Shown: in pieces, positions 1 through 64,000 of the stretch
How positions within the stretch are numbered: the first letter of the stretch is position 1
How the letters are laid out: every line of letters starts with the position of its first letter
Assembly: GCF_024699925.1 (NCBI RefSeq)
Contig: NZ_JAJOMX010000001.1
Coordinates: forward strand, 1,588,001-1,652,000
DNA length: 64,000 bases
Direction: 5' to 3'
Source: Mesorhizobium sp. J428
Lineage (GTDB): Bacteria > Pseudomonadota > Alphaproteobacteria > Rhizobiales > Rhizobiaceae
The notes under the pieces: model-generated
What the model saw: only the letters and a program-made list of their open reading frames with translations
What the model was told of the DNA's origin: nothing
Databases searched by the model: none
Program-made: the position numbers and the translations under genes

Positions 1-2534
1 GCGTAGTCGATCAGGTGCCGAAGCAGCGCCCAGCCGAGCCCGTGTCCCTGCAGGTCGGTCCGCACGAGAAGCGCGTATTCTGCCTTCACATGATCCGGAT
101 CGGCGGACAGGCGGCCGATGGCCGCGAGTTCGCCGGTCTCCTGCAAGGCCACGAAGGCGATCTCGCGGTCGTAGTCGAGCTGCGTCAGCCGCTTCAGCAT
201 CTCGTCCGGAAACGCCTTGCGCTGCGCGAGGAAGCGGAAACGGATGTCGTCGGCGGACACTTTCGCCAGGAAATCGGGATAGAGCCGGACGTCGGCCGGC
301 TTGATCGGGCGGACGTGGAAATCGGCCCTGTCGCTCGAGACGGTCGTTTCCCAGCCGGCCGGATAGGGGCGGATCACGAGCGAACGCTCCGGCCCCTCCT
401 CCTCGACGCGCGCCGGATCGATCTCGACGCGGGCGTCGAGCGCGATGGCGCCGTCGGCATTGGCGAGCAGCGGGTTGATGTCGACGCCGTCGATGCAGGG
501 GAAATCGATGATGAGCTGCGACAGGCCGTTGAGCGCCGCCACGATCGCCGCGCGATCGGCCGGCTTGCGGTCGCGGTAGCCGGCAAGCAGGCGGCCGATG
601 CGGGTGCGGTCGATCAGGTCGCCCGCCAGCACGTCGTCCATCGGCGGCAGGCCGACCGCCGTGTCCTCCATGACCTCGACGGCAACGCCGCCGGCGCCGA
701 ACAGGATCACCGGTCCGAAGATCGGATCGCGGCTCATGCCGAGGATCAGCTCGTGCGCCTGCTTGCGCACGACCATCGGCTGCACCGCGAAGCCGTCGAT
801 GGAAGCGCCCGGCTTCACCTTCGCCACGCGCTTCTCGATGGTGCGGGCGGCCTCCGCAGCCGCCTCCGCCGTGTCGAGCGACAGCACCACGCCGCCGACG
901 TCGGACTTGTGGGTGATCTCCTTTGACAAAAGCTTCACCGCCACCTGGCCGCCTCCGGCGAGCAGCCGCTCCGCGGTGGCCTGCACCTCGGCCGAGGTCC
1001 GGACGACCAACACTTCCGGCGCGTCGATGCCGTAGGCGCGGATGACGCTCTTCGCCTCCGGCTCGGTCAGCATGCGCCGGCCCTCCCGCGTGGCCTCGCG
1101 CAGGATGCCGCGCACCAGCTTGCGGTTGCCGTCCACGTCCTCGCTGCCGGCCGACGGCACGCGGCCAAGCGCCGTCTGCGCCTTCGACCAGTCCGCCAGA
1201 TAGGCGGCCGCCCGCGCAGTGTCGGCCGGCGTCTCGAAGCTCGCGAGGCCGGCGTCCTGAAGTGCGCGCCGGCCGATGCGCGCCGTGTGCTCGCCGAGCC
1301 AGCAGGTCAGCACCGGCTTGCCGCCGATATGGCCCTTGTCGGCCAGCTCGGCGACGGCGGTGGCCGCCTCGATCGGCGAGGCGAGACCGGTCGGGCAGTT
1401 GAACACCATCACCGCGTCGACACCGGGATCCGCCGCTACGGCCGAGACGGCGGTGCGGTAGCGTTCCGGCGGGGCATCGCCGATAATGTCGACCGGGTTG
1501 CCCTTCGACCAGGTCGGCGGCAGCGCTGCATCGAGCGCCTTAATGGTTTCGGGAGAAAGCTCGGCAAGCTCGATGCGGCAGTTCACCAGTTCATCCACGG
1601 CGAGCACGCCGGCGCCGCCGCCATTGGTGACGATGCCGATGCGGGCACGGTCCAGCGGCGGGAACCGGGAGGTGATCTCGGCCGCGTCGATCAGCTCGGC
1701 GAGGCCGTCGACCCGAAGGATGCCGGCGCGCCGCAGTGCCGCGTCCACCACGCGGTCGGCGCCCGACAGCGCGCCGGTATGGGTGGCGGCCGCCTTGGCC
1801 GCGGCGGCATGGCGGCCCGACTTGATGGCGATCACCGGCTTGATGCGGGCGGCGGCACGCGCGGCCGACATGAACTTGCGCGGGTTGGTGACCGATTCGA
1901 GATACATCACGATGGCCTTGGTGGCCGGATCGCCGGCGAGCAGATCCAGCCAGTCGCCGACATCGACGTCAGCCATGTCGCCAAGCGAGACGATGTGGGA
2001 GAAGCCGACATTGTTCTCCGCCGCCCAGTCGATCAGCGAGGTGGCGATCGCGCCCGACTGCGACAGGAGCGCGATGTTGCCGGGCCGCGCCGCCATATGG
2101 GCGAAGCCGGCATTCAGCTTGAAGGGCGGGATCATCAGGCCGACCGTGTTGGGACCGATGATGCGGAAGAGATGAGGCCGCGCGGCATCGAGCATGGCCT
2201 GGCGCAGCCCGTTCTCGCGCGTCAGCCCCGCCGTGATGACGACGGCGGCGCGGCATCCCCTCTCGCCGAGCTCGGAGATGACGCCGGGCACCGTCTCGGC
2301 CGGCGTGACGATGACGGCGAGATCGGGGGCTGCCGGCAGGGCAGCGGCGTTGCGGAAGGCAGGAAGACCGCGGATCTCGCGGTATTTCGGATTGATCGGC
2401 CAGATCGGCCCCTCGAAACCGCCGGAGACGATGTTGTCCAGCACGACCCGCCCGACCGATCCCACGCGCTCGGAAGCGCCGACGACCGCCACGGAGCGCG
2501 GACGCGCGGCGAATTCCAGGTTCCTGGTGGTCAT
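1..2534 (-). CDS. NDP-forming acyl-CoA synthetase with C-terminal GNAT domain (3' end outside window)
   Basis: Open from an ATG at 2534, behind a GAGGGTGA ribosome site, to the window edge: 844 codons without a stop. The N-terminus (SVAVVGASERVGSVGR) is a CoA-binding Rossmann domain. A ligase domain follows with RIIGPNTVG, LLSQSGAIATSL and THTGALSGAD; the His of that last motif is the residue phosphorylated in ADP-forming acyl-CoA synthetases. At the window edge the frame reads QGHGLGWALLRHL, a GNAT acetyl-CoA-binding loop, so this is the Pat/AcsA-like fusion of acyl-CoA synthetase and acetyltransferase. It lies 109 bp downstream of the GntR gene on the same strand. The acyl substrate is unknown. 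Feruloyl-CoA synthetase of Sphingobium SYK-6 belongs to the same superfamily, and an aromatic acid would suit the adjacent LigM-like gene, but this is inference. Confidence 0.88.
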   Translation of the reverse strand, partial: MTTRNLEFAARPRSVAVVGASERVGSVGRVVLDNIVSGGFEGPIWPINPKYREIRGLPAFRNAAALPAAPDLAVIVTPAETVPGVISELGERGCRAAVVITAGLTRENGLRQAMLDAARPHLFRIIGPNTVGLMIPPFKLNAGFAHMAARPGNIALLSQSGAIATSLIDWAAENNVGFSHIVSLGDMADVDVGDWLDLLAGDPATKAIVMYLESVTNPRKFMSAARAAARIKPVIAIKSGRHAAAAKAAATHTGALSGADRVVDAALRRAGILRVDGLAELIDAAEITSRFPPLDRARIGIVTNGGGAGVLAVDELVNCRIELAELSPETIKALDAALPPTWSKGNPVDIIGDAPPERYRTAVSAVAADPGVDAVMVFNCPTGLASPIEAATAVAELADKGHIGGKPVLTCWLGEHTARIGRRALQDAGLASFETPADTARAAAYLADWSKAQTALGRVPSAGSEDVDGNRKLVRGILREATREGRRMLTEPEAKSVIRAYGIDAPEVLVVRTSAEVQATAERLLAGGGQVAVKLLSKEITHKSDVGGVVLSLDTAEAAAEAARTIEKRVAKVKPGASIDGFAVQPMVVRKQAHELILGMSRDPIFGPVILFGAGGVAVEVMEDTAVGLPPMDDVLAGDLIDRTRIGRLLAGYRDRKPADRAAIVAALNGLSQLIIDFPCIDGVDINPLLANADGAIALDARVEIDPARVEEEGPERSLVIRPYPAGWETTVSSDRADFHVRPIKPADVRLYPDFLAKVSADDIRFRFLAQRKAFPDEMLKRLTQLDYDREIAFVALQETGELAAIGRLSADPDHVKAEYALLVRTDLQGHGLGWALLRHLIDY

Positions 2535-2643
2535 GCGTCACCCTCTTTTCCGCCGACGACCTATCGCGGAGGAGACGGCATCGTCATTGTCACGGATCAA
2601 AGACGCATCTGCCGGCGCACCGATCGGACCCGCGGCCCGGATG

Positions 2644-3438
2644 CTACAACCGCCGGAAGGCCGACGACATCCAGTCGGTGGGACGAGCGTCCCTCTCGGC
2701 TTCCTCTTCGGGGCGAACGAGCGTGAGTGCCGGGATGCGCTGCATCAGGCTGGGGTCGCGGTGCAGCACATATTCCAGATTGCGCCTCGCCAGCCGGGCA
2801 TGCTCGCGGGCGATCGCCTCGGCGCGCGCGCCTTCACGCTTCTCGATCGCCTCGACGATGGCGCGATGCTGTTCCTGTGCGCCGACGAGCGAGCGGCGGA
2901 ACACCGGAACATCCTCCTGCTTCTCGAGGAAAGCGCTGGGCGATGCGAAGGGCAGCCGCACGGCACGCTCGATCTCGCGCCGGATCGTCTCGCTGCCGGC
3001 AAGTCCCGCCAGGAGCCGGTGGAACTCGTCATTGCCCTGCACATAGGCTTCGAAATCCATCTCCGCCGGACCCGGCTCGATGGCGCGCCCGATCGCGTCG
3101 ACCACATACAGGATGTCGGAAAGCTTGCGCGGGTCGGCTCCCCGCTCGGCGGCGAGCCGCGCTGCGGTGCCTTCGAGCACGCCGCGAAGCTCGAGCGCGT
3201 CCATAACCTCCTCGATGGTGAAGGCGCGCGCAAAATAGCTGCCTGAGTGGCTCTTTTCGAGAAGGCCTTCCTGCTCCAGCCGCGCCAGCGCGGCGCGCAC
3301 CGGCGTGCGTGAAATCCCGAGTTGCTCGGCGAGGGGAATTTCGGACAATCGCTCTCCGGCCGCAATCCGCCCGCTCATGATGAGATCGCGAATTCCGAGC
3401 AGCGCCTTGAGCGATTGCGAAGCTTCCTTGTCACCCAT
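2644..3438 (-). CDS. GntR-family transcriptional regulator, FCD (FadR/VanR) type
   Basis: 264 aa. The N-terminal winged helix-turn-helix (residues about 10-75) contains ERLSEIPLAEQLGISRTPVR. A helical FCD ligand domain follows, with the usual metal-binding set visible as NDEFHRL, AQEQHRAI and AREHARLARRN. It lies between the LigM-like gene (stop 3507, 68 bp upstream) and the acyl-CoA synthetase, all on the minus strand, so it is probably the local regulator of both. A TGTATAC-type site sits upstream of the LigM-like gene. The effector may be an aromatic acid or its CoA ester; this is inferred only from the neighbours. Confidence 0.92.
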   Translation of the reverse strand: MGDKEASQSLKALLGIRDLIMSGRIAAGERLSEIPLAEQLGISRTPVRAALARLEQEGLLEKSHSGSYFARAFTIEEVMDALELRGVLEGTAARLAAERGADPRKLSDILYVVDAIGRAIEPGPAEMDFEAYVQGNDEFHRLLAGLAGSETIRREIERAVRLPFASPSAFLEKQEDVPVFRRSLVGAQEQHRAIVEAIEKREGARAEAIAREHARLARRNLEYVLHRDPSLMQRIPALTLVRPEEEAERDARPTDWMSSAFRRL

Positions 3439-3506
3439 CGCGTCCTCCCAGGCGATCCGACCGGCCCCTCCGGGCCGATCGGGAGCTTCCCTGTACTATC
3501 TGTGCC

Positions 3507-4907
3507 TCAGGCCGCGCGAGTGCGCCAGCTTTCGACGTAGTTTTCGCGCGCTTCGCGTGCGTAGGGCGCCGCCGACACGCGCACCCGGATCTCGGCCTGG
3601 CGGTGCTTTTCCGTCGCGGTCTTGTCCGTCCCGCCGTCCGGCTCGCCCCAGACGAGCGTCAGGACGTCGCCGATCTCGACGTCGTCGTCGACGACGCCGA
3701 GCGACAGCATGCAGCGTTCGTTGAAGCTGTAGCCCGAGAACATCGACAGCCCGACCATCCGGTCGCCACGCATGATCCTGTCGAACGACGAGGAGGCATA
3801 GTTTGCCACCGGGAAGTCGATCCACTTGTAGGGGAGCTCATCGCGTTGGAAGCCCGACGCGATGACCTTGGTCACGTCGTCGCCGTTCCATTCGAACGTC
3901 ACCTTCTTGCGGTGCCTGCGACCCTGCATCTTCTCCAGGGCCGCGCGCCCGACGAAGTCGTGATCGTTCTTGATGTAGAAGCCGTAGCCGAGCTCCCAAG
4001 GGGTCGAATAATAGTCGCGGATATCGTCCGACACGAACGATCCGCCGATCGAGCCGGTTGCCTCGTAACCGTCGGCCGGCAGCCACTCGCGATAGGCTTT
4101 CATCTCCTCGCCGGTGTAGACGGCCGGCAGCGGCGACGGGATCCAGCCGGATTCGAGCGTGTTGGTCGAATAGGCCCGGCTGCCGACCTGATAGAGATCG
4201 AATTCCTTGCCCGCCTCAAGGATCGCGGCGCGGATCTCGTCCTTTTCGGCATACGGCCCGAAGACCTCCAGCCCCGGCGCGCCGGCCATGCCGTGGCGCA
4301 GCGCCCTGACCTTGCGGCCGGCGATGTTGATCCGATCCATGTGGAAGAACTTGATGTCCGGCACCGGCCCGCCATTGAGCTTCTCGAGGATCTGCGGCGC
4401 GTTCGGCCCCTGGATTTGGAAACGGTAATGGCGTCGCTCGACCTTATTTCCGTCTGGTCGGGACGGCGAGCGGTCGTCGCGGATCGTCTTGACCGAATGA
4501 CCGCCCTTCCTGGCGTTGTATTCAACCCAGTTCACGGTCGGGGCGCGGCCGACCAGGACATACTGGTCCTCTTCGAGGTGGAAGCAGATCACATCGCCGA
4601 TGACGTAGCCTTCGGGGCTCACCGGCACGTAATGCTTGGCGCGGTCGACCGGGAAGTTCTTGAAACTGTTGATCGACAGGCTTTCGAGGAAACGGCCCGC
4701 GTCCGGCCCGTCGACGGTCAGCTCCGCCATGTGGTGCGACTGGTCGAACAGTACCGCGGAATCGCGCCAGGCGCGCTGTTCGTCACGCCAGTTGGCGAAC
4801 TCGGCCGCGACAACTGGATACACATAACTTCCAATGCGCGAATTTCTCAGCGTGTCGACGATATTTCTTCCCGATTTCGTGACGTCTTCCAAGCTAGATA
4901 ATGCCAT
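3507..4907 (-). CDS. ligM: LigM-like tetrahydrofolate-dependent vanillate/3-O-methylgallate O-demethylase
   Basis: 466 aa in the GcvT/aminomethyltransferase fold. The start at 4907 is chosen because GGAGGATCGAAA precedes it and the protein then begins exactly where LigM does; the longer frame up to 4982 has no ribosome site. Stretches such as LRNSRIGSYVYPVVAAEF, AVLFDQSHHMAEL, DDRSPSRPDG, LRHGMAGAPGLE and TLESGWIPSPLPAVYTG match, as far as I remember it, the LigM of Sphingobium SYK-6, which moves the methoxyl carbon of vanillate or 3-O-methylgallate to tetrahydrofolate. No metF, folD or ligH-type folate gene is visible nearby, so the C1 carrier must be recycled elsewhere. Demethylation of another methoxyaryl acid is possible. 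Confidence 0.85.
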   Translation of the reverse strand: MALSSLEDVTKSGRNIVDTLRNSRIGSYVYPVVAAEFANWRDEQRAWRDSAVLFDQSHHMAELTVDGPDAGRFLESLSINSFKNFPVDRAKHYVPVSPEGYVIGDVICFHLEEDQYVLVGRAPTVNWVEYNARKGGHSVKTIRDDRSPSRPDGNKVERRHYRFQIQGPNAPQILEKLNGGPVPDIKFFHMDRINIAGRKVRALRHGMAGAPGLEVFGPYAEKDEIRAAILEAGKEFDLYQVGSRAYSTNTLESGWIPSPLPAVYTGEEMKAYREWLPADGYEATGSIGGSFVSDDIRDYYSTPWELGYGFYIKNDHDFVGRAALEKMQGRRHRKKVTFEWNGDDVTKVIASGFQRDELPYKWIDFPVANYASSSFDRIMRGDRMVGLSMFSGYSFNERCMLSLGVVDDDVEIGDVLTLVWGEPDGGTDKTATEKHRQAEIRVRVSAAPYAREARENYVESWRTRAA

Positions 4908-4931
4908 TTTCGATCCTCCCTGATCATTGGC

Positions 4932-4961
4932 GATGTATGCAGATGAGAGATGTATACAATC
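4932..4961. promoter_or_regulatory. Candidate FCD-GntR operator upstream of ligM-like gene
   Basis: GATGTAT occurs twice, at 4932 and 4949, 17 bp apart. The second copy extends to the palindrome TGTATACA (4951-4958). FCD-type GntR regulators commonly bind sites with a GTATAC-like core, and the regulator gene at 2644-3438 belongs to that class. The site is 25-55 bp upstream of the LigM-like start codon, suitable for repression. Assignment is by family knowledge and position only. Confidence 0.42.
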
Positions 4962-5199
4962 AGAAGATATCGAACCGTTCAATCGCCATTCCGCGACCTT
5001 CGCCTACGGCGCGGCGGTTGGATCCAGCCGCTCCCGGATCCACCCGCGTCGCCCCTCCATGTGAATCACCTCACAGACGCGCGCCGCGAATTCGAAGACC
5101 TTCCGCGTACGGCAAGGCCGAATCGAGCCTTGAGCCCAATGAAAAGGAGCGGGCCCAGCGACCCGCATGTTCCCAAATGCCGAAGGACTTTTCATTGTC

Positions 5200-5242
5200 G
5201 TCGTCTGCGCGGGCGGTTCCTCCCGCCGTCCGTGCAGACGAC
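5200..5242 (+). promoter_or_regulatory. Strong stem-loop in the Crp/Fnr leader
   Basis: Arms GTCGTCTGCGCGGGCGG (5200-5216) and CCGTCCGTGCAGACGAC (5226-5242) pair over 17 positions with a 9-nt loop. Two of the pairs are G-U if the plus strand is transcribed, but A-C mismatches if the minus strand is. The structure therefore favours a plus-strand RNA, the leader of the Crp/Fnr gene that starts at 5407. No T-run follows, so it is not a simple terminator. Confidence 0.5.
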
Positions 5243-5406
5243 CCGCCGCGCTCCGCGACGCCCTTCCTGCCGCCCCGCCCCGCGCCGCGGCTGCTGGGAG
5301 CGCGTTTCGAGCGATCCTGTCCTTCATTCGAGTGAGCAACGCCATGCTTTCCACCCTGATCGAGCTGTCGTACAAAGACACCGGACGCCGCGAACGGAGC
5401 ATTCCG

Positions 5407-6084
5407 ATGACGGGCAGCACACATGATGCGGGCGGCGGAGCCCTTCCGGTGCGCATCGGAAGCGGCCTGTTCGACCTGCTGTTCAAGGGATGCCGCATCG
5501 AGCGCTATCCGGCCGGCCAGCACCTGTTCGTGCAGGAGGACGACGCCGACCGGATCTACGGCGTCCTTTCCGGCACCGTCGAGATCTCCCTTTTCTCGCC
5601 CGGCGGGCAGAAGCTGGTTGCCAATATCGAGCTGCACCATAGCCTCGTCGGCGAGATCGGCGCGCTCGACGGCGGCACGAGGACGGCGACCGCGATCTGC
5701 CTGACCGCCTGCGAACTCGTCTCGCTCAGCCGCGCGCAGCTTTTCGAGCGGATGCAGGCCCACCCGGAACTCGCCCGCGCGATGATCGAGCTTCTGTGCG
5801 CGCGGCTGCGCTGGATAAGCGGGGAGATGGGCGACCTGGCCTTTTTTGCCATCGAGGCCCGGCTGGCCAAGCGGCTCGGGCTCCTGTCCGGCATCAGCGC
5901 GGATAAGGACGGCTGGATCGAGCTCTCGCAGGCGGAGCTTGCCGAATTCCTCGGCGCCACCCGCGAATCCGTCAACAAGACGCTGAACGACTGGCGCTCG
6001 CGTGGCGTGATCGAACTGCGCCGCGGCGGCGTGCGGGTCGTCAGCGCGGCGAAGCTGCGCGGCATCGCCAGCGAGGACGATTGA
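5407..6084 (+). CDS. Crp/Fnr-family transcriptional regulator
   Basis: 225 aa from the ATG at 5407, which is preceded by CGGAGC and gives the usual family length; the open frame extends upstream to 5167. The cyclic-nucleotide-binding beta-barrel occupies about residues 15-135 (IYGVLSGTVEIS, LVGEIGALDGGTRTATA). The C-terminal winged helix contains LSQAELAEFLGATRESVNKTLNDW, the recognition helix. No Cys cluster of the Fnr type is seen. The barrel has GEIGALDGGTRTATA where cAMP-binding CRP has GELALxxxxxRxA, so nucleotide binding is plausible but unproven. It is convergent with the P450/DyP locus, with only 27 bp between stops. A class III adenylate cyclase lies beyond that locus. Confidence 0.92.
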   Translation: MTGSTHDAGGGALPVRIGSGLFDLLFKGCRIERYPAGQHLFVQEDDADRIYGVLSGTVEISLFSPGGQKLVANIELHHSLVGEIGALDGGTRTATAICLTACELVSLSRAQLFERMQAHPELARAMIELLCARLRWISGEMGDLAFFAIEARLAKRLGLLSGISADKDGWIELSQAELAEFLGATRESVNKTLNDWRSRGVIELRRGGVRVVSAAKLRGIASEDD

Positions 6085-6111
6085 GCCCCCGCCGCAAGGC
6101 CGCGACTTGCC

Positions 6112-8032
6112 CTACAGCCGCGAGATCATGAAGCGCAGCGCCGCCCGGCTCGGCATGAAGAAATAGCCGCCGCCGCGCGTCGTCACGAAGCTCGGCATCT
6201 CCCTCAGCACGACATTGCCTTCCCATTTCGGGATCGAGAAGCGGCCCTTGCCCTCGTTCGCGCCGATCGTCGGGTCCTTCTCGCCCGCCAGACCGTGGAA
6301 CGAGCGGGCCGACACCCAGGTCTGCTGCATGAACTCTGCATGCCGCTCGATGTCGGCGTTGAGGCACATGAACAGCAGGCCCTTCTCGGTCTCCCCCTTC
6401 TTGGCCGCGGGCACCTCGTAGGTGCGGCCGACGCGCAGGATGCGGTGCCGCTTGCCGATGCTGATCTGCGTGGCGTGGTCGTCGCCCAGCGAGTCACGCG
6501 GGTTGGAGCGGCGGATATGCGCCCCGAACGGGCAGCGCAGCCCCTGCGGGTCCTCGGCACCGTAGGAGAAGGCGTTGTCGACCGGCCGGTCCGGCCGCCC
6601 CTCCGGATTGCGCACCAGAGACGAGCCATCCTTCCAGCGGCCCATCATCTTGGCCGCGATCCACTCCGGCGTGATCGACGGGTCGTCGTGCTCCCTGGCC
6701 TTGGTCTTCGCGGCGAAGACGCAGTAGTCGTCGAAGGCGTCGACGTGCTGCTCGAACTGGCGCACGACGATGAAGGAGCCGTTGCGGCCGAAATCGTGCA
6801 ACGCGTCGGTCGTGCCGTCCGCGCCACGCCGGAAGCGCAGCGAGGACAGGATGCCGGACGGATCATGGTGCGCCTTGACGGCCGGCGACACCGGATAGAA
6901 GCCGTGCTCGTCGCGATAGCCGAACAGGAATTCGCCCGCGGCGACCACATTGGCCTCCGGCGCGCCGCCATTGGCGCGCGCCGTGCCACGCACCGCCGGC
7001 TGCGAGATGCCGTCGGCGAAGCCGAAATGCTCGATCGCCCGGCCGTTGCGGCGCACGGTCTCCGCCCGTTCGTGGCTGGCCGCCGCGGCGCGATCGTAGA
7101 GCTTGGTCTCGAGCGGCGCCTGGCGCCTGGTCTCGAGCGGCAGTTCGAACCCCGGCCACAGGCCGGCAGCCTTCGCGCGCTTCTTCACCTCGGCGACTTT
7201 CTTCGCCAGCAGCGACGGGTCCCTGGCGTAGCAGAGGACGATCATGTCGACCGGTTTTTCGGGCGAGCCCCAGCGCCATTTCCCGGGCTGGCTCTCGCCG
7301 ATGTCGTCGAGGATGCGGCTGCGCTCGGGATGGCCCATGCCCTGCATGAACGCGTTGGGGAAACGCTTGAGCGCCTCCTCGTCGGCGCCGCCGTCGAGGC
7401 CCAGCCGGCTCAGGCCGCGCGGGCCGAAGGCGATGGTCATCGCGCTGTCGCGCGGAATGGGATCGCCGAAGCTGGTCTGCGCGGTCAGGAACTCCAGCCA
7501 CGCCCGCCGCGCGTCGCGGCGCAGGCCGCCCGGCACTTCGAACGCGGTCAGATGGCCGTAGTCCAGCGCGCCGAAGGCGTTGAAGAAGATCGACTGGATC
7601 TCGCCGGACTCCAGCGGCTCGGGCGGTTGCGGCGCCGCGGGCTTCGCGGCCGTCTGCACTGCCTCCTGCGAGACGCGCGGCCGCGGCCGCGATCCGAACA
7701 GGCTGAGCCAGTCGCGCGCCTCGCCGTCGGTGGCACGGCAGATGCCGCGCCGGATACGCGAATTGGTGCGGATGCGCTGCGTGTTGACCTCGGGATAGGC
7801 CGAATACCAGAACAGCGTCGGCACCTGCTGCCGCCTGGCCCAGCGCTTGAAGCGGTCGCCGTCCCTGGCGCCATCCCCGAAGAGGTCTTTTGCACGGGGG
7901 AAGCCGACCGTGTTGCTCCAAATGCCCGTCAGACCCGCCGCAGCCTTGGTGATGAAGTCCTCCAGATAGCTTTCCCAGCTCCCCCCGTAGTTGGAGAAGA
8001 ACACCAGCCGGTCTGTCCCCGGCAGCAGTACT
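6112..8032 (-). CDS. DyP-type peroxidase half of a frameshifted P450-DyP fusion
   Basis: This is the 3' part of one very large gene; reading resumes in a new frame at 8028 after the shift at 8029-8032. It first completes a short domain (VFFSNYGGSWESYLEDFI) and a segment ending near FGSRP. A complete dye-decolourising peroxidase domain follows, with FGFADGISQP (the GxxDG motif, distal Asp, about 7023-6997) and CPFGAHIRRSNPR, whose His (6517-6519) is the expected heme ligand. It ends with a DyP-like region around FMCLNADIERHAEF. DyP enzymes oxidise substrates with H2O2 on heme. No ribosome site or good start exists at the frame junction, so this is not an independent gene. With the frame restored the whole protein would be about 1435 aa. 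Confidence 0.85.
8029..8032 (-). other. Frameshift joining P450 and DyP halves
   Basis: On the minus strand the frame runs NTIHFARW up to codon TGG (8033-8035). The next four bases, AGTA, then lead into CTG CTG CCG (LLPGTDRL) in another frame. Removing one A gives W-V-L-L-P-G and an uninterrupted protein. A GTAC tetranucleotide lies at 8028-8031. The reading frame is intact on both sides for more than 600 codons, so the lesion is either very recent or a sequence error. Confidence 0.85.
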
Positions 8033-10420
8033 CCAGCGGGCGAAATGGATCGTGTTGATGTTCGCCAGATAGCCCGGCCGGAACACCTTCTGGGCCGAGA
8101 TAGAGATGAGGTAGAAACTGAGCCGCAGCGCAAGCCGCCGCAGCGTGCCCGGCTTCATCACGGAAATCGCGGTGAGATGGTTCTGCACCCCGTGGTCTTC
8201 CCGCTTCTGGATCTGCTCCAGCTCCGCGAGCGGGACCGACTCGACGCTGCGTTTGTCGGTCCTCTCAAGCCGGTCGAGCGCGAAGCGTGCGAGAAAGAAA
8301 AGGATCGCGGCGATGAAGGCGAGGCCGATCAAGGCCAGAACCAGCGACGTGCCGCCGACGAGCAGGTTGCGCATGATGCCAGGCGCCGGCCCGAAGACGT
8401 ACCAGTAGATGATCCACGCGCAGGCCGCGATCAGGGCGACCAGCACGGCCGTGAAGCCGACGGAGCCCAGCGTCGCCTGGATTGCCCGGCGGACGTTGCC
8501 CGGCGGACGCTCAAGAAGGCTCTCGGCGGAGCGGAAGGCCCAGTCGAAGCCGCCGTCGGCCTTGAGCTTCTCGCGCACCTCGGCGAGCACGCCGGCGGCG
8601 CCGCGTGCATCACCCGGATGCGGCGTCTCGGCGATGCGTTCCGCGAACGCCGCGAGCTTCGCCTCGGCCCTGATGCGCTGGACGGAATGGCCGGGGGTGC
8701 CGGCGAAGACCAGCCCGGCCGTGCTGCCGAAGGAGGGAGAGATGTCGATGCTGTTCTTGGCGAAGAGCTCTTCGAGGTCGCCGCCGGCGGGAATGTCGCA
8801 GGCCCGCTCCAGGATCGGCCGCACGATCGGGCCGGCATGATGCGCGAGCGCGGCGATGACCTGCCGGCTGTCGCCGTCGCCCGAAAACTCCAGCACCACC
8901 ATGCCGAGCGGCCTGCCGGTGGCCGGATCCACCTTGCCGGTGTCGGCGACCGCGATGCTGGCGAAATGGATGATCCCGGCGGCATCCAGCGCCGCGCGCA
9001 TCTCGTCGCCCGCCGGATTGCCGAGCTTGTCGACGCTGTCGCGGACCTCGCGAAGGTCGACGCCGGGCCGGGTCGGCAGCGCCACCGTGACCAGCGACTG
9101 CGGCGTGATCCTGTCGAGGTCCTCGCGCTCGAAATCGATGCGCAGATGTTCGGGGAACGCGCCGAGGCGCGTCATCTTGCCCGCGCGGCCCGGCATGCGG
9201 CGCACGCCCTTTTTCGCGAAGATCGCCCGCAGGCATTCGCCGATCTGGACGCGCGCCACCTCGATGCCGATGCAGACATGGATGCCGTGGCCGTAGACCA
9301 TGTAGGTCTTCTTCGGACGCTCCGGATCGAACTCGTCCGGCCGCTCGACCACGTCGGGGTCGAACATGGCCGACAGCGTCGCCGGCATCACCGTCGATTT
9401 GTGCGGGATGACCTTCTCGCGCGGCGTGCCTTCGGCGATGCGCAGGTCAGCCGACGCATAGCGCCAGGGGCCGATCCAGATCGGCTTGAAGCGCATCGCC
9501 TCCAGCACCGCCTTGTCCAGCGCCTTGATGTCGCCAGCGCCGACCGCGACACGGACCGCTGTCTGCGCCTCCGGCTTCGACAGGATGACATCGAGGCAGT
9601 TGCCGCCGGCGAGCAGGTTGGTGGGTGCGAAGCCGGAGATCATGCCCAGCATGACCGAGTGGACCTCCTCCAGCTTGAGGACGCCCTGGTCGATCATCGC
9701 CACCATGCGCGAGAGCGGCGTGTCGGGCAGCGCGGTGCCTTCACGGACGGCGGCGATGGAGCGGTCGACGGCCCTGATCATCCGGTCGGCGGCGACAACG
9801 GCCAGCTCGCGCGTCACCTTGCTCGCCGTCGGGTCGGAGAAGAAGATCGACGAGAGTGCGATCGACCAGTCGGCGAACTCGTCCTCATCGTCGACGATCA
9901 TGCCGAAATATTCGCGGCAGATCTTCACCGGCACGATCTTCATCAGCCCGGCGATCGCATCGAAGCCGGGCGTGGCGCGGTCCACGATCTCGCGCGCATG
10001 CCGGGCGGCTATGGGGCGCACGCGCGCATCCACCTCGGCCGGCGGAAAGGCGCTGAGCAGCGGCTTCTTCAGCTTGCGGTAGTCGGGCCCGTCCTGCATG
10101 CCGAGGATGAAGTTGGAGCCGCCGGCCATCTCGGTCATCTCGAGGCCGTAGGGCGTGATGAACTCGCTCTCGCGCTCCAGGATCTCGCGCACGTCGGCGT
10201 CGCGGGTCACGAGAACGAACTTGCCGACGCGCACCGTCGGCCACCAGCGCCGAACGATCTTCAGCCACCAACGGGGGTCGTCGAAGATCAGGCCCTTGAA
10301 CCACTCGCCGATGCCGCCCTTCGATCGGAGCCGGCCGAGATCGAACGGCGGCATGTCGGAGACGGGTCCCTGTTCGGCCTGCGCCTTGAGCACCCCGTCG
10401 AAATATTTCGTCTTGATCAT
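8033..10420 (-). CDS. Cytochrome P450 / two-TM half of a frameshifted P450-DyP fusion
   Basis: 796 codons before the frameshift; translation would otherwise run on out of frame to 6863. Residues 1-430 are a cytochrome P450: ExxR as EAMR (307-310), heme loop YGHGIHVCIG with the Cys ligand at 383, and an I-helix SGFAPTN (262-268) that lacks the usual acid-alcohol pair and carries a Pro before the Thr. Residues 440-640 form a domain with GIIHFASIAV and VVLEFSGDGDS. Two hydrophobic segments at about 654-676 and 686-712 should anchor the protein in the inner membrane. The sequence NTIHFARW at 789-796 then repeats the 482-490 motif. No ferredoxin or reductase gene is adjacent, so a peroxide shunt fed together with the DyP domain is conceivable. 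Confidence 0.87.
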
Positions 10421-10697
10421 GGTTCGAAGCGCCCCCGCCTCAAGGATCGAAGTCCCGCATGCGCCCGGCCGTGCCGCACGAGAGGCCGGAAGGCTCCGGC
10501 CGCCGCTGACAAGGTTCGGAATGAAAGCCGGCAGCGCTTAGACTTACGAGGTTCCACTCGACATTGTCCTCGGATCGTCCGGCACGCCCAGCGTGCACGC
10601 CACTATCGATGCAAGTGAGGGCCAGTGTCTAGATGTGCCGGCCGTTTCGTCTGTGATCGATTTCATAGATCGCCGACGCAAGCAGCCGGATGGTCGG

Positions 10698-12470
10698 TCA
10701 ACCGGGCCTCGCCATCTCGAAACCGGCGATCAGGAAGTCGTTTGCCGCCCGGTCGACGAATGGAATCCACCGGACGCGCTGCACGGTGAAGTCCGGATGG
10801 CGCGTGTCGAAGATCGCGCGCTCGCGCGCGGCCTCCTCCATGCGGCCGCTGCGCGTCAGCGCGCCGATCTTCAGGAAGCGCGCATAGAAATAGCCCGGCG
10901 AGAGCGCCAGCGACCGTTCCGCCGTTTCGATCACGGCCGGCCACTGCTCCATGAGGCTGTAGGCGGCGGCGAGCTCGCCGAGGTTGTGGAAGCTGTAGAT
11001 GTCGAACGGGCTGAGCCGCTCCGCGTCGCGGAACAGCGGGATGGCCGCCGCCGGCTCGTTGAGCAGCAGCCGCGCGCTGCCCATGGCCGAGCGCGCGAAG
11101 GCAAAGCTCGGATTGATGTGCAGCGCGACCTCGAGGTGCTCGACGGCCCGGGCCGGCCGGCCGCGCATGATCTCCATCGCACCGAGATTGGCATGCGGGC
11201 GTGCATCCTGGCTGTCCATCAGCAGCGCCTTGTGGGCGAACTGCGCGACGCGCTCGAGATCCTCGCTGTCGCCGAAGCGCAGCCAGGCCCGCCAGAACCA
11301 CCACCAGGCGAGCTCGTTCAGCACCGCGCTGGAATTCGGGTCCTGGCTGTAGGCCTTGGTGAAAAGCTCCAGGGCGAGCTCGGTGTCCTGGCCGGTGCGC
11401 CGCGCCATGTGCCAGCGTCCGCGCAGCACGAGCTGCCAGGTCTCCAGCGTTTCCCACGGCACCTGGAAGGTGCGCGCCTGCTCGACGCGGTCGACCTCTT
11501 TCTCCAGGATGGCCACGATCTCGCTGCCGATCTCGTTCTGCAGCGCGAAGACGTCGTCGAGCGCCCGGTTGAAGCGGCGCGACCAGACGAGGCGCCCATT
11601 CGAGGCATCGACCAGGGCGACGGAGATGCGGATCTCGGCCGCGTTGCGGGCGAGCGTGCCGCGCACGACATAGCGCGCGCCGAGCGCATTGCCGACGAGG
11701 CGGATGTCGAGCGCGTCGTCGCGGAACTGCGCCGAGGAGCCGGTCGAGATGACCGAGATCCAGCGCACATTGGACAGGCCGCGGCCGATCTCGTCGGCGA
11801 TGCCGTCGGCGAGATAGGCAAGTTCGCGCTCTCCGTCGTGGCGGAAGGGCAGCATGGCGATCGCGGGCGGCCCCTGCGGTGTCGACAGATGCTTAAGCAG
11901 CCCGAGCGGCAGCTGGGCGGGCGCAACGTCGTCGCCCGACGCATTCACCCGGCCGGCCGCGAAGACGCGCACCGGCAGCGTGATGTTCTTGAGCGACAGC
12001 ACGCCGAGATCGGTGAACTCCGCGGCCGCCTTGTCCTTGACGTGATGCCACGTCGTCTCGGAGATCGTCAGCCCGCCATGCGGCGCGAATTCCTGGATGC
12101 GCGCGGCGATGTTGACGTCGTCGCCGTAGAGCCGGCCTTCATGCGCGATCACGTCGCCTGTGTTGATGCCGGCGCGGAACGGCATGCGCCGGCTCGGCGG
12201 GGCGGCCTCGTTCAGCGCCGATATCCGCTCCTGGAAGTCGAATGCCGCCAGCAGCGCTTCCACCGGATTGCCGAACTCGGCCATGATCGAGTCGCCGGCG
12301 TCGCCGAAGGTGCGGCCGCCATGCACGCCGCAGCGCTCGACGATGATGTCGCGCCTTTCCTCGAAGGCGGACAGCGCCGCCTCGTCATCCATGCCCATCA
12401 GCCGCGAGAATCCCGCCGCATCGATCGACATGATCGTTGCGAGCTGTCGGATATATCGCCGAGCAGCCAT
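10698..12470 (-). CDS. Class III adenylate/guanylate cyclase with TolB-like and TPR regions
   Basis: 590 aa from the ATG at 12470; an upstream open extension to 12665 has low-complexity, non-conserved sequence. The cyclase homology domain covers about residues 8-170: MSIDAAGFSRLM with the first metal Asp, GDAGDSIMAEF with the second, AGINTGDVI, and GDDVNIAARIQEFA with the purine and transition-state residues. A TolB/CadC-like segment follows (AIAMLPFRHDGERELAYLADGIADEI), then TPR-like helices (HANLGAMEIMRGRPARAVEHL). No membrane segment is seen, so the protein is probably cytosolic. It makes cAMP or cGMP. This architecture is common and multi-copy in rhizobia. It lies 277 bp upstream of the P450-DyP gene, same strand. 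Confidence 0.9.
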   Translation of the reverse strand: MAARRYIRQLATIMSIDAAGFSRLMGMDDEAALSAFEERRDIIVERCGVHGGRTFGDAGDSIMAEFGNPVEALLAAFDFQERISALNEAAPPSRRMPFRAGINTGDVIAHEGRLYGDDVNIAARIQEFAPHGGLTISETTWHHVKDKAAAEFTDLGVLSLKNITLPVRVFAAGRVNASGDDVAPAQLPLGLLKHLSTPQGPPAIAMLPFRHDGERELAYLADGIADEIGRGLSNVRWISVISTGSSAQFRDDALDIRLVGNALGARYVVRGTLARNAAEIRISVALVDASNGRLVWSRRFNRALDDVFALQNEIGSEIVAILEKEVDRVEQARTFQVPWETLETWQLVLRGRWHMARRTGQDTELALELFTKAYSQDPNSSAVLNELAWWWFWRAWLRFGDSEDLERVAQFAHKALLMDSQDARPHANLGAMEIMRGRPARAVEHLEVALHINPSFAFARSAMGSARLLLNEPAAAIPLFRDAERLSPFDIYSFHNLGELAAAYSLMEQWPAVIETAERSLALSPGYFYARFLKIGALTRSGRMEEAARERAIFDTRHPDFTVQRVRWIPFVDRAANDFLIAGFEMARPG

Positions 12471-12680
12471 GCTAGCAGACTTGTCCTTCTCGCCCGCGCT
12501 CGCCGGCCTGATGGCCGGCCCGGCAGCATGTTGCTTAACCCCTCGCCGCGGCACACGTGACGATGCTTCGGCCCCCTCGCCGGGTTTCAGGCTAACAGGA
12601 CGTAACGTAAACCTCCACAGCCGAGACGTTGCATCGCGGTGGAAATGGCGCCTGACCGCGTCCAAAAAGTTATCCGGACG

Positions 12681-13733
12681 TTAAGAACGCCCCTCCGATG
12701 GCCTCTCGGCGGCCGGCAATGCGATCGTCTGGAGCTCGCATACGTCCTTGCCGGCGATGGCGCCCATGACGGCCCTGGCGAGCTCGCGGCCGGCGAGACG
12801 GAAGTCTTCGTGGACAAGCTGCAGCCCGGGACGGAACCAGCGCAGCAGCCTCGACGACTGCTTGCTGACCACGTCGACCTCGCGGCCGAGCGCGAGCCCG
12901 GCGGCCTCGAGCCCCGCGACAAGCGCGAACGCCGCGCCGCCGCTGGCACAGACATATCCGTCCGGCGCGCCGGAGGTGGCCGAGATGGCGGCGACCCGGT
13001 CGCGGATCGTGTCGATGGAATCGTCGATCGACAGGTCGCCAAGCGAGGTCTCCTGCAGCCCCGCCTCCGCGAGCGCCTCCGCGAAGCCCTTGCGGGTGTG
13101 GCGATGATAGGTGAGCGCCGGCGGCGGCGGCAGAAGGGCCAGCCGGCGGCGGCCCTTGGCGACCAGGGCCTCGACCGCCATCCGACCGTAAGCCTCGTTG
13201 TCGAAATCGTGGAAGGGATGCGCCGCGCCGATATTGGTGCGGCCGTGCGCGGCGAACGGGAAGCCGTGCTCCATGAGATAGAGCACGCGCGGGTCGTTCG
13301 GCGTGGTGCGCGAGATGATGATGCCGTCCGCGGACTCGGTCTCGACCACATAGCGGATGGGGTCCATCGGATCGCGGCGGCGCGAATAGGGCGTCACGAC
13401 GAGGTGATAGGACGTGTCGGCGATGCCGTCGGAAATGCCGTAGATGATGTCGGAGACGAATCCGGTGAGATCATCCTCGGTGTCGAGTACGAGACTGATG
13501 ACGTTGGTCTTGCCGGTGCGCAGACGCACGCCGGCGCGGTTCGGTCGGTAGCCGACCTGGCGCGCCACGAGCTGGACGCGGCGGCGCGTCTCCTCGCCGA
13601 TCTCGGGCGCGTCCTTCAGCGCGCGCGAGACGGTCGTCACACCGAGCCCCATCATGAAGGCGATCGATTTCAGCGTCGCACGTCCGTCGGGCGGCTGCGC
13701 CGTTTCTGCAATGACCTTCGCCCGCCGCCCCAT
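12681..13733 (-). CDS. LacI-family transcriptional regulator of the adjacent sugar operon
   Basis: 350 aa. The N-terminal DNA-binding domain is TLKSIAFMMGLGVTTVSRAL with a hinge helix region near GYRPNRAGVRLRTG. A periplasmic-binding-protein-like sugar-sensing domain follows to the C-terminus. It is divergent from the sugar ABC operon at 13988, and both of its promoter-side sites (13783-13796 and 13954-13975) contain the same CTGTAAC/GTTACAG-type operator. It should repress both itself and the importer until a sugar or sugar derivative binds. Confidence 0.94.
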   Translation of the reverse strand: MGRRAKVIAETAQPPDGRATLKSIAFMMGLGVTTVSRALKDAPEIGEETRRRVQLVARQVGYRPNRAGVRLRTGKTNVISLVLDTEDDLTGFVSDIIYGISDGIADTSYHLVVTPYSRRRDPMDPIRYVVETESADGIIISRTTPNDPRVLYLMEHGFPFAAHGRTNIGAAHPFHDFDNEAYGRMAVEALVAKGRRRLALLPPPPALTYHRHTRKGFAEALAEAGLQETSLGDLSIDDSIDTIRDRVAAISATSGAPDGYVCASGGAAFALVAGLEAAGLALGREVDVVSKQSSRLLRWFRPGLQLVHEDFRLAGRELARAVMGAIAGKDVCELQTIALPAAERPSEGRS

Positions 13734-13782
13734 CGAATGCTCCCGCCGGTCACCGGATTCATCATATGACCGCGCAAATTAA

Positions 13783-13796
13783 CTGTAACGATACAG
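13783..13796. promoter_or_regulatory. LacI-type operator, regulator side
   Basis: CTGTAACGATACAG is a 14-bp palindrome with one mismatched central pair, 50 bp upstream of the LacI gene start. It shares CTGTAAC and ACAG with the perfect operator at 13954-13975, which supports autoregulation. Confidence 0.65.
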
Positions 13797-13953
13797 ATAT
13801 TCGCTTTCAACAAGGATATTGCGTATCGGCTTCGTGGTTCGGATTCAATCGCTTACCGCACTGCAACCAGCAATATTATGCATCGCAGCACAAGATTATG
13901 GCTCCTGACAAGGACTGACGTCTTGCTAGAGCGAATTAATTCGCCTACCGTAA

Positions 13954-13975
13954 AAATCTGTAACGTTACAGATTT
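13954..13975. promoter_or_regulatory. LacI-type operator, perfect 22-bp palindrome before the sugar operon
   Basis: The core ATCTGTAACGTTACAGAT (13956-13973) is flanked by AA and TT, giving a perfect 22-bp inverted repeat centred on the CpG typical of LacI operators. It ends 12 bp before the start codon of the binding-protein gene, just upstream of GGGAGG, so bound repressor would block initiation. Confidence 0.82.
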
Positions 13976-13987
13976 GGGAGGATCCTT

Positions 13988-15220
13988 ATGCGTTATGCCA
14001 TGCTCGCCGCAGCCCTTGCGGCATCCGTCGCCTTGCCCCACGTCGCCCAGGCGACCGACCTCGAAGTGACGCACTGGTGGACGTCGGGCGGCGAAGCCGC
14101 GGCCGTCGCCGAACTCGCGAAAGCCTTCGACGCCACCGGCAACAAATGGGTGGACGGCGCGATCGCCGGTTCCGGCGGCACCGCGCGGCCGATCATGATC
14201 AGCCGCATCACCGGCGGCGACCCGATGGGCGCGACGCAGTTCAACCACGGCCGCCAGGCGGAAGAGCTGGTGGCCGCCGGCCTGATGCGCGACCTGACGC
14301 CGATCGCCGAGAAGGAAGGCTGGAAGAATTTCATCAAGCCAACCTCGCTGCTCGATTCCTGCACCGTCGACGGCAAGATCTACTGCGTGCCGATCAATAT
14401 CCACTCGCAGCAGTGGCTCTGGCTGTCGAACAAGGCATTCGAAAAGGCCGGAGTCGCGGTGCCGAAGAACTGGGATGAGTATGTCGCCGCAGCCCCCGCC
14501 CTGGAGAAGGCCGGCATTATCCCGCTCGCGATGGGCCAGCAGCCCTGGCAGACCTCGCTCGCCTTCCAGGTTCTGGTCGTGGCGCTCGCGGGTCCCGACG
14601 GCTTCAACAAGATCTACAAGGACAAGGACGCCGAATTCGCCGCCGGAGCGGAAATGGCCAAGGTCTTCGACGCGGCCGACAAGGCGCGCGCCATGGCCGC
14701 CAAGTCGAACGTGCAGGACTGGAACCAGGCGACCAACATGGTCATCAGCGGCCAGGCCGCCGGGCAGATCATGGGCGACTGGGCGCAGGGCGAATTCCAG
14801 GTGGCCGGCCAGGTCGCCGGAAAGGACTACACCTGCCTGCCCGGCCTCGGCGTCAACGAGGTGATCCAGACGGCCGGTGATGCCTTCTACTTCCCCGTGC
14901 TGAAGGACGAGGCGAAGTCGGCCGCCCAGGACGTGCTGGCCTCGACCATGCTGTCGCCGACCACCCAGGTCGCCTTCAACCTCAAGAAGGGCTCGCTGCC
15001 GGTGCGCGGCGACGTCGACCTCGCAGCCGCCAACGACTGCATGAAGAAGGGCCTCGAGATCCTTGCCAAGGGCAACATCATCCAGTCGCCCGACCAGCTG
15101 TTCTCGGCGGACTCGCTGACGCAGGTGAACGACCTGTTCGTCGAGTTCTTCAAGGATCCGAAGATCACGGCGGCCGACGCTCAGAAGCGCTTCGCCGAGA
15201 TCGTCGCTGCCGCCGACTGA
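13988..15220 (+). CDS. Sugar ABC transporter substrate-binding protein (CUT1 family)
   Basis: 410 aa with a signal peptide (MRYAMLAAALAASVALPHVAQA, cleavage after AQA) and start ATG at 13988 behind GGGAGG. The mature part starts DLEVTHWWTSGGEAAAVAEL and contains WDEYVAAAPALEKAGIIPLA, typical of CUT1 binding proteins of the glucose/mannose group. It captures a mono- or oligosaccharide in the periplasm for the two permeases and ATPase downstream. It is the first gene of an operon that also carries a sugar isomerase and a dehydrogenase, under LacI control. The precise sugar cannot be read from sequence. Confidence 0.92.
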   Translation: MRYAMLAAALAASVALPHVAQATDLEVTHWWTSGGEAAAVAELAKAFDATGNKWVDGAIAGSGGTARPIMISRITGGDPMGATQFNHGRQAEELVAAGLMRDLTPIAEKEGWKNFIKPTSLLDSCTVDGKIYCVPINIHSQQWLWLSNKAFEKAGVAVPKNWDEYVAAAPALEKAGIIPLAMGQQPWQTSLAFQVLVVALAGPDGFNKIYKDKDAEFAAGAEMAKVFDAADKARAMAAKSNVQDWNQATNMVISGQAAGQIMGDWAQGEFQVAGQVAGKDYTCLPGLGVNEVIQTAGDAFYFPVLKDEAKSAAQDVLASTMLSPTTQVAFNLKKGSLPVRGDVDLAAANDCMKKGLEILAKGNIIQSPDQLFSADSLTQVNDLFVEFFKDPKITAADAQKRFAEIVAAAD

Positions 15221-15239
15221 GGCAGCCATCCTCCGCCGC

Positions 15240-15265
15240 GCGCCGTGGCCGAAGGGCCGCGGTGC
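15240..15265 (+). terminator. Intercistronic stem-loop after the sugar-binding-protein gene
   Basis: GCGCCGTGGCC (15240-15250), loop GAAG, GGCCGCGGTGC (15255-15265): an 11-bp RNA stem including two G-U pairs in the plus-strand transcript. It sits between the binding-protein stop and the first permease. No U-run follows, so it probably protects the 3' end of the upstream message or attenuates rather than terminating fully. Confidence 0.5.
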
Positions 15266-15297
15266 AGCGAAGCCGTCCCTGAGCGAGAGAACGCGCC

Positions 15298-16200
15298 ATG
15301 GCAGACGCAGCCGCACGCCGGCCGAACCAGCTCTTCCGCAACCTCAACGCCAAGATCGCGTCGATTCCGATGATCCTGACCGCGCTGGTGGTCTTCGTCG
15401 GCGGCTCGATCTGGACAGTCGTCTATTCCTTTACCAATTCGCGGCTCCTGCCGCGGCTCAACTTCGTCGGGCTCGACCAGTACGAGCGGCTCTGGTCGTC
15501 CAACAAATGGCAGATCGCCATCGAGAACCTGTTCATCTACGGCGTCTGCACGCTCATCCTGTCGATGGTGATCGGCTTCGTGCTCGCCGCCCTGCTCGAC
15601 CAGAAAATCCGCTTCGAGGACACGTTCCGGACGATCTTCCTCTATCCCTTCGCGCTCTCCTTCATCGTCACCGGCCTTGTCTGGCAGTGGATCCTGAATC
15701 CCGATTTCGGCGTCCAGGGCTTCGTCCGCGGCCTGGGCTGGGAGAGCTTCACCTTCGACCCGCTCTACAACCAGGACATCGTCATCTACGGCATCCTGAT
15801 CGCCGGCATCTGGCAGGGCACCGGGCTGGTCATGTGCCTGATGCTGGCCGGCCTGCGCGGCATCGACGAGGACATCTGGAAGGCCGCGCGCGTCGACGGC
15901 ATCCCGATGTGGAAGACCTACCTCTTCATCGTCATCCCGATGATGCGGCCGGTCTTCGTCACCACGCTGGTGATCGTCGCCTCCGGCATCGTGCGCGTCT
16001 ACGACCTCGTCGTGGCGCAGACGAGCGGCGGGCCGGGCATCGCTTCGGAAGTGCCGGCCAAATACGTCTATGACGCGATGTTCCTGTCGCAGAACCTCGG
16101 CCAAGGCTTCGCGGCCTCGACGATGATGCTGCTCGCGGTGATGACCGTCATCGTGCCGTGGGCCTATTTCGAGTTCGGCAGGAGGCGGCGCAATGGCTGA
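15298..16200 (+). CDS. Sugar ABC transporter permease (MalF-like)
   Basis: 300 aa with six predicted membrane segments, the first around MILTALVVFVGGSIWTVVYS. The binding-protein-dependent permease loop is visible as EDIWKAARVDGIPMWKTYLF, where the EAA-type coupling helix contacts the ATPase. The C-terminus, EFGRRRRNG, overlaps the next permease by eight bases. Together with the following permease it forms the inner-membrane channel. Confidence 0.93.
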   Translation: MADAAARRPNQLFRNLNAKIASIPMILTALVVFVGGSIWTVVYSFTNSRLLPRLNFVGLDQYERLWSSNKWQIAIENLFIYGVCTLILSMVIGFVLAALLDQKIRFEDTFRTIFLYPFALSFIVTGLVWQWILNPDFGVQGFVRGLGWESFTFDPLYNQDIVIYGILIAGIWQGTGLVMCLMLAGLRGIDEDIWKAARVDGIPMWKTYLFIVIPMMRPVFVTTLVIVASGIVRVYDLVVAQTSGGPGIASEVPAKYVYDAMFLSQNLGQGFAASTMMLLAVMTVIVPWAYFEFGRRRRNG

Positions 16201-17128
16201 CGTTCGCACCGCAACGGCCGGGCAGTTCGAGCCCGCCATCGCCTCCCGCGCAGAGCCCTACGGGCCTCGGCCGCGCCGCGCCATCTCGCGCCGCAACATC
16301 CTGATCTACGGCACGCTGGCGCTCGTCTCGCTCTACTACCTGCTGCCGCTCTGGGTGATGGTGGTGACCTCGGTGAAGGGCATGCCGGAGATCCGCACCG
16401 GCAACATCTTCGCGCCGCCGCTGGAGATCACCTTCGAGCCCTGGGTGAAGGCGTGGTCGACCGCCTGCACGGGGCTGAACTGTGACGGGCTCTCGCGAGG
16501 CTTCTGGAACTCGGTGCGCATCACCGTGCCGAGCGTCATCATCTCGATCCTGATCGCCTCGGTGAACGGCTATGCCCTCGCCAACTGGCGCTTCAAAGGA
16601 TCGGAGGTGTTCTTCACGATCCTGATCGTGGGCGCCTTCATCCCCTACCAGGTGATGCTCTACCCGATCGTCATCATCCTGCGCGAGATGGGCATCTACG
16701 GCACGCTGACGGGGCTGGTGATCGTCCACACCATCTTCGGCATGCCGATCAACACGCTGCTCTTCCGCAACTATTTCGCCTCGGTGCCCGAGGAACTGTT
16801 CAAGGCCGCCCGCGTCGACGGCGCCGGCTTCTGGGGCATCTACTTCCGCATCATGCTGCCGATGTCGCTGCCGATCTTCGTGGTGGCGATGATCATCCAG
16901 GTGACGGGCATCTGGAACGACTTCCTGTTCGGCGTCGTCTACACCAAGCCCGACGTCTACCCCATGACCGTGCAGCTCAACAACATCGTCAACTCCGTGC
17001 AGGGCGTGAAGGAGTACAACGTCAACATGGCCGCCACGCTGCTGACCGGGCTCGTGCCGCTGATCATCTACTTCATTTCCGGAAAACTGTTCGTGCGCGG
17101 CATCGCCGCCGGCGCGGTGAAAGGGTGA
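16193..17128 (+). CDS. Sugar ABC transporter permease (MalG-like)
   Basis: 311 aa. It starts inside the last codons of the preceding permease (ATGGCTGA overlap), indicating translational coupling. Six membrane segments; the first follows a basic cytoplasmic N-terminus (GPRPRRAISRRNILIYG). The coupling motif is EELFKAARVDGAGFWGIYF. It ends in FVRGIAAGAVKG, a typical MalG-like C-terminus. It is the second half of the translocation pore. Confidence 0.93.
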   Translation: MADVRTATAGQFEPAIASRAEPYGPRPRRAISRRNILIYGTLALVSLYYLLPLWVMVVTSVKGMPEIRTGNIFAPPLEITFEPWVKAWSTACTGLNCDGLSRGFWNSVRITVPSVIISILIASVNGYALANWRFKGSEVFFTILIVGAFIPYQVMLYPIVIILREMGIYGTLTGLVIVHTIFGMPINTLLFRNYFASVPEELFKAARVDGAGFWGIYFRIMLPMSLPIFVVAMIIQVTGIWNDFLFGVVYTKPDVYPMTVQLNNIVNSVQGVKEYNVNMAATLLTGLVPLIIYFISGKLFVRGIAAGAVKG

Positions 17129-17132
17129 GCGG

Positions 17133-18206
17133 ATGACAAGCGTTCTCGTCAAGGATGTCTCGCTCGCCTTCGGCGCCGTCGAGGTATTGAAACAGCTGAA
17201 CCTCGACGTGCAGCAGGGCGAGTTCATCGTGCTGCTCGGCCCCTCCGGCTGCGGCAAGTCCACGCTGCTCAACTGCATTGCCGGCCTGCTCGACGTGTCG
17301 GCCGGGCAGATCTTCATCAACGGCAAGAACGTCACCTGGGAGGAGCCGAAGGACCGCGGCATCGGCATGGTGTTCCAGTCCTACGCGCTCTACCCGCAGA
17401 TGACGGTGGAGGGAAATCTCTCCTTCGGCTTGAAGAACGCGCGCCTGCCGAAGGACGAGATCGCCAAGCGGATCGCCCGCGCGGCCGAGATCCTGCAGAT
17501 CGAGCCGCTGCTGCAGCGCAAGCCGGCCGCACTCTCCGGCGGCCAGCGCCAGCGCGTCGCGATCGGCCGCGCGCTGGTGCGCGACGTCGACGTCTTCCTG
17601 TTCGACGAACCGCTGTCCAACCTCGACGCCAAACTGCGCGCCGAGCTGCGGGTCGAGATCAAGCGGCTACACCAGCAGCTCGCCAACACGATGATCTACG
17701 TCACCCACGACCAGATCGAGGCCATGACGCTGGCCGACCGGATCGCGGTGATGCGCGGCGGCCTGATCCAGCAGTTCGCTTCGCCGAAGGAGATCTACAA
17801 TCGCCCGGTCAACCGCTTCGTCGCCGGCTTCATCGGCTCGCCGGGCATGAACTTCCTCGAGGGAGAGGTTGCCGACGGGAACTTCGTCGCGGACGGCGTG
17901 CATATCCCGCTTGCACGCTACGAGGCCGCCGCGCAGCCTGCGCAGGGCGCAAAAGTGGCGTTCGGCATAAGGCCGGAGCATGTCGCGCTGAACAGCGGCG
18001 CCGATTGGCCCTTTGCGCAGAAGGTGAAGGTGGACGTGGTCGAGCCGATGGGCTCCGACGCGCTGGTCTGGACGAAGCTCGGCCGGCAGAACCTCGCCGT
18101 GCGCGTGCCGGCGGAACGGACGCCCGCCACCGGCGACACGGTCGAGATCGGCTTCGACCCGATGCGCGCCTCCCTCTTCGACGCCGCCGAGGGGCGGCGG
18201 GTCTGA
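17133..18206 (+). CDS. Sugar ABC transporter ATP-binding protein (UgpC/MalK-like)
   Basis: 357 aa. Walker A is GPSGCGKST, the signature LSGGQRQRVAIGRAL, Walker B FLFDEPLSNLD, and the switch His is in THDQIEAM. A C-terminal MOP/OB-type regulatory domain follows from about residue 240 (VAFGIRPEHVAL). It starts four bases after the permease stop. It energises the two upstream permeases. MalK-like subunits in this family are often shared between importers. Confidence 0.95.
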   Translation: MTSVLVKDVSLAFGAVEVLKQLNLDVQQGEFIVLLGPSGCGKSTLLNCIAGLLDVSAGQIFINGKNVTWEEPKDRGIGMVFQSYALYPQMTVEGNLSFGLKNARLPKDEIAKRIARAAEILQIEPLLQRKPAALSGGQRQRVAIGRALVRDVDVFLFDEPLSNLDAKLRAELRVEIKRLHQQLANTMIYVTHDQIEAMTLADRIAVMRGGLIQQFASPKEIYNRPVNRFVAGFIGSPGMNFLEGEVADGNFVADGVHIPLARYEAAAQPAQGAKVAFGIRPEHVALNSGADWPFAQKVKVDVVEPMGSDALVWTKLGRQNLAVRVPAERTPATGDTVEIGFDPMRASLFDAAEGRRV

Positions 18207-18237
18207 CGACATCACAGGACAAACGCAGGACATTCAC

Positions 18238-18983
18238 ATGAACTGGTCTTTCCAGCTTTACAGCGCCCGTAACTTCAAGCCCTGGAGCGACGTGCTGAAG
18301 CTCGTCTCCGGGCTGGGCTACAAGGAGGTCGAGGGTTTCGGCGGGGTCTATGACGACCCGAAGGCCTTTCGCGCCGACATGGACCGCAATGGTCTCGCGA
18401 TGCCGTCCGGCCATTTCTCGATCGACGCGCTGGAGGGCGATTTCGACGGCGTGCGGCGCATCGCCGACACGCTTGGCGTGACGCTGATCGTCTGTCCCTA
18501 CCTGATGCCCGACAAACGCCCGGCCGACACCGCCGGCTGGAAGGCCTTCGGCGAGCGGCTCGCTGCCGTCGGCGACAAGGCGAAGAAGGCCGGATACGGT
18601 TTTGCCTGGCACAACCACGACTTTGAATTCAAGGCGCTGCCCGACGGCTCGCTGCCGCAGAAGCTGACCCTCGACGCCGCTCCCTCGATCGGACTGGAAC
18701 TCGACGTCGCCTGGGTCGACGCGGCGGCGCCGATCCGGCGACGTGGATCGCCGATTACGCCGACCGTATCCTCGCCGTCCACGTGAAGGACATTGCGCCG
18801 GCCGGGCAGAACGCGAACGAGGACGGCTGGGCCGATGTCGGCCACGGCACCATCGCGTGGAAGCCGCTGATGGCCGCGCTGCGCACGAAGACGCCGGCGA
18901 AAGTCTACGTAATGGAACACGACAACCCGTCCGACCTCGAACGCTTTGCGAAGCGGTCGATCGAAGCGGTAAAGTCATACTGA
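18238..18983 (+). CDS. Sugar phosphate isomerase/epimerase (AP-endonuclease-2 TIM barrel), frameshifted
   Basis: Begins MNWSFQLYSARNFKPW and keeps the TIM-barrel metal-site segments FAWHNHDFEF and LELDVAWVD. Near 18729-18731 one base is missing: the frame leaves at AAAP and resumes as DPATWIADYADRILAVHVKD in the plus-one frame, then VGHGTIAWKPLM and VMEHDNPSD to the true C-terminus at 18983. Restored length is about 248 aa. The family isomerises or epimerises keto-sugars, for example 3-keto-glycosides and inosose-like compounds, in step with Gfo/Idh/MocA dehydrogenases such as the next gene. A short start at 18783 belongs to this same protein, not to a separate gene. Confidence 0.85.
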
Positions 18984-18995
18984 GAGATCGCGGAC

Positions 18996-20135
18996 ATGGT
19001 TGCGAAGAAGAAACTGCGCGTCGGCGTCGTCGGCTGCGGCAACATCTCGACCGCCTATTTCCGCCTGGCGCCGCTGTTCAAGGGCGTGCGCATGGTCGCC
19101 TGCGCCGACCTGAAGCCGGAGCTCGCCGAGACGCAGGCCAAGGCCTTCGGCCTGCGCGCCATGACGGTCGACGGACTGCTTGCCGACAAGGACATCGATA
19201 TCGTCGTGAACCTGACTGTGCCGGCGGCGCACTATCCCATCTCCAAGGCGGCGCTCGACGCCGGCAAGCATGTCTATTCCGAAAAGCCCTTCGTGCTGTC
19301 GCTGAAGGAAGGGCTCGACCTGAAGAAGCGGGCGGAGAAGAAGGGCCTCCGCATCGGCTCGGCGCCGGACACCTTCCTCGGCGGCGCGCACCAGCAGGCC
19401 CGCGCGCTGGTCGATGCCGGCAAGATCGGCAAGGTCACGTCGGGCGTCTGCCACGTGATGAACCACGGCATGGAGCACTGGCACCCGAATCCCGACTTCT
19501 TCTATGCACCGGGCGGCGGACCGATCCTCGATCTGGGGCCGTACTACGTCTCCAGCCTCGTGCAGTTGATAGGGCCGGTGGCCAAGGTCGCCGCGGTGAC
19601 CTCGATCCCGCAGGCCAGGCGCACGATCTCGAACGGGCCGCGCACCGGCGAAAGCGTGCCGGTCGGCACACCGACGACGATCCACGCGCTGCTGCATTTC
19701 GCCAACGGCGCGGTGGTGACCCTCAACGCCTCATGGGACGTGTGGTCCCACGGGCATGCGCCGATCGAGCTCTACGGCGAGGAAGGGACGATGCTGGTGC
19801 CCGATCCGAACTTCTTCGGCGGCACGGTGGGTCTCACGCGCCAGGACAAGCCGGTGAAGAAGCTGCCGGCCTGGAACCATCCGCTCGGCGTGCCCAACCA
19901 GCAGTCGCCGCGCGGCCCGCTGGCGAACTACCGCACGATCGGGCTCGCCGACATGGCGCTGGGCATACTGGAAGACCGGCCGCACCGCTGTTCGCTCGAC
20001 TTTGCGCTGCACGCGATCGACATCATGACCGCGATCCTGCAATCGGGCGAGACGGGCAAATTCGTCACGCTGACGACCAACTGCGAACGGCCGGCCGCGC
20101 TTGACCCGGCCACGGCGCGCAGGATGATGGCCTGA
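18996..20135 (+). CDS. Gfo/Idh/MocA-family NAD(P)-dependent oxidoreductase
   Basis: 379 aa. The N-terminal Rossmann fold is RVGVVGCGNISTAYF, followed by DIVVNLTVPAAHYPISKAAL and the conserved HVYSEKPFVLS, whose EKP lysine is catalytic. The C-terminal alpha/beta substrate domain contains DLGPYYVSSLVQLIGPV with the usual Asp and HisTyr-position residues. It follows the isomerase by 12 bp. It probably oxidises a sugar hydroxyl, often at C3, of the imported carbohydrate. The substrate is not determinable here. Confidence 0.93.
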   Translation: MVAKKKLRVGVVGCGNISTAYFRLAPLFKGVRMVACADLKPELAETQAKAFGLRAMTVDGLLADKDIDIVVNLTVPAAHYPISKAALDAGKHVYSEKPFVLSLKEGLDLKKRAEKKGLRIGSAPDTFLGGAHQQARALVDAGKIGKVTSGVCHVMNHGMEHWHPNPDFFYAPGGGPILDLGPYYVSSLVQLIGPVAKVAAVTSIPQARRTISNGPRTGESVPVGTPTTIHALLHFANGAVVTLNASWDVWSHGHAPIELYGEEGTMLVPDPNFFGGTVGLTRQDKPVKKLPAWNHPLGVPNQQSPRGPLANYRTIGLADMALGILEDRPHRCSLDFALHAIDIMTAILQSGETGKFVTLTTNCERPAALDPATARRMMA

Positions 20136-20149
20136 GCCGCAGACAATTC

Positions 20150-20176
20150 GGGCGGCCCCTCCGTCGAGGGCCGCCC
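20150..20176. terminator. Stem-loop between convergent oxidoreductase and DUF2735 genes
   Basis: GGGCGGCCC (20150-20158) pairs perfectly with GGGCCGCCC (20168-20176) across a 9-nt loop. It lies between two convergent stop codons, the usual position of a bidirectional terminator, though neither side has a clear U-run. Confidence 0.55.
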
Positions 20177-20236
20177 TGCAAGGCATCAGCGATCAACAGA
20201 CGTCCGGGCCGGGCCGGACGCACCGCGAAGCAGCGT

Positions 20237-20416
20237 TCAGTGCTTCTTGGCCTGCTCGGTCTCGCGGATGGCTTCGTCGTGATACCAGCCGTTTACGTCC
20301 ATGACAGGCGCCTGAAGCGCAGGCGCGGGCTGCTCGCGACGCGCGAGATAGCCGGCGCGACCGCCGACGGGAAACTGGATGATGGTGGCGCTTTGGCCGC
20401 TCTGGTTGTTGGTCAT
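20237..20416 (-). CDS. DUF2735 small protein
   Basis: 59 aa from the ATG at 20416 (a second ATG lies directly upstream at 20419); GGAG is eight bases upstream. The sequence has SATIIQFPVGGRAGY, then a Pro/Ala-rich stretch, then DVNGWYHDEAIRE and a KKH end: the conserved IIQFPVGGRAG and WYHxxAI blocks of DUF2735. This family is typically encoded beside glnII in Rhizobiales. No signal peptide or membrane segment. Function unknown. The divergent arrangement with glnII suggests a link to nitrogen status. Confidence 0.85.
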   Translation of the reverse strand: MTNNQSGQSATIIQFPVGGRAGYLARREQPAPALQAPVMDVNGWYHDEAIRETEQAKKH

Positions 20417-20610
20417 CATGTCTACTCCGCTGATGCCGAACATCAGTATAACCCAGATGGGTGCTGCACTCAATTTAATCAAGATGCCTTTTTTGTAGTC
20501 ATTTTTTGAGCACCCGTCGCAGCGAAGCGCTTTCTGCATCCTAATGCGGCAATTGGTATCGGGTTCCGGCTCCTAATGCCTGCCGTTGTCGAAACCGCAG
20601 GCAAACGCGG

Positions 20611-20625
20611 AAAATGCTGCATTTT
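20611..20625. repeat. 15-bp palindrome upstream of the glnII promoter
   Basis: AAAATGCTGCATTTT is a perfect inverted repeat (7-bp arms, 1-bp centre) about 90 bp upstream of the -24 element. The 383-bp divergent region 20417-20799 otherwise shows only the sigma-54 promoter. The position would suit an activator site, but the sequence is not the classic NtrC TGCACC/GGTGCA form. Confidence 0.4.
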
Positions 20626-20708
20626 TCGCCGGTTGCGCGAAGGCTGCTCTGATTCGGCCTTTCGCCGAGAGCGAGGTGCCCTTTCGTAAGCGAAATGTTA
20701 ACCGCAAC

Positions 20709-20724
20709 TGGCACGCCTGTTGCA
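20709..20724 (+). promoter_or_regulatory. Sigma-54 (-24/-12) promoter of glnII
   Basis: TGGCACGCCTGTTGCA matches the sigma-54 consensus TGGCACG-N4-TTGCA exactly. It lies 75 bp upstream of the glnII start codon. Known rhizobial glnII genes are NtrC/sigma-54 controlled, so expression should rise under nitrogen limitation. Confidence 0.93.
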
Positions 20725-20799
20725 TTGCGTCATTCGGCATGCGCACGGCGAAACGGCTGCGCGCTTCACAGTCCGACGTAACTTCGTAAGAGAGGCGAA

Positions 20800-21840
20800 A
20801 TGACCAAGTACAAGTTGGAGTATATCTGGCTCGACGGCTATACCCCTGTTCCGAACCTCCGCGGAAAGACGCAGATCAAGGAATTCGACACCTTCCCGTC
20901 GCTCGATGAACTGCCTCTGTGGGGCTTCGACGGTTCTTCGACGATGCAGGCCGAGGGCCACAGCTCCGACTGCGTGCTGAAGCCGGTTGCCGTCTATCCG
21001 GATCCGGCGCGCAAGAACGGCGTGCTCGTCATGTGCGAAGTCATGATGCCCGACGGCGTCACCCCGCATTCGACGAACAGCCGCGCGACCATCCTCGACG
21101 ACGAGGGTGCATGGTTCGGCTTCGAGCAGGAATACTTCTTCTACAAGGACGGCCGCCCTCTCGGTTTCCCGGAGCATGGCTATCCCTCGCCGCAGGGCCC
21201 GTACTACACCGGCGTCGGCTACAAGAATGTCGGCGACGTTGCCCGCACGATCGTCGAAGAGCATCTCGAGCTCTGCCTCGAGGCCGGCATCAACCATGAA
21301 GGCATCAACGCCGAGGTGGCCAAGGGCCAGTGGGAGTTCCAGATTTTCGGCAAGGGCTCGAAGAAGGCCGCGGACCAGATCTGGATGGCGCGCTACCTGC
21401 TGCTGCGCCTGTGCGAGAAATACTGTATCGACGTCGAATTCCACTGCAAGCCGCTGGGCGACACGGACTGGAACGGTTCGGGCATGCACTGCAACTTCTC
21501 GACCACCTTCATGCGCGAAGTCGGCGGCAAGGCCTATTTCGAGGCGCTGATGGCTGCCTTCGACAAGAACCTGATGGACCACATCGCCGTCTACGGCCCG
21601 GACAACGACAAGCGCCTGACCGGCAAGCACGAGACCGCGCCGTGGAACAAGTTCTCCTACGGCATCGCCGACCGCGGCGCGTCCATCCGCGTTCCGCACT
21701 CGTTCGTCAAGAACGACTACAAGGGCTATCTTGAGGATCGCCGCCCGAATTCGCAGGGCGACCCCTACCAGATCGCGTCCATCGTCCTGAAGACGATCTC
21801 GGAAGTTCCGACCGAGGCCTACAAGAAGGCGGCGGCCTGA
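20800..21840 (+). CDS. glnII: Glutamine synthetase type II
   Basis: 346 aa, the short eukaryote-like GSII. Key segments: LPLWGFDGSSTMQAEG, FGFEQEYFFYKDG (metal-ligand Glu residues), NAEVAKGQWEFQIF, DWNGSGMHCNFST (His of the glutamate/ATP site), and RGASIRVPHSF (phosphate-binding Arg). It condenses glutamate and ammonia with ATP in the cytoplasm. Start ATG at 20800 follows AGAGAGG. It is monocistronic, with a sigma-54 promoter before it and a strong terminator after it. Unlike GSI it is not expected to be adenylylated. Confidence 0.98.
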   Translation: MTKYKLEYIWLDGYTPVPNLRGKTQIKEFDTFPSLDELPLWGFDGSSTMQAEGHSSDCVLKPVAVYPDPARKNGVLVMCEVMMPDGVTPHSTNSRATILDDEGAWFGFEQEYFFYKDGRPLGFPEHGYPSPQGPYYTGVGYKNVGDVARTIVEEHLELCLEAGINHEGINAEVAKGQWEFQIFGKGSKKAADQIWMARYLLLRLCEKYCIDVEFHCKPLGDTDWNGSGMHCNFSTTFMREVGGKAYFEALMAAFDKNLMDHIAVYGPDNDKRLTGKHETAPWNKFSYGIADRGASIRVPHSFVKNDYKGYLEDRRPNSQGDPYQIASIVLKTISEVPTEAYKKAAA

Positions 21841-21847
21841 TCCAGGC

Positions 21848-21914
21848 TCCGGCGTTCGCGCCGGAAGGCAATGTTTCGACGGCCCGGCTGGCAACAGCCG
21901 GGCCGTTTCCGTTT
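21848..21914 (+). terminator. glnII terminator
   Basis: A first small hairpin, TCCGGCG-TTCG-CGCCGGA (21848-21865), has a UUCG tetraloop. It is followed by CGGCCCGGCTG-GCAA-CAGCCGGGCCG (21880-21905), an 11-bp perfect stem trailed by TTTCCGTTT. This is a good intrinsic terminator directly after the glnII stop. Confidence 0.85.
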
Positions 21915-21982
21915 CGGCGTCCGGGCGTGCTGGCAGGGGCTTCCCCCTCTGCTAGCCTGCCGCCACATCGGAGCCGATCCCC

Positions 21983-23401
21983 ATGCCGCAGCAGAACCAG
22001 GACAACTTGTCGGCCGCGTTCGACAGGCAGAAGGCTGCATTCGCCCGCGATCCCTTCCCTGGCATCGACGTGCGCCGCGACAGGCTGCGCCGGCTGCTGG
22101 CGCTGACCGAGGACCACGAGACGGAGTTTTGTGCCGCGATCGACGCCGACTTCGGCGGCCGCTCCGCGCACGAGACGCGTCTGGCCGAGATCATCGTCGT
22201 GCGTGCCGGCATCCGCCACGCGCTGTCGCACCTGTCGTCGTGGATGGCGGAGAAGCGCGTGCTCACCACGATGCCTTTCTGGCCCTCGCGCAACAGGCTC
22301 GTGCCGCAGCCGCTCGGCGTGGCCGGCATCGTCTCGCCGTGGAACTACCCTTTCCAGCTCGCGCTGGCGCCGGCGACGGCAGCGCTCGCGGCCGGCAACC
22401 GCGTGCTGATCAAGCCGTCCGAACTGACGCCGCGCTTTTCGGACCTGCTGGCCTCACTGGCGGCGCAGCATTTCGCCCTGGACGAGCTGGACGTGATCAT
22501 TGGCGGCCCGGATGTCGGCAAGGCTTTCGTCGCCCTGCCCTTCGACCACCTGCTCTTCACCGGCTCGACGACGGTCGGCCGACAGGTGGCGATCGCCGCC
22601 GCCGCCAATCTGACGCCGGTGACGCTGGAGCTTGGCGGCAAGTCGCCGGCGATCTTCGATCCGAGCTGCGACCTCGACAAGGCAATCGCCAGCGTCGCCT
22701 ACGGCAAGCTGCTCAATGCCGGCCAGACCTGCATCGCGCCCGACTACCTGATGGTGCCGAGGGGCCAGGGTGCCGCGATCGCCGGCAAGCTCGCGGGCGC
22801 GATGGCGAAGCTCTATCCGCGCATCGCGGACAATCCCGACTACACCGCGATTATCTCGGACCGGCATCACGCGCGGCTGACATCGATGGTGGAGGAGGTC
22901 CGCGCGCGGGGCGCCGAGGTGATGGAGGTCAATCCCGCGGGCGAGAGCTTCGGCAACACGCGCAAGCTCGCCCCCGCGATCGTGCGCAACGCCGCGCCCG
23001 ATACGCGGCTGATGCAGGAGGAGATCTTCGGCCCGGTCCTGCCTATCGTCGAATATGGCGATGTTGGCGAGGCGATCGGGCACGTCAACGACCGCGGCCG
23101 GCCGCTGGCGCTCTACTGGTTCGGCAAGAACAAGGCCGCGCGGCGCAGGGTGCTCAGGGAAACGGTCTCGGGCGGCGTGACCGTCAACGACTGCCTGATG
23201 CACATCGCCCAGGAGAACCAGCCCTTCGGCGGCGTCGGACCGAGCGGCATGGGCGCCTATCACGGCGAATGGGGCTTCCGCACCTTCAGCAAGGAGAAGC
23301 CGGTCTTCGTGCAGTCGCCGCTGAGCGCCGGCGGCATGCTGCGCCCGCCCTATGGCGCGACCTTCGAGCGCACGCTCCGCCTCTTCCGGCTGATGACCTG
23401 A
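21983..23401 (+). CDS. calB: Coniferyl-aldehyde-type dehydrogenase
   Basis: 472 aa, class-3-like aldehyde dehydrogenase. NAD site VSPWNYPFQLALAP and FTGSTTVGRQV; general base Glu in TLELGGKSP; nucleophile Cys in NAGQTCIAPDY. The C-terminal half (QENQPFGGVGPSGMGAYHG, FSKEKPVFVQ) resembles coniferyl aldehyde dehydrogenases (CalB), which oxidise coniferaldehyde to ferulate, but related enzymes take aliphatic aldehydes. It is the only such gene here and stands alone after glnII. A lignin-aldehyde role would fit the LigM-like gene at 3507, 17 kb away; that link is inference. Confidence 0.85.
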   Translation: MPQQNQDNLSAAFDRQKAAFARDPFPGIDVRRDRLRRLLALTEDHETEFCAAIDADFGGRSAHETRLAEIIVVRAGIRHALSHLSSWMAEKRVLTTMPFWPSRNRLVPQPLGVAGIVSPWNYPFQLALAPATAALAAGNRVLIKPSELTPRFSDLLASLAAQHFALDELDVIIGGPDVGKAFVALPFDHLLFTGSTTVGRQVAIAAAANLTPVTLELGGKSPAIFDPSCDLDKAIASVAYGKLLNAGQTCIAPDYLMVPRGQGAAIAGKLAGAMAKLYPRIADNPDYTAIISDRHHARLTSMVEEVRARGAEVMEVNPAGESFGNTRKLAPAIVRNAAPDTRLMQEEIFGPVLPIVEYGDVGEAIGHVNDRGRPLALYWFGKNKAARRRVLRETVSGGVTVNDCLMHIAQENQPFGGVGPSGMGAYHGEWGFRTFSKEKPVFVQSPLSAGGMLRPPYGATFERTLRLFRLMT

Positions 23402-23497
23402 GGCGTCGCCGGCGTTTGCGCTCGATCAATGTACATGGCTCTCGTCCACCCTAGACAGTTGCCACGGCTGAGGCCGGCAATCGAAACAGGTGTCATC

Positions 23498-23938
23498 ATG
23501 AAAAGAACATTCGCAATGGCCGCCGCGCTCGCGGCGCTGCTGGCGACGGGCGCGGCGCAGGCCGCCGACCATCAGGTGCAGATGCTCAACAAGGGCGAAA
23601 AGGGAACGATGGTCTTCCAGCCCGACCTCATCATCGCCCAGCCGGGCGACACGGTCACGTTCGTCCCGACCGACAAGTCGCACGACGTACAGAGCATCAA
23701 GGACATGATCCCGGAAGGGGCGACCCCTTTCAAGGGCAAGCCGAACGAGCAGGTCACCATCACGGTCGACAAGGAAGGCGTCTACGGCGTCAAGTGCCTG
23801 CCGCACTATCCGATGGGAATGGTGGCGCTGATCGTGGTCGGCAAGCCGGTCAATCTCGAACAGGCCAAGGCCGTGAAGCAGACGGGCATGGCGAAGAAGC
23901 GCTTCGAGGCCCTGTTCGCGGAAGTGCCGGCGAACTGA
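23498..23938 (+). CDS. Pseudoazurin (type 1 copper protein)
   Basis: 146 aa from the ATG at 23498, which begins a clear signal peptide (MKRTFAMAAALAALLATGAAQA); the frame upstream to 23429 has no such start. The mature protein DHQVQMLNKGEKGTMVFQPD is pseudoazurin. The copper ligands are His in DKSHDVQ and Cys, His and Met in KCLPHYPMGM. It is a periplasmic electron carrier, usually donating to copper nitrite reductase or nitrous oxide reductase. No nir, nor or nos gene is in the window, so its partner must be elsewhere. It is convergent with the following acyl-CoA ligase, 22 bp between stops. Confidence 0.95.
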   Translation: MKRTFAMAAALAALLATGAAQAADHQVQMLNKGEKGTMVFQPDLIIAQPGDTVTFVPTDKSHDVQSIKDMIPEGATPFKGKPNEQVTITVDKEGVYGVKCLPHYPMGMVALIVVGKPVNLEQAKAVKQTGMAKKRFEALFAEVPAN

Positions 23939-23960
23939 TAGCAGGCGCGGCGGGCAGGCG

Positions 23961-25460
23961 CTACGTCCCCGCCGCGAACCGCTCGCGCAAGGTGCGGCGC
24001 AGCACCTTGCCGTAGGCGTTCTTCGGCAGCTCTTCGAGGAAGAAGACGTGCTTCGGTTTCTTGAAGCGCGCGAGGTGGTCGCGGCAGAAATCGAGCACGG
24101 CCGCCTCGGTCATGCCCGCTTCCGTCACCAGAGCGACGGCGACCGACTCGCCCCATTCACTGTCGGGCAGGCCGAAGGCGATGACCTCGCGCACGGCCGG
24201 ATGCGCGGCCAGCACGTCCTCGACCTCCTTGGGATAGATGTTCGTGCCGCCGGAGATGATCGTGTCGTGGCGCCGGTCGAGCACGCGCAGACGGCCGCCT
24301 GAATCGAAATGGCCGACGTCGCCGGTGTGCAGCCAGCCGCCCTTCAGCGCCTTCGCGGTCGCGTCCGAATTGCGCCAGTAACCCTTCATCACGACGTCGC
24401 CGCGCACGCAGATTTCGCCGTCGCCGCCGGGCGGGACATCGCGGTCGTTCTCGTCGAGAATGCGCACCTCCACGCCGCTGCGGACATAGCCGGCGGACAC
24501 CAGCGTCTCGTCGTCGGCGCCGAGATGCGCGGCGCCCGGCAGGTAGGCAATCGTCATCGGCGACTCCCCCTGCCCGTAGAGCTGGTGGAAGATCGGGCCG
24601 AAGCGCGCGACGGCCGCGCGGATATGTTCGAGATGGATCGTCGCGCCGCCATAGATGACGCCGCGCAGGGAGCCGATGTCATTGCGCGGCGCGGCCTCCA
24701 GGAAACGCACGATCATGGTCGGCGCGACGAAGGCGATGGCGGTGATCCCTTCCCGCGCGATCGTGTCGAACACTTCGTCCGGGCGGAAGTTGGCCCGGTC
24801 GTATACGATGTTGAGCGCGCCGCGCGCCAGCGACGGGATGAGATAGAGGCCGCTGCCATGCGACAGCGGCGCGACATGCAGCACGCGGTCGCTCTCGACG
24901 AAGGCGAAGACATCGGCGAGGCAATTGACCGAGGCGGCGACGAGGTTGCGGTGCGAGAGCGTCGCGCCCTTCGGTTTGCCCGTCGTGCCGGACGTGTAGA
25001 AGATCCAGGCCGCCTCGTCGGGATCGACCTCGGCGGGGGCCGAGGCCAGGGCGGCTGGCCGCGGCATTGAAAAGTCCTCGATCGCGACGATCCGGGGCTT
25101 TTCCTCTCCCTCGAGAGCTGCGTCGAGGGCATCGACATGTTCCAGATGCGTGAAGATCAGCTTCGGCCCGGCATCGCCCGCGATCCAGGCGACCTCGCGG
25201 GGATGCAGCTTCGCATTGGTGGGCACGACGACGAGCCCCGCCCGCATGATCGCCATCAGCAGGACGGGGAACTCGAAGCCGTTCTTCAGGAAGACGAGCA
25301 CGCGGTCGCCGCGCACACAACCCTGTGTCGCCAGCCAGTCGCCGAACGCGGCGCAGGTGAGGTCGAACTCGCCATATGTAAGCTTTTCCTTACCATAGGA
25401 TATGGCAGTCTCGTCCTTTCGGCGACGAATGGCGTCGGCGAGCATCGAATAGACGTTCAT
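23961..25460 (-). CDS. AMP-forming acyl-CoA synthetase
   Basis: 499 aa. ATP/AMP motif WIFYTSGTTGKPKGATLSHRN, then QLYGQGESPMTIAYLPG, GWLHTGDVGHFD, RRHDTIISGGTNIYPKEVE, and a C-terminal catalytic Lys in LPKNAYGKVLRR. Length and motifs fit the class I adenylate-forming family (long-chain or aromatic acid CoA ligases, FadD/FadK-like). It is cytoplasmic and activates a carboxylic acid to its CoA thioester. It is the last gene of a TetR-FAH-ligase run on the minus strand. The acid is presumably the one brought in by the divergent TRAP system (inference). Confidence 0.92.
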   Translation of the reverse strand: MNVYSMLADAIRRRKDETAISYGKEKLTYGEFDLTCAAFGDWLATQGCVRGDRVLVFLKNGFEFPVLLMAIMRAGLVVVPTNAKLHPREVAWIAGDAGPKLIFTHLEHVDALDAALEGEEKPRIVAIEDFSMPRPAALASAPAEVDPDEAAWIFYTSGTTGKPKGATLSHRNLVAASVNCLADVFAFVESDRVLHVAPLSHGSGLYLIPSLARGALNIVYDRANFRPDEVFDTIAREGITAIAFVAPTMIVRFLEAAPRNDIGSLRGVIYGGATIHLEHIRAAVARFGPIFHQLYGQGESPMTIAYLPGAAHLGADDETLVSAGYVRSGVEVRILDENDRDVPPGGDGEICVRGDVVMKGYWRNSDATAKALKGGWLHTGDVGHFDSGGRLRVLDRRHDTIISGGTNIYPKEVEDVLAAHPAVREVIAFGLPDSEWGESVAVALVTEAGMTEAAVLDFCRDHLARFKKPKHVFFLEELPKNAYGKVLRRTLRERFAAGT

Positions 25461-25612
25461 GTGACTTCACCTCTCCTCCCAGGCGACCGCCGCGCGGGGT
25501 CGCTCCGCGCGAGGCAGCCTGACTATTCCTCGCGAAGGGCGGATGCGCAACGTGCGGGATCGGCAGCCGTGGGGCGGCGAGCAGGCCACGGAGCCCACCC
25601 GCCTTCCGAGCG

Positions 25613-26603
25613 TCAGCTCTGCCGTGTCAGCACGCGGTTGCGCAGGATGCCGATGCCCTCGACCTCCAGTTCCACCACGTCGCCGTGCTTAAGGAACTTC
25701 ATGTGCTCGAGGCCGCAGCCGTTGCCGACCGTGCCCGAGCCGAAGAACTCTCCGGGATAGATCGTCTCCGAGCGCGAGATATGCGCGATCAGGTCCTCGA
25801 ACTTCCAGTGCATGGTGGACGTGCTGCCGCGGCCCCATTCCTCGCCGTTGACGCGGCAGATCATGGTGAGGTTGTACGGGTCCTTCAGTTCGTCGGCGGT
25901 GACGAGGCAGGGGCCCATGGCATTGCCGTAGTCGAAGTCCTTGCCTTTGGCCGGGCCGAGCTGGCCGCCCATCTCCTGCGTCTGCGCGTCGCGGGCGGAG
26001 AAGTCGTTGAAGATCGTGTAGCCGTAGATGTGCTCGCGCGCCTTGTCCCTGGGGATGTCGACGCCCTTTGTGCTGACGTAGAAGCCGAACTCCAACTCGA
26101 AATCCATCAGCGTGGAATAGCTCGGCCAGAGCACGTCCTGCTCCGTGCCGATGACCGAGAAGCGGTTGGCCTTGTAGTAGATCGGCTGCTCGTAGAAGGT
26201 CTTGGGGATCGCGAAGATGCCCTTTTCCTCGAACTCCTTCATCGCCGCCTCGGGGTCCGGCGTTGCGTTGGCGCGGACGCGGCGAACCGCGTTGAACGAC
26301 TGCTTGAGATGCGTCTCGAAGCAGAGGCAGTCGCGCATCTGGATCGGGTACCGGCACGGGCGCGAGCAGCCGCATGTCCTTGCGGGCGAAGGCGCCGCTC
26401 TTGCCGGCCTTCTTCACCGTCTTTTTCGCCAGGTCGAGGCCTTCCTCGCCGGCCTCGATGAGGGCCTGCACCGAGGCAAAGGCCGGGTAGCTCCTGCCGA
26501 ACGCCTCCTTGTGTGCGTCGGCGAGATCGACGATCTGGCGATCGCCGTCAACGAGCGCGCCGGCACGCGGCTTGCCCTTCCTTTGATATGTCACGAGCTT
26601 CAT
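25613..26603 (-). CDS. Fumarylacetoacetate hydrolase-family protein, frameshifted
   Basis: Starts MKLVTYQRKGKPRAGALVDG and runs to LLAPVPVP, where an extra base at about 26345 shifts the frame. It resumes as IQMRDCLCFETHLKQ and continues through ELEFGFYVSTKG, IFNDFSARDAQ, GNAMGPCLVTADE and GLEHMKFLKHGDVVELEVEG to 25613, about 330 aa in all. The metal-binding Glu/Glu/Asp set of FAH enzymes is present (ELEFGF and downstream residues). Family members cleave or decarboxylate beta-diketone and acylpyruvate products of aromatic or fatty catabolism. A GGTACC lies three bases from the shift. The start at 26338 is inside this gene. Confidence 0.87.
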
Positions 26604-26646
26604 CGGTCTCCTCCCGTTGGTCGTCGTGCCGGGTTTTGTGCGCCGG

Positions 26647-27348
26647 CTATGTCTGCGGTTTGGGAACGCGGCTGTAGAGCAGCGCCGCCTTCATCAGCGC
26701 GACGAGATGCGTCGCGGTGGTCAGCTCGTCCTCCGGGTCGCAGCGTCCGCCCGACAGCCGGCTAATGCGCCCGGTGTCGGCCATGGTGTAGACCATGACC
26801 CCGAGCATGGCCTGGTAGCCCCAGTTGATCTCCTCGATCGTGCGGTCGGGCATCGCCTGCTGCAGCGCCTCGATCACCTTGTAGGCGATCGGGTCGAAGA
26901 ACTCGGCGACGACCTTGCGGTGGTGCGACTTGGGGTCGGAAACTTCCCGCGCCAGGATGCGGGCGTAGCTGGAATTCTTCTCCGTGCTGCGCATGTGCAG
27001 GTTCGGCACGAGCACGGCCTTGACGATCATCTCGACCTTGCGGTCCTGCTCCGGTTCCATCTCGGCAAGCCGGAGGCCGGCGATACGCTGGTCGATGATC
27101 ATCGGCGCGCGCATTTCGAAGATGGCGCGGTAGAGGCCTTCCTTGCTGCCGAAATGGTAGTTGATCAGCGCGACGGGCACATCGGCGTGCAGCGCGATCT
27201 GGCGCACCGAGACGCCGTCGAACCCGTGATCGGCGAACTCCGCCTCGGCAGCATGCAGGATCCGCATGCGCGTCGACGCAGAGTTCCGCTGGGTTGCCTC
27301 GACGGCGACAACCTTCTGTTCCGGCTCTGTTTTCTGCGACTTCGACAT
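26647..27348 (-). CDS. TetR-family transcriptional regulator
   Basis: 233 aa from the ATG at 27348, which has GGAAAG just upstream; the frame extends to a GTG at 27381. The helix-turn-helix is RILHAAEAEFADHGFDGVSVRQIALHADV split as helices 1-3, with YHFGSKEGLYRAIF following. A ligand domain with an unusual Glu/Lys-rich N-terminal tail completes it. It is divergent from the TRAP operon (148 bp) and first in the FAH-ligase run, so it probably controls both. Confidence 0.9.
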   Translation of the reverse strand: MSKSQKTEPEQKVVAVEATQRNSASTRMRILHAAEAEFADHGFDGVSVRQIALHADVPVALINYHFGSKEGLYRAIFEMRAPMIIDQRIAGLRLAEMEPEQDRKVEMIVKAVLVPNLHMRSTEKNSSYARILAREVSDPKSHHRKVVAEFFDPIAYKVIEALQQAMPDRTIEEINWGYQAMLGVMVYTMADTGRISRLSGGRCDPEDELTTATHLVALMKAALLYSRVPKPQT

Positions 27349-27387
27349 AGCTTTCCGCACGGCTTTCGGCCGCCCCTCCACGTGTTA

Positions 27388-27424
27388 TTGAACGAGATAT
27401 CAAAGTTCTTGTCAACTTGTTCAA
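27388..27424. promoter_or_regulatory. Candidate TetR operator between regulator and TRAP operon
   Basis: TTGAACGAG (27388-27396) and CTTGTTCAA (27416-27424) form an inverted repeat with one mismatch. Inside it AAGTT and AACTT form a second smaller one. The AT-rich patch lies between the two divergent starts, where the TetR regulator would be expected to bind. Confidence 0.42.
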
Positions 27425-27495
27425 ATGCCGATACGGTTTCCCAATCGAGCAGACGGCGGGGAGAGAGCCGTCCGCTCCGAACAGGGAGGATTTGC

Positions 27496-28567
27496 ATGTA
27501 TCGCACCATACTGACGGGCGGCGTGGCCGCCATCGCGCTCGCCGTCGCCTCGGCGCCCGCCTTCTCGCAGGAAACGATCAACCTCACCGCAGCGACGGGG
27601 CACCCCGAAGTGTTCCTGTGGGTGAAGCACATCAAGGAAACCTTCATTCCCACCGTCAATGCCGAGCTCGCCAAGACCGGCAAGGTGAAGATCAACTGGA
27701 CCGAGGGCTATGGCGGCACGATCGTCAAGCTCGGCTCCGAGGTCGAGGCCTTCCAGCAGGGCATCATCGACGTCGGCCAGATGAGCGGCGTGTTCAATCC
27801 GGCCACGATGGGCCTGCTGAACCTGACCTACGCGATGCCCTTCGGCCCGCCCGACGCGCGCGGCGTCACCGCCGCCGTCGAGAAGGCGCTGATGGAGACC
27901 GAAGGCGCGCTGCAGAAACTGGAGGAGGCGACCGGCGTCGTCTACATCGGCGGCGGCATCGCCATCGACGACTACAACATCGCCTCCACCAAGGCGCTGA
28001 CCAAGATCGCCGACATGAACGGCGTCAAGCTCGGCGGTGCCGGCCCGAACCTCGCCTGGCTCGCCGGCACCGGGGCGGTCGGCGTGCAGGGCAGCTACGT
28101 CACCTTCTACAACGACATCAAGACCGGCGTACGACGGCAATATCGGCTGGATGACGGCCAATGTGCCGGCCAAGCTCTACGAGGTCGCGCCCAACTGGAA
28201 CCAAACCCATTTCGGCGCGATGTATATCGGCGGCATGGGCGTGTCGAAGATGCAATGGGACACGTTCTCGGACGAGACCAAGGCCGCGTTCCGCACCGCC
28301 GCCATCGCCTACACGAAAGCTTATTTCGACGAACAGGAAGCCCGATACGAGGCGGCCAAGAAGACCCTGGTCGACGCGGGCGGCAAGATCGTCGAGTTCG
28401 ACGCCGCCGAGCGCAGCAGCTGGATCAAGGGATTGCCGAACCCGACGGCTGCCTGGGCAAAGGCAGCGGAGGCGCGCGGCGAGCCGGCGAAGAAGGTGCT
28501 CGAGGCCTACCGCGACAACCTGAAGGCGGCGGGCTTCACCTTCGAGCGCGACTACCTCGCCGAATGA
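27496..28567 (+). CDS. TRAP transporter substrate-binding protein (DctP type), frameshifted
   Basis: Start ATG at 27496 behind GGGAGGA; signal peptide MYRTILTGGVAAIALAVASA with cleavage after AFS. Mature sequence QETINLTAATGHPEVFLWV then SEVEAFQQGIIDVGQM, typical DctP. At 28129-28131 (GGCGTACGAC) the frame breaks after DIKTG. It resumes as YDGNIGWMTANVPAKLYEVA in the plus-one frame and reaches the end at 28567. Two bases lost from a GTGTAC, or one gained, would explain it. Restored length about 357 aa. It binds an organic acid in the periplasm for the sodium- or proton-driven DctQM pair downstream. Confidence 0.88.
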
Positions 28568-28573
28568 CGTAAC

Positions 28574-28598
28574 CGCCCGGCCCCAGGCGGGCCGGGCG
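28574..28598 (+). terminator. Intercistronic stem-loop after the TRAP binding-protein gene
   Basis: CGCCCGGCCC (28574-28583) and GGGCCGGGCG (28589-28598) form a perfect 10-bp stem with a 5-nt loop, followed by TTTC. It lies in the 52-bp gap between the dctP-type and dctQ-type genes, so it probably acts as partial terminator or 3'-end protector. Confidence 0.6.
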
Positions 28599-28619
28599 TT
28601 TCACCAGAGGAACATCGAG

Positions 28620-29180
28620 ATGGCTGACGAGGCCGCAATTCCGCGCGACGACGCGCCACCTCCTCGCATGCCCGGCGGGCCGTTCGCCCGCGTAATCGGC
28701 GTCATGAACGCCGTGGGCACGCTCTGGATTATCCTGCTGATGGTCCTGATCAATTCCGACATCGTCGGGCGCAGCTTCTTCCATCATCCGATCGCCGGAG
28801 TGCCGGAGCTCGTGGCCTTCTCGATCGTCGGCATCGTGTTCCTGCAGCTCGCCCACACATTGCGCTCCGGCGCCATGACGCGCTCCGACGTTCTGCTGAA
28901 CGTCCTGGAACACCGCGCCCCGCGCGCCCGCCTCACGCTCCTGTCGATCTTCCATCTCGTCGGCGGGCTGCTGATGCTGATGATCGCCTGGAAATACTGG
29001 CCGAGCGTGGTCGCGGCGTGGCTACACCCCGAACGCAACTTCATGGGCAATCCGGGGTTCTTCACCATCCCGCAATGGCCCCTCTTCGTCCTCGTCTTCC
29101 TCGGCATTGCGGCGACCGCCATCCAGTTCCTGCTCCTGTCCTGGAATGACCTCCGTTCCGCCCGGGAGATTGCGCCATGA
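28620..29180 (+). CDS. TRAP transporter small permease (DctQ type)
   Basis: 186 aa with four predicted membrane segments (IILLMVLINSDIVGRS, LVAFSIVGIVFLQLAHTL, LVGGLLMLMIAWKYW, WPLFVLVFLGIAATAIQF). A conserved Arg-Ser/Pro pattern follows the first helix. The start has AGAGGAACATCGAG upstream. It ends by overlapping the large permease (ATGA). It forms the integral membrane complex with DctM. Confidence 0.9.
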   Translation: MADEAAIPRDDAPPPRMPGGPFARVIGVMNAVGTLWIILLMVLINSDIVGRSFFHHPIAGVPELVAFSIVGIVFLQLAHTLRSGAMTRSDVLLNVLEHRAPRARLTLLSIFHLVGGLLMLMIAWKYWPSVVAAWLHPERNFMGNPGFFTIPQWPLFVLVFLGIAATAIQFLLLSWNDLRSAREIAP

Positions 29181-30493
29181 GCGGCGTCGGCATCGCCTTC
29201 CTCTCCATCGCCGCCATGCTGGTCCTGATCTATTCAGGCATGCATGTCGCCATCGCGCTGATCCTGCTCTCCTTCTGCGGCGTGTGGATCCTGCGCGGCA
29301 ATTTCGACATCGCCTCCAACATGCTGGTCCTCGCCTTCAAGGACTCGATCAGCGACTATCTCTTCGGCGTCGTGCCGCTGTTCGTCCTGATGGGCCTGCT
29401 CGTCGCCGTCGCCGGCATCGGCCGCGATACGTTCGAGGTCGCGGCGCAGGTCTTCCGCCGCGTTCTCGGCGGGCTCGGCATCGCGACGGTCGCGGCGAAC
29501 GCGGTCTTCGCCGCGATCACCGGCATCTCCATTGCGTCCGCCGCCGTGTTCACCAAGGTCGCGGTGCCGGAGATGATCCGCCACGGCTACACGGCGCGTT
29601 TCGCGGTCGGGGTGGTGGCGGGCTCCTCGGTGCTCGGCATGCTGATCCCGCCGAGCCTGCTCTTCATCCTCTACGGCGTGCTCACCGAGCAGTCGGTCGG
29701 CTCGCTGTTCATCGCCGGCGTCATCCCAGGCGTCCTGCTGTCGCTGATCTACTGCGCCGGCATCTTCGCGATGGGCCGCTGGTGGCCCTCCTTCATCGGC
29801 GGGCGCAAAGCCGACAGCTACGACACCGCGAACGACATGAGCCTCGGCGAGATGGCCAACAAGCTGGCGCCGATCGTGATCCTGGTCGCCCTGGTGCTCG
29901 GCGGCATCTACGGCGGCTTCTTCACGCCGACCGAGGCGGGGGCCGCCGGCGCGCTGGGCGCGCTGCTGATCTCGCTCGCCAAGCGGCGGCTCACCTGGGC
30001 GAGCTTCTGGCAGGTGCTGGTGCAGACCGGGCACACGACCTCGTCGATCTGCTTCCTGATCGTCGGCGCGAGTCTCTATTCGCGCATGCTGGCAATGTCG
30101 GGGATGCCGGGCTGGCTCGGCTCGTGGGTGGTCGATTCCGGCATGGGCGTCACCGGCATCATCATCGCGCTGATGGTGGTGATCATCCTGCTCGGCACGA
30201 TCCTCGACTCCGCCTCGATCATGCTCCTGACGCTGCCGATCGCCATCCCGATCCTGACCGGGATGCAGGTCGACCTGGTCTGGCTCGGCGTCCTCGTCGT
30301 GCTCGCCGTCGAGATCGGCCTGCTCACGCCGCCCTTCGGCATCGCCGTCTTCGTCGTGAAGGCGACATTGGGACCCGACTGCCAGGTCACGCTCAACGAC
30401 ATCTTCGCGGGCGCCTTCCCCTTTGCGGTGATGATGTTCCTCGTCCTGCTGCTCGTCTTCCTGTTCCCGTGGCTCGCCACGGCCCTCATCTAG
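29177..30493 (+). CDS. TRAP transporter large permease (DctM type)
   Basis: 438 aa, about 12 membrane segments. It contains GMHVAIALILLSFCG, GSSVLGMLIPPSLLFILYG (the conserved GxxxPPS loop), FFTPTEAGAAGALGALL and DSASIMLLTLPIAIP, all DctM hallmarks. It starts within the stop of DctQ. The substrate is probably a carboxylate, given the CoA ligase and FAH genes on the opposite strand. The gene is intact. Confidence 0.95.
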   Translation: MSGVGIAFLSIAAMLVLIYSGMHVAIALILLSFCGVWILRGNFDIASNMLVLAFKDSISDYLFGVVPLFVLMGLLVAVAGIGRDTFEVAAQVFRRVLGGLGIATVAANAVFAAITGISIASAAVFTKVAVPEMIRHGYTARFAVGVVAGSSVLGMLIPPSLLFILYGVLTEQSVGSLFIAGVIPGVLLSLIYCAGIFAMGRWWPSFIGGRKADSYDTANDMSLGEMANKLAPIVILVALVLGGIYGGFFTPTEAGAAGALGALLISLAKRRLTWASFWQVLVQTGHTTSSICFLIVGASLYSRMLAMSGMPGWLGSWVVDSGMGVTGIIIALMVVIILLGTILDSASIMLLTLPIAIPILTGMQVDLVWLGVLVVLAVEIGLLTPPFGIAVFVVKATLGPDCQVTLNDIFAGAFPFAVMMFLVLLLVFLFPWLATALI

Positions 30494-30504
30494 GAGAAAA
30501 AACA

Positions 30505-31537
30505 ATGGCCAAATGGCAGTTCACCAAAGGCATGCACGACCTCGGCGGCGGGTGCTACGCCTACCTCCTCCCGGACGGCAGCTGGGGCTGGTCGAATGCC
30601 GGCCTGATCGTGGACGGCGATGCAACGCTAATGGTCGACACGCTGTTCGACCTAAAGCTCACCGCCGAGATGCTGGAGACATATCGCGCCTCGATTCCGG
30701 CCGCGAAATCAATCGACGTGCTGGTCAATACGCATGCCGACGGCGACCATACCTTCGGCAACCAGCTGGTCGAAGGCGCGCGCATCATCGGCACGCAGGG
30801 GACGGTCAGCGACTTCGCCCGCTTTGACCCCGCCATCGTGCAGAACATCTGCCTCAACGCGGAGCAATTCGGCAGCGCCGGCGTCTTCATGCGCGAATGC
30901 TTTCGGCCGTTCGACTTTTCCGGGATCACGCTCACGCCGCCGACGGAAACCTTCTCCGGCACGCTCGACCTCATGGTCGGCTCCAAGAAGGTCCAGCTCA
31001 TCGAGGTCGGGCCGTCGCATTCGCTGGGCGACGCGCTGATCTACGTGCCGGACGACAAGGTGCTCTACACCGGCGATATCCTATTCACCGGAGGCACGCC
31101 GATCGCGTGGTACGGGCCGGTCAATCGCTGGATCGACGTCTGCGACCGGGTGCTGGACATGGATGTCGAAACGATCGTGGCCGGCCATGGCCCGATCTCG
31201 ACCAAGGACGACGTCCGCGAGATGCGGGACTACCTGCAGCATGTGAGCGATGAGGCGCGGCCGCTCTGGGAACAGGGCATGGACTATCTCGAAGCGTCGC
31301 GACAAGATCGACCTCGGCAAATACAGGGACCGGGAGGACGCCGAGCGGGTGGTGGTCACCGTGCAGACGCTGTTCGACGACTTTACCGCTGCGCCGGAAC
31401 GGCCGGTGCGAGCGCCCATCCCCTATTTCGCGGAGATGAAGGGCTTCCGGCACCATCTCGGCCGCGGCCCGGTGCATGAGGCCTACTGCAAGGCCTGCGG
31501 CATCGAACAGGGCTTCCGCGCACGCGAGGCGAAATAG
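30505..31537 (+). CDS. Metallo-beta-lactamase-fold hydrolase, frameshifted
   Basis: Starts at 30505 behind TAGGAG, 11 bp after the DctM stop, so it is in the TRAP operon. Zinc motif HADGDH within NTHADGDHTFGNQL; further metal residues in GPSHSLGDAL, LYTGD and AGHGPIS. About 31300 (GAAGCGTCGCGACAAG) the frame shifts after YLEAS and continues as DKIDLGKYRDREDAERVVV to the end at 31537. Restored length about 344 aa. Likely a cytoplasmic lactone, thioester or ester hydrolase acting on the imported compound or its CoA derivative; the exact reaction is unknown. Confidence 0.86.
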
Positions 31538-31549
31538 CCCTGCGGAAGC

Positions 31550-32569
31550 TCAGCCGCGCGGGAACGCGTGGGTGCGCAGGACGGCGATGCGGCCGTGGTC
31601 GCCCTTCGCCACCTTCGTTTCCGGCGGCACGTCGAGCTCCACCAGGGAGCCGTCGGACAGGGCTGCCAGGAGACGCCGGCCGTCGGGCCGGTCGATGACG
31701 CGCGAGACCACGGCCGGGATCGAGCCGGCCGTATTCCATTCCAGGTCGGCGGGACGGACGAAGATCTCGACCGATCCGTCCTGGACGCCGGGAAGCTCGA
31801 TGACGCCTCCGGCCACCTGGGCCCTTCCATCCGACGCGACGGCTTCGAGCCGGTGCGCATCGCCGAGGAAGCGCGTGACGAAGGGCGAGTTGGGCTGCCG
31901 GCAGACCTCTTCCGGCGTGCCCTGCTGGACGATCTTTCCCTGGTCGAGGATGACGACGCGGTCGGCAAGGTCGAGCGCCTCTTCCTGGTCGTGCGTGACG
32001 AAGAGCGTGGTGATGCCGAGCTCGTCGTGGATCTCGCGCAGCCAGCGGCGCAGGTCGCGCCGCACATTGGCGTCGAGCGCGCCGAACGGCTCGTCGAGCA
32101 GCAGCACCTTCGGATCGACGGCGAGCGCACGCGCAAGCGCCACGCGCTGGCGCTGGCCGCCGGAAATCTGCGACGGGAACCGGTTGCCGAGGCCGGAAAG
32201 CTTCACGAGAACCAGGAGGTCGTTCACGCGGGCCTCGATCTCGGCGGCGCTGCGCTTGCGCTTCGAGACCTTCATGCCGAAGGCAATGTTCTCGGCCACG
32301 GTCATGTGCGGGAAGAGAGCGTAGTGCTGGAACACGAAGCCGACGCCGCGATCGCGCACCGGTATGTCGGTGGCGTCCTGCTCGCCGAACAGGATGCGGC
32401 CGCCATCGGCATATTCGAGGCCGGCGACCATGCGCAGGATCGTCGTCTTGCCCGAGCCGGACGGGCCGAGCAGCGCGACCAGTTCGCCGCTGCCGATCTC
32501 GAGTGAGACGCCGTGCACGGCACGAAACGTGTCGAAGGTCTTCACCACATTGTCGAGCGTGATCTTCAT
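31550..32569 (-). CDS. cysA: Sulfate/thiosulfate ABC transporter ATP-binding protein
   Basis: 339 aa from the ATG at 32569, which overlaps the stop of cysW (ATGA). Walker A GPSGSGKTT, signature QISGGQRQRVALARAL, Walker B VLLLDEPFGALD, switch THDQEEALD. The C-terminal TOBE/OB domain starts near residue 240. Last gene of cysPTWA. It powers sulfate or thiosulfate uptake in the inner membrane. The longer open frame into cysW is a shadow. Confidence 0.95.
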   Translation of the reverse strand: MKITLDNVVKTFDTFRAVHGVSLEIGSGELVALLGPSGSGKTTILRMVAGLEYADGGRILFGEQDATDIPVRDRGVGFVFQHYALFPHMTVAENIAFGMKVSKRKRSAAEIEARVNDLLVLVKLSGLGNRFPSQISGGQRQRVALARALAVDPKVLLLDEPFGALDANVRRDLRRWLREIHDELGITTLFVTHDQEEALDLADRVVILDQGKIVQQGTPEEVCRQPNSPFVTRFLGDAHRLEAVASDGRAQVAGGVIELPGVQDGSVEIFVRPADLEWNTAGSIPAVVSRVIDRPDGRRLLAALSDGSLVELDVPPETKVAKGDHGRIAVLRTHAFPRG

Positions 32570-33462
32570 GCCTTCGCTCCCTGTTCGGCGGCGACGGGAC
32601 CGGCCAGCGCAGGGCGCCCGACCCGGCCGGCGCCCCGGCGTTCGAGAATGACCTTGGCCACGATCGTGACGAGCGCGAGCGCGGTCAGGATGGACGCTGC
32701 CGCAAACGCGCCCGCCGTCTGGTAGTCGTGATAAAGCAGCTCGATATGCAGCGGCAGCGTGTTGGTCTGGCCGCGGATGTTGCCGGAGACGACCGAGACC
32801 GCGCCGAACTCGCCCATGACACGGGCATTGCACAGCACCACGCCGTAGAGCAGCGCCCAGCGGATATTGGGCAGCGTCACGGAGAAGAAGGTGCGCCAGC
32901 CCGACGCGCCGAGCGACGTGGCGGCCTCCTCGAGGTCGCGCCCCTGCGCCTGCATGAGCGGGATGAGCTCGCGCGCGACGAAGGGCGCGGTGACGAACAT
33001 CGAGGCAAGCACGATGCCCGGCAGAGCGAACAGGATCTTGACGTCGGCCGCCTCCAGCGCCGGGCCGAACAGGCCCTGCAGACCATAGACGAAGAGATAG
33101 GCGACGCCGGCCACGATGGGCGAAATCGAGAAGGGGATCTCGATGATGACGATCAGAAGTCGCTTGCCGGGGAAGTCGAACTTGGTGATCGCCCACGCGG
33201 CCGCGACGCCGAAGGCCGTGTTGACCGGAACCGCGATCAGCGCCGTTACGACCGTGAGCATGATCGCATGCTGCGTGTCGGGATGCGTGATGGTGGCCGC
33301 GTAAGCCGACCAGCCGGCGGAGAAGGCCTGGACGAAGATCACCACCAGTGGGGCCAGCACCAGAAACGCACCGACCACCAGCACGAAGCCGATCAGGCCG
33401 CGGCGGACGGCGGGGCTGTCGCCGATGCGCGGCGGCTTCCTTCGGGAGGTCACGGCGCTCAC
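32566..33462 (-). CDS. cysW: Sulfate ABC transporter permease CysW
   Basis: 298 aa from a GTG at 33462, starting one base past the cysT stop. Six membrane segments; coupling motif EEAATSLGASGWRTFFSV. Conserved features include WAITKFDFPGKRLLIVIIEIPFSISPIVAGV and RVMGEFGAVSVVSGNIRGQTNTLPL, which are CysW-typical. Forms the sulfate pore with CysT. Confidence 0.95.
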   Translation of the reverse strand: MSAVTSRRKPPRIGDSPAVRRGLIGFVLVVGAFLVLAPLVVIFVQAFSAGWSAYAATITHPDTQHAIMLTVVTALIAVPVNTAFGVAAAWAITKFDFPGKRLLIVIIEIPFSISPIVAGVAYLFVYGLQGLFGPALEAADVKILFALPGIVLASMFVTAPFVARELIPLMQAQGRDLEEAATSLGASGWRTFFSVTLPNIRWALLYGVVLCNARVMGEFGAVSVVSGNIRGQTNTLPLHIELLYHDYQTAGAFAAASILTALALVTIVAKVILERRGAGRVGRPALAGPVAAEQGAKA

Positions 33463-33463
33463 G

Positions 33464-34285
33464 TCACGACCTCTGCGTATAGCGCAGGGCGCGCGACTGG
33501 AGGAAATTGGTCACGGCGAGCATGACGAAGGCGGCGATGAGCATGACCGACGCGATCGCGGCGGCCGCCTGGTAGTCGTATTCCTCCAGCCGGATGAAGG
33601 CGAGCAGCGCGGTGATCTCGGTCTCGAACGGCTGGTTGCCGGCGATGAAGATGATGGCGCCGAACTCGCCGAGGCTGCGGGCGAAGGCGAGCGACACGCC
33701 CGCAAGCAGCGCGGGTGTCAGCAGCGGCAGGATCACCCGCCGGAAGATCTCGCCATCCGTTCCGCCGAGCGACTGCGCCGCTTCCTCCAGCGCCGGATCG
33801 AGATCCTCGAGCACCGGCTGCACCGTGCGCACGATGAAAGGGAGGCTGGTAAACGCCATCGCGATCATGATGCCCAGCGGCGTGTAGGCGACCTGCACGC
33901 CGATGCGGTCGAAGACGAAGCCGAACCAGCCGCCGGGCGCGAACAGAGTGGTGAGCGCGATGCCGGCGACCGCCGTCGGCAGTGCGAAGGGCAGGTCGAC
34001 GATCGCGTCGACGAGCCGCTTGCCGGGAAAGGAGTAACGGACCAGCACCCAGGCAAGCGCGACGCCGAAGACGACGTTGAAGGCGGTGGCGGCGGCGGCC
34101 GACAGCACCGTCACGCGGTAGCTCGCCACGGCGCGGCCGGAGGAGATGATGCGCCAGTAGTCCTCAAACCCGAGGCTGCCCGCCTTCACGACCAGCGCGC
34201 CGAGCGGCAGCAGCACGATCAGTCCCACATAGAAGAGGGTGATGCCGAGCGACAGGTGGAACCCGGGCAGAACGCTTCGTCTCAA
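33464..34285 (-). CDS. cysT: Sulfate ABC transporter permease CysT (CysU)
   Basis: 273 aa. The start is a TTG at 34285 with AGGA nine bases upstream. Six membrane segments; coupling motif LEEAAQSLGGTDGEIFRR; RYSFPGKRLVDAIVDLPFALPTAVAGI and ARSLGEFGAIIFIAGN are CysT-typical. It begins 35 bp after an intercistronic hairpin and abuts cysW. Confidence 0.95.
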   Translation of the reverse strand: MRRSVLPGFHLSLGITLFYVGLIVLLPLGALVVKAGSLGFEDYWRIISSGRAVASYRVTVLSAAAATAFNVVFGVALAWVLVRYSFPGKRLVDAIVDLPFALPTAVAGIALTTLFAPGGWFGFVFDRIGVQVAYTPLGIMIAMAFTSLPFIVRTVQPVLEDLDPALEEAAQSLGGTDGEIFRRVILPLLTPALLAGVSLAFARSLGEFGAIIFIAGNQPFETEITALLAFIRLEEYDYQAAAAIASVMLIAAFVMLAVTNFLQSRALRYTQRS

Positions 34286-34308
34286 ACCAGATATCCTGAA
34301 CAGGAAAA

Positions 34309-34336
34309 GGGCCGGCGGAGATGTAGCCGCCGGCCC
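34309..34336 (-). terminator. Attenuator-like hairpin between cysP and cysT
   Basis: GGGCCGGCGG (34309-34318) and CCGCCGGCCC (34327-34336) pair over 10 bp with an 8-nt loop. On the minus-strand transcript the stem is followed by TTTTCCTG, so partial termination after cysP is likely. This would give more binding protein than permease. Confidence 0.72.
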
Positions 34337-34356
34337 GCAATTGCGAAACCTATAAT

Positions 34357-35340
34357 TCAGCGTTCGCCGTAGATCTGGTCGAGCAGGCCGCCGGAGGCGA
34401 AATGCTCTTCCTGAACCTTGGCCCAGCCGCCGAAAACGTCGTCTACCGTCACAAGCCGGATTTCGGGGAACTGATCCTTGAACTTGCCGGCGACGGCCTC
34501 GTCGTTGACGCGGTGCCCCCTCTCGGCGGCGATCGTCTGTCCCTCCGGTGAATAGAGGAAGTCCAGATAGGTCTTCGCGAGGTCGCGGGTGCCGTGCTTG
34601 TCGACAACCCTGTCGACGATGGCGACTGGGAACTCCGCCAGCAGGCTGACCGAAGGAACGACCAGGTCGAACTTGTCCTCGCCGAATTCCTTGGCGATGC
34701 CGCGGGTCTCCGCCTCGAAGGTGATCAGCACGTCGCCGATATTGCGCTCGACAAAGGTCGTGGTCGCGGCGCGGCCACCGGTGTCGAACACCGGGACGTT
34801 GGCGAAGATCTTCTTGACGAAATCGGTGACCTGAGCCTGATCGTTGCCGAACTTCTCCTTCGCGTAGGCCGTCGCGGCGAGATAGGTATAGCGCGCATTG
34901 CCGGAGGTCTTCGGATTGGGGAAGATGACCTTCACGTCGTCGCGGACGAGGTCGCCCCAGTCCTTGATCCCCTTGGGATTGCCTTCACGCACGAGGAAGG
35001 ACGGCATCGAATAGAAGGGGGAGGACTGGTTGGGGAAATCGGCCTGCCAGTCGTCGGACACGAAGCCGTTCTTCACCAGGAAATCGATGTCGGTCACCTG
35101 GTTGAAGGTGACGACGTCGGCTTCCAGACCTTCGACGATCGCACGGGCCTGCTTCGACGTTCCGGCGTGCGACTGGTCGATCGTCACTCCAGGATGTTTG
35201 GCGACGAAAGCCTCGTTCACCTGCGCGAAGAGCTCACGCGCGATGTCGTAGGACGCGTTGAGGAGCTTGTTGGGCTCCTGCGCGGCCGCGGGAGAAAGCA
35301 GAAGCGCGAGCGCGGCGCCGACAAGGAGAAGTCTTTTCAT
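34357..35340 (-). CDS. cysP: Sulfate-binding periplasmic protein
   Basis: 327 aa with signal peptide MKRLLLVGAALALLLSPAAA. The mature part has LLNASYDIARELFAQVN, IDQSHAGTSKQARAIVEGLEADVVT, NPKTSGNARYTYL, and GRAATTTFVERNIGDVLITFE: the Sbp/CysP anion-binding family, where the Gly-Thr-Ser-Lys loop and Ser residues contact sulfate. First gene of cysPTWA. The 234-bp region upstream (35341-35574) is AT-richer and presumably holds the promoter. No SAM-type riboswitch was recognised. Confidence 0.93.
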   Translation of the reverse strand: MKRLLLVGAALALLLSPAAAQEPNKLLNASYDIARELFAQVNEAFVAKHPGVTIDQSHAGTSKQARAIVEGLEADVVTFNQVTDIDFLVKNGFVSDDWQADFPNQSSPFYSMPSFLVREGNPKGIKDWGDLVRDDVKVIFPNPKTSGNARYTYLAATAYAKEKFGNDQAQVTDFVKKIFANVPVFDTGGRAATTTFVERNIGDVLITFEAETRGIAKEFGEDKFDLVVPSVSLLAEFPVAIVDRVVDKHGTRDLAKTYLDFLYSPEGQTIAAERGHRVNDEAVAGKFKDQFPEIRLVTVDDVFGGWAKVQEEHFASGGLLDQIYGER

Positions 35341-35574
35341 CTGTTGCCATCCGACTGAGAGAGTGTGGCCGGAAAATAGCCGAGCCGCGCGAGAAGCCGG
35401 AGAGACACCACGCTAAGTTATATTCGACGGCAGAACATTCTTCCTCAAAACAGGGATGTAATGAGATTTGTTTTTCAAAATCCCAAGCCGCCGTGGCCGG
35501 GATGGAAAGACATGCCATCGAACGGCGCATTCGCGATACGTTATGCTCACTACATGGCGGCGCGATAATACGCC

Positions 35575-37148
35575 TTACGCCCTCTTGCCCCAGCCGCCGC
35601 CATTGGCGGTGTGGATCAGGATCTCGTCGCCCGGCATGATCACGCAGCCGCTGACGAAGGAGTAGTCCTCGCGACCGCCGTCCCTGCGGACCACGGAGAT
35701 GCCGTTGGTGTCGCCATCGGCGCCGCCGGCCGAGCCCCAGACAGGAATGCGATGCCGGCTGTAGCCGGCCGACAGCACCGCCGGCGCACGTGGCTGCAGC
35801 GACGCCGACAGGCCGCGCCCTCCCTTGTGCAGGCTGGTTTCGTCGGTGATCTCGTTCAGCCTGCGATAGCCGACGTCGATCCCATACCGCGCCTCACAGA
35901 TTTCGACCGGACAGTTGAACGTGTCGCCATGGCCGGTCGAATACATCGCATCGAGCCCGTCACGCGTTGCCGTCGCGCCCCAGCCGCCCATCTGCGGCTC
36001 GACCATTGTGTAGCGGCGGCCGGTGTCGGGATGGAGACCCGCCAGCACGGTTCCGCAGATCGAGGCGAAATGGCCGGCCGGCAGCTTGTCGGGCTGCAGT
36101 TCCGCCATGCGACGGCAGAGCATGTCGTAGAGCCGCATCCGCGTCTCGAAATAGTAGCCATGCGGCGCCGTTCCGCGGACATCGAAGATCATCCGGGCTC
36201 GGTGATGACTTCAAGCGGGCGGAACGAGCCCGAATTGGCGAACAGCGTCGGGTCGGTCAGCCCCTTGAACAGCGTCTGGCAGACGATCACCGCGCCATCG
36301 CGCGCGGTGTTGTAGGGCGCGGCGCGCTGCTCCGGATTGCCCCGCAGATCGACCGTGAACGTCTCGTCGGTAATCGTGACCGTCGCGTGCCAGACCGCAC
36401 CGTCATCCTGCTCTTCCTCGACGGTGAACGTCCCCTTCGGCAAGGCTTTCAGCCCGGCCCGTGCACGCCGCTCGCCTTCGACGAACAGCGCCTCAATCGC
36501 CCCGTGGTAGGCATCGGCGCCATAGGTCTCGATCAGTTGCTTGATGCGCTGCTCCGCCTTGCGGCCAGCGGCAACCTGCGACCAGAGATCACCTTCGACG
36601 AACTCCGGCAGGCGGGAATTGACCATGATTATGTCGAACACCGAGCGGATCGGCTGACCGTTCTCGAACAGCTTTACCGCGGGCAGGCGCAGGCCTTCCT
36701 GGAACACTTCGGTGACGTCGACTGCCATCGATCCCGGCGTCTTGCCGCCGACGTCGTTCCAGTGCCCGACCGAAGCGGCCCAGGCCACGCAGATGCCGTC
36801 GGCGAACACGGGCTGAGCCACGATGACATCGTTGAGATGGGTCACCCCGCCATAGGCCGGGTCGTTGGTGATGTAGCAGTCGCCGTCGCGGATGTTGTCG
36901 AGCCCGTACAGCTCGATGATCCGGTAGACCGCCTTGTCGAGCATGCCGATGAAGCTCGGTATGCCGGCGCCCGAACTGACCAGGTGGCCGTGGCGATCCA
37001 TCACCCCGGTGCCCACGTCGAGCACCTCATAGATGATCGGGCTCATCGCGGTCTTCTTCAGGACCGCGAACATCTCGTCGGCGGCCGCAACCAGGCCGGA
37101 CTGGATGACCGATGTGGTGATCGGGTCGACGACTGGGAGAGTTGCCAT
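35575..37148 (-). CDS. HyuB-type hydantoinase/oxoprolinase beta subunit, second copy, apparently frameshifted
   Basis: Begins MATLPVVDPITTSVIQSGLV and proceeds through IYEVLDVGTGVMDRHG, YITNDPAYGGVTHLNDVIV and EEEQDDGAVW to LEVITEPG, where a TGA (36191-36189) interrupts it. The downstream half (from 36192, sharing ATGA) continues IFDVRGTAPHGYYFETRMRL, AGHFASICGT and GGWGATATRDG. Since HyuB is normally one chain of about 550 aa and the two halves join without loss, a missing base at the overlap is more likely than two genes. It starts 13 bp after the oxidoreductase gene. It has no HyuA partner of its own, so it may share the HyuA at 42057-44131. Confidence 0.82.
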
Positions 37149-37161
37149 GGTCTTCAGTCCT

Positions 37162-38161
37162 TCACAGGCCGGTTTCGATGACGACCTTGCCGTGCGCGGT
37201 GCGTGGCTGGCTGAGATAGTCGAACGCCTCGATGTATTTCTCCATCGGATAGACCCGGTCGATCGACGGCTTCAGTCGCCCGGCCGCCAGCATCTCGTAG
37301 ACGAAGGCTTTGCCGCGCTCGCACATCAGTGGATCCTCGACATAGTTGAACAGCGAATAGGGATGGAAGACCGCGTTCTTCTGGAACATGTCGACGAAGG
37401 GCAGCGGCGGCCAGACGGTGTCCAGCGTGCCGTAGAAGTAGATGCGCGCGTTCTTCGCCAGCGCGGGCGCATATTGGGCGATCAGGCCGCCGCCGACCGG
37501 ATCGAAGGCCATGTTCACGCCCTTGCCGCCGGTGATGTCGCGGATGCGCGCGGCGAGGTCTTCCTTGCCGGTGACGATGACATGGCCTGCGCCCATCGAG
37601 CGCAGGGTACTCCTCGTTTTCGGCGAAGCGAGTGGTGCCGATCATCGTCGCGCCGAGCAGGCGGCCGATCTCCAGCGAGGCCGCACCCGCCGTGCTGGTC
37701 GCCGCGGTCACGAGCACATGGCTGCCCGGCCCGACCGGCGTGACCTTCGCGAGCGGATAGTAGGCGGTGAGATACTGCATCCAGATCGAGGCGCACTCGA
37801 CCGCCGACAGGTTCGGCGGCGCCTTGGCGACGTAGCGCGCATCGATCACCATCGATTCCGTGCTGGCGCCGCGGTTGTTGTAGAAATAGGGCAGCGTGGA
37901 TACCCGTTCGCCGATCGACAAGCCTTCCACGCCCGGCCCGATGGCATCAATGATGCCCGCCGCCTCGATGCCGACGCGCGCGGGGAAACGCGGGAAGCTG
38001 AAGGAATAGTTGTCCTTCATCAGGTCCATGTCGCCCCAGTTCAGCGCGAAGGCTTCGACCTTTAGCCGGACTTCGCCCGCGCCGGGTTCCTCGAACGGCT
38101 CCTCGCCGAGGCGAAGACCCCGATAACCGGAATAGCCGTGGATGTGCCAGGCACGGGGCAT
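37162..38161 (-). CDS. Zinc-independent NADPH:quinone oxidoreductase-like MDR enzyme, frameshifted
   Basis: Starts MPRAWHIHGYSGYRGLRLGE; GroES-like domain with DMDLMKDNYSFSFPRFPAR, then Rossmann domain VLVTAATSTAGAASLEIGRLL. At 37605-37607 one G too many (GGGTAC on plus) breaks the frame after ENEEY. It resumes LRSMGAGHVIVTGKEDLAAR and runs to AHGKVVIETGL at 37162, about 333 aa. Medium-chain dehydrogenase/reductase without the structural or catalytic zinc Cys set. Likely reduces a conjugated carbonyl or quinone with NADPH. It sits between the M24 peptidase and HyuB-2 in the same transcription unit. Substrate unknown. Confidence 0.86.
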
Positions 38162-38185
38162 CGGGTGTCCTTCCGCAAAGTCCGC

Positions 38186-39286
38186 TCAGACCTGCACGAC
38201 GTGAAGGTCGCGCGGCAGGTCGGACAGGATCTCGGGGCCGTCGGCGCGCAGGATGACGATCTCCTCAAGCCGGATGCCGAAGCGGCCGGGGAGATAGATG
38301 CCGGGCTCGATGGAGAATACCATGCCCTCCTCCAGCACCGCCTCCGAGGTGGCCGTGATGTAGGGCGGCTCGTGGCCGTCGATGCCCAACCCATGGCCGG
38401 TGCGGTGGACGAAGAACTCGCCATAGCCGGCATCCGCGATCACGTTGCGCGCCGCCGCGTCGACCTCCTTGGCGAGCACGCCGGGCTTCGCCGCCTTCAG
38501 CGCCGCCTGCACGGCCTTCTCGACGATGCCGTGGATCTGGCCATAGCCTTCCGGCGGCTGGCCGATGACCGCCATGCGAGTGATGTCGCTCGGGAAGCCG
38601 CCCTTGCGGCCGCCGATGTCGATGACGATCGCGTCGCCCTCGGCAAGCTTGCGCTCGCCCGTCTGGTGGTGCGGGAAGGCGCCGTTGGGCCCGCCGCCGA
38701 CGATCCAGAAGGCGGGCGTCGCCCCCTCCGAGGCAAAGTGGTCGCGGATGATCGCGGCGAGTTCCTTCTCCGTGATGCCCGGCTTGACGGAGGAGAACGC
38801 CTTCTGCATCGCGCGGTCGGCGATCAAGGCGTTCATCTTCAGCGCCTTGTATTCGGTGGCGTCCTTGCGCATGCGCAGCGCTCCGATTGTTTCGGGCGTG
38901 AAGGCATGCGCCGCATCCGGCAGCGCGCCGAGCAGCAGCAGCGCGAAGTCGGCGCGCATCGTCTCGTCGAGCGCGACCTTCTTCGCCGAAGCGGCCCCCA
39001 CATCGGCAAGCGCGGCGGTCAGTGCCGCGTCAGGACCTTCGGCGTCGGCCCAGGTGTGGAACGCGATGTCGGTGGATTCGCGCGTTCCCTCGGCATTGAG
39101 CACAGGCATGAGGAACGCCTCGCGCTCCGGGCCGACCAGAAGCAGGCAGGGCCGCTCGTCGGGATGGGGATGGAAGCCGAGCAGCCAGTCCATGTGCGAG
39201 CCCGGGGCCACGGCGACAAGGTCCGTGCCGGTTGCCTTCATCCGCCCGCGCAAGGCGGCGAGCCTCCCCTTGGTGTCGACGGTCAT
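38186..39286 (-). CDS. M24-family metallopeptidase (Xaa-Pro dipeptidase-like)
   Basis: 366 aa. N-terminal creatinase-like domain (residues 1-130), C-terminal pita-bread domain with all five metal ligands: Asp in VIDIGGRKG, Asp in SDITRMA, His in VHRTGHGLG, Glu in SIEPGIYLP and Glu in RLEEIVILR. The HHQTGERKL loop is also typical. Because the metal ligands are intact it is more likely an aminopeptidase/prolidase than a metal-free creatinase. It may hydrolyse the peptide or amide taken up by the dipeptide-type importer of this cluster. It starts 38 bp from the REP-like element. Confidence 0.9.
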   Translation of the reverse strand: MTVDTKGRLAALRGRMKATGTDLVAVAPGSHMDWLLGFHPHPDERPCLLLVGPEREAFLMPVLNAEGTRESTDIAFHTWADAEGPDAALTAALADVGAASAKKVALDETMRADFALLLLGALPDAAHAFTPETIGALRMRKDATEYKALKMNALIADRAMQKAFSSVKPGITEKELAAIIRDHFASEGATPAFWIVGGGPNGAFPHHQTGERKLAEGDAIVIDIGGRKGGFPSDITRMAVIGQPPEGYGQIHGIVEKAVQAALKAAKPGVLAKEVDAAARNVIADAGYGEFFVHRTGHGLGIDGHEPPYITATSEAVLEEGMVFSIEPGIYLPGRFGIRLEEIVILRADGPEILSDLPRDLHVVQV

Positions 39287-39323
39287 GGGTGAATGTCTCC
39301 TTGGATTCTAGTTCTCATGGCTT

Positions 39324-39456
39324 GCGCCCCCTCCACCGCCTTCGGCGGTTCCCCTCCCCCGCATCGCAGGGGAGGATTTGCGGTGCCGCTTGCACGCCCT
39401 GATCCTCCCCCGTTCACGGGGGGAGGGGACCACGCGAAGCGTGGTGGAGGGGGCGC
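39324..39456. repeat. REP-like palindromic element, copy 1
   Basis: Ends are GCGCCCCCTCCACC and GGTGGAGGGGGCGC, perfect 14-bp inverted repeats. Inside are nested hairpins (ACCGCCTTCGGCGGT, CCTCCCCC/GGGGGAGG, CCACGCGAAGCGTGG) around a variable centre. It fills the gap between the racemase stop and the M24 gene start. A second copy lies at 47208-47338. It is probably a non-autonomous palindromic repeat of the rhizobial intergenic type; no transposase is associated. Confidence 0.85.
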
Positions 39457-39466
39457 TAAACAAACC

Positions 39467-40300
39467 TCACGCCGCCCTGCGCGCCGGCTGCAGCGGCTCC
39501 GCCGGAACGACGATGCGGTTGCCGAAGATCTCGCCGTCGTCGAAGCCGCCGAAGCGCGCGATTTCTTCCTCGGGCGGGGCCTCGGACGACCAGCGCCGGC
39601 TCGGCTTCCAGCCGCAATCGTGCTTCAGCACCGCGGCATATTCCGCCCGCTTGAGCGCTGCGATGGACGGGTCGATCACCGGCACGCCGAGCGCCTTCTC
39701 GACGTCACGGTAGAAGCCGACCTCCAGCGTGCAACCGAGGATGAGCGCCTCGGCGAACTCCTCCTCCACCGCCTTGCGCCCTGCCGCGATCAGCCGGCGC
39801 TCCGTCTCGGCGTGGTCCTTCTGGAAGTCGTCGACGCCGAGCTCGACATGATAGAAGCCGGACAGGCGGTGCTCGTGGCCGTGCTCACGCACGGTCGAAT
39901 GCATCTGGTGCACCCATTTGCGCCGGCCGACGATGACGCCGAAGCGGTTCGACAGGCTTGCCGCGATCTCGCAGGAGGCGACGCAGGGCGCGGTCACGAC
40001 CATGTCGCCCGAAACCTCGCGCGCATCGTGCAGCGCCGTGTCGTAGAAGCAGCCGATCGCAAGGGCGTCGAAACCCTCCTTCGCCGCCGCGCGGGCGGCG
40101 CGGACGATGCCGCGCGTGACGATCGCCTCATAAGAGCGGAACTCGATATGGGTGAAGCCACCGGTCGATGGCGGCAGCGAGGCGATGTGCACCTCGGTCT
40201 GCGGCAGCTTGTGCTGCCGCGCCATTTCGGCGAACACATGGTCGTAGCCGGACGTTCCGACCGGGTTGAGATACATGATCTTGAGCGGTCTGTCGGTCAT
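39467..40300 (-). CDS. Aspartate/glutamate/hydantoin racemase-family protein
   Basis: 277 aa. Start ATG at 40300 with AGGAGAC upstream. Two catalytic cysteines in the expected places: IGCFYD and LGCTLEVG, the general acids/bases of this racemase family. LNPVGTSGYDHVFAEM at the N-terminus and GVPVIDPSIAALK near the C-terminus are typical of hydantoin racemases. It likely interconverts D- and L-5-substituted hydantoins, or a related amide, so that HyuAB can use both isomers. It is 10 bp from the REP-like element and downstream of HyuB. Confidence 0.9.
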   Translation of the reverse strand: MTDRPLKIMYLNPVGTSGYDHVFAEMARQHKLPQTEVHIASLPPSTGGFTHIEFRSYEAIVTRGIVRAARAAAKEGFDALAIGCFYDTALHDAREVSGDMVVTAPCVASCEIAASLSNRFGVIVGRRKWVHQMHSTVREHGHEHRLSGFYHVELGVDDFQKDHAETERRLIAAGRKAVEEEFAEALILGCTLEVGFYRDVEKALGVPVIDPSIAALKRAEYAAVLKHDCGWKPSRRWSSEAPPEEEIARFGGFDDGEIFGNRIVVPAEPLQPARRAA

Positions 40301-40383
40301 GATGAAGTCTCCTCTTCTTCGAAACGCTGCAAACGCCCCCTCGCCCGCCCGGACTCCCCGCCCGGGCAGCAGACATGTCCTGG

Positions 40384-42046
40384 TCAGGCCTCGTAGCCGT
40401 AGACCTCCCGCGCCCGCTCGGGCGTGATCAGGCCGTTCTTCAGGTCTTCCGCGACCAGCTTGCGGTCGCGCTCCTTCGGATTGCCGATGCCGCCGCCATT
40501 GCCGGTGACGACGCGGATCACGTCGTCGGTATGCGTGGTCAGACCCGACACGAAGGCGTAGCGCTGGTCCGTTCCGTCCTTGCCGAGGTAGCGGACATAA
40601 TTGCCCGTGCCCTCATTGCCGCCGTCGAGCGCCCAGGCGGGGAACTTCGAACGGGTGTAGCCCACGGTTAGGAAGCCGTTGTCGCCGCGGATGCGATAGT
40701 CCATGACGATGCCGCGCCCGCCGCGATACTTGCCCTCGCCGCCCGGCTCCATGTTGAGCTCCATGCGGTCGACATAGAGGCCGTTGCGCGCCTCGTTGAT
40801 CTCGGCCGGGCAGTTGTAGGTCTCGCCATGGAAGCCGCAGAAGATGGCGCTGTTGCCGTCGCCGGTGCGGCTGCCGCCCCAGCCGCCGATCTGCGGCTCG
40901 ATGATGGTGTATTGCCGGCCCGTGTCCGGATGGATGCCGCCGATGAAGGTTCCGCAGACGGAGGCGAAGTGGCCCGCTGCGAGCCGGTCCGGCATGTGTT
41001 GCGCCAGGCAGCGCCACATGATGTCACACGCGCAACTCGATCTCGTAATAGAAGCCGATCGGCGCCGGCTCCTTCGCCTCGAATACCGACCCCGGCCGCG
41101 TCAGCAGGCGGATCGGGCGGAACGAGCCTTCGTTCGCCGCCGAATAGGGATCGGTCAGCGACTTGAAGATCATCTGCGCCGACACCATCACGCCGTCGCG
41201 ACTCGTGTTGACCGGATTCTTCGACTGGTCGGGATTGTCGCGCAGGTCGACGACGAACTCGGTGTCGGAGATGGTGATCTTGACGTTGAAGATGCGGCCG
41301 TCGTCCTGCTCCTCGGAGAGCTCGAACGTGCCCTTGGGCAGTTTCTCCAGCTCCTTGAGCGACACCTGCTCGCCGAAGTCCATGAAGGAGGTCATGGCGT
41401 TCTCGAAGGTCTCGACCCCGTATTTCTCGGCGATCTCGACCAGCCGCTTCGCGCCGATGCGCACCGAGGCGATCGCCGCCCAGACGTCGCCTTCCAGCAC
41501 GTCGGGCATGCGGGAATTGACCGTGATGATGTCCATCACCGAACGGATTGCTTCGCCCTTCGAGATGATCTTGATGGCCGGCAGGCGCAGGCCTTCCTGG
41601 AAGATCTCGGTGGCTTCGCCGGTGAGCGAGCCGGGCGCCATGCCGCCGACATCGGAATTGTGCGCGATGTTGGCGGTCCAGGCGATGATGCGCCCGCCGG
41701 CGAACACCGGCATCATGACAATGATGTCGTTCAGATGCGTGACGCCGCCGTAGTACGGATCGTTGGTGGCGAAGACGTCGCCCGGCTCGATGTCGCCTGG
41801 CTTGTCGAACTTCGCCACGACCACCTTCACCGCCTTGTCGAGCACGCCGACGAAGGCCGGGATGCCGGCACCGGAGGATGCGAGCGCGCCCTTGGCATCG
41901 GTTATGCCGGTACCCATGTCGAGCACCTCGTAGATGATCGAGCTCATCGCTGTCTTCTTCATGACGGCGAACATCTCGTCGGCGGTCGCCTGCAGCGAGT
42001 TCTGGATGATCTCCAGCGTGATTGGGTCGTTGACCTTGGTCGTCAT
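40384..42046 (-). CDS. hyuB: HyuB-type hydantoinase/oxoprolinase beta subunit, first copy, frameshifted
   Basis: Start ATG at 42046 with GAGGAGG just upstream, 10 bp after the hyuA stop. MTTKVNDPITLEIIQNSLQA, YEVLDMGTGITDAKG, TNDPYYGGVTHLNDIIV and EEQDDGRIFN lead to FYYEIELRV, where a TGA at about 41024 ends the frame. The protein clearly continues as YDIMWRCLAQHMPDRLAAG if two bases are restored (GTG T..GAC ATC ATG). The downstream part (from 41019) contains AGHFASVCGTFIGG and EPQIGGWGGSRTGDG and ends at 40384. Restored about 554 aa, the normal family length. It forms an ATP-dependent amidohydrolase with HyuA. Confidence 0.86.
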
Positions 42047-42056
42047 CTTGGCCTCC

Positions 42057-44131
42057 TCACGCCAGCTTGATGTGGATGTTGCCGTAGCCGTCGATCTCGA
42101 CGGCATTTTCCGGATGGATAACGACGGTGGTGCCCGGATCCTCCACGATCGCCGGGCCGGCGAAGGTCATGCCCGGCTCGAGCTTCGTGCCGTCGTAGAT
42201 GGCCGCCCTCTTCACGCCCTCCAGCGCGTAGTCGACGTCGCGGTGGCCCTTCAGCGCGACGTCCGCCTTGGCGCCGGTCGGCTCGCGCTTCTTCATGGTG
42301 AGCTTGCCGACCTCCGCCGAGGCGACCAGATGGATGCCGACCATCTCGACCGGCGCGTCGAGACGGTAGGTGTATTCGCGCTCGTAGGTCTCGTGGAACG
42401 CCTTCTCGATGTCCGACAGGCCACCATCGGTGATCCTGCCGCCCTCGATGAGGACCTCGGTCGTGTGCTCCTGGTTCTGGTAGCGGAACTTGCCGTAGCG
42501 CAGGAACCGGATCTTGGAAGGGTCGACGCCCTCGGCCGCGAACTGGGCGCGCGCCCGGTCCTCGCTCTCGGCGAACACCGCCTCGATGCTCTCGGCAGCA
42601 CCTTTCTTCAGGTCAGCGAGCTTGGTGACGAAGTAGTCGCGGCGCAGGTCCGACATCATCATGCCCCAGGCCGAGAAGACCGAGGCGCCGGCCGGCACCA
42701 CGACCTTCTTGACGCCGAGTTCCATGCCGAGCGCCACGCCATGCATCGCCCCGCCGCCGCCGAACACAACGAGGGTGAAGTCGCGCGGGTCGTGGCCACG
42801 GTTGAGCGAGACCAGCTTCAGCGCATTGACCATATTGTTGTTGGCGATGCGGATGATGCCGCGCGCCGCCTCGTCCACGGACACGCCGAGCCGGCCGGCG
42901 ACCTCTGCGAGCGCCGCTTCCGTCGCCTTCATGTCGGCGATCACCTCGCCGCCGCAGAAATAGTCGCGGTTGATACGGCCGAGCCAGAGATTGGCATCCG
43001 TCGTCGTCGCCTTGGTGCCGCCACGCCCGTAGGCTGCGGGTCCAGGCATCGCGCCGGCCGACTGCGGGCCGACGTGCAGCTTGCCGAAATCGTCCACCCA
43101 CGCGATCGAGCCGCCGCCATTGCCGATCTCGACCAGGTCGACCACCGGGACCATGATCGGATAGCCGGCCGACGTGCGGTCGCGCTCGATCCAATAGTCG
43201 GTCTTGATCTTGACCTCGCCATCCTCGATCAGCGAGCACTTGGCCGTCGTGCCGCCGATGTCGAGCGCCAGCACGTTGGGCTCGCCGATCAGCTTGCCGA
43301 GCTCCGCCGCACCCCAGAAGCCGGAAGCGGGGCCGGACTCGACCATCGTGATCGGGATCTTCGAGACCGACTCCAGCGAGTCCACGCCGCAGTTGGACTG
43401 CATGATGTAGGGGCTGCCCTTGAGCCCCTGTTCCTTGAGACCGCCGGCGAGGCGGGACAGGTAGCGCTCCGCCGTCGGCTGGACATAGGCAGAGAGCATA
43501 CGGCGGTGTTGGAACGCTCGTATTCGCGCCATTCGCGGGTGATCTGGTGCGAGGCGACGACCGAGACCTCCGGCCAAAGCTTCTTCACCGCATCGATCGC
43601 GGCTTGCTCGTGGGACACGTTGGCGTAGGAATGCAGGAAGCAGATCGCGATCGCCTGCACGCCCTCGGCCTTGAAGTCGTCGAGGATCGCCTGCAGGCCG
43701 GACAGGTCGAGCGGCTTCAGCTCCTCGCCCTTGTAGGACATGCGCCCCGGCAGCTCACGACGCAGGTAGCGCGGCACGAAGGGCTTCGGCTTCTCATAGT
43801 GGAGGTTGAAGAAGTCGGGGCGGTTGCCGCGGGCGATCTCCAGCGTGTCGCGGAAGCCTTCGGTGGTGATCAGCCCGACCTTGACGCCCTTGCGCTCGGT
43901 CAGCGCGTTGATGACCACCGTCGTGCCGTGGGCGAGGAAGTCGACCTCCTTCGGATCGACGCCGCCCTTGGCGAGCACGTTGAGCACGCCCTGCTCGAAA
44001 TTGGGCGGCGTGGTGTCGGATTTGGCGGTGACGATGCGCGACTCGCCGGTCTTGTGGTTCGTCTCGAAGCAGACGAGGTCGGTGAAGGTGCCGCCGACAT
44101 CAGTCGCGACCCGGATCGTGGTTTCGGCCAT
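42057..44131 (-). CDS. hyuA: HyuA-type ATP-dependent hydantoinase/oxoprolinase alpha subunit, frameshifted
   Basis: Start ATG at 44131 overlapping the GAF gene stop (TGATG). N-terminal actin-like ATP-binding domain: IRVATDVGGTFTDLV (phosphate-1), HGTTVVINALTERKG; then CFLHSYANVSHEQ and REWREYERSNTAV. At 43499-43501 the frame slips and resumes LSAYVQPTAERYLSRL, then SNCGVDSLESVSKIPITMVESGPASG, LALDIGGTTAKCSLI, and VVFGGGGAMHGVALGMEL. Restored about 690 aa, the family size. It couples ATP hydrolysis to opening of a hydantoin, oxoproline or lactam ring. The start at 43577 is inside this gene. Confidence 0.88.
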
Positions 44132-44631
44132 CACTCGGCTCCCTTGGCATCGAGTTCGTTGAGCAGCAGGCAGACCGCGCCGGGCAGCTTCAGCGCCTCG
44201 GCGGCCTGGACGCGCTCCGGCGTGTAGAAGCCCGCCTCGTGCAGGCAGTTGATCGTGCCCTTCACCTCGCCGGCGACGATGATCGGCACGTTGATGACGC
44301 TTTCGCAGCCAAGCGACTTGATCAGCTCGTGGTCGTAGAAGACGTTCGCGATGTCCTCGATCGTGTTGGCGACGAAGGTGCGCTTTTCCTTGATCACCTG
44401 CCGCGACCAGTCGGTCTCGTTGGCAGGCTTGGTGCCTGAGACCGGATAGGCATCCGGCATGTTGGAGTAGATGCGCCCGGCCATGCCAGTGCGGGAATCG
44501 TGCGTCATCACGGTGAAGAGCTTCACGCCAACCACGTCGCGGGTGAGCTCGCACAGGGCGTCGAAGGCCTCCGTCGGCCCGTGTCCCTTGGCCAGCGCGG
44601 TCGTGAAGGCCGAGTAGTCAGGCATTTCCAT
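44131..44631 (-). CDS. GAF-domain protein
   Basis: 166 aa from an ATG with GGAGGACACCA upstream; it starts 14 bases inside the preceding ATPase gene and its stop overlaps hyuA, so it is translationally coupled on both sides. The single GAF domain covers about residues 15-155: ALCELTRDVVGVKLFTVM, FVANTIEDIANVFYDHELI, CESVINVPIIVAGEVKGTINC. No output domain is present. It contains several Cys but no obvious MetSO-reductase pair. It may sense or bind the substrate, or assist HyuAB; function unknown. Confidence 0.85.
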   Translation of the reverse strand: MEMPDYSAFTTALAKGHGPTEAFDALCELTRDVVGVKLFTVMTHDSRTGMAGRIYSNMPDAYPVSGTKPANETDWSRQVIKEKRTFVANTIEDIANVFYDHELIKSLGCESVINVPIIVAGEVKGTINCLHEAGFYTPERVQAAEALKLPGAVCLLLNELDAKGAE

Positions 44632-45433
44632 TGGTGTCCTCCATGATTTTTTGGCGCAGGGCCGCCTCGGCCGCCGTGACGACAGGAACCGCGGCGATCA
44701 GCCGGCGCGTATAGGGATGCGAGGGAGCCTCGAAGATCGAGGTGGTGGTGCCGATCTCGACGAGTCGGCCCTTTTCGAACACGGCGACGCGATCGGCGAT
44801 GTTGCGCACCACCGAGAGGTCGTGGGTGATGAAGAGATAGGTCAGGCCGCGGCTCTGCCTGAGTTCCGATAGGAGTTTCAGCACGCGCGCCTGCACCAGC
44901 ACGTCGAGTGCCGAGGTCGGCTCGTCCAGCACGACCAGTTCCGACTGGCAGGCGAGCGCGCGCGCAATCGCCACGCGCTGGCGCTGGCCGCCGGAGAGGG
45001 CCGCCGGCGAGCGCATGCGAAAATCGGCGGGCAACCCGACCTCTTCCAGCAGCTGGCCGGTGCGCTCTGCGCGGGCTGCACGTTCGCCGATGCCGTGCAC
45101 GTCGAGCGCCAGCCTCAGCGAGGCGCCGATCGTGCGTCGCGGATTGAGCGAGGAAAGCGGGTTCTGCTGCACGAGCTGGATGGCACGGCGATGCGCGAGG
45201 TCGCGCCGAGCGGGAAGCGCGGCACCCTTGAAGGCGATCTCGCCCAGCGTCTGCGGATAGATGCCGAGGATCATGTTGGCGATGGTCGACTTGCCCGACC
45301 CGCTCTCGCCGACCACGGCGAGGCATTCGCCCTGCGCGACGTCGAAGGAGACATCGTCCACGGCCTTCACCTCGCGGCCGGCGACGTGGAAGGTCTTGGA
45401 GACGGAGCGCAGCGACAGGAGAGGCTGGGTCAT
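44618..45433 (-). CDS. Dipeptide/oligopeptide-type ABC ATP-binding protein (DppF/OppF-like)
   Basis: 271 aa. Walker [27 protein letters not shown] (the Opp-specific segment), signature LSGGQRQRVAIARAL, Walker B LVVLDEPTSALD, switch THDLSVVRN. The C-terminal SHPYTRRLIAAVP is characteristic of the DppF side. It overlaps the preceding ATPase gene by four bases (ATGA). Confidence 0.93.
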   Translation of the reverse strand: MTQPLLSLRSVSKTFHVAGREVKAVDDVSFDVAQGECLAVVGESGSGKSTIANMILGIYPQTLGEIAFKGAALPARRDLAHRRAIQLVQQNPLSSLNPRRTIGASLRLALDVHGIGERAARAERTGQLLEEVGLPADFRMRSPAALSGGQRQRVAIARALACQSELVVLDEPTSALDVLVQARVLKLLSELRQSRGLTYLFITHDLSVVRNIADRVAVFEKGRLVEIGTTTSIFEAPSHPYTRRLIAAVPVVTAAEAALRQKIMEDTNGNA

Positions 45434-46320
45434 GATGCGCCCTCCGGCTCGCCATATCCCTCATGCACCACGGTCGGCGCGAAATATGCGTCCGACGCGT
45501 CGTCGATCTCCGGGATGCCCTCGCCGGTGATACGCGGCACCGCGGCGAGCAGTGCCTGGGTGTAGGGATGGCGAGGGTCCTCGAACAAAGCGGCGGCCGA
45601 TCCCTGCTCGGCGATGCGGCCCTTGTAGATGACGTAGACGCGGTCGGCGAACTCGCGCACCACGCCGAGATTGTGCGAGATGAACAGCACCGAGGTGCCG
45701 TGCCGCTCGACCTGCTCGCGCATCAGCTTCAGCGTCTGCGCCTGCACGGTGACGTCGAGCGCCGTGCCCGGCTCGTCGGCGATCAGCAGCGACGGTTCGT
45801 TGGCCAGCGCCATCGCAATCATGACGCGCTGGTTCATGCCGCCCGAGAGCTGGAACGGATAGGATTCCAGAACGCGGGCCGGGTCCGGGATGGACACGTC
45901 GGCGAGCGCCTTTTCGGCGCGCATCTGCGCCTCCGCGACGGTGATCGCGGGGTTGGCCCGCCGCAGCACCTCGTGGAACTGGGTGAAGACGGGATAGACC
46001 GGATTGAGCGAGGAGGTCGGGTCCTGGAAGATCATCGACATCCGCGTGCCGCGCAGCGCATGGCGCTCGGCTTCGGAGAGCTTCGAGAGGTCGCGCCCCT
46101 CGAACTCGACCAGGCCGGAAAGGCGCGCCGACCGCAGCGACTGCAAGAGGCCGAGCACGATGCGGGCCGTGACCGACTTGCCGGAACCGCTCTCGCCGAC
46201 GAGCGCGACGCGTTCGCCCTTGTTGATGTGCAGCGAGATGCCGTGCAGCACCTCGACCGTGCCGGACCAGCTCTTGAAGCCGAGCTTGAGATCGCGGATG
46301 CGCAGGGTGGGGGCGCTCAT
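45430..46320 (-). CDS. Dipeptide/oligopeptide-type ABC ATP-binding protein (DppD/OppD-like)
   Basis: 296 aa starting at 46320. Walker [29 protein letters not shown], signature [15 protein letters not shown], Walker [13 protein letters not shown], switch SHNLGVVRE. The C-terminus [14 protein letters not shown] is typical; the tail is short for OppD and has no extended iron-sulfur Cys set. ATGA overlap with the permease gene upstream. The larger open frame to 47994 spans other genes and the REP element and is not a protein. Confidence 0.93.
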
Positions 46321-47150
46321 TGCTCGGCCCCCAGGATCTCGCGCAGCGCGTCGCCGATGAGATTGAAGCCGAACACCGCGACCAGGATCGCCAGGCCCGG
46401 GAACACGGTCAGCCACCAGGAGTCGGGCAGGTATTTCGCGCCTTCCGCGACCATCGAGCCGAGGTCGGGCGTGGGCGGCTGGACACCAAGGCCGAGGAAG
46501 GAGAGCGACGAGGCGATGAGGATGACGAAGCCGAAGTCGAGCGTCATCTTGGTCAGGATCGACGGCACGCAGTTCGGCAGGATCTCGCGGAACATCACAT
46601 GCAGCTTCGACGCGCCGATGATCTCGGCGGCGAGCACATAGCCCTCTTCCTTCTCGGAGCGCGCGAGGTTGTAGACCAGCCGCGTGTACCAGGGCCACCA
46701 CATGGCGGTGACCGCGATCATGCCGTTGGTGAGCGTCGGCTCCAGCAGGCCCATCATCGACATGGCCAGCACCAGCGGCGGGATCGACAGGAAGACGTCG
46801 GTGATGCGCATCAGGACGTATTCGGTCCAGCCGCCGAGATAGCCGGCGAAGAGGCCGATCGCGACGCCGATGGGAACCGCGATGGCGAGCACCACCACGC
46901 CGAGGATCAGCGAGATGCGGTAGGCGTAGAGGATGCGCGAGAACAGGTCGCGGCCGACGAGATCGGTGCCGAAGATGTAGGGCCACTCCGGCGGCTTGTT
47001 GAAGTTGGCGAAGTCGACCACCGCGCCACGGTGCAACGGAAACGGCGCGATGAAATCCGCGAACACCGCCGACAGCACGACCAACGCCACGAGGATCAGG
47101 CCGAGCAGCGACAGCGGGTTGCGCAGCAGGACGGCGAGGGTGCGCTTCAT
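46317..47150 (-). CDS. Dipeptide-type ABC permease (DppC-like)
   Basis: 277 aa. Start ATG at 47150; the open frame upstream crosses the REP-like element and is discarded. N-terminal basic stretch then [22 protein letters not shown], characteristic [24 protein letters not shown] (the DppC DxxGRD segment), coupling motif [20 protein letters not shown] and a C-terminal DALREIL. Six membrane segments. Confidence 0.93.
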
Positions 47151-47207
47151 GGGCGACCCTCCACGGCTGAGCTGGAGACGCCGGCGCCACGCCGGATGAC
47201 CGCGACA

Positions 47208-47338
47208 CGCCCCCTCCACCGCCTTCGGCGGTCCCCCTCCCCCGTAAACGGGGGAGGATCGGAGCGCGGCCGCGACGCCGCCATATCCTCCCCTGCGAAG
47301 CGGGGGAGGGGACCATGCGAAGCATGGTGGAGGGGGCG
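47208..47338. repeat. REP-like palindromic element, copy 2
   Basis: Ends CGCCCCCTCCACC and GGTGGAGGGGGCG are the same as in copy 1 at 39324-39456. The inner hairpins are also shared (ACCGCCTTCGGCGGT, CCCCCGTAAACGGGGG, CCATGCGAAGCATGG) while the central 30 bp differ. It occupies the gap between the two dipeptide permease genes; the compensated change CACG/CGTG to CATG/CATG shows the stem is maintained. Confidence 0.87.
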
Positions 47339-47354
47339 CCAACGATTCCCACCT

Positions 47355-48380
47355 TCATGACGCCCTCTGCGAATAACGGATGCGCGGATTGATGAAGGCA
47401 ATCAGCAGGTCGACGATCACGTTGACGATCAGGAACATTGCCGAGATGATCAGCACCGTTCCGACGATGGCGTTGAGGTCCTTGCGCAGGATCACCGCCA
47501 CGCCGTAGCGCGACAGGCCCGGCCACGCGAACACCGCCTCGACCAGGAAGGCGTTGCCGAGCATCGCCGCGAAGTCGAGTCCGATGATCGTCATCGACGG
47601 GATGAGCGAGGGCTTGAACGCGTAGCGCCAGGCGATGCGCTTCTCCGGGAAGCCGTAGGATTTCGCCATCTCGATATAGGGCCGCTCGTAGGTCTCCACC
47701 ATGTTGGAGCGCGTCAGCCGGGCGGCCTGCGCGATGCCCGACAAGGCGAGCGCGAAGGCGGGCAGGATGATGTGCCAGGCGGCATTGCCGAACGCCCTGA
47801 CATTGCCGGCGAGCAGCGTGTCGATGAGCAGGAAGCCGGTCACCGGCGGCACGACGAAAGAATCCGCAATCCGGCCCGCGATCGGGAAGAGCGGAATGAA
47901 GAAGGCGAAGAGCAGCATGAAGATCACCGCCCAGACGAAGCTGGGGGCAGACACGCCGAGCAGCGTGACGATGCGCACCGAATGGTCGATCCACGACCCG
48001 CGATAGCGCGCCGACAGCACGCCGAGCGGCAGGCCGAATGCAACCATCATCAGGCCTGCGACGAAGACCAGCTCCAAAGTGGCCGGCAGGAATTCGGCGA
48101 TGTCCCGCGTCACCGGGCGGTTGGTGTAGAGCGAGATGCCCAGGTCGCCGCGGGCGAGATCGGCGAGGAAGTAACCGTATTGCAGCACGAACGGATCATC
48201 GAGATGCAGCCGGTCGCGCAGCGCCGCGACGGCCTCCGCCGTGGCGTTGGGTCCGAGCGCGATGCGCGCAGGATCGCCGGGGATCACCCGAGCAATGGCG
48301 AAGATCAGGAGGGAGACGCCGACCAGCACGATCAACGATGTTCCCAGCCGCTTCGCGAGGAGGCGGAGGACAGGCGGCAT
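47355..48380 (-). CDS. Dipeptide-type ABC permease (DppB-like)
   Basis: 341 aa, six membrane segments. LLAKRLGTSLIVLVGVSLLIFAI at the N-terminus, VIPGDPARIALGPNAT, then RGDLGISLYTNRPV, coupling motif EMAKSYGFPEKRIAWRYA and FAWPGLSRYGVAVILRKDLN near the end: all DppB-like. It follows the binding-protein gene after a 77-bp gap holding a stem-loop, and precedes the REP-like element. Confidence 0.94.
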   Translation of the reverse strand: MPPVLRLLAKRLGTSLIVLVGVSLLIFAIARVIPGDPARIALGPNATAEAVAALRDRLHLDDPFVLQYGYFLADLARGDLGISLYTNRPVTRDIAEFLPATLELVFVAGLMMVAFGLPLGVLSARYRGSWIDHSVRIVTLLGVSAPSFVWAVIFMLLFAFFIPLFPIAGRIADSFVVPPVTGFLLIDTLLAGNVRAFGNAAWHIILPAFALALSGIAQAARLTRSNMVETYERPYIEMAKSYGFPEKRIAWRYAFKPSLIPSMTIIGLDFAAMLGNAFLVEAVFAWPGLSRYGVAVILRKDLNAIVGTVLIISAMFLIVNVIVDLLIAFINPRIRYSQRAS

Positions 48381-48408
48381 GGCAGATCCGCTCGGTTGGA
48401 GGAAATCC

Positions 48409-48436
48409 CCGGCCGACGGCGCTTGCCGCCGGCCGG
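48409..48436 (-). terminator. Intercistronic stem-loop after the family-5 binding-protein gene
   Basis: CCGGCCGACGGC (48409-48420), loop GCTT, GCCGCCGGCCGG (48425-48436). The single non-Watson-Crick position is a G-U pair in the minus-strand RNA but A-C in the plus strand, matching the direction of transcription. No long U-run, so it likely protects the upstream message. Confidence 0.55.
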
Positions 48437-48457
48437 ATGGGAAAGCGGCCCAGACCG

Positions 48458-50065
48458 CTATTCGGTCATCTCCATCAGCCGGAAGGTGAACCCGAAGCCC
48501 GACAGGTTGAACGCCTTGGCGGGATCGGTCAGCGCCGGCACGCTCACCCGCTTCGACGCCGCGAACACGGCCACCTGATCATAGGCGTAGATCGACGGGG
48601 CAACCTCGACCAGCCGCTTGTTCAGCGCCGAATAGGCGGCGACGCGGCCTGCTTCGTCGGATGTGGCGCGGCCTTCGTCGAGATACTTGTCCACCTCTGC
48701 GTCCTGCAGATACTCCGGCGACTGCCAAGTGCCCTTGGCGCTCGAGTGATACATGCCGTAGAGCAGCGTATCGGGATCGCCGGTGATCGACGCCACGAAG
48801 AGCTGCGAGATGTTCGGCGTGTTCTCGGGCTTCGACACCTGTTCGGAGAACAGCGCCCAGGGCAGCTTCTTGATCTCGGACTTGATGCCGATCTCGGCGA
48901 AGTTCGCCTGCATCAGCAGCGCGAAGCGCTCCTCGAGCGGCACCTCGCCGATCCACGACAGTTCGAGATTGATGTCCTCGGGCTTGTACTTGCACTTGGC
49001 AAGATGCGCCTTGGCGGCTTCAAGGTCGCGCTTGTTGGCCATCTCGGCGGGATTGGCGCCGAGCATGCCGACGAGGATCGCGCCGGTAGACGGCTTGCCC
49101 TGCGAGACGGTGTCGTTGATCGCAACCATCTTGATGCCGGCGTCGTAGTCGAAGGCATTGGCCAGCGCGAGGCGGCACTCGACGTCGTCGAGCGGCGCCT
49201 TGGTCGTGTTCATCTTGATGTAGAAGCCCGACGTGCCCGACTCCGTGAGGAGCTGGGCGCCGCTGGAGGCGAGCGACTTCAGCACTTCCGGCGGCAGCCA
49301 CTGCGAGGAGATGTCGTGCTCGCCCTGCGCGATCAGGGTGCGCACGGTCGCGGCTTCAAGGCCGTAGCGCAGACGCACAGTGTCCGGCGCCTTGGCCGGA
49401 ACGCCGAGGAAGTAGTCGGCGTTCTTCGCCATCACCGTTTCCTGCTGCGGATTGTGCGCGGTGACCTTGTAGGCGCCGGAGCCGGCGTCGTTGGTGGACA
49501 GGAAGGCCTGGCCCCAGTCCTTCATCTCGCCGTCGCCCGCGCCGAGATTGGCCAGAACCAGCTTCTTGTCGACGATCGGCAGCTTCACAAGCGAGGCCAC
49601 GAAGGGCGAATAGGGCCGGCTGAGCGTGAACTTCACCGTGCTTTCATCGACTGCCTCGACCTTCTCGACGACGTCGAAGAGATAGGTGAGGCCCTGGCCG
49701 AGCGCCTTGGTGCGCTCCAGCGAGAAGACTACGTCCTCCGCCGTGAACGGATTGCCGCTGTGGAACTTCACGCCGGGCCGAAGCTTGAACGTGTAGGCAT
49801 TGCCGTCGACCGTCCAGCTCTCCGCGAGGTGCCCCTGGTGCCCCGGCGCGCCCTGGTTCGGGATGACCAGCGTGTCGTAGATGTTGAACATCAGGATCGA
49901 GTCGGCGTAGTCCGAGGCCTTGCCGGGATCGAGTTCGCCGACGGCGACCTCGTCCAGCCTCAGCACGGTTTCGGCCGACGCCATGGTGGCCGTGGCTGCC
50001 GTCACCGCCGTCAATGCGCTGGCGGCAACAAGCGCCGCAGCGAGTGTCTTCAGTATCTTCTTCAT
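48458..50065 (-). CDS. Dipeptide/oligopeptide-type ABC substrate-binding protein (family 5)
   Basis: 535 aa from the ATG at 50065, which begins the signal peptide MKKILKTLAAALVAASALT. Mature part has ILMFNIYDTLVIPN, HLAESWTVDGNAYTFKLRPG, KFHSGNPFTAEDVVFSLER and NTTKAPLDDVECRLALANAF, the SBP_bac_5 hallmarks. It captures a peptide or other small nitrogenous molecule for the DppBCDF-like genes. ATGA overlap with the XRE-cupin gene. A continuous frame from the regulator into this gene exists only because of the frameshift at 50260. Confidence 0.93.
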   Translation of the reverse strand: MKKILKTLAAALVAASALTAVTAATATMASAETVLRLDEVAVGELDPGKASDYADSILMFNIYDTLVIPNQGAPGHQGHLAESWTVDGNAYTFKLRPGVKFHSGNPFTAEDVVFSLERTKALGQGLTYLFDVVEKVEAVDESTVKFTLSRPYSPFVASLVKLPIVDKKLVLANLGAGDGEMKDWGQAFLSTNDAGSGAYKVTAHNPQQETVMAKNADYFLGVPAKAPDTVRLRYGLEAATVRTLIAQGEHDISSQWLPPEVLKSLASSGAQLLTESGTSGFYIKMNTTKAPLDDVECRLALANAFDYDAGIKMVAINDTVSQGKPSTGAILVGMLGANPAEMANKRDLEAAKAHLAKCKYKPEDINLELSWIGEVPLEERFALLMQANFAEIGIKSEIKKLPWALFSEQVSKPENTPNISQLFVASITGDPDTLLYGMYHSSAKGTWQSPEYLQDAEVDKYLDEGRATSDEAGRVAAYSALNKRLVEVAPSIYAYDQVAVFAASKRVSVPALTDPAKAFNLSGFGFTFRLMEMTE

Positions 50066-50749
50066 GATGACTTCCCCTTTTTTGCTTTGCTTGTTGTCTT
50101 GGACTTGGGAGGCTGAGCGGACGCGGTCACCGCGCCCAGGTTGGACGAGCCGTTCGCCTCGCTGTCGCGAAAGACGTCCATCGTGCAGGTGTGCAAGATG
50201 GTCGACGGCGTGCCCGTGTGGTTCCAGGACGAATGAACCCGCCTGGACGGAAAGTGGATCAGAATCCCCGACGCCGAGCACATGCGTCTCGCCGTCGACC
50301 TCGACAGTGATCCCGCCTTCGAGCACGTAGAAAATCTCCTCGCCCTCATGGGCGATCGGCTCGGAGCGGTAGCCGGGCGGCTCGTGGATGATGACGCTGT
50401 TGATGACGTTGCCCGGGAACGAGGTCGACAGCCTCTCGTAGACGAGGGAGTTGGAGCCGATCGCGTAATGGGGCCGCTGGTCGTGCCGGGTGGTGGGTGC
50501 CAGCACCCGCGGCTGCGACAGGAATTCGGACACCTGGAAGCCGAGCACGCGCGAGACGCTGACGAGGGAAGACAGCGACGGCGTGGTGATGCCGCGCTCG
50601 ATCTGCGAGATGAAGCCCACCGACAGGCCCGCGCCGTCAGCGACTTCCTTCAACGTCAGTCCGAGCTCGCGACGGCGCGTGCGGAGTCGTTCCCCGAACG
50701 CATCGTGGTCCAAGCCGCGGACGCCGCCTTCTGCAGACTGGCTGTCCAA
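50062..50749 (-). CDS. XRE-family regulator with cupin domain, frameshifted
   Basis: Residues 17-75 are a Cro/CI helix-turn-helix (FGERLRTRRRELGLTLKEVA, LSVGFISQIERGITTPSLSS). The cupin domain has PIAHEGEEIFYVLEGGITVE and HVLGVGDS. An extra base at 50260 (GATTCTGATCC) then shifts the frame; it should read GDSIHFPSRRVHSSWNHTGT and continue through ILHTCTMDVFRD to a basic Ser/Lys tail (SKAKKGKSS) whose stop overlaps the binding-protein start (ATGA). Restored about 229 aa. It probably senses the hydantoin/peptide-like ligand with its cupin and represses this operon from the two sites upstream. Confidence 0.87.
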
Positions 50750-50764
50750 CGTCCAATTCCCCAG

Positions 50765-50781
50765 TTTTAGTATTGCTAAAA
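50765..50781. promoter_or_regulatory. Operator-like inverted repeat 1 (TTTTAG-N5-CTAAAA)
   Basis: TTTTAG-TATTG-CTAAAA, perfect 6-bp arms with a 5-bp spacer, 16 bp upstream of the XRE-cupin start. An identical pair of arms with the same spacing occurs at 50818-50834. This is AT-rich inside GC-rich DNA, as expected for an autoregulatory XRE operator. Confidence 0.65.
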
Positions 50782-50817
50782 ATCTAGGGTCAGGATCGGC
50801 ACAGCGTCAAGCGAAAA

Positions 50818-50834
50818 TTTTAGCCAGACTAAAA
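50818..50834. promoter_or_regulatory. Operator-like inverted repeat 2 (TTTTAG-N5-CTAAAA)
   Basis: TTTTAG-CCAGA-CTAAAA: same arms and spacer length as repeat 1 but unrelated spacer sequence, centre 53 bp away (about five helical turns). Its right arm shares bases with the T-run of the terminator for the preceding operon. Confidence 0.65.
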
Positions 50835-50862
50835 AAGGGCCGGCGAATTTCTTCGCCGGCCC
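50831..50862 (-). terminator. Intrinsic terminator of the nucleoside/BMP operon
   Basis: On the minus strand GGGCCGGCGAA-GAAA-TTCGCCGGCCC is followed immediately by six T residues (plus-strand A-run 50831-50836, stem 50837-50847 with 50852-50862). It lies 63 bp past the aldehyde dehydrogenase stop and is the best rho-independent terminator in the window. Confidence 0.92.
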
Positions 50863-50925
50863 GAGATTGTTCAGGATTCGGTCCGAAGGCCGCCGCTTTC
50901 GGGAAATGCGCGGCGCCGCGGCATC

Positions 50926-52374
50926 TCAGATCCGCTGCCGGACCCGCATCTTGATGTGCTTGGATTCACGATAGGCCTCGATGCCCTCGCGGCCGAGCTC
51001 GCGGCCGATGCCGCTCATCTTCCAGCCGCCGAAAGGCGCCTGCAGCTCGCTGGTGTCGTTGACGTTGACGCCGACGGCACCCGCCTCGATCTGCTCCGCC
51101 ATCGACCATGCACGCTCCAGATCGCCGGAATAGACATAGGATGCGAGGCCATAGGGCAGCGAGTTGGCAATCGCCAGCGCCTCGCGATCGTCGGCAACCG
51201 AGCGGATCGCGGCGAGCGGGCCGAAGGTCTCCTCGGTGACGGCAAGCGCGCCGTCCGGCACCTCGTCCACCAGTGCCGGCTCGAAGAAGAAGCCGCGATC
51301 GTAAAGGCCTCCCTTCGGAGCGCTGCCGCCGGTGACGAGCTTCGCCCCACGCCGCACGGCGTCGTCGAGATGCCGGGTGGTGCGGGCGCGCACGCTTTCG
51401 TTCAGCACCGGTCCGTAGAGCACGCCGGGCTCGACGCCGTGGCCGAGCTCGATCTTGCGCGTCTCCGCGGCCAGCGCCTCCACGAAGCGGGAATGGATCG
51501 GCTTCGAAACGAGGATGCGGTTCACCGCGATGCAGATCTGGCCCATGTTGGAGAAGGAGCGCCGCGCCGCGGCGGCGGCCGCCTCCTCGACGTCGGCGTC
51601 GTCCAGCACGATGAACGGGCTGTGGCCGCCGAGCTCCAGCGACATGCGCTTGAGCGTCGCCGCTCCTGCCCGCATGATCGACTGGCCGGCCGGGACCGAC
51701 GCTGTCGCCGAAATCATGGCGATGCCGGGATGTTCGGCGAGTGCCGCGCCGACCTCCGGACCTGTGCCCGGGATGTCGTTGAGCACGCCGGCGGGCAGGC
51801 CCGCATCGGCGAAGCACTGCACGACCTGGCCGATCGCCAGCGGCGTCTCATGCGGCGGCTTCACCACCAGCGTGCAGCCGGCGGCAAGCGAGGGCGCCAC
51901 CTTCCACGCATAGAGGTCGACCGGATAGTTCCACGGCACGATGCCGCCGACGACGCCGACGGGCGCGGTGGTGACGAGGCTGCGGATGTCGGATCGCGAG
52001 GCCGGGCGGATCGACCCGCCGAGCCGCCTGCCCTCTTCCGCGTAATAGCGGATGACCGTGACGCCGAAGAGGATCTCCTTCTTCGCATCCGGGATCGGCT
52101 TGCCCTGCTCGCGCGTCAGCGTGTCGGCGATCGCCTCGACGCGCGCCTCGATCAGGTCCGCGGCGCGGTGAAGGATGCGCGCGCGCTCATCCGCATGGAT
52201 GCCCCCCCATGCGGAGAGAGCGCGCGCGGCGGCCAGAACGGCGCGGTCAACATCCGCCCTTGCCGCGATGGAGCTCGTGCCGACGAGATCGCCGGTGGCC
52301 GGGTCCTTGATGTCGGCGCGCGTGCCCGCGCTCGCGTCGACCCAGGCGCCGTCGATGAACAGGTTGCGGTCCAT
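50926..52374 (-). CDS. NAD(P)-dependent aldehyde dehydrogenase (succinate-semialdehyde type)
   Basis: 482 aa from the ATG at 52374. IVPWNYPVDLYAWKVAPSL cofactor site, LELGGHSPFIV with the general-base Glu, catalytic Cys in NMGQICIAVNR, and FGGWKMSGIGRELG at the end. The usual FTGS loop is changed to ISATASVPAGQ. Likely the last step of the operon, oxidising an aldehyde derived from the imported compound. It follows the SIS gene by five bases and is followed by the strong terminator. Confidence 0.92.
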   Translation of the reverse strand: MDRNLFIDGAWVDASAGTRADIKDPATGDLVGTSSIAARADVDRAVLAAARALSAWGGIHADERARILHRAADLIEARVEAIADTLTREQGKPIPDAKKEILFGVTVIRYYAEEGRRLGGSIRPASRSDIRSLVTTAPVGVVGGIVPWNYPVDLYAWKVAPSLAAGCTLVVKPPHETPLAIGQVVQCFADAGLPAGVLNDIPGTGPEVGAALAEHPGIAMISATASVPAGQSIMRAGAATLKRMSLELGGHSPFIVLDDADVEEAAAAAARRSFSNMGQICIAVNRILVSKPIHSRFVEALAAETRKIELGHGVEPGVLYGPVLNESVRARTTRHLDDAVRRGAKLVTGGSAPKGGLYDRGFFFEPALVDEVPDGALAVTEETFGPLAAIRSVADDREALAIANSLPYGLASYVYSGDLERAWSMAEQIEAGAVGVNVNDTSELQAPFGGWKMSGIGRELGREGIEAYRESKHIKMRVRQRI

Positions 52375-52379
52375 GACGC

Positions 52380-53147
52380 TCACCGTGCCTTGAGCCGGGC
52401 CCAGAGCTGCTCGTAGTTCTCGTCGTTCTGCCTGTTGGCCTTTTCCTTCTCGGTGGTGTTGGGGCTCACCATCACGTGCGGATGGACGCCCTGCTGCACG
52501 AGCTTCTCGGCGGTCGAGGACACGATGGCGTGCGCGACGGCGATGGTGACCGAGGTGGAGCTGGCGCCCACCGGCGATTCCAGCCCGTCGATGTAGAGAT
52601 TGGCGTCGGCGCGCGGGATGCCGGTGTCGATGACGACGTCGGCGACCTCGAACAGGCGCTTGCCGGACGAGTGGCGTGACGGCGTCGAGGTCGAATGCGG
52701 CAGCGAGGTCACGCCGATCAGCGTGATGCCGCGCTCCTTGCACTCCATGGCAATGTCCATGATCACGGCGTTGATGCCGGAATGCGAGAACAGGATCATC
52801 GTGTCGGCCGGATCGATCTGGTGCGAGCGCAGGATCGCCTTGCCGTAGCCTTCCTGGGCATGGATGAAGCGATACTGCCTGGCACCCATGTCGCCCCAGA
52901 CGTGGTGGAACGAGATCATCGTGCTTTCGACGATCGGCCGGAAGCCGACGATGGTTCCGGTGCGCGGGAAGCTCTCGAGTGCAGGCAGTGCGCCGTGGCC
53001 GGTCCCGAATGTGAAGGCGAGCTTGCCGGCGGCGATGGACTTGGCGCAGGCCGCGGCGGCCTTCTCGATGGCCGGTCCCTGGGTGGAGCGCACCGTCTCC
53101 AGCCGCTCCGAAAGCGTCTGGAAATAGCGGTCGATCAGCGTGGTCAT
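52380..53147 (-). CDS. SIS-domain sugar isomerase (UPF0309-like)
   Basis: 255 aa. LIDRYFQTLSERLETVRSTQG start, phosphosugar-binding loop AFTFGTGHGALPALESFPRTG, then MILFSHSGINAVIMDIAMEC and TLIGVTSLPHS: the SIS fold of uncharacterised UPF0309 proteins. A phosphosugar isomerase or binding role is implied, for example converting a ketose/aldose phosphate made by the phosphorylase and kinase upstream. It starts 41 bp after the phosphorylase stop. Confidence 0.88.
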   Translation of the reverse strand: MTTLIDRYFQTLSERLETVRSTQGPAIEKAAAACAKSIAAGKLAFTFGTGHGALPALESFPRTGTIVGFRPIVESTMISFHHVWGDMGARQYRFIHAQEGYGKAILRSHQIDPADTMILFSHSGINAVIMDIAMECKERGITLIGVTSLPHSTSTPSRHSSGKRLFEVADVVIDTGIPRADANLYIDGLESPVGASSTSVTIAVAHAIVSSTAEKLVQQGVHPHVMVSPNTTEKEKANRQNDENYEQLWARLKAR

Positions 53148-53188
53148 GGTCTTTCCTTTCTTATGTCCTTGGCCGGCGACGCGCAGCG

Positions 53189-53944
53189 TCAGGCCGGCAG
53201 CGATGTCATCGCGTCAAGCGCGACATCGAAGAGTTCGGCCTCGGCGACATCCATCGCGGCGTCGTCGATCTTGGCCTGGCTGTGGGCGTCCACCGTGGCG
53301 ACGCACAGCGTCGAGCAGCGGGCGCCGAGGATGCGGGCGGCGGTCAGCAGCGCGGAGGTCTCCATGTCGGTGCCGATCAGGCCCATCCGCTCGATGTCCT
53401 GCTTCAGCTTGCCGATCATCTCGCGGCGCGCCCCGGACAGGCCGAACATCTCGGTATAGAAGCCGTCATAGGTGCCGTAGATGCCGGCATGCCAGGCGCG
53501 CTTCGAGGCGGCCAGCTTCGCGCGCAGCACCGTGTTCAGCGTGAAGTCCGCGATGGCCGGGAAGCCCAGGGGAGCGTAGGAGTTCGACGTGCCGTCAGCG
53601 CGCAGCGCGCCGTCCGCCAGCACGAAATCGCCGATCTTCGCCGGCGGGATCGCCATCGCGGTGCCGATACGCAGGAAGTTGCGGATGCCGAGCGCGAACA
53701 GCTCGTGCAACACGATGGTCGCGATCGGCGCACCCATGCCGAAGGCCGAGACGGTGACGCGCTTGCCGGCATAGGTGCCGGTGACCGTCTTCAGCCCCCG
53801 GTTCTCCTTGACCGAATGGACGTTCGTCATCTTCGCGGCGAGACGCGGCACGCGCGCAGGGTCGCCGACCAGGATGGCCGCCTCTCCCACTTCGTCCCGG
53901 CTTGCACCGATATACCAGGCGCTCGTGGCTTGTTCTTCGCTCAT
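53189..53944 (-). CDS. Nucleoside phosphorylase (uridine-phosphorylase-like)
   Basis: 251 aa from the ATG at 53944, one base after the kinase stop; an in-frame ATG also exists at 53959. EAAILVGDPARVPRLAAKM, phosphate site FLRIGTAMA, ADGALRADGTSNSYAPLG, and IGTDMETSALLTAARILGAR with the ribose-contacting Met-Glu. It splits a nucleoside with phosphate into base and (deoxy)ribose-1-phosphate. It is placed after the BMP-type nucleoside importer, which supports the role. Confidence 0.92.
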   Translation of the reverse strand: MSEEQATSAWYIGASRDEVGEAAILVGDPARVPRLAAKMTNVHSVKENRGLKTVTGTYAGKRVTVSAFGMGAPIATIVLHELFALGIRNFLRIGTAMAIPPAKIGDFVLADGALRADGTSNSYAPLGFPAIADFTLNTVLRAKLAASKRAWHAGIYGTYDGFYTEMFGLSGARREMIGKLKQDIERMGLIGTDMETSALLTAARILGARCSTLCVATVDAHSQAKIDDAAMDVAEAELFDVALDAMTSLPA

Positions 53945-53945
53945 G

Positions 53946-54821
53946 TCATGCACTTTCATTCTGGTTTGCGACGCGCCCTGACAGCAGGGCATGCGCCGCC
54001 TTATGGCCGGATTTGACGACCGCGACCGGATCGGTTTCGCCGCTGGCAAGCGCCGCGAGGGCACCGCCCGCAAATGTATCTCCAGCGCCCGTAGGATCCG
54101 TGACGACGAGCGGTTCGGAAGGCACGAACGTCGTCACGCCTGCGTACGTGACCTGCGCCCCGGCACCGCCGCGCGTCTCGATCAGCATCAAATCGGGCTT
54201 CGGTACTGTGCCGGCCTCGAAGGCGCGCCGCACGAAGGCGGCCTCGGCCGCGCTGCAGCAGATGAGGTCGGCGCGCGCGGCAAGCTCGGCCGCGAGGTCG
54301 GGCGTGACGGCACGCGGATCGTCCTTGACCACCCAGCAGAGCTTTGCGGCGGGCGAGAGCAGGCCGACCGCCTCGCGGGTCGCCGCCTTCGGCCCGACGG
54401 TAACACAGAGCCAGTCGGCGCCGGCGATGACGTCTCGTTGATTGTCCGTCAGGACGAGGTGACCGGCGGAGGCAGGATGGTAGAGGCAGAGACATCCGCC
54501 CTGCGGTTCGTAGGCGAGGATCGCCATCGGCGTGCGCTCGCCTTCGATCGCCGACACGCCGTCCGTCCGGATGCCGCGGCGCCTCAATTGTGCGCGATAG
54601 TCCTCGCCGGCCAGGTCGTCGCCGATCCAGGTCACGGGCGTTGCACCGTCGATGCCGCCTGAGGCAAGCGCGGCCGCGACATAGGCGGGGCTGCCGCCAA
54701 GGCGCGGCCATGCGTCCTCGGGCCTGGTCAGGATCGTCGTGGTGCGGCCGGGCGTCGGGATCCCGTCCAGCGTCATCACGTGATCGAGGCTGGCATAGCC
54801 GGAAATCGCGATGCGGGTCAC
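53946..54821 (-). CDS. PfkB-family carbohydrate/nucleoside kinase
   Basis: 291 aa. N-terminal ISGYASLDHVMTLDGIPTPG, Gly-pair PRLGGSPAYVAAAL, and the ATP/anion motif VVTDPTGAGDTFAGG with the catalytic Asp. It lacks a clear lid insertion, as in ADP-ribose- or nucleoside-type kinases. It may phosphorylate the nucleoside, the freed sugar or ribose-1-phosphate. ATGA-type overlap with the isochorismatase gene upstream. Confidence 0.92.
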   Translation of the reverse strand: MTRIAISGYASLDHVMTLDGIPTPGRTTTILTRPEDAWPRLGGSPAYVAAALASGGIDGATPVTWIGDDLAGEDYRAQLRRRGIRTDGVSAIEGERTPMAILAYEPQGGCLCLYHPASAGHLVLTDNQRDVIAGADWLCVTVGPKAATREAVGLLSPAAKLCWVVKDDPRAVTPDLAAELAARADLICCSAAEAAFVRRAFEAGTVPKPDLMLIETRGGAGAQVTYAGVTTFVPSEPLVVTDPTGAGDTFAGGALAALASGETDPVAVVKSGHKAAHALLSGRVANQNESA

Positions 54822-55381
54822 GACAGCATCCCGATCGCTTCGTCCACGGACACGACGCGCCCCATGTAGCGGTCGATGTCCTCCAGCGAGGCCTCGGCCA
54901 GATGCGGCCGGTTGGAATTCGTCGCCTCGCGCGGCACCACCGGCTCGAAACCGTTGGCGAAGGCATCCTGCGCGGTGGCGCGGATGCAGACATTGGTCTT
55001 CACGCCGACGATGATCACCCGCTCCACCTTCTGTTCGGTCAGGAACAGGGCGAGATCGGTCGCGAAGAAGGCGCTGAAGCGGCGCTTGAGCACGAGTGTC
55101 TCGTTGTCTCCCTGCGGCCTGAACTCGCCGAAGAACTCGGCGTCGAAGGCCTGTTCAAGATGATGCAGCGGCAGCTTGCGCCACTCGAAATCGTCGAAGC
55201 CGGGCCGATGGCGCTCCACGGCGTGCACCACCACGGCACCGGACGCATTCGCCGCAGCCCGCAGCCGTCGGATCGGCTCAAGAACGTCCTCGACGCCCTT
55301 GTAGTAGTTCGGCTGCGACGGATCGAAAAAGGAGTTGATCACGTCGACGAGGATGAGGGCGGTCTTTTTCGTGTCGGTCAT
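54818..55381 (-). CDS. Isochorismatase-fold cysteine hydrolase
   Basis: 187 aa. Catalytic triad: Asp in ILVDVINSF, Lys in LVLKRRFSAF and Cys in VKTNVCIRAT. The cis-peptide neighbourhood GVKTNVC is family-typical. Members include nicotinamidase, ureidoacrylate amidohydrolase and N-carbamoylsarcosine amidase. In a nucleoside operon a deamidase or ureide hydrolase acting on the released base is plausible, but no pyrimidine ring-opening enzyme is present. Confidence 0.92.
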   Translation of the reverse strand: MTDTKKTALILVDVINSFFDPSQPNYYKGVEDVLEPIRRLRAAANASGAVVVHAVERHRPGFDDFEWRKLPLHHLEQAFDAEFFGEFRPQGDNETLVLKRRFSAFFATDLALFLTEQKVERVIIVGVKTNVCIRATAQDAFANGFEPVVPREATNSNRPHLAEASLEDIDRYMGRVVSVDEAIGMLS

Positions 55382-55384
55382 GGG

Positions 55385-56281
55385 TCAGGCTTTCAGGGCG
55401 CGGGCGCGGCGCGTGGCGATCGCCATAAAGGTCAGCACCACGATCACCATTGCATAAGGTAGTGTCTGGATCAGTTCGGCCGGGATGCCGCGTCCCTGGA
55501 GGCGGATCTGCAAGGCGTCGAAGAAGCCGAACAGCAGCGCGCACAGTGCGGTCGGCCATGGCCGGTTGCGGCCGAAATAGAAGGCGGCCAGCGCGATGAA
55601 GCCGCGGCCGGCGGTGATGCCCTCGTTGAAGATGCCGACGACACCGATCGACAGATAGGCGCCGGCGAGGCCTGCCAGCAGGCCGGCGAAGACCGTCGAG
55701 GCATCGCGCAGCCTCAGCGGCGACAGGCCCAGCGCGCGCGAGGCCTGCGGGGCAGCGCCCGCCGCGCGGAGGCGCAGGCCGAGGCGCGTGCGGCGCAGGA
55801 ACCAGACCGTCACCGGAACAAGGATCCAGGCGGCCCAGGTGAGTGGGTCATGGCCGGACAGGATGGCACCGAGATAGGGAATGTCGGCAATGACCGGGAT
55901 CTCGATGCGGGGAAGCCGGGCAACGTCGGGCAGGCGCAGCGTGCCCGAGCTGCCATAGGCGGTCTTGAGGAAGAAGCGGACGAGACCGGCGACGAGGATG
56001 TTGAACCCGAGCCCAACGATGATCTCGTCGGCCTTGAGCCGCGTGACGCAGAGCGACATCAGGAGGCCGAGCAGCGCGCCGACGCCGGCCGCGCCCACCA
56101 GCGCGACGCCCCAGCTGCCAGTCTGCGAGGCGAGGATGATCGCGATGAGGGCGCCGCCCAGCATCATGGAATCGAGTCCGATGTTGACGATGCCGCCGAT
56201 GCGGTTGACCAGCCCGCCGATCGCGGCGAGCAGCACCGGCGTCGTCATGACGATCGCCGAATGGAGGACGTTCTCAATCAT
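55385..56281 (-). CDS. BMP-type nucleoside ABC permease (NupQ-like)
   Basis: 298 aa; about eight to ten hydrophobic segments. VNRIGGIVNIGLDSMMLGGAL, RLKADEIIVGLGFNILVAGL, then GRNRPWPTALCALLFGFFDALQIRL: the BPD_transp_2 (branched-chain/ribose/nucleoside) fold. It overlaps the preceding permease by four bases. It forms the channel with the other permease. Confidence 0.92.
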   Translation of the reverse strand: MIENVLHSAIVMTTPVLLAAIGGLVNRIGGIVNIGLDSMMLGGALIAIILASQTGSWGVALVGAAGVGALLGLLMSLCVTRLKADEIIVGLGFNILVAGLVRFFLKTAYGSSGTLRLPDVARLPRIEIPVIADIPYLGAILSGHDPLTWAAWILVPVTVWFLRRTRLGLRLRAAGAAPQASRALGLSPLRLRDASTVFAGLLAGLAGAYLSIGVVGIFNEGITAGRGFIALAAFYFGRNRPWPTALCALLFGFFDALQIRLQGRGIPAELIQTLPYAMVIVVLTFMAIATRRARALKA

Positions 56282-57330
56282 GCCGCGCCCCTCTTCTTCG
56301 ACATGATCCAGCCGAAGCGGGCGACGGCGAAGATCATGACCATGCCCTGCAGCACGTTGACGATCTCGATCGGCACATCGCTGAAGAGCTGGATGGTCGC
56401 ACCCGACGCGGCGAGCGCCCCGAACAGGATCGCCGCCAGGAAGATGCCGATCGCCGAGCCGCGTCCGAGCAGGGCGACGGCGATGCCGGCAAATCCATAG
56501 CCGGGCGAGAAGCCGGAGACGAAGCGGCCGACATTGCCGAGCGCATGCACCGCGCCGGCGAGGCCGCCAATGGCGCCCGACAGGAGCATCATCTTGATGA
56601 TGAGGCCGGGAACGTCGATGCCGGAGGCGGTGGCGAAGCGCGGATTGAGACCAGCCAGCCGCGTCTCGAAGCCGAGCGCGGTGCGCTTGCCCCAAAGCCA
56701 GTAGAGCAACAGCAGCGCCACCGCGATGAGGAAGCCGGCATTGAGCGTCGAGGGCGGCATCAGGCGCGGCAGGCGGGCGGCGGCATCGACCATCGGCGTC
56801 GCCGAATTGGCGGAACCGGGCGCCAGAAGCGGTCCGTTGACCAGGTAGGCGGTGAGGCTGATGGCGATGAAGTTGAGCATCAGCGTGGTGACGACCTCGT
56901 CCACGTCGAGGCGCGCCTTGAGAACGCCCGGCACCAGCATCCAGAGCGAGCCGACGACAAGGCCGGTGGCGAGCGCCAGCGGCAGGAGGATTGCGGCGGG
57001 AAGCCCGACGAAGGTGAAACCGATATAGGCGGCGGCCAAACCGCCGACATAGACGCAACCCTCGACGCCGACATTGAAGGCCCCGGCGCGGAAGGCGATC
57101 GCCGTGGCGAGGCCGGTCAGCATCAGCGGCGTCGCGGCAGACAGAGTGGCGGCGATACGGCGCGTTCCGCCGAAGGATTCGACGATCAGCAGGCGGTAGA
57201 CCTCGACCGGGTTGTGGCCGGCCAGCCCAAGCAGGACAGCCGTGCCCGCAAAGGCGAGCACCAGCGGCAGGGCAATCGCCAGCGCGGCCTGCAGGCGGGA
57301 GGAGGATTGTTCGGCGGCAACGGCGCTCAT
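56278..57330 (-). CDS. BMP-type nucleoside ABC permease (NupP-like)
   Basis: 350 aa. Several long hydrophobic stretches (ALPLVLAFAGTAVLLGLAG, VGLPAAILLPLALATGLVVG), then RAGAFNVGVEGCVYVGGLAA and KARLDVDEVVTTLMLNFIA. ATGA overlap with the ATPase upstream. BPD_transp_2 family, larger NupP-type subunit. Confidence 0.92.
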   Translation of the reverse strand: MSAVAAEQSSSRLQAALAIALPLVLAFAGTAVLLGLAGHNPVEVYRLLIVESFGGTRRIAATLSAATPLMLTGLATAIAFRAGAFNVGVEGCVYVGGLAAAYIGFTFVGLPAAILLPLALATGLVVGSLWMLVPGVLKARLDVDEVVTTLMLNFIAISLTAYLVNGPLLAPGSANSATPMVDAAARLPRLMPPSTLNAGFLIAVALLLLYWLWGKRTALGFETRLAGLNPRFATASGIDVPGLIIKMMLLSGAIGGLAGAVHALGNVGRFVSGFSPGYGFAGIAVALLGRGSAIGIFLAAILFGALAASGATIQLFSDVPIEIVNVLQGMVMIFAVARFGWIMSKKRGAA

Positions 57331-58865
57331 GCGTCGAGCCCTCCGAGCATCAAGCGGCCGATCTCGTCGATGCGCGCCGAGCCGCGCGACACTTCACCGG
57401 TCGCCTTGCCACCATAGAGGACGACGATGCGGTCCGAGAGCGTGATGAGCTCGTCGAGTTCCTCCGAGATTAACAGCACAGCGCCGCCCCTGTCGCGGAA
57501 GTCGAGCAGGCACTGGTGGATGAAGGCGATGCCGCGGATATCGACGCCGCGGGTCGGCTGGCAGGCGAGCAGCACCTTCGGATTTCCGTCGAGCTCGCGC
57601 CCGACCGCGACGCGCTGCTGGTTGCCGCCGGACAGGCTGGAGGCGGGAAGCTGGGAGGACGAGCGCTTGACGCCGAAGCGGTCGAGCATCGTCTCGACAT
57701 GGGTTGCGATCGCACCACGCTTGAGAAATCCGGACGACGAGAATTCCGGCCGGCGGTGATGCCCGGCGATCGCGTTCTCGGCGATCGGCGCGACGAGGCA
57801 CAGGCCCTCATGCGCGCGGTCGGGACTGAGATAGGCGAGGCCCGCGAGACGCCGGGCGCTGAGCGGCAGCGACGAGATGTCGAGCCCGTCGATCCTGATT
57901 GCGCCGGCACTTGCCTGACGCAGGCCGGTGACGATGCCGGCGAGCTCGTCCTGGCCGTTGCCCGCGACGCCGGCGATGCCGACGATCTCGCCGGCACGCA
58001 CGGTGAGGTCCAGCGCGTCGAGGCCGGCGGTGCCGCGGCCCGGACGGGCCGAGATGCCGGAGAGTTCGAGAACCGGCTTGCCGGCGGCGCTCTCCCGCGC
58101 GGAAGGCCGCGCCAGGATCTCGCCGATCATCAGTTCGGCCAGCTTGGCCTTGTCGGCCTCCGAGGCAGGCAGGCTTGCGACGACCTTGCCGGTACGGATC
58201 ACCGTGATGTCGTCGGCGAGCGCCAGCACCTCGTCCAGCTTGTGGCTGATGAACAGGATGGTCCGCCCTTCCTCACGCAGCTTCTTCAGCAGCGCGATGA
58301 GCTCGCGCACCTGGGCAGGGGCGAGCACGGCCGTCGGCTCGTCGAGGATCAGCACATCCGCGCCGCGATAGAGCAAACGCAGGATCTCGACGATCTGGCG
58401 CAGGTGAACCGGCGCCTCTTCCTCCGGCACGTCCCAGTCCACCGTGACGCCCGCGAGTTTCTCCAGACGGCGCGCCTCGGCAAGGGCCGTGTCGCGGTCG
58501 ATCCGGCCGAGGCCGCCGACCGGCTCCTTGGCGAGGATCAGGTTCTCGAGCAGGGAGAGCCCCGGCACCAGCATGAATTCCTGGTGCACCATGCCGATGC
58601 CGTGGTCGAACGCATCAGCCGGACCCGCGAAGGACACCGGCTCGCCGTTGACGACGACGGTGCCCTCGCTCGGATGGTCCATGCCCTGCAGGATGCGCAT
58701 GAGCGTCGACTTTCCGGCGCCGTTGCCGCCGACGATCGCGTGGATCGTCCCGCGGCGCGCCGAGAAGTCGATCGCGTCGTTGGCCACGAGGCGCCCGAAC
58801 CGCCTGGTCACGCCGCGCGCGCCCAGGCGGATGTCGGAGGCCGGGGCCTTGTCCTGCGCGGTCAT
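57327..58865 (-). CDS. BMP-type nucleoside ABC ATP-binding protein (NupO/RbsA-like, twin cassette)
   Basis: 512 aa with two nucleotide-binding halves. First half: Walker A GGNGAGKST, Walker B LILDEPTAVLAPAQV, switch SHKLDEVLAL. Second half starts near residue 255 with degenerate Walker A GVAGNGQDEL, signature LSGGNQQRVAVGREL, and ends LLISEELDELI. Such asymmetric twin ATPases are typical of ribose/nucleoside importers. It starts 16 bp after the binding-protein stop. Confidence 0.94.
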   Translation of the reverse strand: MTAQDKAPASDIRLGARGVTRRFGRLVANDAIDFSARRGTIHAIVGGNGAGKSTLMRILQGMDHPSEGTVVVNGEPVSFAGPADAFDHGIGMVHQEFMLVPGLSLLENLILAKEPVGGLGRIDRDTALAEARRLEKLAGVTVDWDVPEEEAPVHLRQIVEILRLLYRGADVLILDEPTAVLAPAQVRELIALLKKLREEGRTILFISHKLDEVLALADDITVIRTGKVVASLPASEADKAKLAELMIGEILARPSARESAAGKPVLELSGISARPGRGTAGLDALDLTVRAGEIVGIAGVAGNGQDELAGIVTGLRQASAGAIRIDGLDISSLPLSARRLAGLAYLSPDRAHEGLCLVAPIAENAIAGHHRRPEFSSSGFLKRGAIATHVETMLDRFGVKRSSSQLPASSLSGGNQQRVAVGRELDGNPKVLLACQPTRGVDIRGIAFIHQCLLDFRDRGGAVLLISEELDELITLSDRIVVLYGGKATGEVSRGSARIDEIGRLMLGGLDA

Positions 58866-58881
58866 GGAGCGTCCGTCCCGC

Positions 58882-59916
58882 TTACTTCAGCCAATCCGGA
58901 TAGCCCTGGGTGACGACGTTCCAAACCTGGACCTTGCCGGACAGGATGTCCTGCTTCGCCGTCTCTACCTTTTCGAGGATCGGAGCCGGGATCAGCTCCT
59001 TGGTGTGCTTCATTTCGGACAGGCCGACACCGCCCTCCTTAAGGCCGAAGGCAGCCGTCTTGCCCGCCGGGAACGTGTCCGCGGCATAGTCCTTGAGCAT
59101 AGCCTCGACGGCGACGTCGGTGCGCTTGATCATGCTGGTGAGCACCGAGCCGGGAGCAAGCCCGTCCTGGTCGGTGTCGACGCCGATGGCGTAGTGCCCG
59201 GCTTCCTTGGCCGCCTGGATGACGCCCATGCCGGTGCCGCCGGCGATCTGGTAGACGATGTCGGCGCCCTGCTCGAACATGGCCTTGGTCATCTGCAGGC
59301 CGATCGCCGGATCGGCGAAGTTGTTCGAATAGGCGACCAGCACCTTGACGTCCGGATTGGCGGCCTTGGCGCCTTCCATGTAGCCGGCGATGAACTTGTC
59401 GATGCCGGCCGACTTGGTGCCGCCGATCACGCCGATCACCGGCTCGGCATTGATGCCCTTGATCGAGGTGTCGGTCGTGACCAGTGCGGCGAGCGTGCCG
59501 GCAAGGTAGGAGCCTTCCTGCTCCTGGAACAGGACGGAGGCGACATTGGCGCCCTCGCGCACCTGGTTCAGGATCACGTATTTGGTGTCGGGATAGTCCT
59601 TGGCGACCTCGGTCAGCGCGTCGCCATGGGCATATTCGAGGTCGACCACGAGGCCGAAATTGGCGTCGGACGCGCGGCGCAGGATGTCGACCGCCTGGGC
59701 GACGACCTCCTTCGATTCGATCGGACGGCCTTCGAGCTTGGTGGCCTCCAGGCCGCGCTTGAAGCCTTCATAGGCGAGGTCGTTGTAGGACTGGTCGCCG
59801 AGGCCGCTCTGCGAGATGATCAGAGCAGCGGGTCGATCGTCAGCTTTCGCCGCCGAGAGTCCAAGGGCCGAGACGAGGGCCAGCATGGCGGTCCCGAGCA
59901 TCAGTTTGCGGTGCAT
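58882..59916 (-). CDS. BMP-family (basic membrane protein) nucleoside-binding protein
   Basis: 344 aa with signal peptide MHRKLMLGTAMLALVSALGLSAAKA. Mature part ALIISQSGLGDQSYNDLAYEG, EYAHGDALTEVAKDYPDTKY, GVIGGTKSAGIDKFIAGYM, VVYQIAGGTGMGVIQAAKE-type segments and AIGVDTDQDGLAPG: Bmp/PnrA family, which binds purine or pyrimidine nucleosides in the periplasm. Start ATG at 59916 with GGAG upstream, lying within the apparent C-terminal extension of the GntR gene. Confidence 0.94.
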   Translation of the reverse strand: MHRKLMLGTAMLALVSALGLSAAKADDRPAALIISQSGLGDQSYNDLAYEGFKRGLEATKLEGRPIESKEVVAQAVDILRRASDANFGLVVDLEYAHGDALTEVAKDYPDTKYVILNQVREGANVASVLFQEQEGSYLAGTLAALVTTDTSIKGINAEPVIGVIGGTKSAGIDKFIAGYMEGAKAANPDVKVLVAYSNNFADPAIGLQMTKAMFEQGADIVYQIAGGTGMGVIQAAKEAGHYAIGVDTDQDGLAPGSVLTSMIKRTDVAVEAMLKDYAADTFPAGKTAAFGLKEGGVGLSEMKHTKELIPAPILEKVETAKQDILSGKVQVWNVVTQGYPDWLK

Positions 59917-60676
59917 TGTCGTTCTCCTGACTTGTTAGGGTGTTCCCGGGCCGATGCCGCCGCACGAGGCGAGCCTCGTAGGAATAGCGACGGGCATCGT
60001 AGATCGCGCTGACGCAGTCCAGGACGGCTCCGTCAGCAGCAAAGGAGTGGCGGTTGACCGCGACGACGACGCCGTTTCGCGGCAATCCGAGCAGCTTGCG
60101 GTCTTCCGCTTCGGCTGGACGCGCCAAAAGGCTCTCCGTCGCCGAATGGACGGAAAGGCCGTGGTCGTCGAGATGCCGATAGAGCGAGAATGACGGATCG
60201 GCTGCCCGGTCCTCGGTCAGGCCGATACTGTCGACGAGCCGGCGCGACAGCACCGACCGGTGCCGCGCGATCGGCATGCCGTCGACCAGACGCAGGCGAT
60301 CCAGCAGGACGAGAGCCTCGTCGCGATCATAGGGAAGACCGCGTTCCCATACCGCCGGACCGTAGGCGAGCAGCCGGTGCGCGGCCGAATGTCCGGTCGC
60401 CGCGACGGCTTCTGTGAAGGAAAGCAGATAGCCGGGCGAGCGCCGCAGCGGCGCTTCCGCCACGAATGTCCCGCTGCCCTGCCGGCGCGTGATCAGCCCT
60501 TCTTCGAGAAGCTGCTCGACAGCCCGCGTGACGGTGAAGCGGCTGACACCAAACTCCTTCGCCAATTGCGGTTCGCTGGAGAGACGGGCGCCCGGATCGA
60601 GCGACGCGATGCGGACCTTCAGCTCGTCGGCGATCTGAAGGTAGCGCGGCGCATGAAGGAGGCGGTCTGCGGACAT
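59840..60676 (-). CDS. GntR-family transcriptional regulator, UTRA (HutC) type
   Basis: About 278 aa from the ATG at 60676, which has GAGGAAGAG upstream (the frame extends to 60739). Helix-turn-helix QIADELKVRIASLDPGARLSS with EPQLAKEFGVSRFTVTRAVEQ, then a UTRA effector domain ending YDARRYSYEARLVRR. The family normally ends right there. Here the frame runs 70 bases into the next gene, whereas a TAA at 59937-59935 in another frame gives the expected end, so a small frameshift near the C-terminus is possible. It heads the nucleoside operon and should repress it. Confidence 0.9.
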   Translation of the reverse strand: MSADRLLHAPRYLQIADELKVRIASLDPGARLSSEPQLAKEFGVSRFTVTRAVEQLLEEGLITRRQGSGTFVAEAPLRRSPGYLLSFTEAVAATGHSAAHRLLAYGPAVWERGLPYDRDEALVLLDRLRLVDGMPIARHRSVLSRRLVDSIGLTEDRAADPSFSLYRHLDDHGLSVHSATESLLARPAEAEDRKLLGLPRNGVVVAVNRHSFAADGAVLDCVSAIYDARRYSYEARLVRRHRPGNTLTSQENDNAPQTDARDRHAGPRLGPWTLGGES

Positions 60677-60688
60677 CTCTTCCTCAAC

Positions 60689-60700
60689 TTGTCCAGTCAA
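60689..60700. promoter_or_regulatory. Candidate UTRA-GntR operator
   Basis: TTGTCCAGTCAA approximates the TTGTC-N2-GACAA palindrome used by HutC-type GntR proteins (one mismatch). It is 13 bp upstream of the regulator start codon. Assignment by family and position. Confidence 0.4.
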
Positions 60701-60891
60701 CTGATCAGATTTTGAAAGCCGGCGCAAGAGGTCTGGCACGGTTTGCCGACAGAAGGAGCACGCTCGCCCGGCGGCGAACGAGCAGAGGCGAGAACGGACA
60801 TAGGAGGTTCGGACGCGATAACGTTGCGTTCAGCGTCGCGAGAGCGAGCGAATGAGAGAATTGCGAATGCGGCGACGAACGCGCCGATATG

Positions 60892-61494
60892 TCAGGCCAA
60901 GCTGCCCGTCGCCGCAGGCTGCTGGCGCGCGATGGCCGACCAGCACATCTCTGCGATCTGCCGCCGTTCCGGTTCGGTCAAGGAAGAGCCATCGGCGCGA
61001 CGCCATTTCAGCGTATTGCGGATGCCGCCGCCGACATAGGCGCCCATGACGTTCGGGTCGAAGTCGCGCAGCACACCTGCGGCATGGGCCTCGGTAAACA
61101 CCTTGGCGGTGAAGTCCGTCACCGGCGCGAAGAGCTGCCTCAATTCGCCGGGCTGCAGAAGGGGGATGTTGGACAGGTATTCGAACAGGATCGCCTGCTC
61201 GGGATCGGCCCATATCAGGCGGATATAGTCGTCGATGTAGCGCCGGACCCGCGTTTCGTGCGGAACCTCGGGTCCATGCTCGATGATGAGGGAGGCGCCC
61301 ACTTTCGCGGTCAGCCTTTGATACACCCCGCGGACCATCTCCTCCTTCGAGGCGAAATAGAGGTAAAGCGTGCCCGTGGCGACCCCGGCCACCTGGGCGA
61401 TCTCCGCCATCGAGCATTGAAGCCCGTTCTTCACGATCAGCTCGGATGCGGCGCTGAGTATGCGCTCACGCTTGTCGACAACAGGTGCGTCCAA
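60892..61494 (-). CDS. TetR-family transcriptional regulator (TTG start)
   Basis: 200 aa from TTG at 61494, because GGAGG lies at the correct distance (AATCGG spacer). The open frame extends to a GTG at 61530, but that start would lie inside the operator palindrome. Helix-turn-helix ERILSAASELIVKNGLQCSM with AEIAQVAGVATGTLYLYFAS. The ligand domain has the unremarkable TetR_C fold. It is divergent from the phosphoesterase/sugar operon at 61608 (113 bp between start codons) and probably represses it. Confidence 0.88.
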   Translation of the reverse strand: MDAPVVDKRERILSAASELIVKNGLQCSMAEIAQVAGVATGTLYLYFASKEEMVRGVYQRLTAKVGASLIIEHGPEVPHETRVRRYIDDYIRLIWADPEQAILFEYLSNIPLLQPGELRQLFAPVTDFTAKVFTEAHAAGVLRDFDPNVMGAYVGGGIRNTLKWRRADGSSLTEPERRQIAEMCWSAIARQQPAATGSLA

Positions 61495-61510
61495 CCGATT
61501 CCTCCAGCCT

Positions 61511-61530
61511 GTGAATGAATGTTCATTCAC
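61511..61530. promoter_or_regulatory. TetR operator between regulator and phosphoesterase/sugar operon
   Basis: GTGAATGAA-TG-TTCATTCAC: 9-bp perfect arms with a 2-bp spacer, 16 bp from the TTG start and 77 bp upstream of the phosphoesterase start. The short AT-rich palindrome matches the usual TetR operator style (GAATG-type half-sites). Confidence 0.68.
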
Positions 61531-61607
61531 CTGTCACATAGCATGGCTACTCCTGCCCCCGTCAAGCATGAGCGCCGGGTTATCGCCTGGCCGCACAGGA
61601 GTTTTCA

Positions 61608-62492
61608 ATGGCCGACGCCCTCACCTTCGTTCACCTGACGGACCTTCACATCGGCAATCCGGCCGTTCAGGACGATCACCTCTATTCCGACACGGCGACG
61701 ACGCTCCGCGCCATCCTCGCGGACGTGAAGCGGCTGGTGCCGCAGCCCCGCTTCATCATCGCCAGCGGTGACCTGACCAATACCGGCGACCAGGAAAGCT
61801 ACGAGCAGCTGAAGGCGATCGTCGCCGAGGCCGAGCTCGACATGCCGATCCTCTATACGCTCGGCAACCACGACAAGCGCTCGGGCTTCTATCCCGCCAT
61901 GCTCGGCCAGGCCGAGAACATCGACAAGCCCTACGACCACTCGGCCGTCGTCGACGGCATCCACATCATCCTCGTCGACACCAGCATGCCCTTCAAGATC
62001 GGCGGCCATTTCGAGACCGGCCAGGTCGAGTGGCTGGAAAGCGAGCTGGACCGGCATCCCGAACTGCCGAAGCTGATCGTCATGCATCACGCGCCTGCGC
62101 TCGATTTCCACGCCACGGAACTCGAATGGGAGTCGCTCTCCTTCGAAGGCACCGAGGCCCTGCGCCGCGTGCTCGAGGGCCGCAGCGGCATCCTCGGCAT
62201 CCTGTCCGGCCACATCCACTACGACCGCGTGAGTCACTGGTGCGGGATTCCGGTCGTGGTCGGCATCGGCCAGCACGCGGCGACAGACGTGCTCTACCTG
62301 CATGAGGGCCTGCGCATGGTCGCCGGGGCGTCCTTCGCACTCGGCACGGTCCGCGACTCGGGTCTCAGCATCTCCTTCGTGCCGCAGCCGGCCGACCGCC
62401 GCGAGCTCAAGGTGCACACCTTCGCGGGTATGTCCGAGCTGATCAAGCACTACGAAACCGACGCGGCCGCCGCCGCGGTGGCAGCACAGTAA
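61608..62492 (+). CDS. Metallophosphoesterase (CpdA/GpdQ-like)
   Basis: 294 aa. Binuclear metal motifs in order: HLTDLHIG (Asp, His), IASGDLTN (Asp), LGNHDKR (Asn, His), VMHHAPAL (His) and LSGHIHYD (His, His). This complete set fits cyclic-nucleotide phosphodiesterase and glycerophosphodiesterase (GpdQ) families. Start ATG behind CAGGAG. First gene of an operon with a UgpB-like importer, so a glycerophosphodiester or related phosphodiester is a plausible substrate; cAMP is an alternative. Confidence 0.9.
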   Translation: MADALTFVHLTDLHIGNPAVQDDHLYSDTATTLRAILADVKRLVPQPRFIIASGDLTNTGDQESYEQLKAIVAEAELDMPILYTLGNHDKRSGFYPAMLGQAENIDKPYDHSAVVDGIHIILVDTSMPFKIGGHFETGQVEWLESELDRHPELPKLIVMHHAPALDFHATELEWESLSFEGTEALRRVLEGRSGILGILSGHIHYDRVSHWCGIPVVVGIGQHAATDVLYLHEGLRMVAGASFALGTVRDSGLSISFVPQPADRRELKVHTFAGMSELIKHYETDAAAAAVAAQ

Positions 62493-62508
62493 ACCCAGGA
62501 GTCCTCCC

Positions 62509-63813
62509 ATGAACCGCAAGACATTCCTGGCCGGCGCGACCGCGCTGGTCATGGCGGGCCTTTGCGCGCCCGCATTCACCCAGTCGATCCCCGCGACCGT
62601 CGATCAGCCGGTGACGATCAGCTACTACAACTACAACCTCGCCTCGGCCGGCAACGGCGCGGAGGCGACCAAGAAGATGATCGCCGACTTCGAGAAGGCG
62701 AATCCGAACATCAAGGTCGAGGGCGTCGGCGCGAGCTCGGCGGACATCACCAGCCGCATCCAGGCCGACGTGGCCGCCGGACGCATCCCCGACGTCGTCC
62801 AGATGGTCTTCTCGGACCTGAACTTCACCGTCGACAATCTCGGCGCCGTAGCACTCGAGGACATCGTGCCGGCGGACGAGCTGAAGAAGCACTTCGAGGG
62901 CATCACGCCCAACGGGCTGCAGCTCGGCGTGATCAACGGCAAGACCTACGGGCTGGCCTACACCTTCTCGACGCCCGTGCTGTTCTACAATGCGGACCTC
63001 TTCCGTCAGGCCGGGCTCGACCCGGAGAACCCGCCCAAGACCTGGGCCGAGGTGAAGGCTGCCGCGCTCGCGATCGTCGACAAGACGGACGCCGAGGGTA
63101 TCGCCACCGGCATCTTCGGACCGAGCGCGGGCGACTGGCTGTTCCAAGGCGTGCTGCGCTCCAACAATGGCGGCATCATCTCGGCCGACCGCAAGCAGCT
63201 CGCCTTCGCGGATCCGGCCTCGGTCGAGGCGGTGGCGATGCTGCGCGACCTCTATGACAGCGGCGCCTACACCAATGTCGAGATCCAGGCCGCCATGGAA
63301 GGCATGGCCTCCGGCAAGATCGGCATGTATCTGCAAACCTCGGCCATCCAGGGCTTCCTGGTGAAGGGCGCGGAAGGCAAGTTCGATCTGCGCGCCAGTA
63401 CCATGCCGCGCTTCGGCGACAAGCCGCAGCGGCCGAACAATTCCGGCAGCGCGCTGGTGATCCTGAGCAAGGACCCGGTCAAGCAGCGGGCCGCGTGGGA
63501 GCTGATGAAGGCGATGACCTCGAAGGAGGCCTACACCGTCATCACCTCGCAGATCGGCTACCTGCCGCTGCGCACCGACATCGTCGATGACCCGAACTAT
63601 CTCGGCGAATGGGTGAAGAAGCACCCGCTGATCAAGCCGAACCTCGAACAGCTCGCGATCCTAGAGCGCTGGGAATCCTTCCCCGGCCCGAACTACCGCC
63701 AGATCCAGAAGACCATGATGGAAGGCGCAGAGCTCGCCGTGTTCGGCGGCGTCGACCCGGCCGAGGCCATGCAGGCCGCGCAGGACAACGCCCAGGCCCT
63801 GATGCCGAAGTGA
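62509..63813 (+). CDS. Ugp/Mal-type ABC substrate-binding protein
   Basis: 434 aa with signal peptide MNRKTFLAGATALVMAGLCAPA and AGGAG upstream of the start. Mature sequence ISYYNYNLASAGNGAEATKK, PDVVQMVFSDLNFTVDNLGAV, LAYTFSTPVLFYNADLFRQAG (the UgpB-like NTPVLYYN segment) and RWESFPGPNYRQIQKTMMEG near the end. SBP_bac_1/8 family, binding a sugar, glycerol-3-phosphate or glycerophosphodiester. It starts 16 bp after the phosphoesterase stop and the permease follows it. Confidence 0.92.
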   Translation: MNRKTFLAGATALVMAGLCAPAFTQSIPATVDQPVTISYYNYNLASAGNGAEATKKMIADFEKANPNIKVEGVGASSADITSRIQADVAAGRIPDVVQMVFSDLNFTVDNLGAVALEDIVPADELKKHFEGITPNGLQLGVINGKTYGLAYTFSTPVLFYNADLFRQAGLDPENPPKTWAEVKAAALAIVDKTDAEGIATGIFGPSAGDWLFQGVLRSNNGGIISADRKQLAFADPASVEAVAMLRDLYDSGAYTNVEIQAAMEGMASGKIGMYLQTSAIQGFLVKGAEGKFDLRASTMPRFGDKPQRPNNSGSALVILSKDPVKQRAAWELMKAMTSKEAYTVITSQIGYLPLRTDIVDDPNYLGEWVKKHPLIKPNLEQLAILERWESFPGPNYRQIQKTMMEGAELAVFGGVDPAEAMQAAQDNAQALMPK

Positions 63814-63821
63814 CGACGCAA

Positions 63822-63849
63822 GGCGGCTGGTCCTCAGCGGCCGGCCGCC
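63822..63849 (+). terminator. Intercistronic stem-loop after the Ugp-like binding-protein gene
   Basis: GGCGGCTGG (63822-63830) and CCGGCCGCC (63841-63849) pair over nine positions, one being G-U in the plus-strand RNA, with a 10-nt loop, followed by CCTTTCCC. It lies in the 61-bp gap before the permease start. Confidence 0.5.
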
Positions 63850-63874
63850 CCTTTCCCGACCAGCGGAGACGGCC

Positions 63875-64000
63875 ATGACCGCCATCCCCCTCGACAGACC
63901 GGCCAAGGTCGCACCGAAACGCGCTGCGAGCCCATGGCGCATCGCCCCCTGGCTCTACCTCACGCCTGCCGCCGCGACGCTGGTCCTGTGGATCTACTGG
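63875..64000 (+). CDS. Ugp/Mal-type ABC permease, 5' end only
   Basis: 42 codons to the window edge: MTAIPLDRPAKVAPKR, then APWLYLTPAAATLVLWIYW, the first membrane segment of a sugar ABC permease of the UgpA/MalF type. Start ATG at 63875 with GGAGAC upstream. It continues outside the window. Confidence 0.85.
   Translation, partial: MTAIPLDRPAKVAPKRAASPWRIAPWLYLTPAAATLVLWIYW

Follow-up and report, generated by a model that had tools for sequence, protein, structure and literature searches.

A gene fusion of cytochrome P450 and DyP-type peroxidase in Mesorhizobium points to an undescribed bacterial two-heme system

Introduction

DyP-type peroxidases are H2O2-dependent enzymes known for the oxidation of dyes and lignin-type aromatics, and to our knowledge no DyP acts as a lipid dioxygenase. 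Among cytochrome P450s, the CYP152 peroxygenases use peroxide and do not have the full acid-alcohol pair of the I-helix, carrying Arg-Pro at these two positions. In fungal Ppo or linoleate diol synthases (DOX-CYP), a peroxidase-type heme enzyme and a P450 share one chain, and the peroxidase domain is assigned to the peroxidase-cyclooxygenase superfamily in the available sections of PMC4420034 and PMC13049297. More widely, fatty-acid hydroperoxides are substrates for isomerisation or cleavage by enzymes of the P450 and catalase-related families, with cases in fungi, plants, corals and Nostoc (PMC13049297; see also PMC5617202). In corals and cyanobacteria, a catalase-related allene oxide synthase or hydroperoxide lyase is fused to, or linked with, a lipoxygenase or dioxygenase. 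Searches of the open-access literature for a link between P450 and DyP, or between DyP and lipids, named no such system among the papers listed.

Here we describe a locus in Mesorhizobium sp. J428 that joins a P450 and a DyP in one gene. The window refers to the whole 64,000-nucleotide stretch of DNA that was analysed.

Results

Structure and reality of the fusion gene

The features of the locus were assigned as follows.

6112..10420, minus strand: P450-d1-TM-TM-d2-DyP fusion gene, about 1,435 codons, with one frame break near 8,020-8,060
9125..10420, minus strand: cytochrome P450 domain, about residues 1-432 (Pfam, fold comparison, conservation)
8501..9103, minus strand: domain d1, about residues 440-640, alpha/beta, homologous to d2
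8267..8485, minus strand: two hydrophobic helices, about residues 646-677 and 681-718 (hydropathy of relative P0004, model of relative L007)
7684..8182, minus strand: domain d2, about residues 747-912, signature IHFARW / SNYGGSWESYLEDF; contains the frame break
6115..7602, minus strand: DyP-type peroxidase domain, about residues 940-1435; Asp1136, His1301, Arg1329
10698..12665, minus strand: class III nucleotide cyclase with TPR repeats, upstream of the fusion gene; Pfam Guanylate_cyc 24.2 bits (cut-off 21.9)
5167..6084, plus strand: Crp/Fnr-type regulator, convergent; cNMP_binding and HTH_Crp_2

The initial annotation had proposed that P450 and DyP form one gene once a one-base shift is undone, and this was borne out, as a single frame of 1,380 aa or more spanned all four domains in 78 of the 80 related loci fetched. 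Frames of at least 1,418 aa were found at the same locus in five of six other Mesorhizobium genomes. The fusion is thus real, and its origin as an artefact of the window's assembly was ruled out by the 78 intact loci. The break near 8,020-8,060 may itself be an assembly error. Another probable frame break occurs in the window near 18,720.

The proposed anatomy with paired domains and two membrane helices also held, the order being P450, d1, the two helices, d2 and DyP. Domains d1 and d2 are homologous copies; d1 had no Pfam match above the cut-off. Profile comparison showed no relation between d2 and the DyP domain (hhalign probability 0.3).

The two heme domains

The N-terminal domain belongs to the cytochrome P450 superfamily by its fold, its ExxR motif (E307xxR310) and its heme-thiolate Cys383. 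In the I-helix (GFAPTN), Pro266 takes the place of the acid while Thr267 is retained, and the same Pro and Thr occupied the acid and alcohol positions in 118/118 fused rows. The proline was assigned to the acid position, not to the alcohol position, because relatives carry GA[IV]DT. The earlier view that the acid-alcohol pair is missing was therefore correct for the acid only. CYP152 enzymes likewise do not have the full pair, but their Arg-Pro differs from the Pro-Thr of the window, which ruled out membership in that family.

When the P450s of the whole system were compared (32 rows, including near-copies in L191/L192 and in L206-L208), Cys and ExxR were present in all 32 and the threonine was retained in 25, whereas the acid was missing in 30 and the acid-threonine pair was intact in only two. 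O2 chemistry served by an unlinked redox partner is therefore possible. No redox partner was detected among the nine nearby window genes tested. In one alternative, the P450 would be an O2-dependent monooxygenase served by a borrowed housekeeping redox partner, and the built-in DyP would scavenge H2O2 leaked by uncoupling. The invariant Thr267 and the two complete pairs are in keeping with such a role, but the loss of the acid in 30/32 P450s argues against it, and the partner exchange described below makes it distinctly unlikely.

The C-terminal domain is a DyP-type peroxidase, having the DyP fold, the Asp of GxxDG, the proximal His and the distal Arg; these three residues were retained in 53/53 DyPs of the system. 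The solved structures listed as matches, including Deinococcus and fungal DyPs (8re2, 2d3q and 7anv), aligned with the DyP part only, whereas the window DyP is additionally joined to d1/d2, membrane helices and a P450.

Split, reversed and partner-swapped loci

Elsewhere in Pseudomonadota, the same parts were encoded by separate genes or combined in fusions of reversed order, DyP-P450. The initial annotation had held that consistently separate homologues would make the fusion an artefact; close kin were found to be fused, and distant kin split or fused in reverse, a pattern that supports a functional link between the parts. The four opposite-order fusions grouped in a single clade (support 100/99), separate from the N-fused type.

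For the locus comparison, 12 N-fused members were fetched together with 35 non-N-fused loci, from which the near-duplicate L192 had been removed and to which G148 contributed two. A P450, counted when adjoining or fused to the d2/DyP genes, was present at 16 of the 35 and a catalase-like protein at 10; none had both, and nine had neither, three of which (L182, L183 and L199) have short flanking sequence. For this exclusivity, Fisher's test gave p = 5.5e-4 (not corrected for kinship). In L120 the C-terminal part resembles a P450 only weakly (hhalign E 2.5e-4, with probability 43, against a reversed control of 0.3), and this locus was placed among the nine. As nine loci have neither partner and the core without a P450 is widespread, the core does not require a P450.

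Chance would place a P450 that near in 0.6-0.7 genomes, against 16 observed, in the 28 genomes of the background search (six of the 34 non-N-fused genomes, G479, G426, G606, G719, G930 and G872, were left out). In G304 and G470, the P450 of the locus was the sole Pfam P450 found genome-wide. The distances among P450s and among DyPs were correlated (r = 0.65, 0/5,000 permutations; r = 0.49 when the N-fused rows were removed), to which shared ancestry contributes.

The catalase-like partner was compared with solved structures through a profile built from nine of the ten proteins, which matched catalases in the PDB with a best E of 1.1e-10, indicating homology to catalases. The 55 solved sequences matched were all catalases apart from an unnamed protein (3e4w) and the coral allene oxide synthase-lipoxygenase (1u5u/3dy5), with E 1.7e-7 for the allene oxide synthase structure 1u5u. 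As single proteins, L189 and L196 exceeded the Pfam Catalase cut-off, and L201, L115, L188 and L193 fell below it; no Pfam Catalase match was obtained for L181, L185, L187, L200 or the fused L193 frame, nor any NCBIfam match for the five catalase-like proteins tested. Since the catalase-like protein replaces the P450 and not the DyP, a scavenging role of DyP beside a monooxygenase does not fit the exchange.

Neighbouring regulatory and lipase-type genes

Relatives of the class III cyclase upstream and of the Crp/Fnr regulator downstream were each found at 75 of the 80 loci of the fused type and its near kin, and the gene order was constant across Mesorhizobium and relatives. At the 35 other loci, cyclases of another architecture lay near eight by profile, six of them Pfam-confirmed, a count that omits L115, whose match covers TPR repeats only; most had no cyclase, and a Crp gene was present at only four. 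The constant neighbourhood could mean that the protein is first of all a sensor of redox state or lipid peroxide, which signals via the adjacent cyclase and Crp regulator and for which catalysis is a secondary function. We consider this improbable, as the catalytic residues of both hemes are retained and the cyclase and Crp gene are missing from most of the other loci.

Among the neighbours scanned, and without a background control, lipase-type genes were noticed beside or within five loci: patatins in L191 and L115, an LCAT-like gene in L114, a Tle1-like gene in L113 and a GDSL gene in L183, the last with a match below its cut-off. The L191 patatin gene overlaps both the DyP gene and the P450 gene. 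No lipoxygenase was found among the neighbours scanned. In L182, a di-heme cytochrome c peroxidase that shows similarity to RoxA lies two genes off; its wider family is that of the Pseudomonas fatty-acid dioxygenase, according to the available part of PMC4496055.

A nucleotide cyclase combined with a lipase effector would also recall anti-phage systems of the Pycsar or CBASS type. Indeed, the L194 cyclase matched Pycsar cyclase (PycC) models (56.8 bits) and the L191 patatin matched CBASS phospholipase models (199.5 bits). Nevertheless, the window cyclase, the window DyP piece, the L114 d2, the L115 patatin and an L112 neighbour had no PADLOC match (E 0.01), the window Crp gene matched just the N part of PycTIR-type models, and the gene order is constant, so that a defence function appears highly improbable.

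Another explanation is that a peroxygenase and a peroxidase merely share H2O2 on aromatic or xenobiotic substrates, with no hydroperoxide handed over. The substrates familiar from the DyP family, the I-helix of the P450 and the result for the nine window genes would all suit this arrangement, but it leaves the P450/catalase-like exchange and the lipase-type genes unexplained, and we regard it as unlikely.

Discussion

Among the closest described designs is the fungal Ppo. Besides the pairing of a peroxidase-type enzyme with a P450 in one chain, both share HxC preceding the heme thiolate and a P450 expected to need no redox chain. In contrast to Ppo, the peroxidase here is a DyP by Pfam and fold and not a member of the peroxidase-cyclooxygenase superfamily, and the domain order is reversed. 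The d1/d2 pair and the membrane hairpin are features of the window that go unmentioned for Ppo in the available sections of PMC4420034 and PMC13049297. The suggestion of a Ppo-like peroxide relay gained indirect support from the P450/catalase-like exchange and the lipase-type genes, while the peroxidase superfamily proved different; the analogy would best be read as holding in a non-homologous form.

The ten loci with a catalase-like protein resemble the coral and cyanobacterial systems in having a catalase-type heme enzyme beside the first oxidative enzyme. That first enzyme is a lipoxygenase or dioxygenase there and a DyP here, where the catalase-like activity is putative.

We tentatively favour, at somewhat less than even confidence, a membrane-anchored two-heme oxidative relay in which a peroxide, most likely a lipid-type hydroperoxide, is passed between DyP and P450. 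The d1/d2 pair and the two-helix hairpin would form a scaffold placing both enzymes on the same membrane face. The DyP domain would make or consume this peroxide, whose parent molecule is most likely a lipid or a compound of similar hydrophobicity. The P450, having no I-helix acid and no nearby redox partner, might then rearrange, cleave or use this peroxide without an electron-transfer chain, its slot being taken by the catalase-like protein in other bacteria. The neighbouring cyclase and Crp/Fnr regulator probably control expression. Membrane topology, lipid substrate, chemistry, peroxide transfer and regulation in this scheme are inferred, in contrast to the observed fusion, heme-site conservation, recurring linkage, partner exchange and cyclase and Crp neighbours. 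Against the scheme, DyPs are known as H2O2-dependent peroxidases, and most of these bacteria are not known as producers of polyunsaturated fatty acids.

A wider proposal, which we hold to be doubtful, is an oxylipin-type bacterial system, in which DyP with its d1/d2 scaffold would form a hydroperoxide from a lipid released from the membrane. A second heme enzyme, which is exchangeable (P450, catalase-like protein or perhaps di-heme cytochrome c), would then convert the hydroperoxide. Depending on the lineage, the genes of this set would be fused, fused in reverse or split, and cyclic nucleotides would often control them.

The P450-DyP set points to an undescribed bacterial system. If the oxylipin-type proposal were true, a DyP would stand in place of a lipoxygenase or cyclooxygenase-like dioxygenase. 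The same DyP scaffold is accompanied by a P450 at some loci, by a catalase-like protein at others and by neither at the rest, which makes direct comparison possible. The known designs combine peroxidase and P450 in fungi, and catalase and lipoxygenase in corals and cyanobacteria. The bacterial set is not homologous to these, yet its exchangeable partners come from the same two families and it occurs in more than one class of Pseudomonadota. Such a set would suggest a repeated origin of the design, would give one group of DyPs a physiological job and would be a source of P450s that may need no redox partner.

The fusion gene and its integrity

P450-DyP fusion gene in the window
10420 to 6112, minus strand: P450-DyP fusion gene, in two overlapping frames

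The first frame encoded the P450, the first of two homologous domains (d1), a pair of hydrophobic helices and the opening part of the second domain (d2), and the second frame encoded the remainder of d2 and the DyP-type peroxidase. The Pfam models p450 and Dyp_perox_C both scored above their cut-offs, and the NCBIfam DyP superfamily model gave 93.5 bits, below its cut-off of 100.5. A single frame break was located between about 8,020 and 8,060, and the genome search detected one copy of the fusion in the host.

The initial annotation had described this locus as a single-gene fusion and proposed a search for P450 and DyP domains within one protein. Window break aside, intact copies were indeed found: the scoring of 7,993 candidates gave 182 homologues at E <= 0.001, and 116 of the 120 listed were 1,370–1,530 aa in length. 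Among the loci taken from species genomes (the 80 best of 226), the single-gene fusion was upheld in 78, where P450, d1, d2 and DyP shared a single open frame at least 1,380 aa long. The exceptions were L059, truncated by a contig end, and Ensifer L085, which was without the P450. A frame of at least 1,418 aa was present at the matching site in five of six other Mesorhizobium genomes; the sixth (81% complete) gave no match to the fusion. Some copies (P0010, L006 and L074) were longer around the membrane helices, the extra stretch of P0010 resembling a second helix pair.

Elsewhere in the window, a 182-aa frame at 18238-18996 was matched by five congeners in its first 161-162 residues only, a different frame carrying on from there. 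A second frame break near 18,720 is thus probable, the affected gene resembling one for a sugar isomerase/epimerase, and this break makes indel errors in the assembly plausible.

No P450–DyP fusion or system was found in the open-access literature searched, including passages of PMC5041501 and PMC4420034. PMC5041501 reports a different fusion, in which a DyP is joined to a pyruvate formate-lyase domain. The database names of the homologues were cytochrome P450, cytochrome P450-like protein and Dyp-type peroxidase; the name 'cytochrome P450/deferrochelatase/peroxidase EfeB' occurred once among the homologues listed, for P0027, indicating that automatic annotation had already caught both halves.

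Active sites of the two heme enzymes

Alignment of 118 fused rows (116 database proteins, Novosphingobium and Sulfitobacter) showed that Cys383, Glu307 and Arg310 of the P450 and Asp1136, His1301 and Arg1329 of the DyP were invariant, which agreed with the intact DyP site, including the heme-ligand His, recognized initially. The I-helix was GFxPT in all 118 rows. As relatives with the normal acid–threonine pair show GA[IV]DT in the same columns, Pro266 stands for the acid and Thr267 is kept. The earlier claim that the acid-alcohol pair was absent was therefore correct for the acid, and the alcohol is present.

In 32 P450s of the system (14 fused at the N end as in the window, 14 separate, and 4 fused after DyP), the acid position was Pro (25), Ala (3), Asp (2), Gly (1) or Val (1), and the alcohol position was Thr (25), Gln (4), Val (2) or Ala (1). 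ExxR and Cys were retained in 32/32 P450s, and Asp, His and Arg in 53/53 DyPs.

Cyclase and Crp/Fnr neighbors

By BLAST, 75 of the 80 loci had a relative of the window's class III cyclase upstream of the fusion, encoded on its strand. A relative of the window's Crp/Fnr gene was downstream and convergent in 75, and 72 loci had the two together. Two of the loci without the cyclase were at contig ends, and L084, one of those without Crp/Fnr, has 1.1 kb of room. The Ensifer copy had neither relative, and a Pararhizobium plasmid copy carried the same trio. The fusions of Novosphingobium and Sulfitobacter were preceded by TPR proteins related to the window cyclase protein, with no cyclase match in Pfam.

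Two metal Asp and Asn/Arg were invariant in 60 aligned relatives of the window cyclase (10698-12665), and Gly occupied the position of the adenine-specifying Lys of adenylate cyclases. The product of the cyclase may consequently be other than cAMP. Among the 35 members of the wider system outside the N-terminal fusion type, profiles detected giant cyclase–AAA–TPR proteins near eight (L116, L120, L194, L196, L197, L202, L203 and L204), an architecture different from that of the Mesorhizobium-type cyclase; six of these cyclases were confirmed with Pfam Guanylate_cyc. A Crp-type gene was near 4 of the 35 loci.

Layouts and phylogeny of the wider system

Profile searches, with scoring restricted to the top candidates of each genome, detected members in 12/385 genomes of the class with the core profile, and in 27/398 genomes of the phylum and 32/199 of the family with the d2 profile, the own genome being counted in these figures. 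Three layouts were observed: P450 at the N end, DyP then P450 in one chain, and adjacent genes.

Loci of the latter two layouts
DyP–P450 single chain: L116, L118, L202, L203
P450 as adjacent gene: L110, L111, L113, L114, L119, L179, L180, L186, L191, L192, L194, L197, Skermanella L090

In L109:4780-8636 (genome G264), the P450 frame overlapped the d1-d2-DyP frame, and the fusion there may be split or broken. L180 and L191/L192 fall outside the window's class. The P450-free core was common: a search gave 2,136 homologues at E <= 0.001, and most of those among the 120 listed measured 950–1,025 aa. Two such cores, L087:6939-11108 (Rhizobium) and L112:7382-12002, were each followed by an endonuclease/exonuclease/phosphatase-family gene. 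Neighbors of d2/DyP genes at L089:9338-10378 (Nostoc plasmid) and L195:7210-8217 encoded proteins of 335-346 aa that start alike, the latter with no Pfam match.

In the DyP tree, the deepest forks of which are weak, the four DyP–P450 fusions formed one clade (100/99); on this tree the N-terminal fusion required two changes and the catalase-like partner four. Most simply, the fusions of opposite order would have arisen independently, with more than one change of the second heme enzyme.

Exchange of P450 and a catalase-like protein

Within the locus stretches of up to 19 kb, 16 of the 35 loci had a P450, 10 a catalase-like protein, none both, and 9 neither; for three of the last (L182, L183 and L199) the flanking sequence was short on at least one side. 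A profile built from five of the ten catalase-like proteins served to detect the set. A nine-member profile matched 55 solved sequences, namely catalases, one unnamed protein and the coral allene oxide synthase–lipoxygenase, and Pfam Catalase scored two individual proteins above and four below cut-off, with no match for four. In L193:9188-11890, DyP and a catalase-like part, detected by profile only, shared one 900-aa frame, with a further catalase-like gene nearby.

The 16 P450 neighbors compared with 0.6–0.7 expected by chance from P450 counts in 28 of 34 genomes, and in G304 and G470 the locus P450 was the single Pfam P450 of the genome. P450 and DyP distances were correlated with all rows (r = 0.65, n = 32) and without the N-terminal fusions (r = 0.49, n = 18), each with 0 of 5,000 permutations, a correlation to which species history contributes.

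Possible function

Lipase-type genes occurred beside or inside five loci among the neighbors scanned: a patatin in L191, whose gene overlaps those of the DyP and the P450, and in L115, an LCAT-like neighbor in L114, a Tle1-like neighbor in L113, and, in the 1,587-aa frame of L183:392-5155 containing d2 and DyP, a weak C-terminal GDSL match (27.0 vs cut-off 32.9 bits). In L182, a gene two positions off encoded a di-heme cytochrome c peroxidase with similarity of the RoxA type. These neighbors are hints at lipids.

According to PMC13049297, fungal linoleate dioxygenases are fused to P450s that isomerize the hydroperoxide independently of a redox chain, and in Nostoc the product of a dioxygenase is handed to a lyase related to catalases. 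A Pseudomonas fatty-acid dioxygenase is placed by PMC4496055 among the di-heme proteins of the RoxA type. It is to these families that the second enzymes next to DyP belong.

No redox partner was found among the window genes tested, in line with the initial annotation, which saw none adjacent. Together with the partner families and the lost I-helix acid, this favors a hydroperoxide relay as the best reading of the P450–DyP system. It falls short of proof because the threonine is kept and no DyP is known to act as a dioxygenase. The system would be a new form of two-heme peroxide machine, with a minority chance of its being a separate kind.
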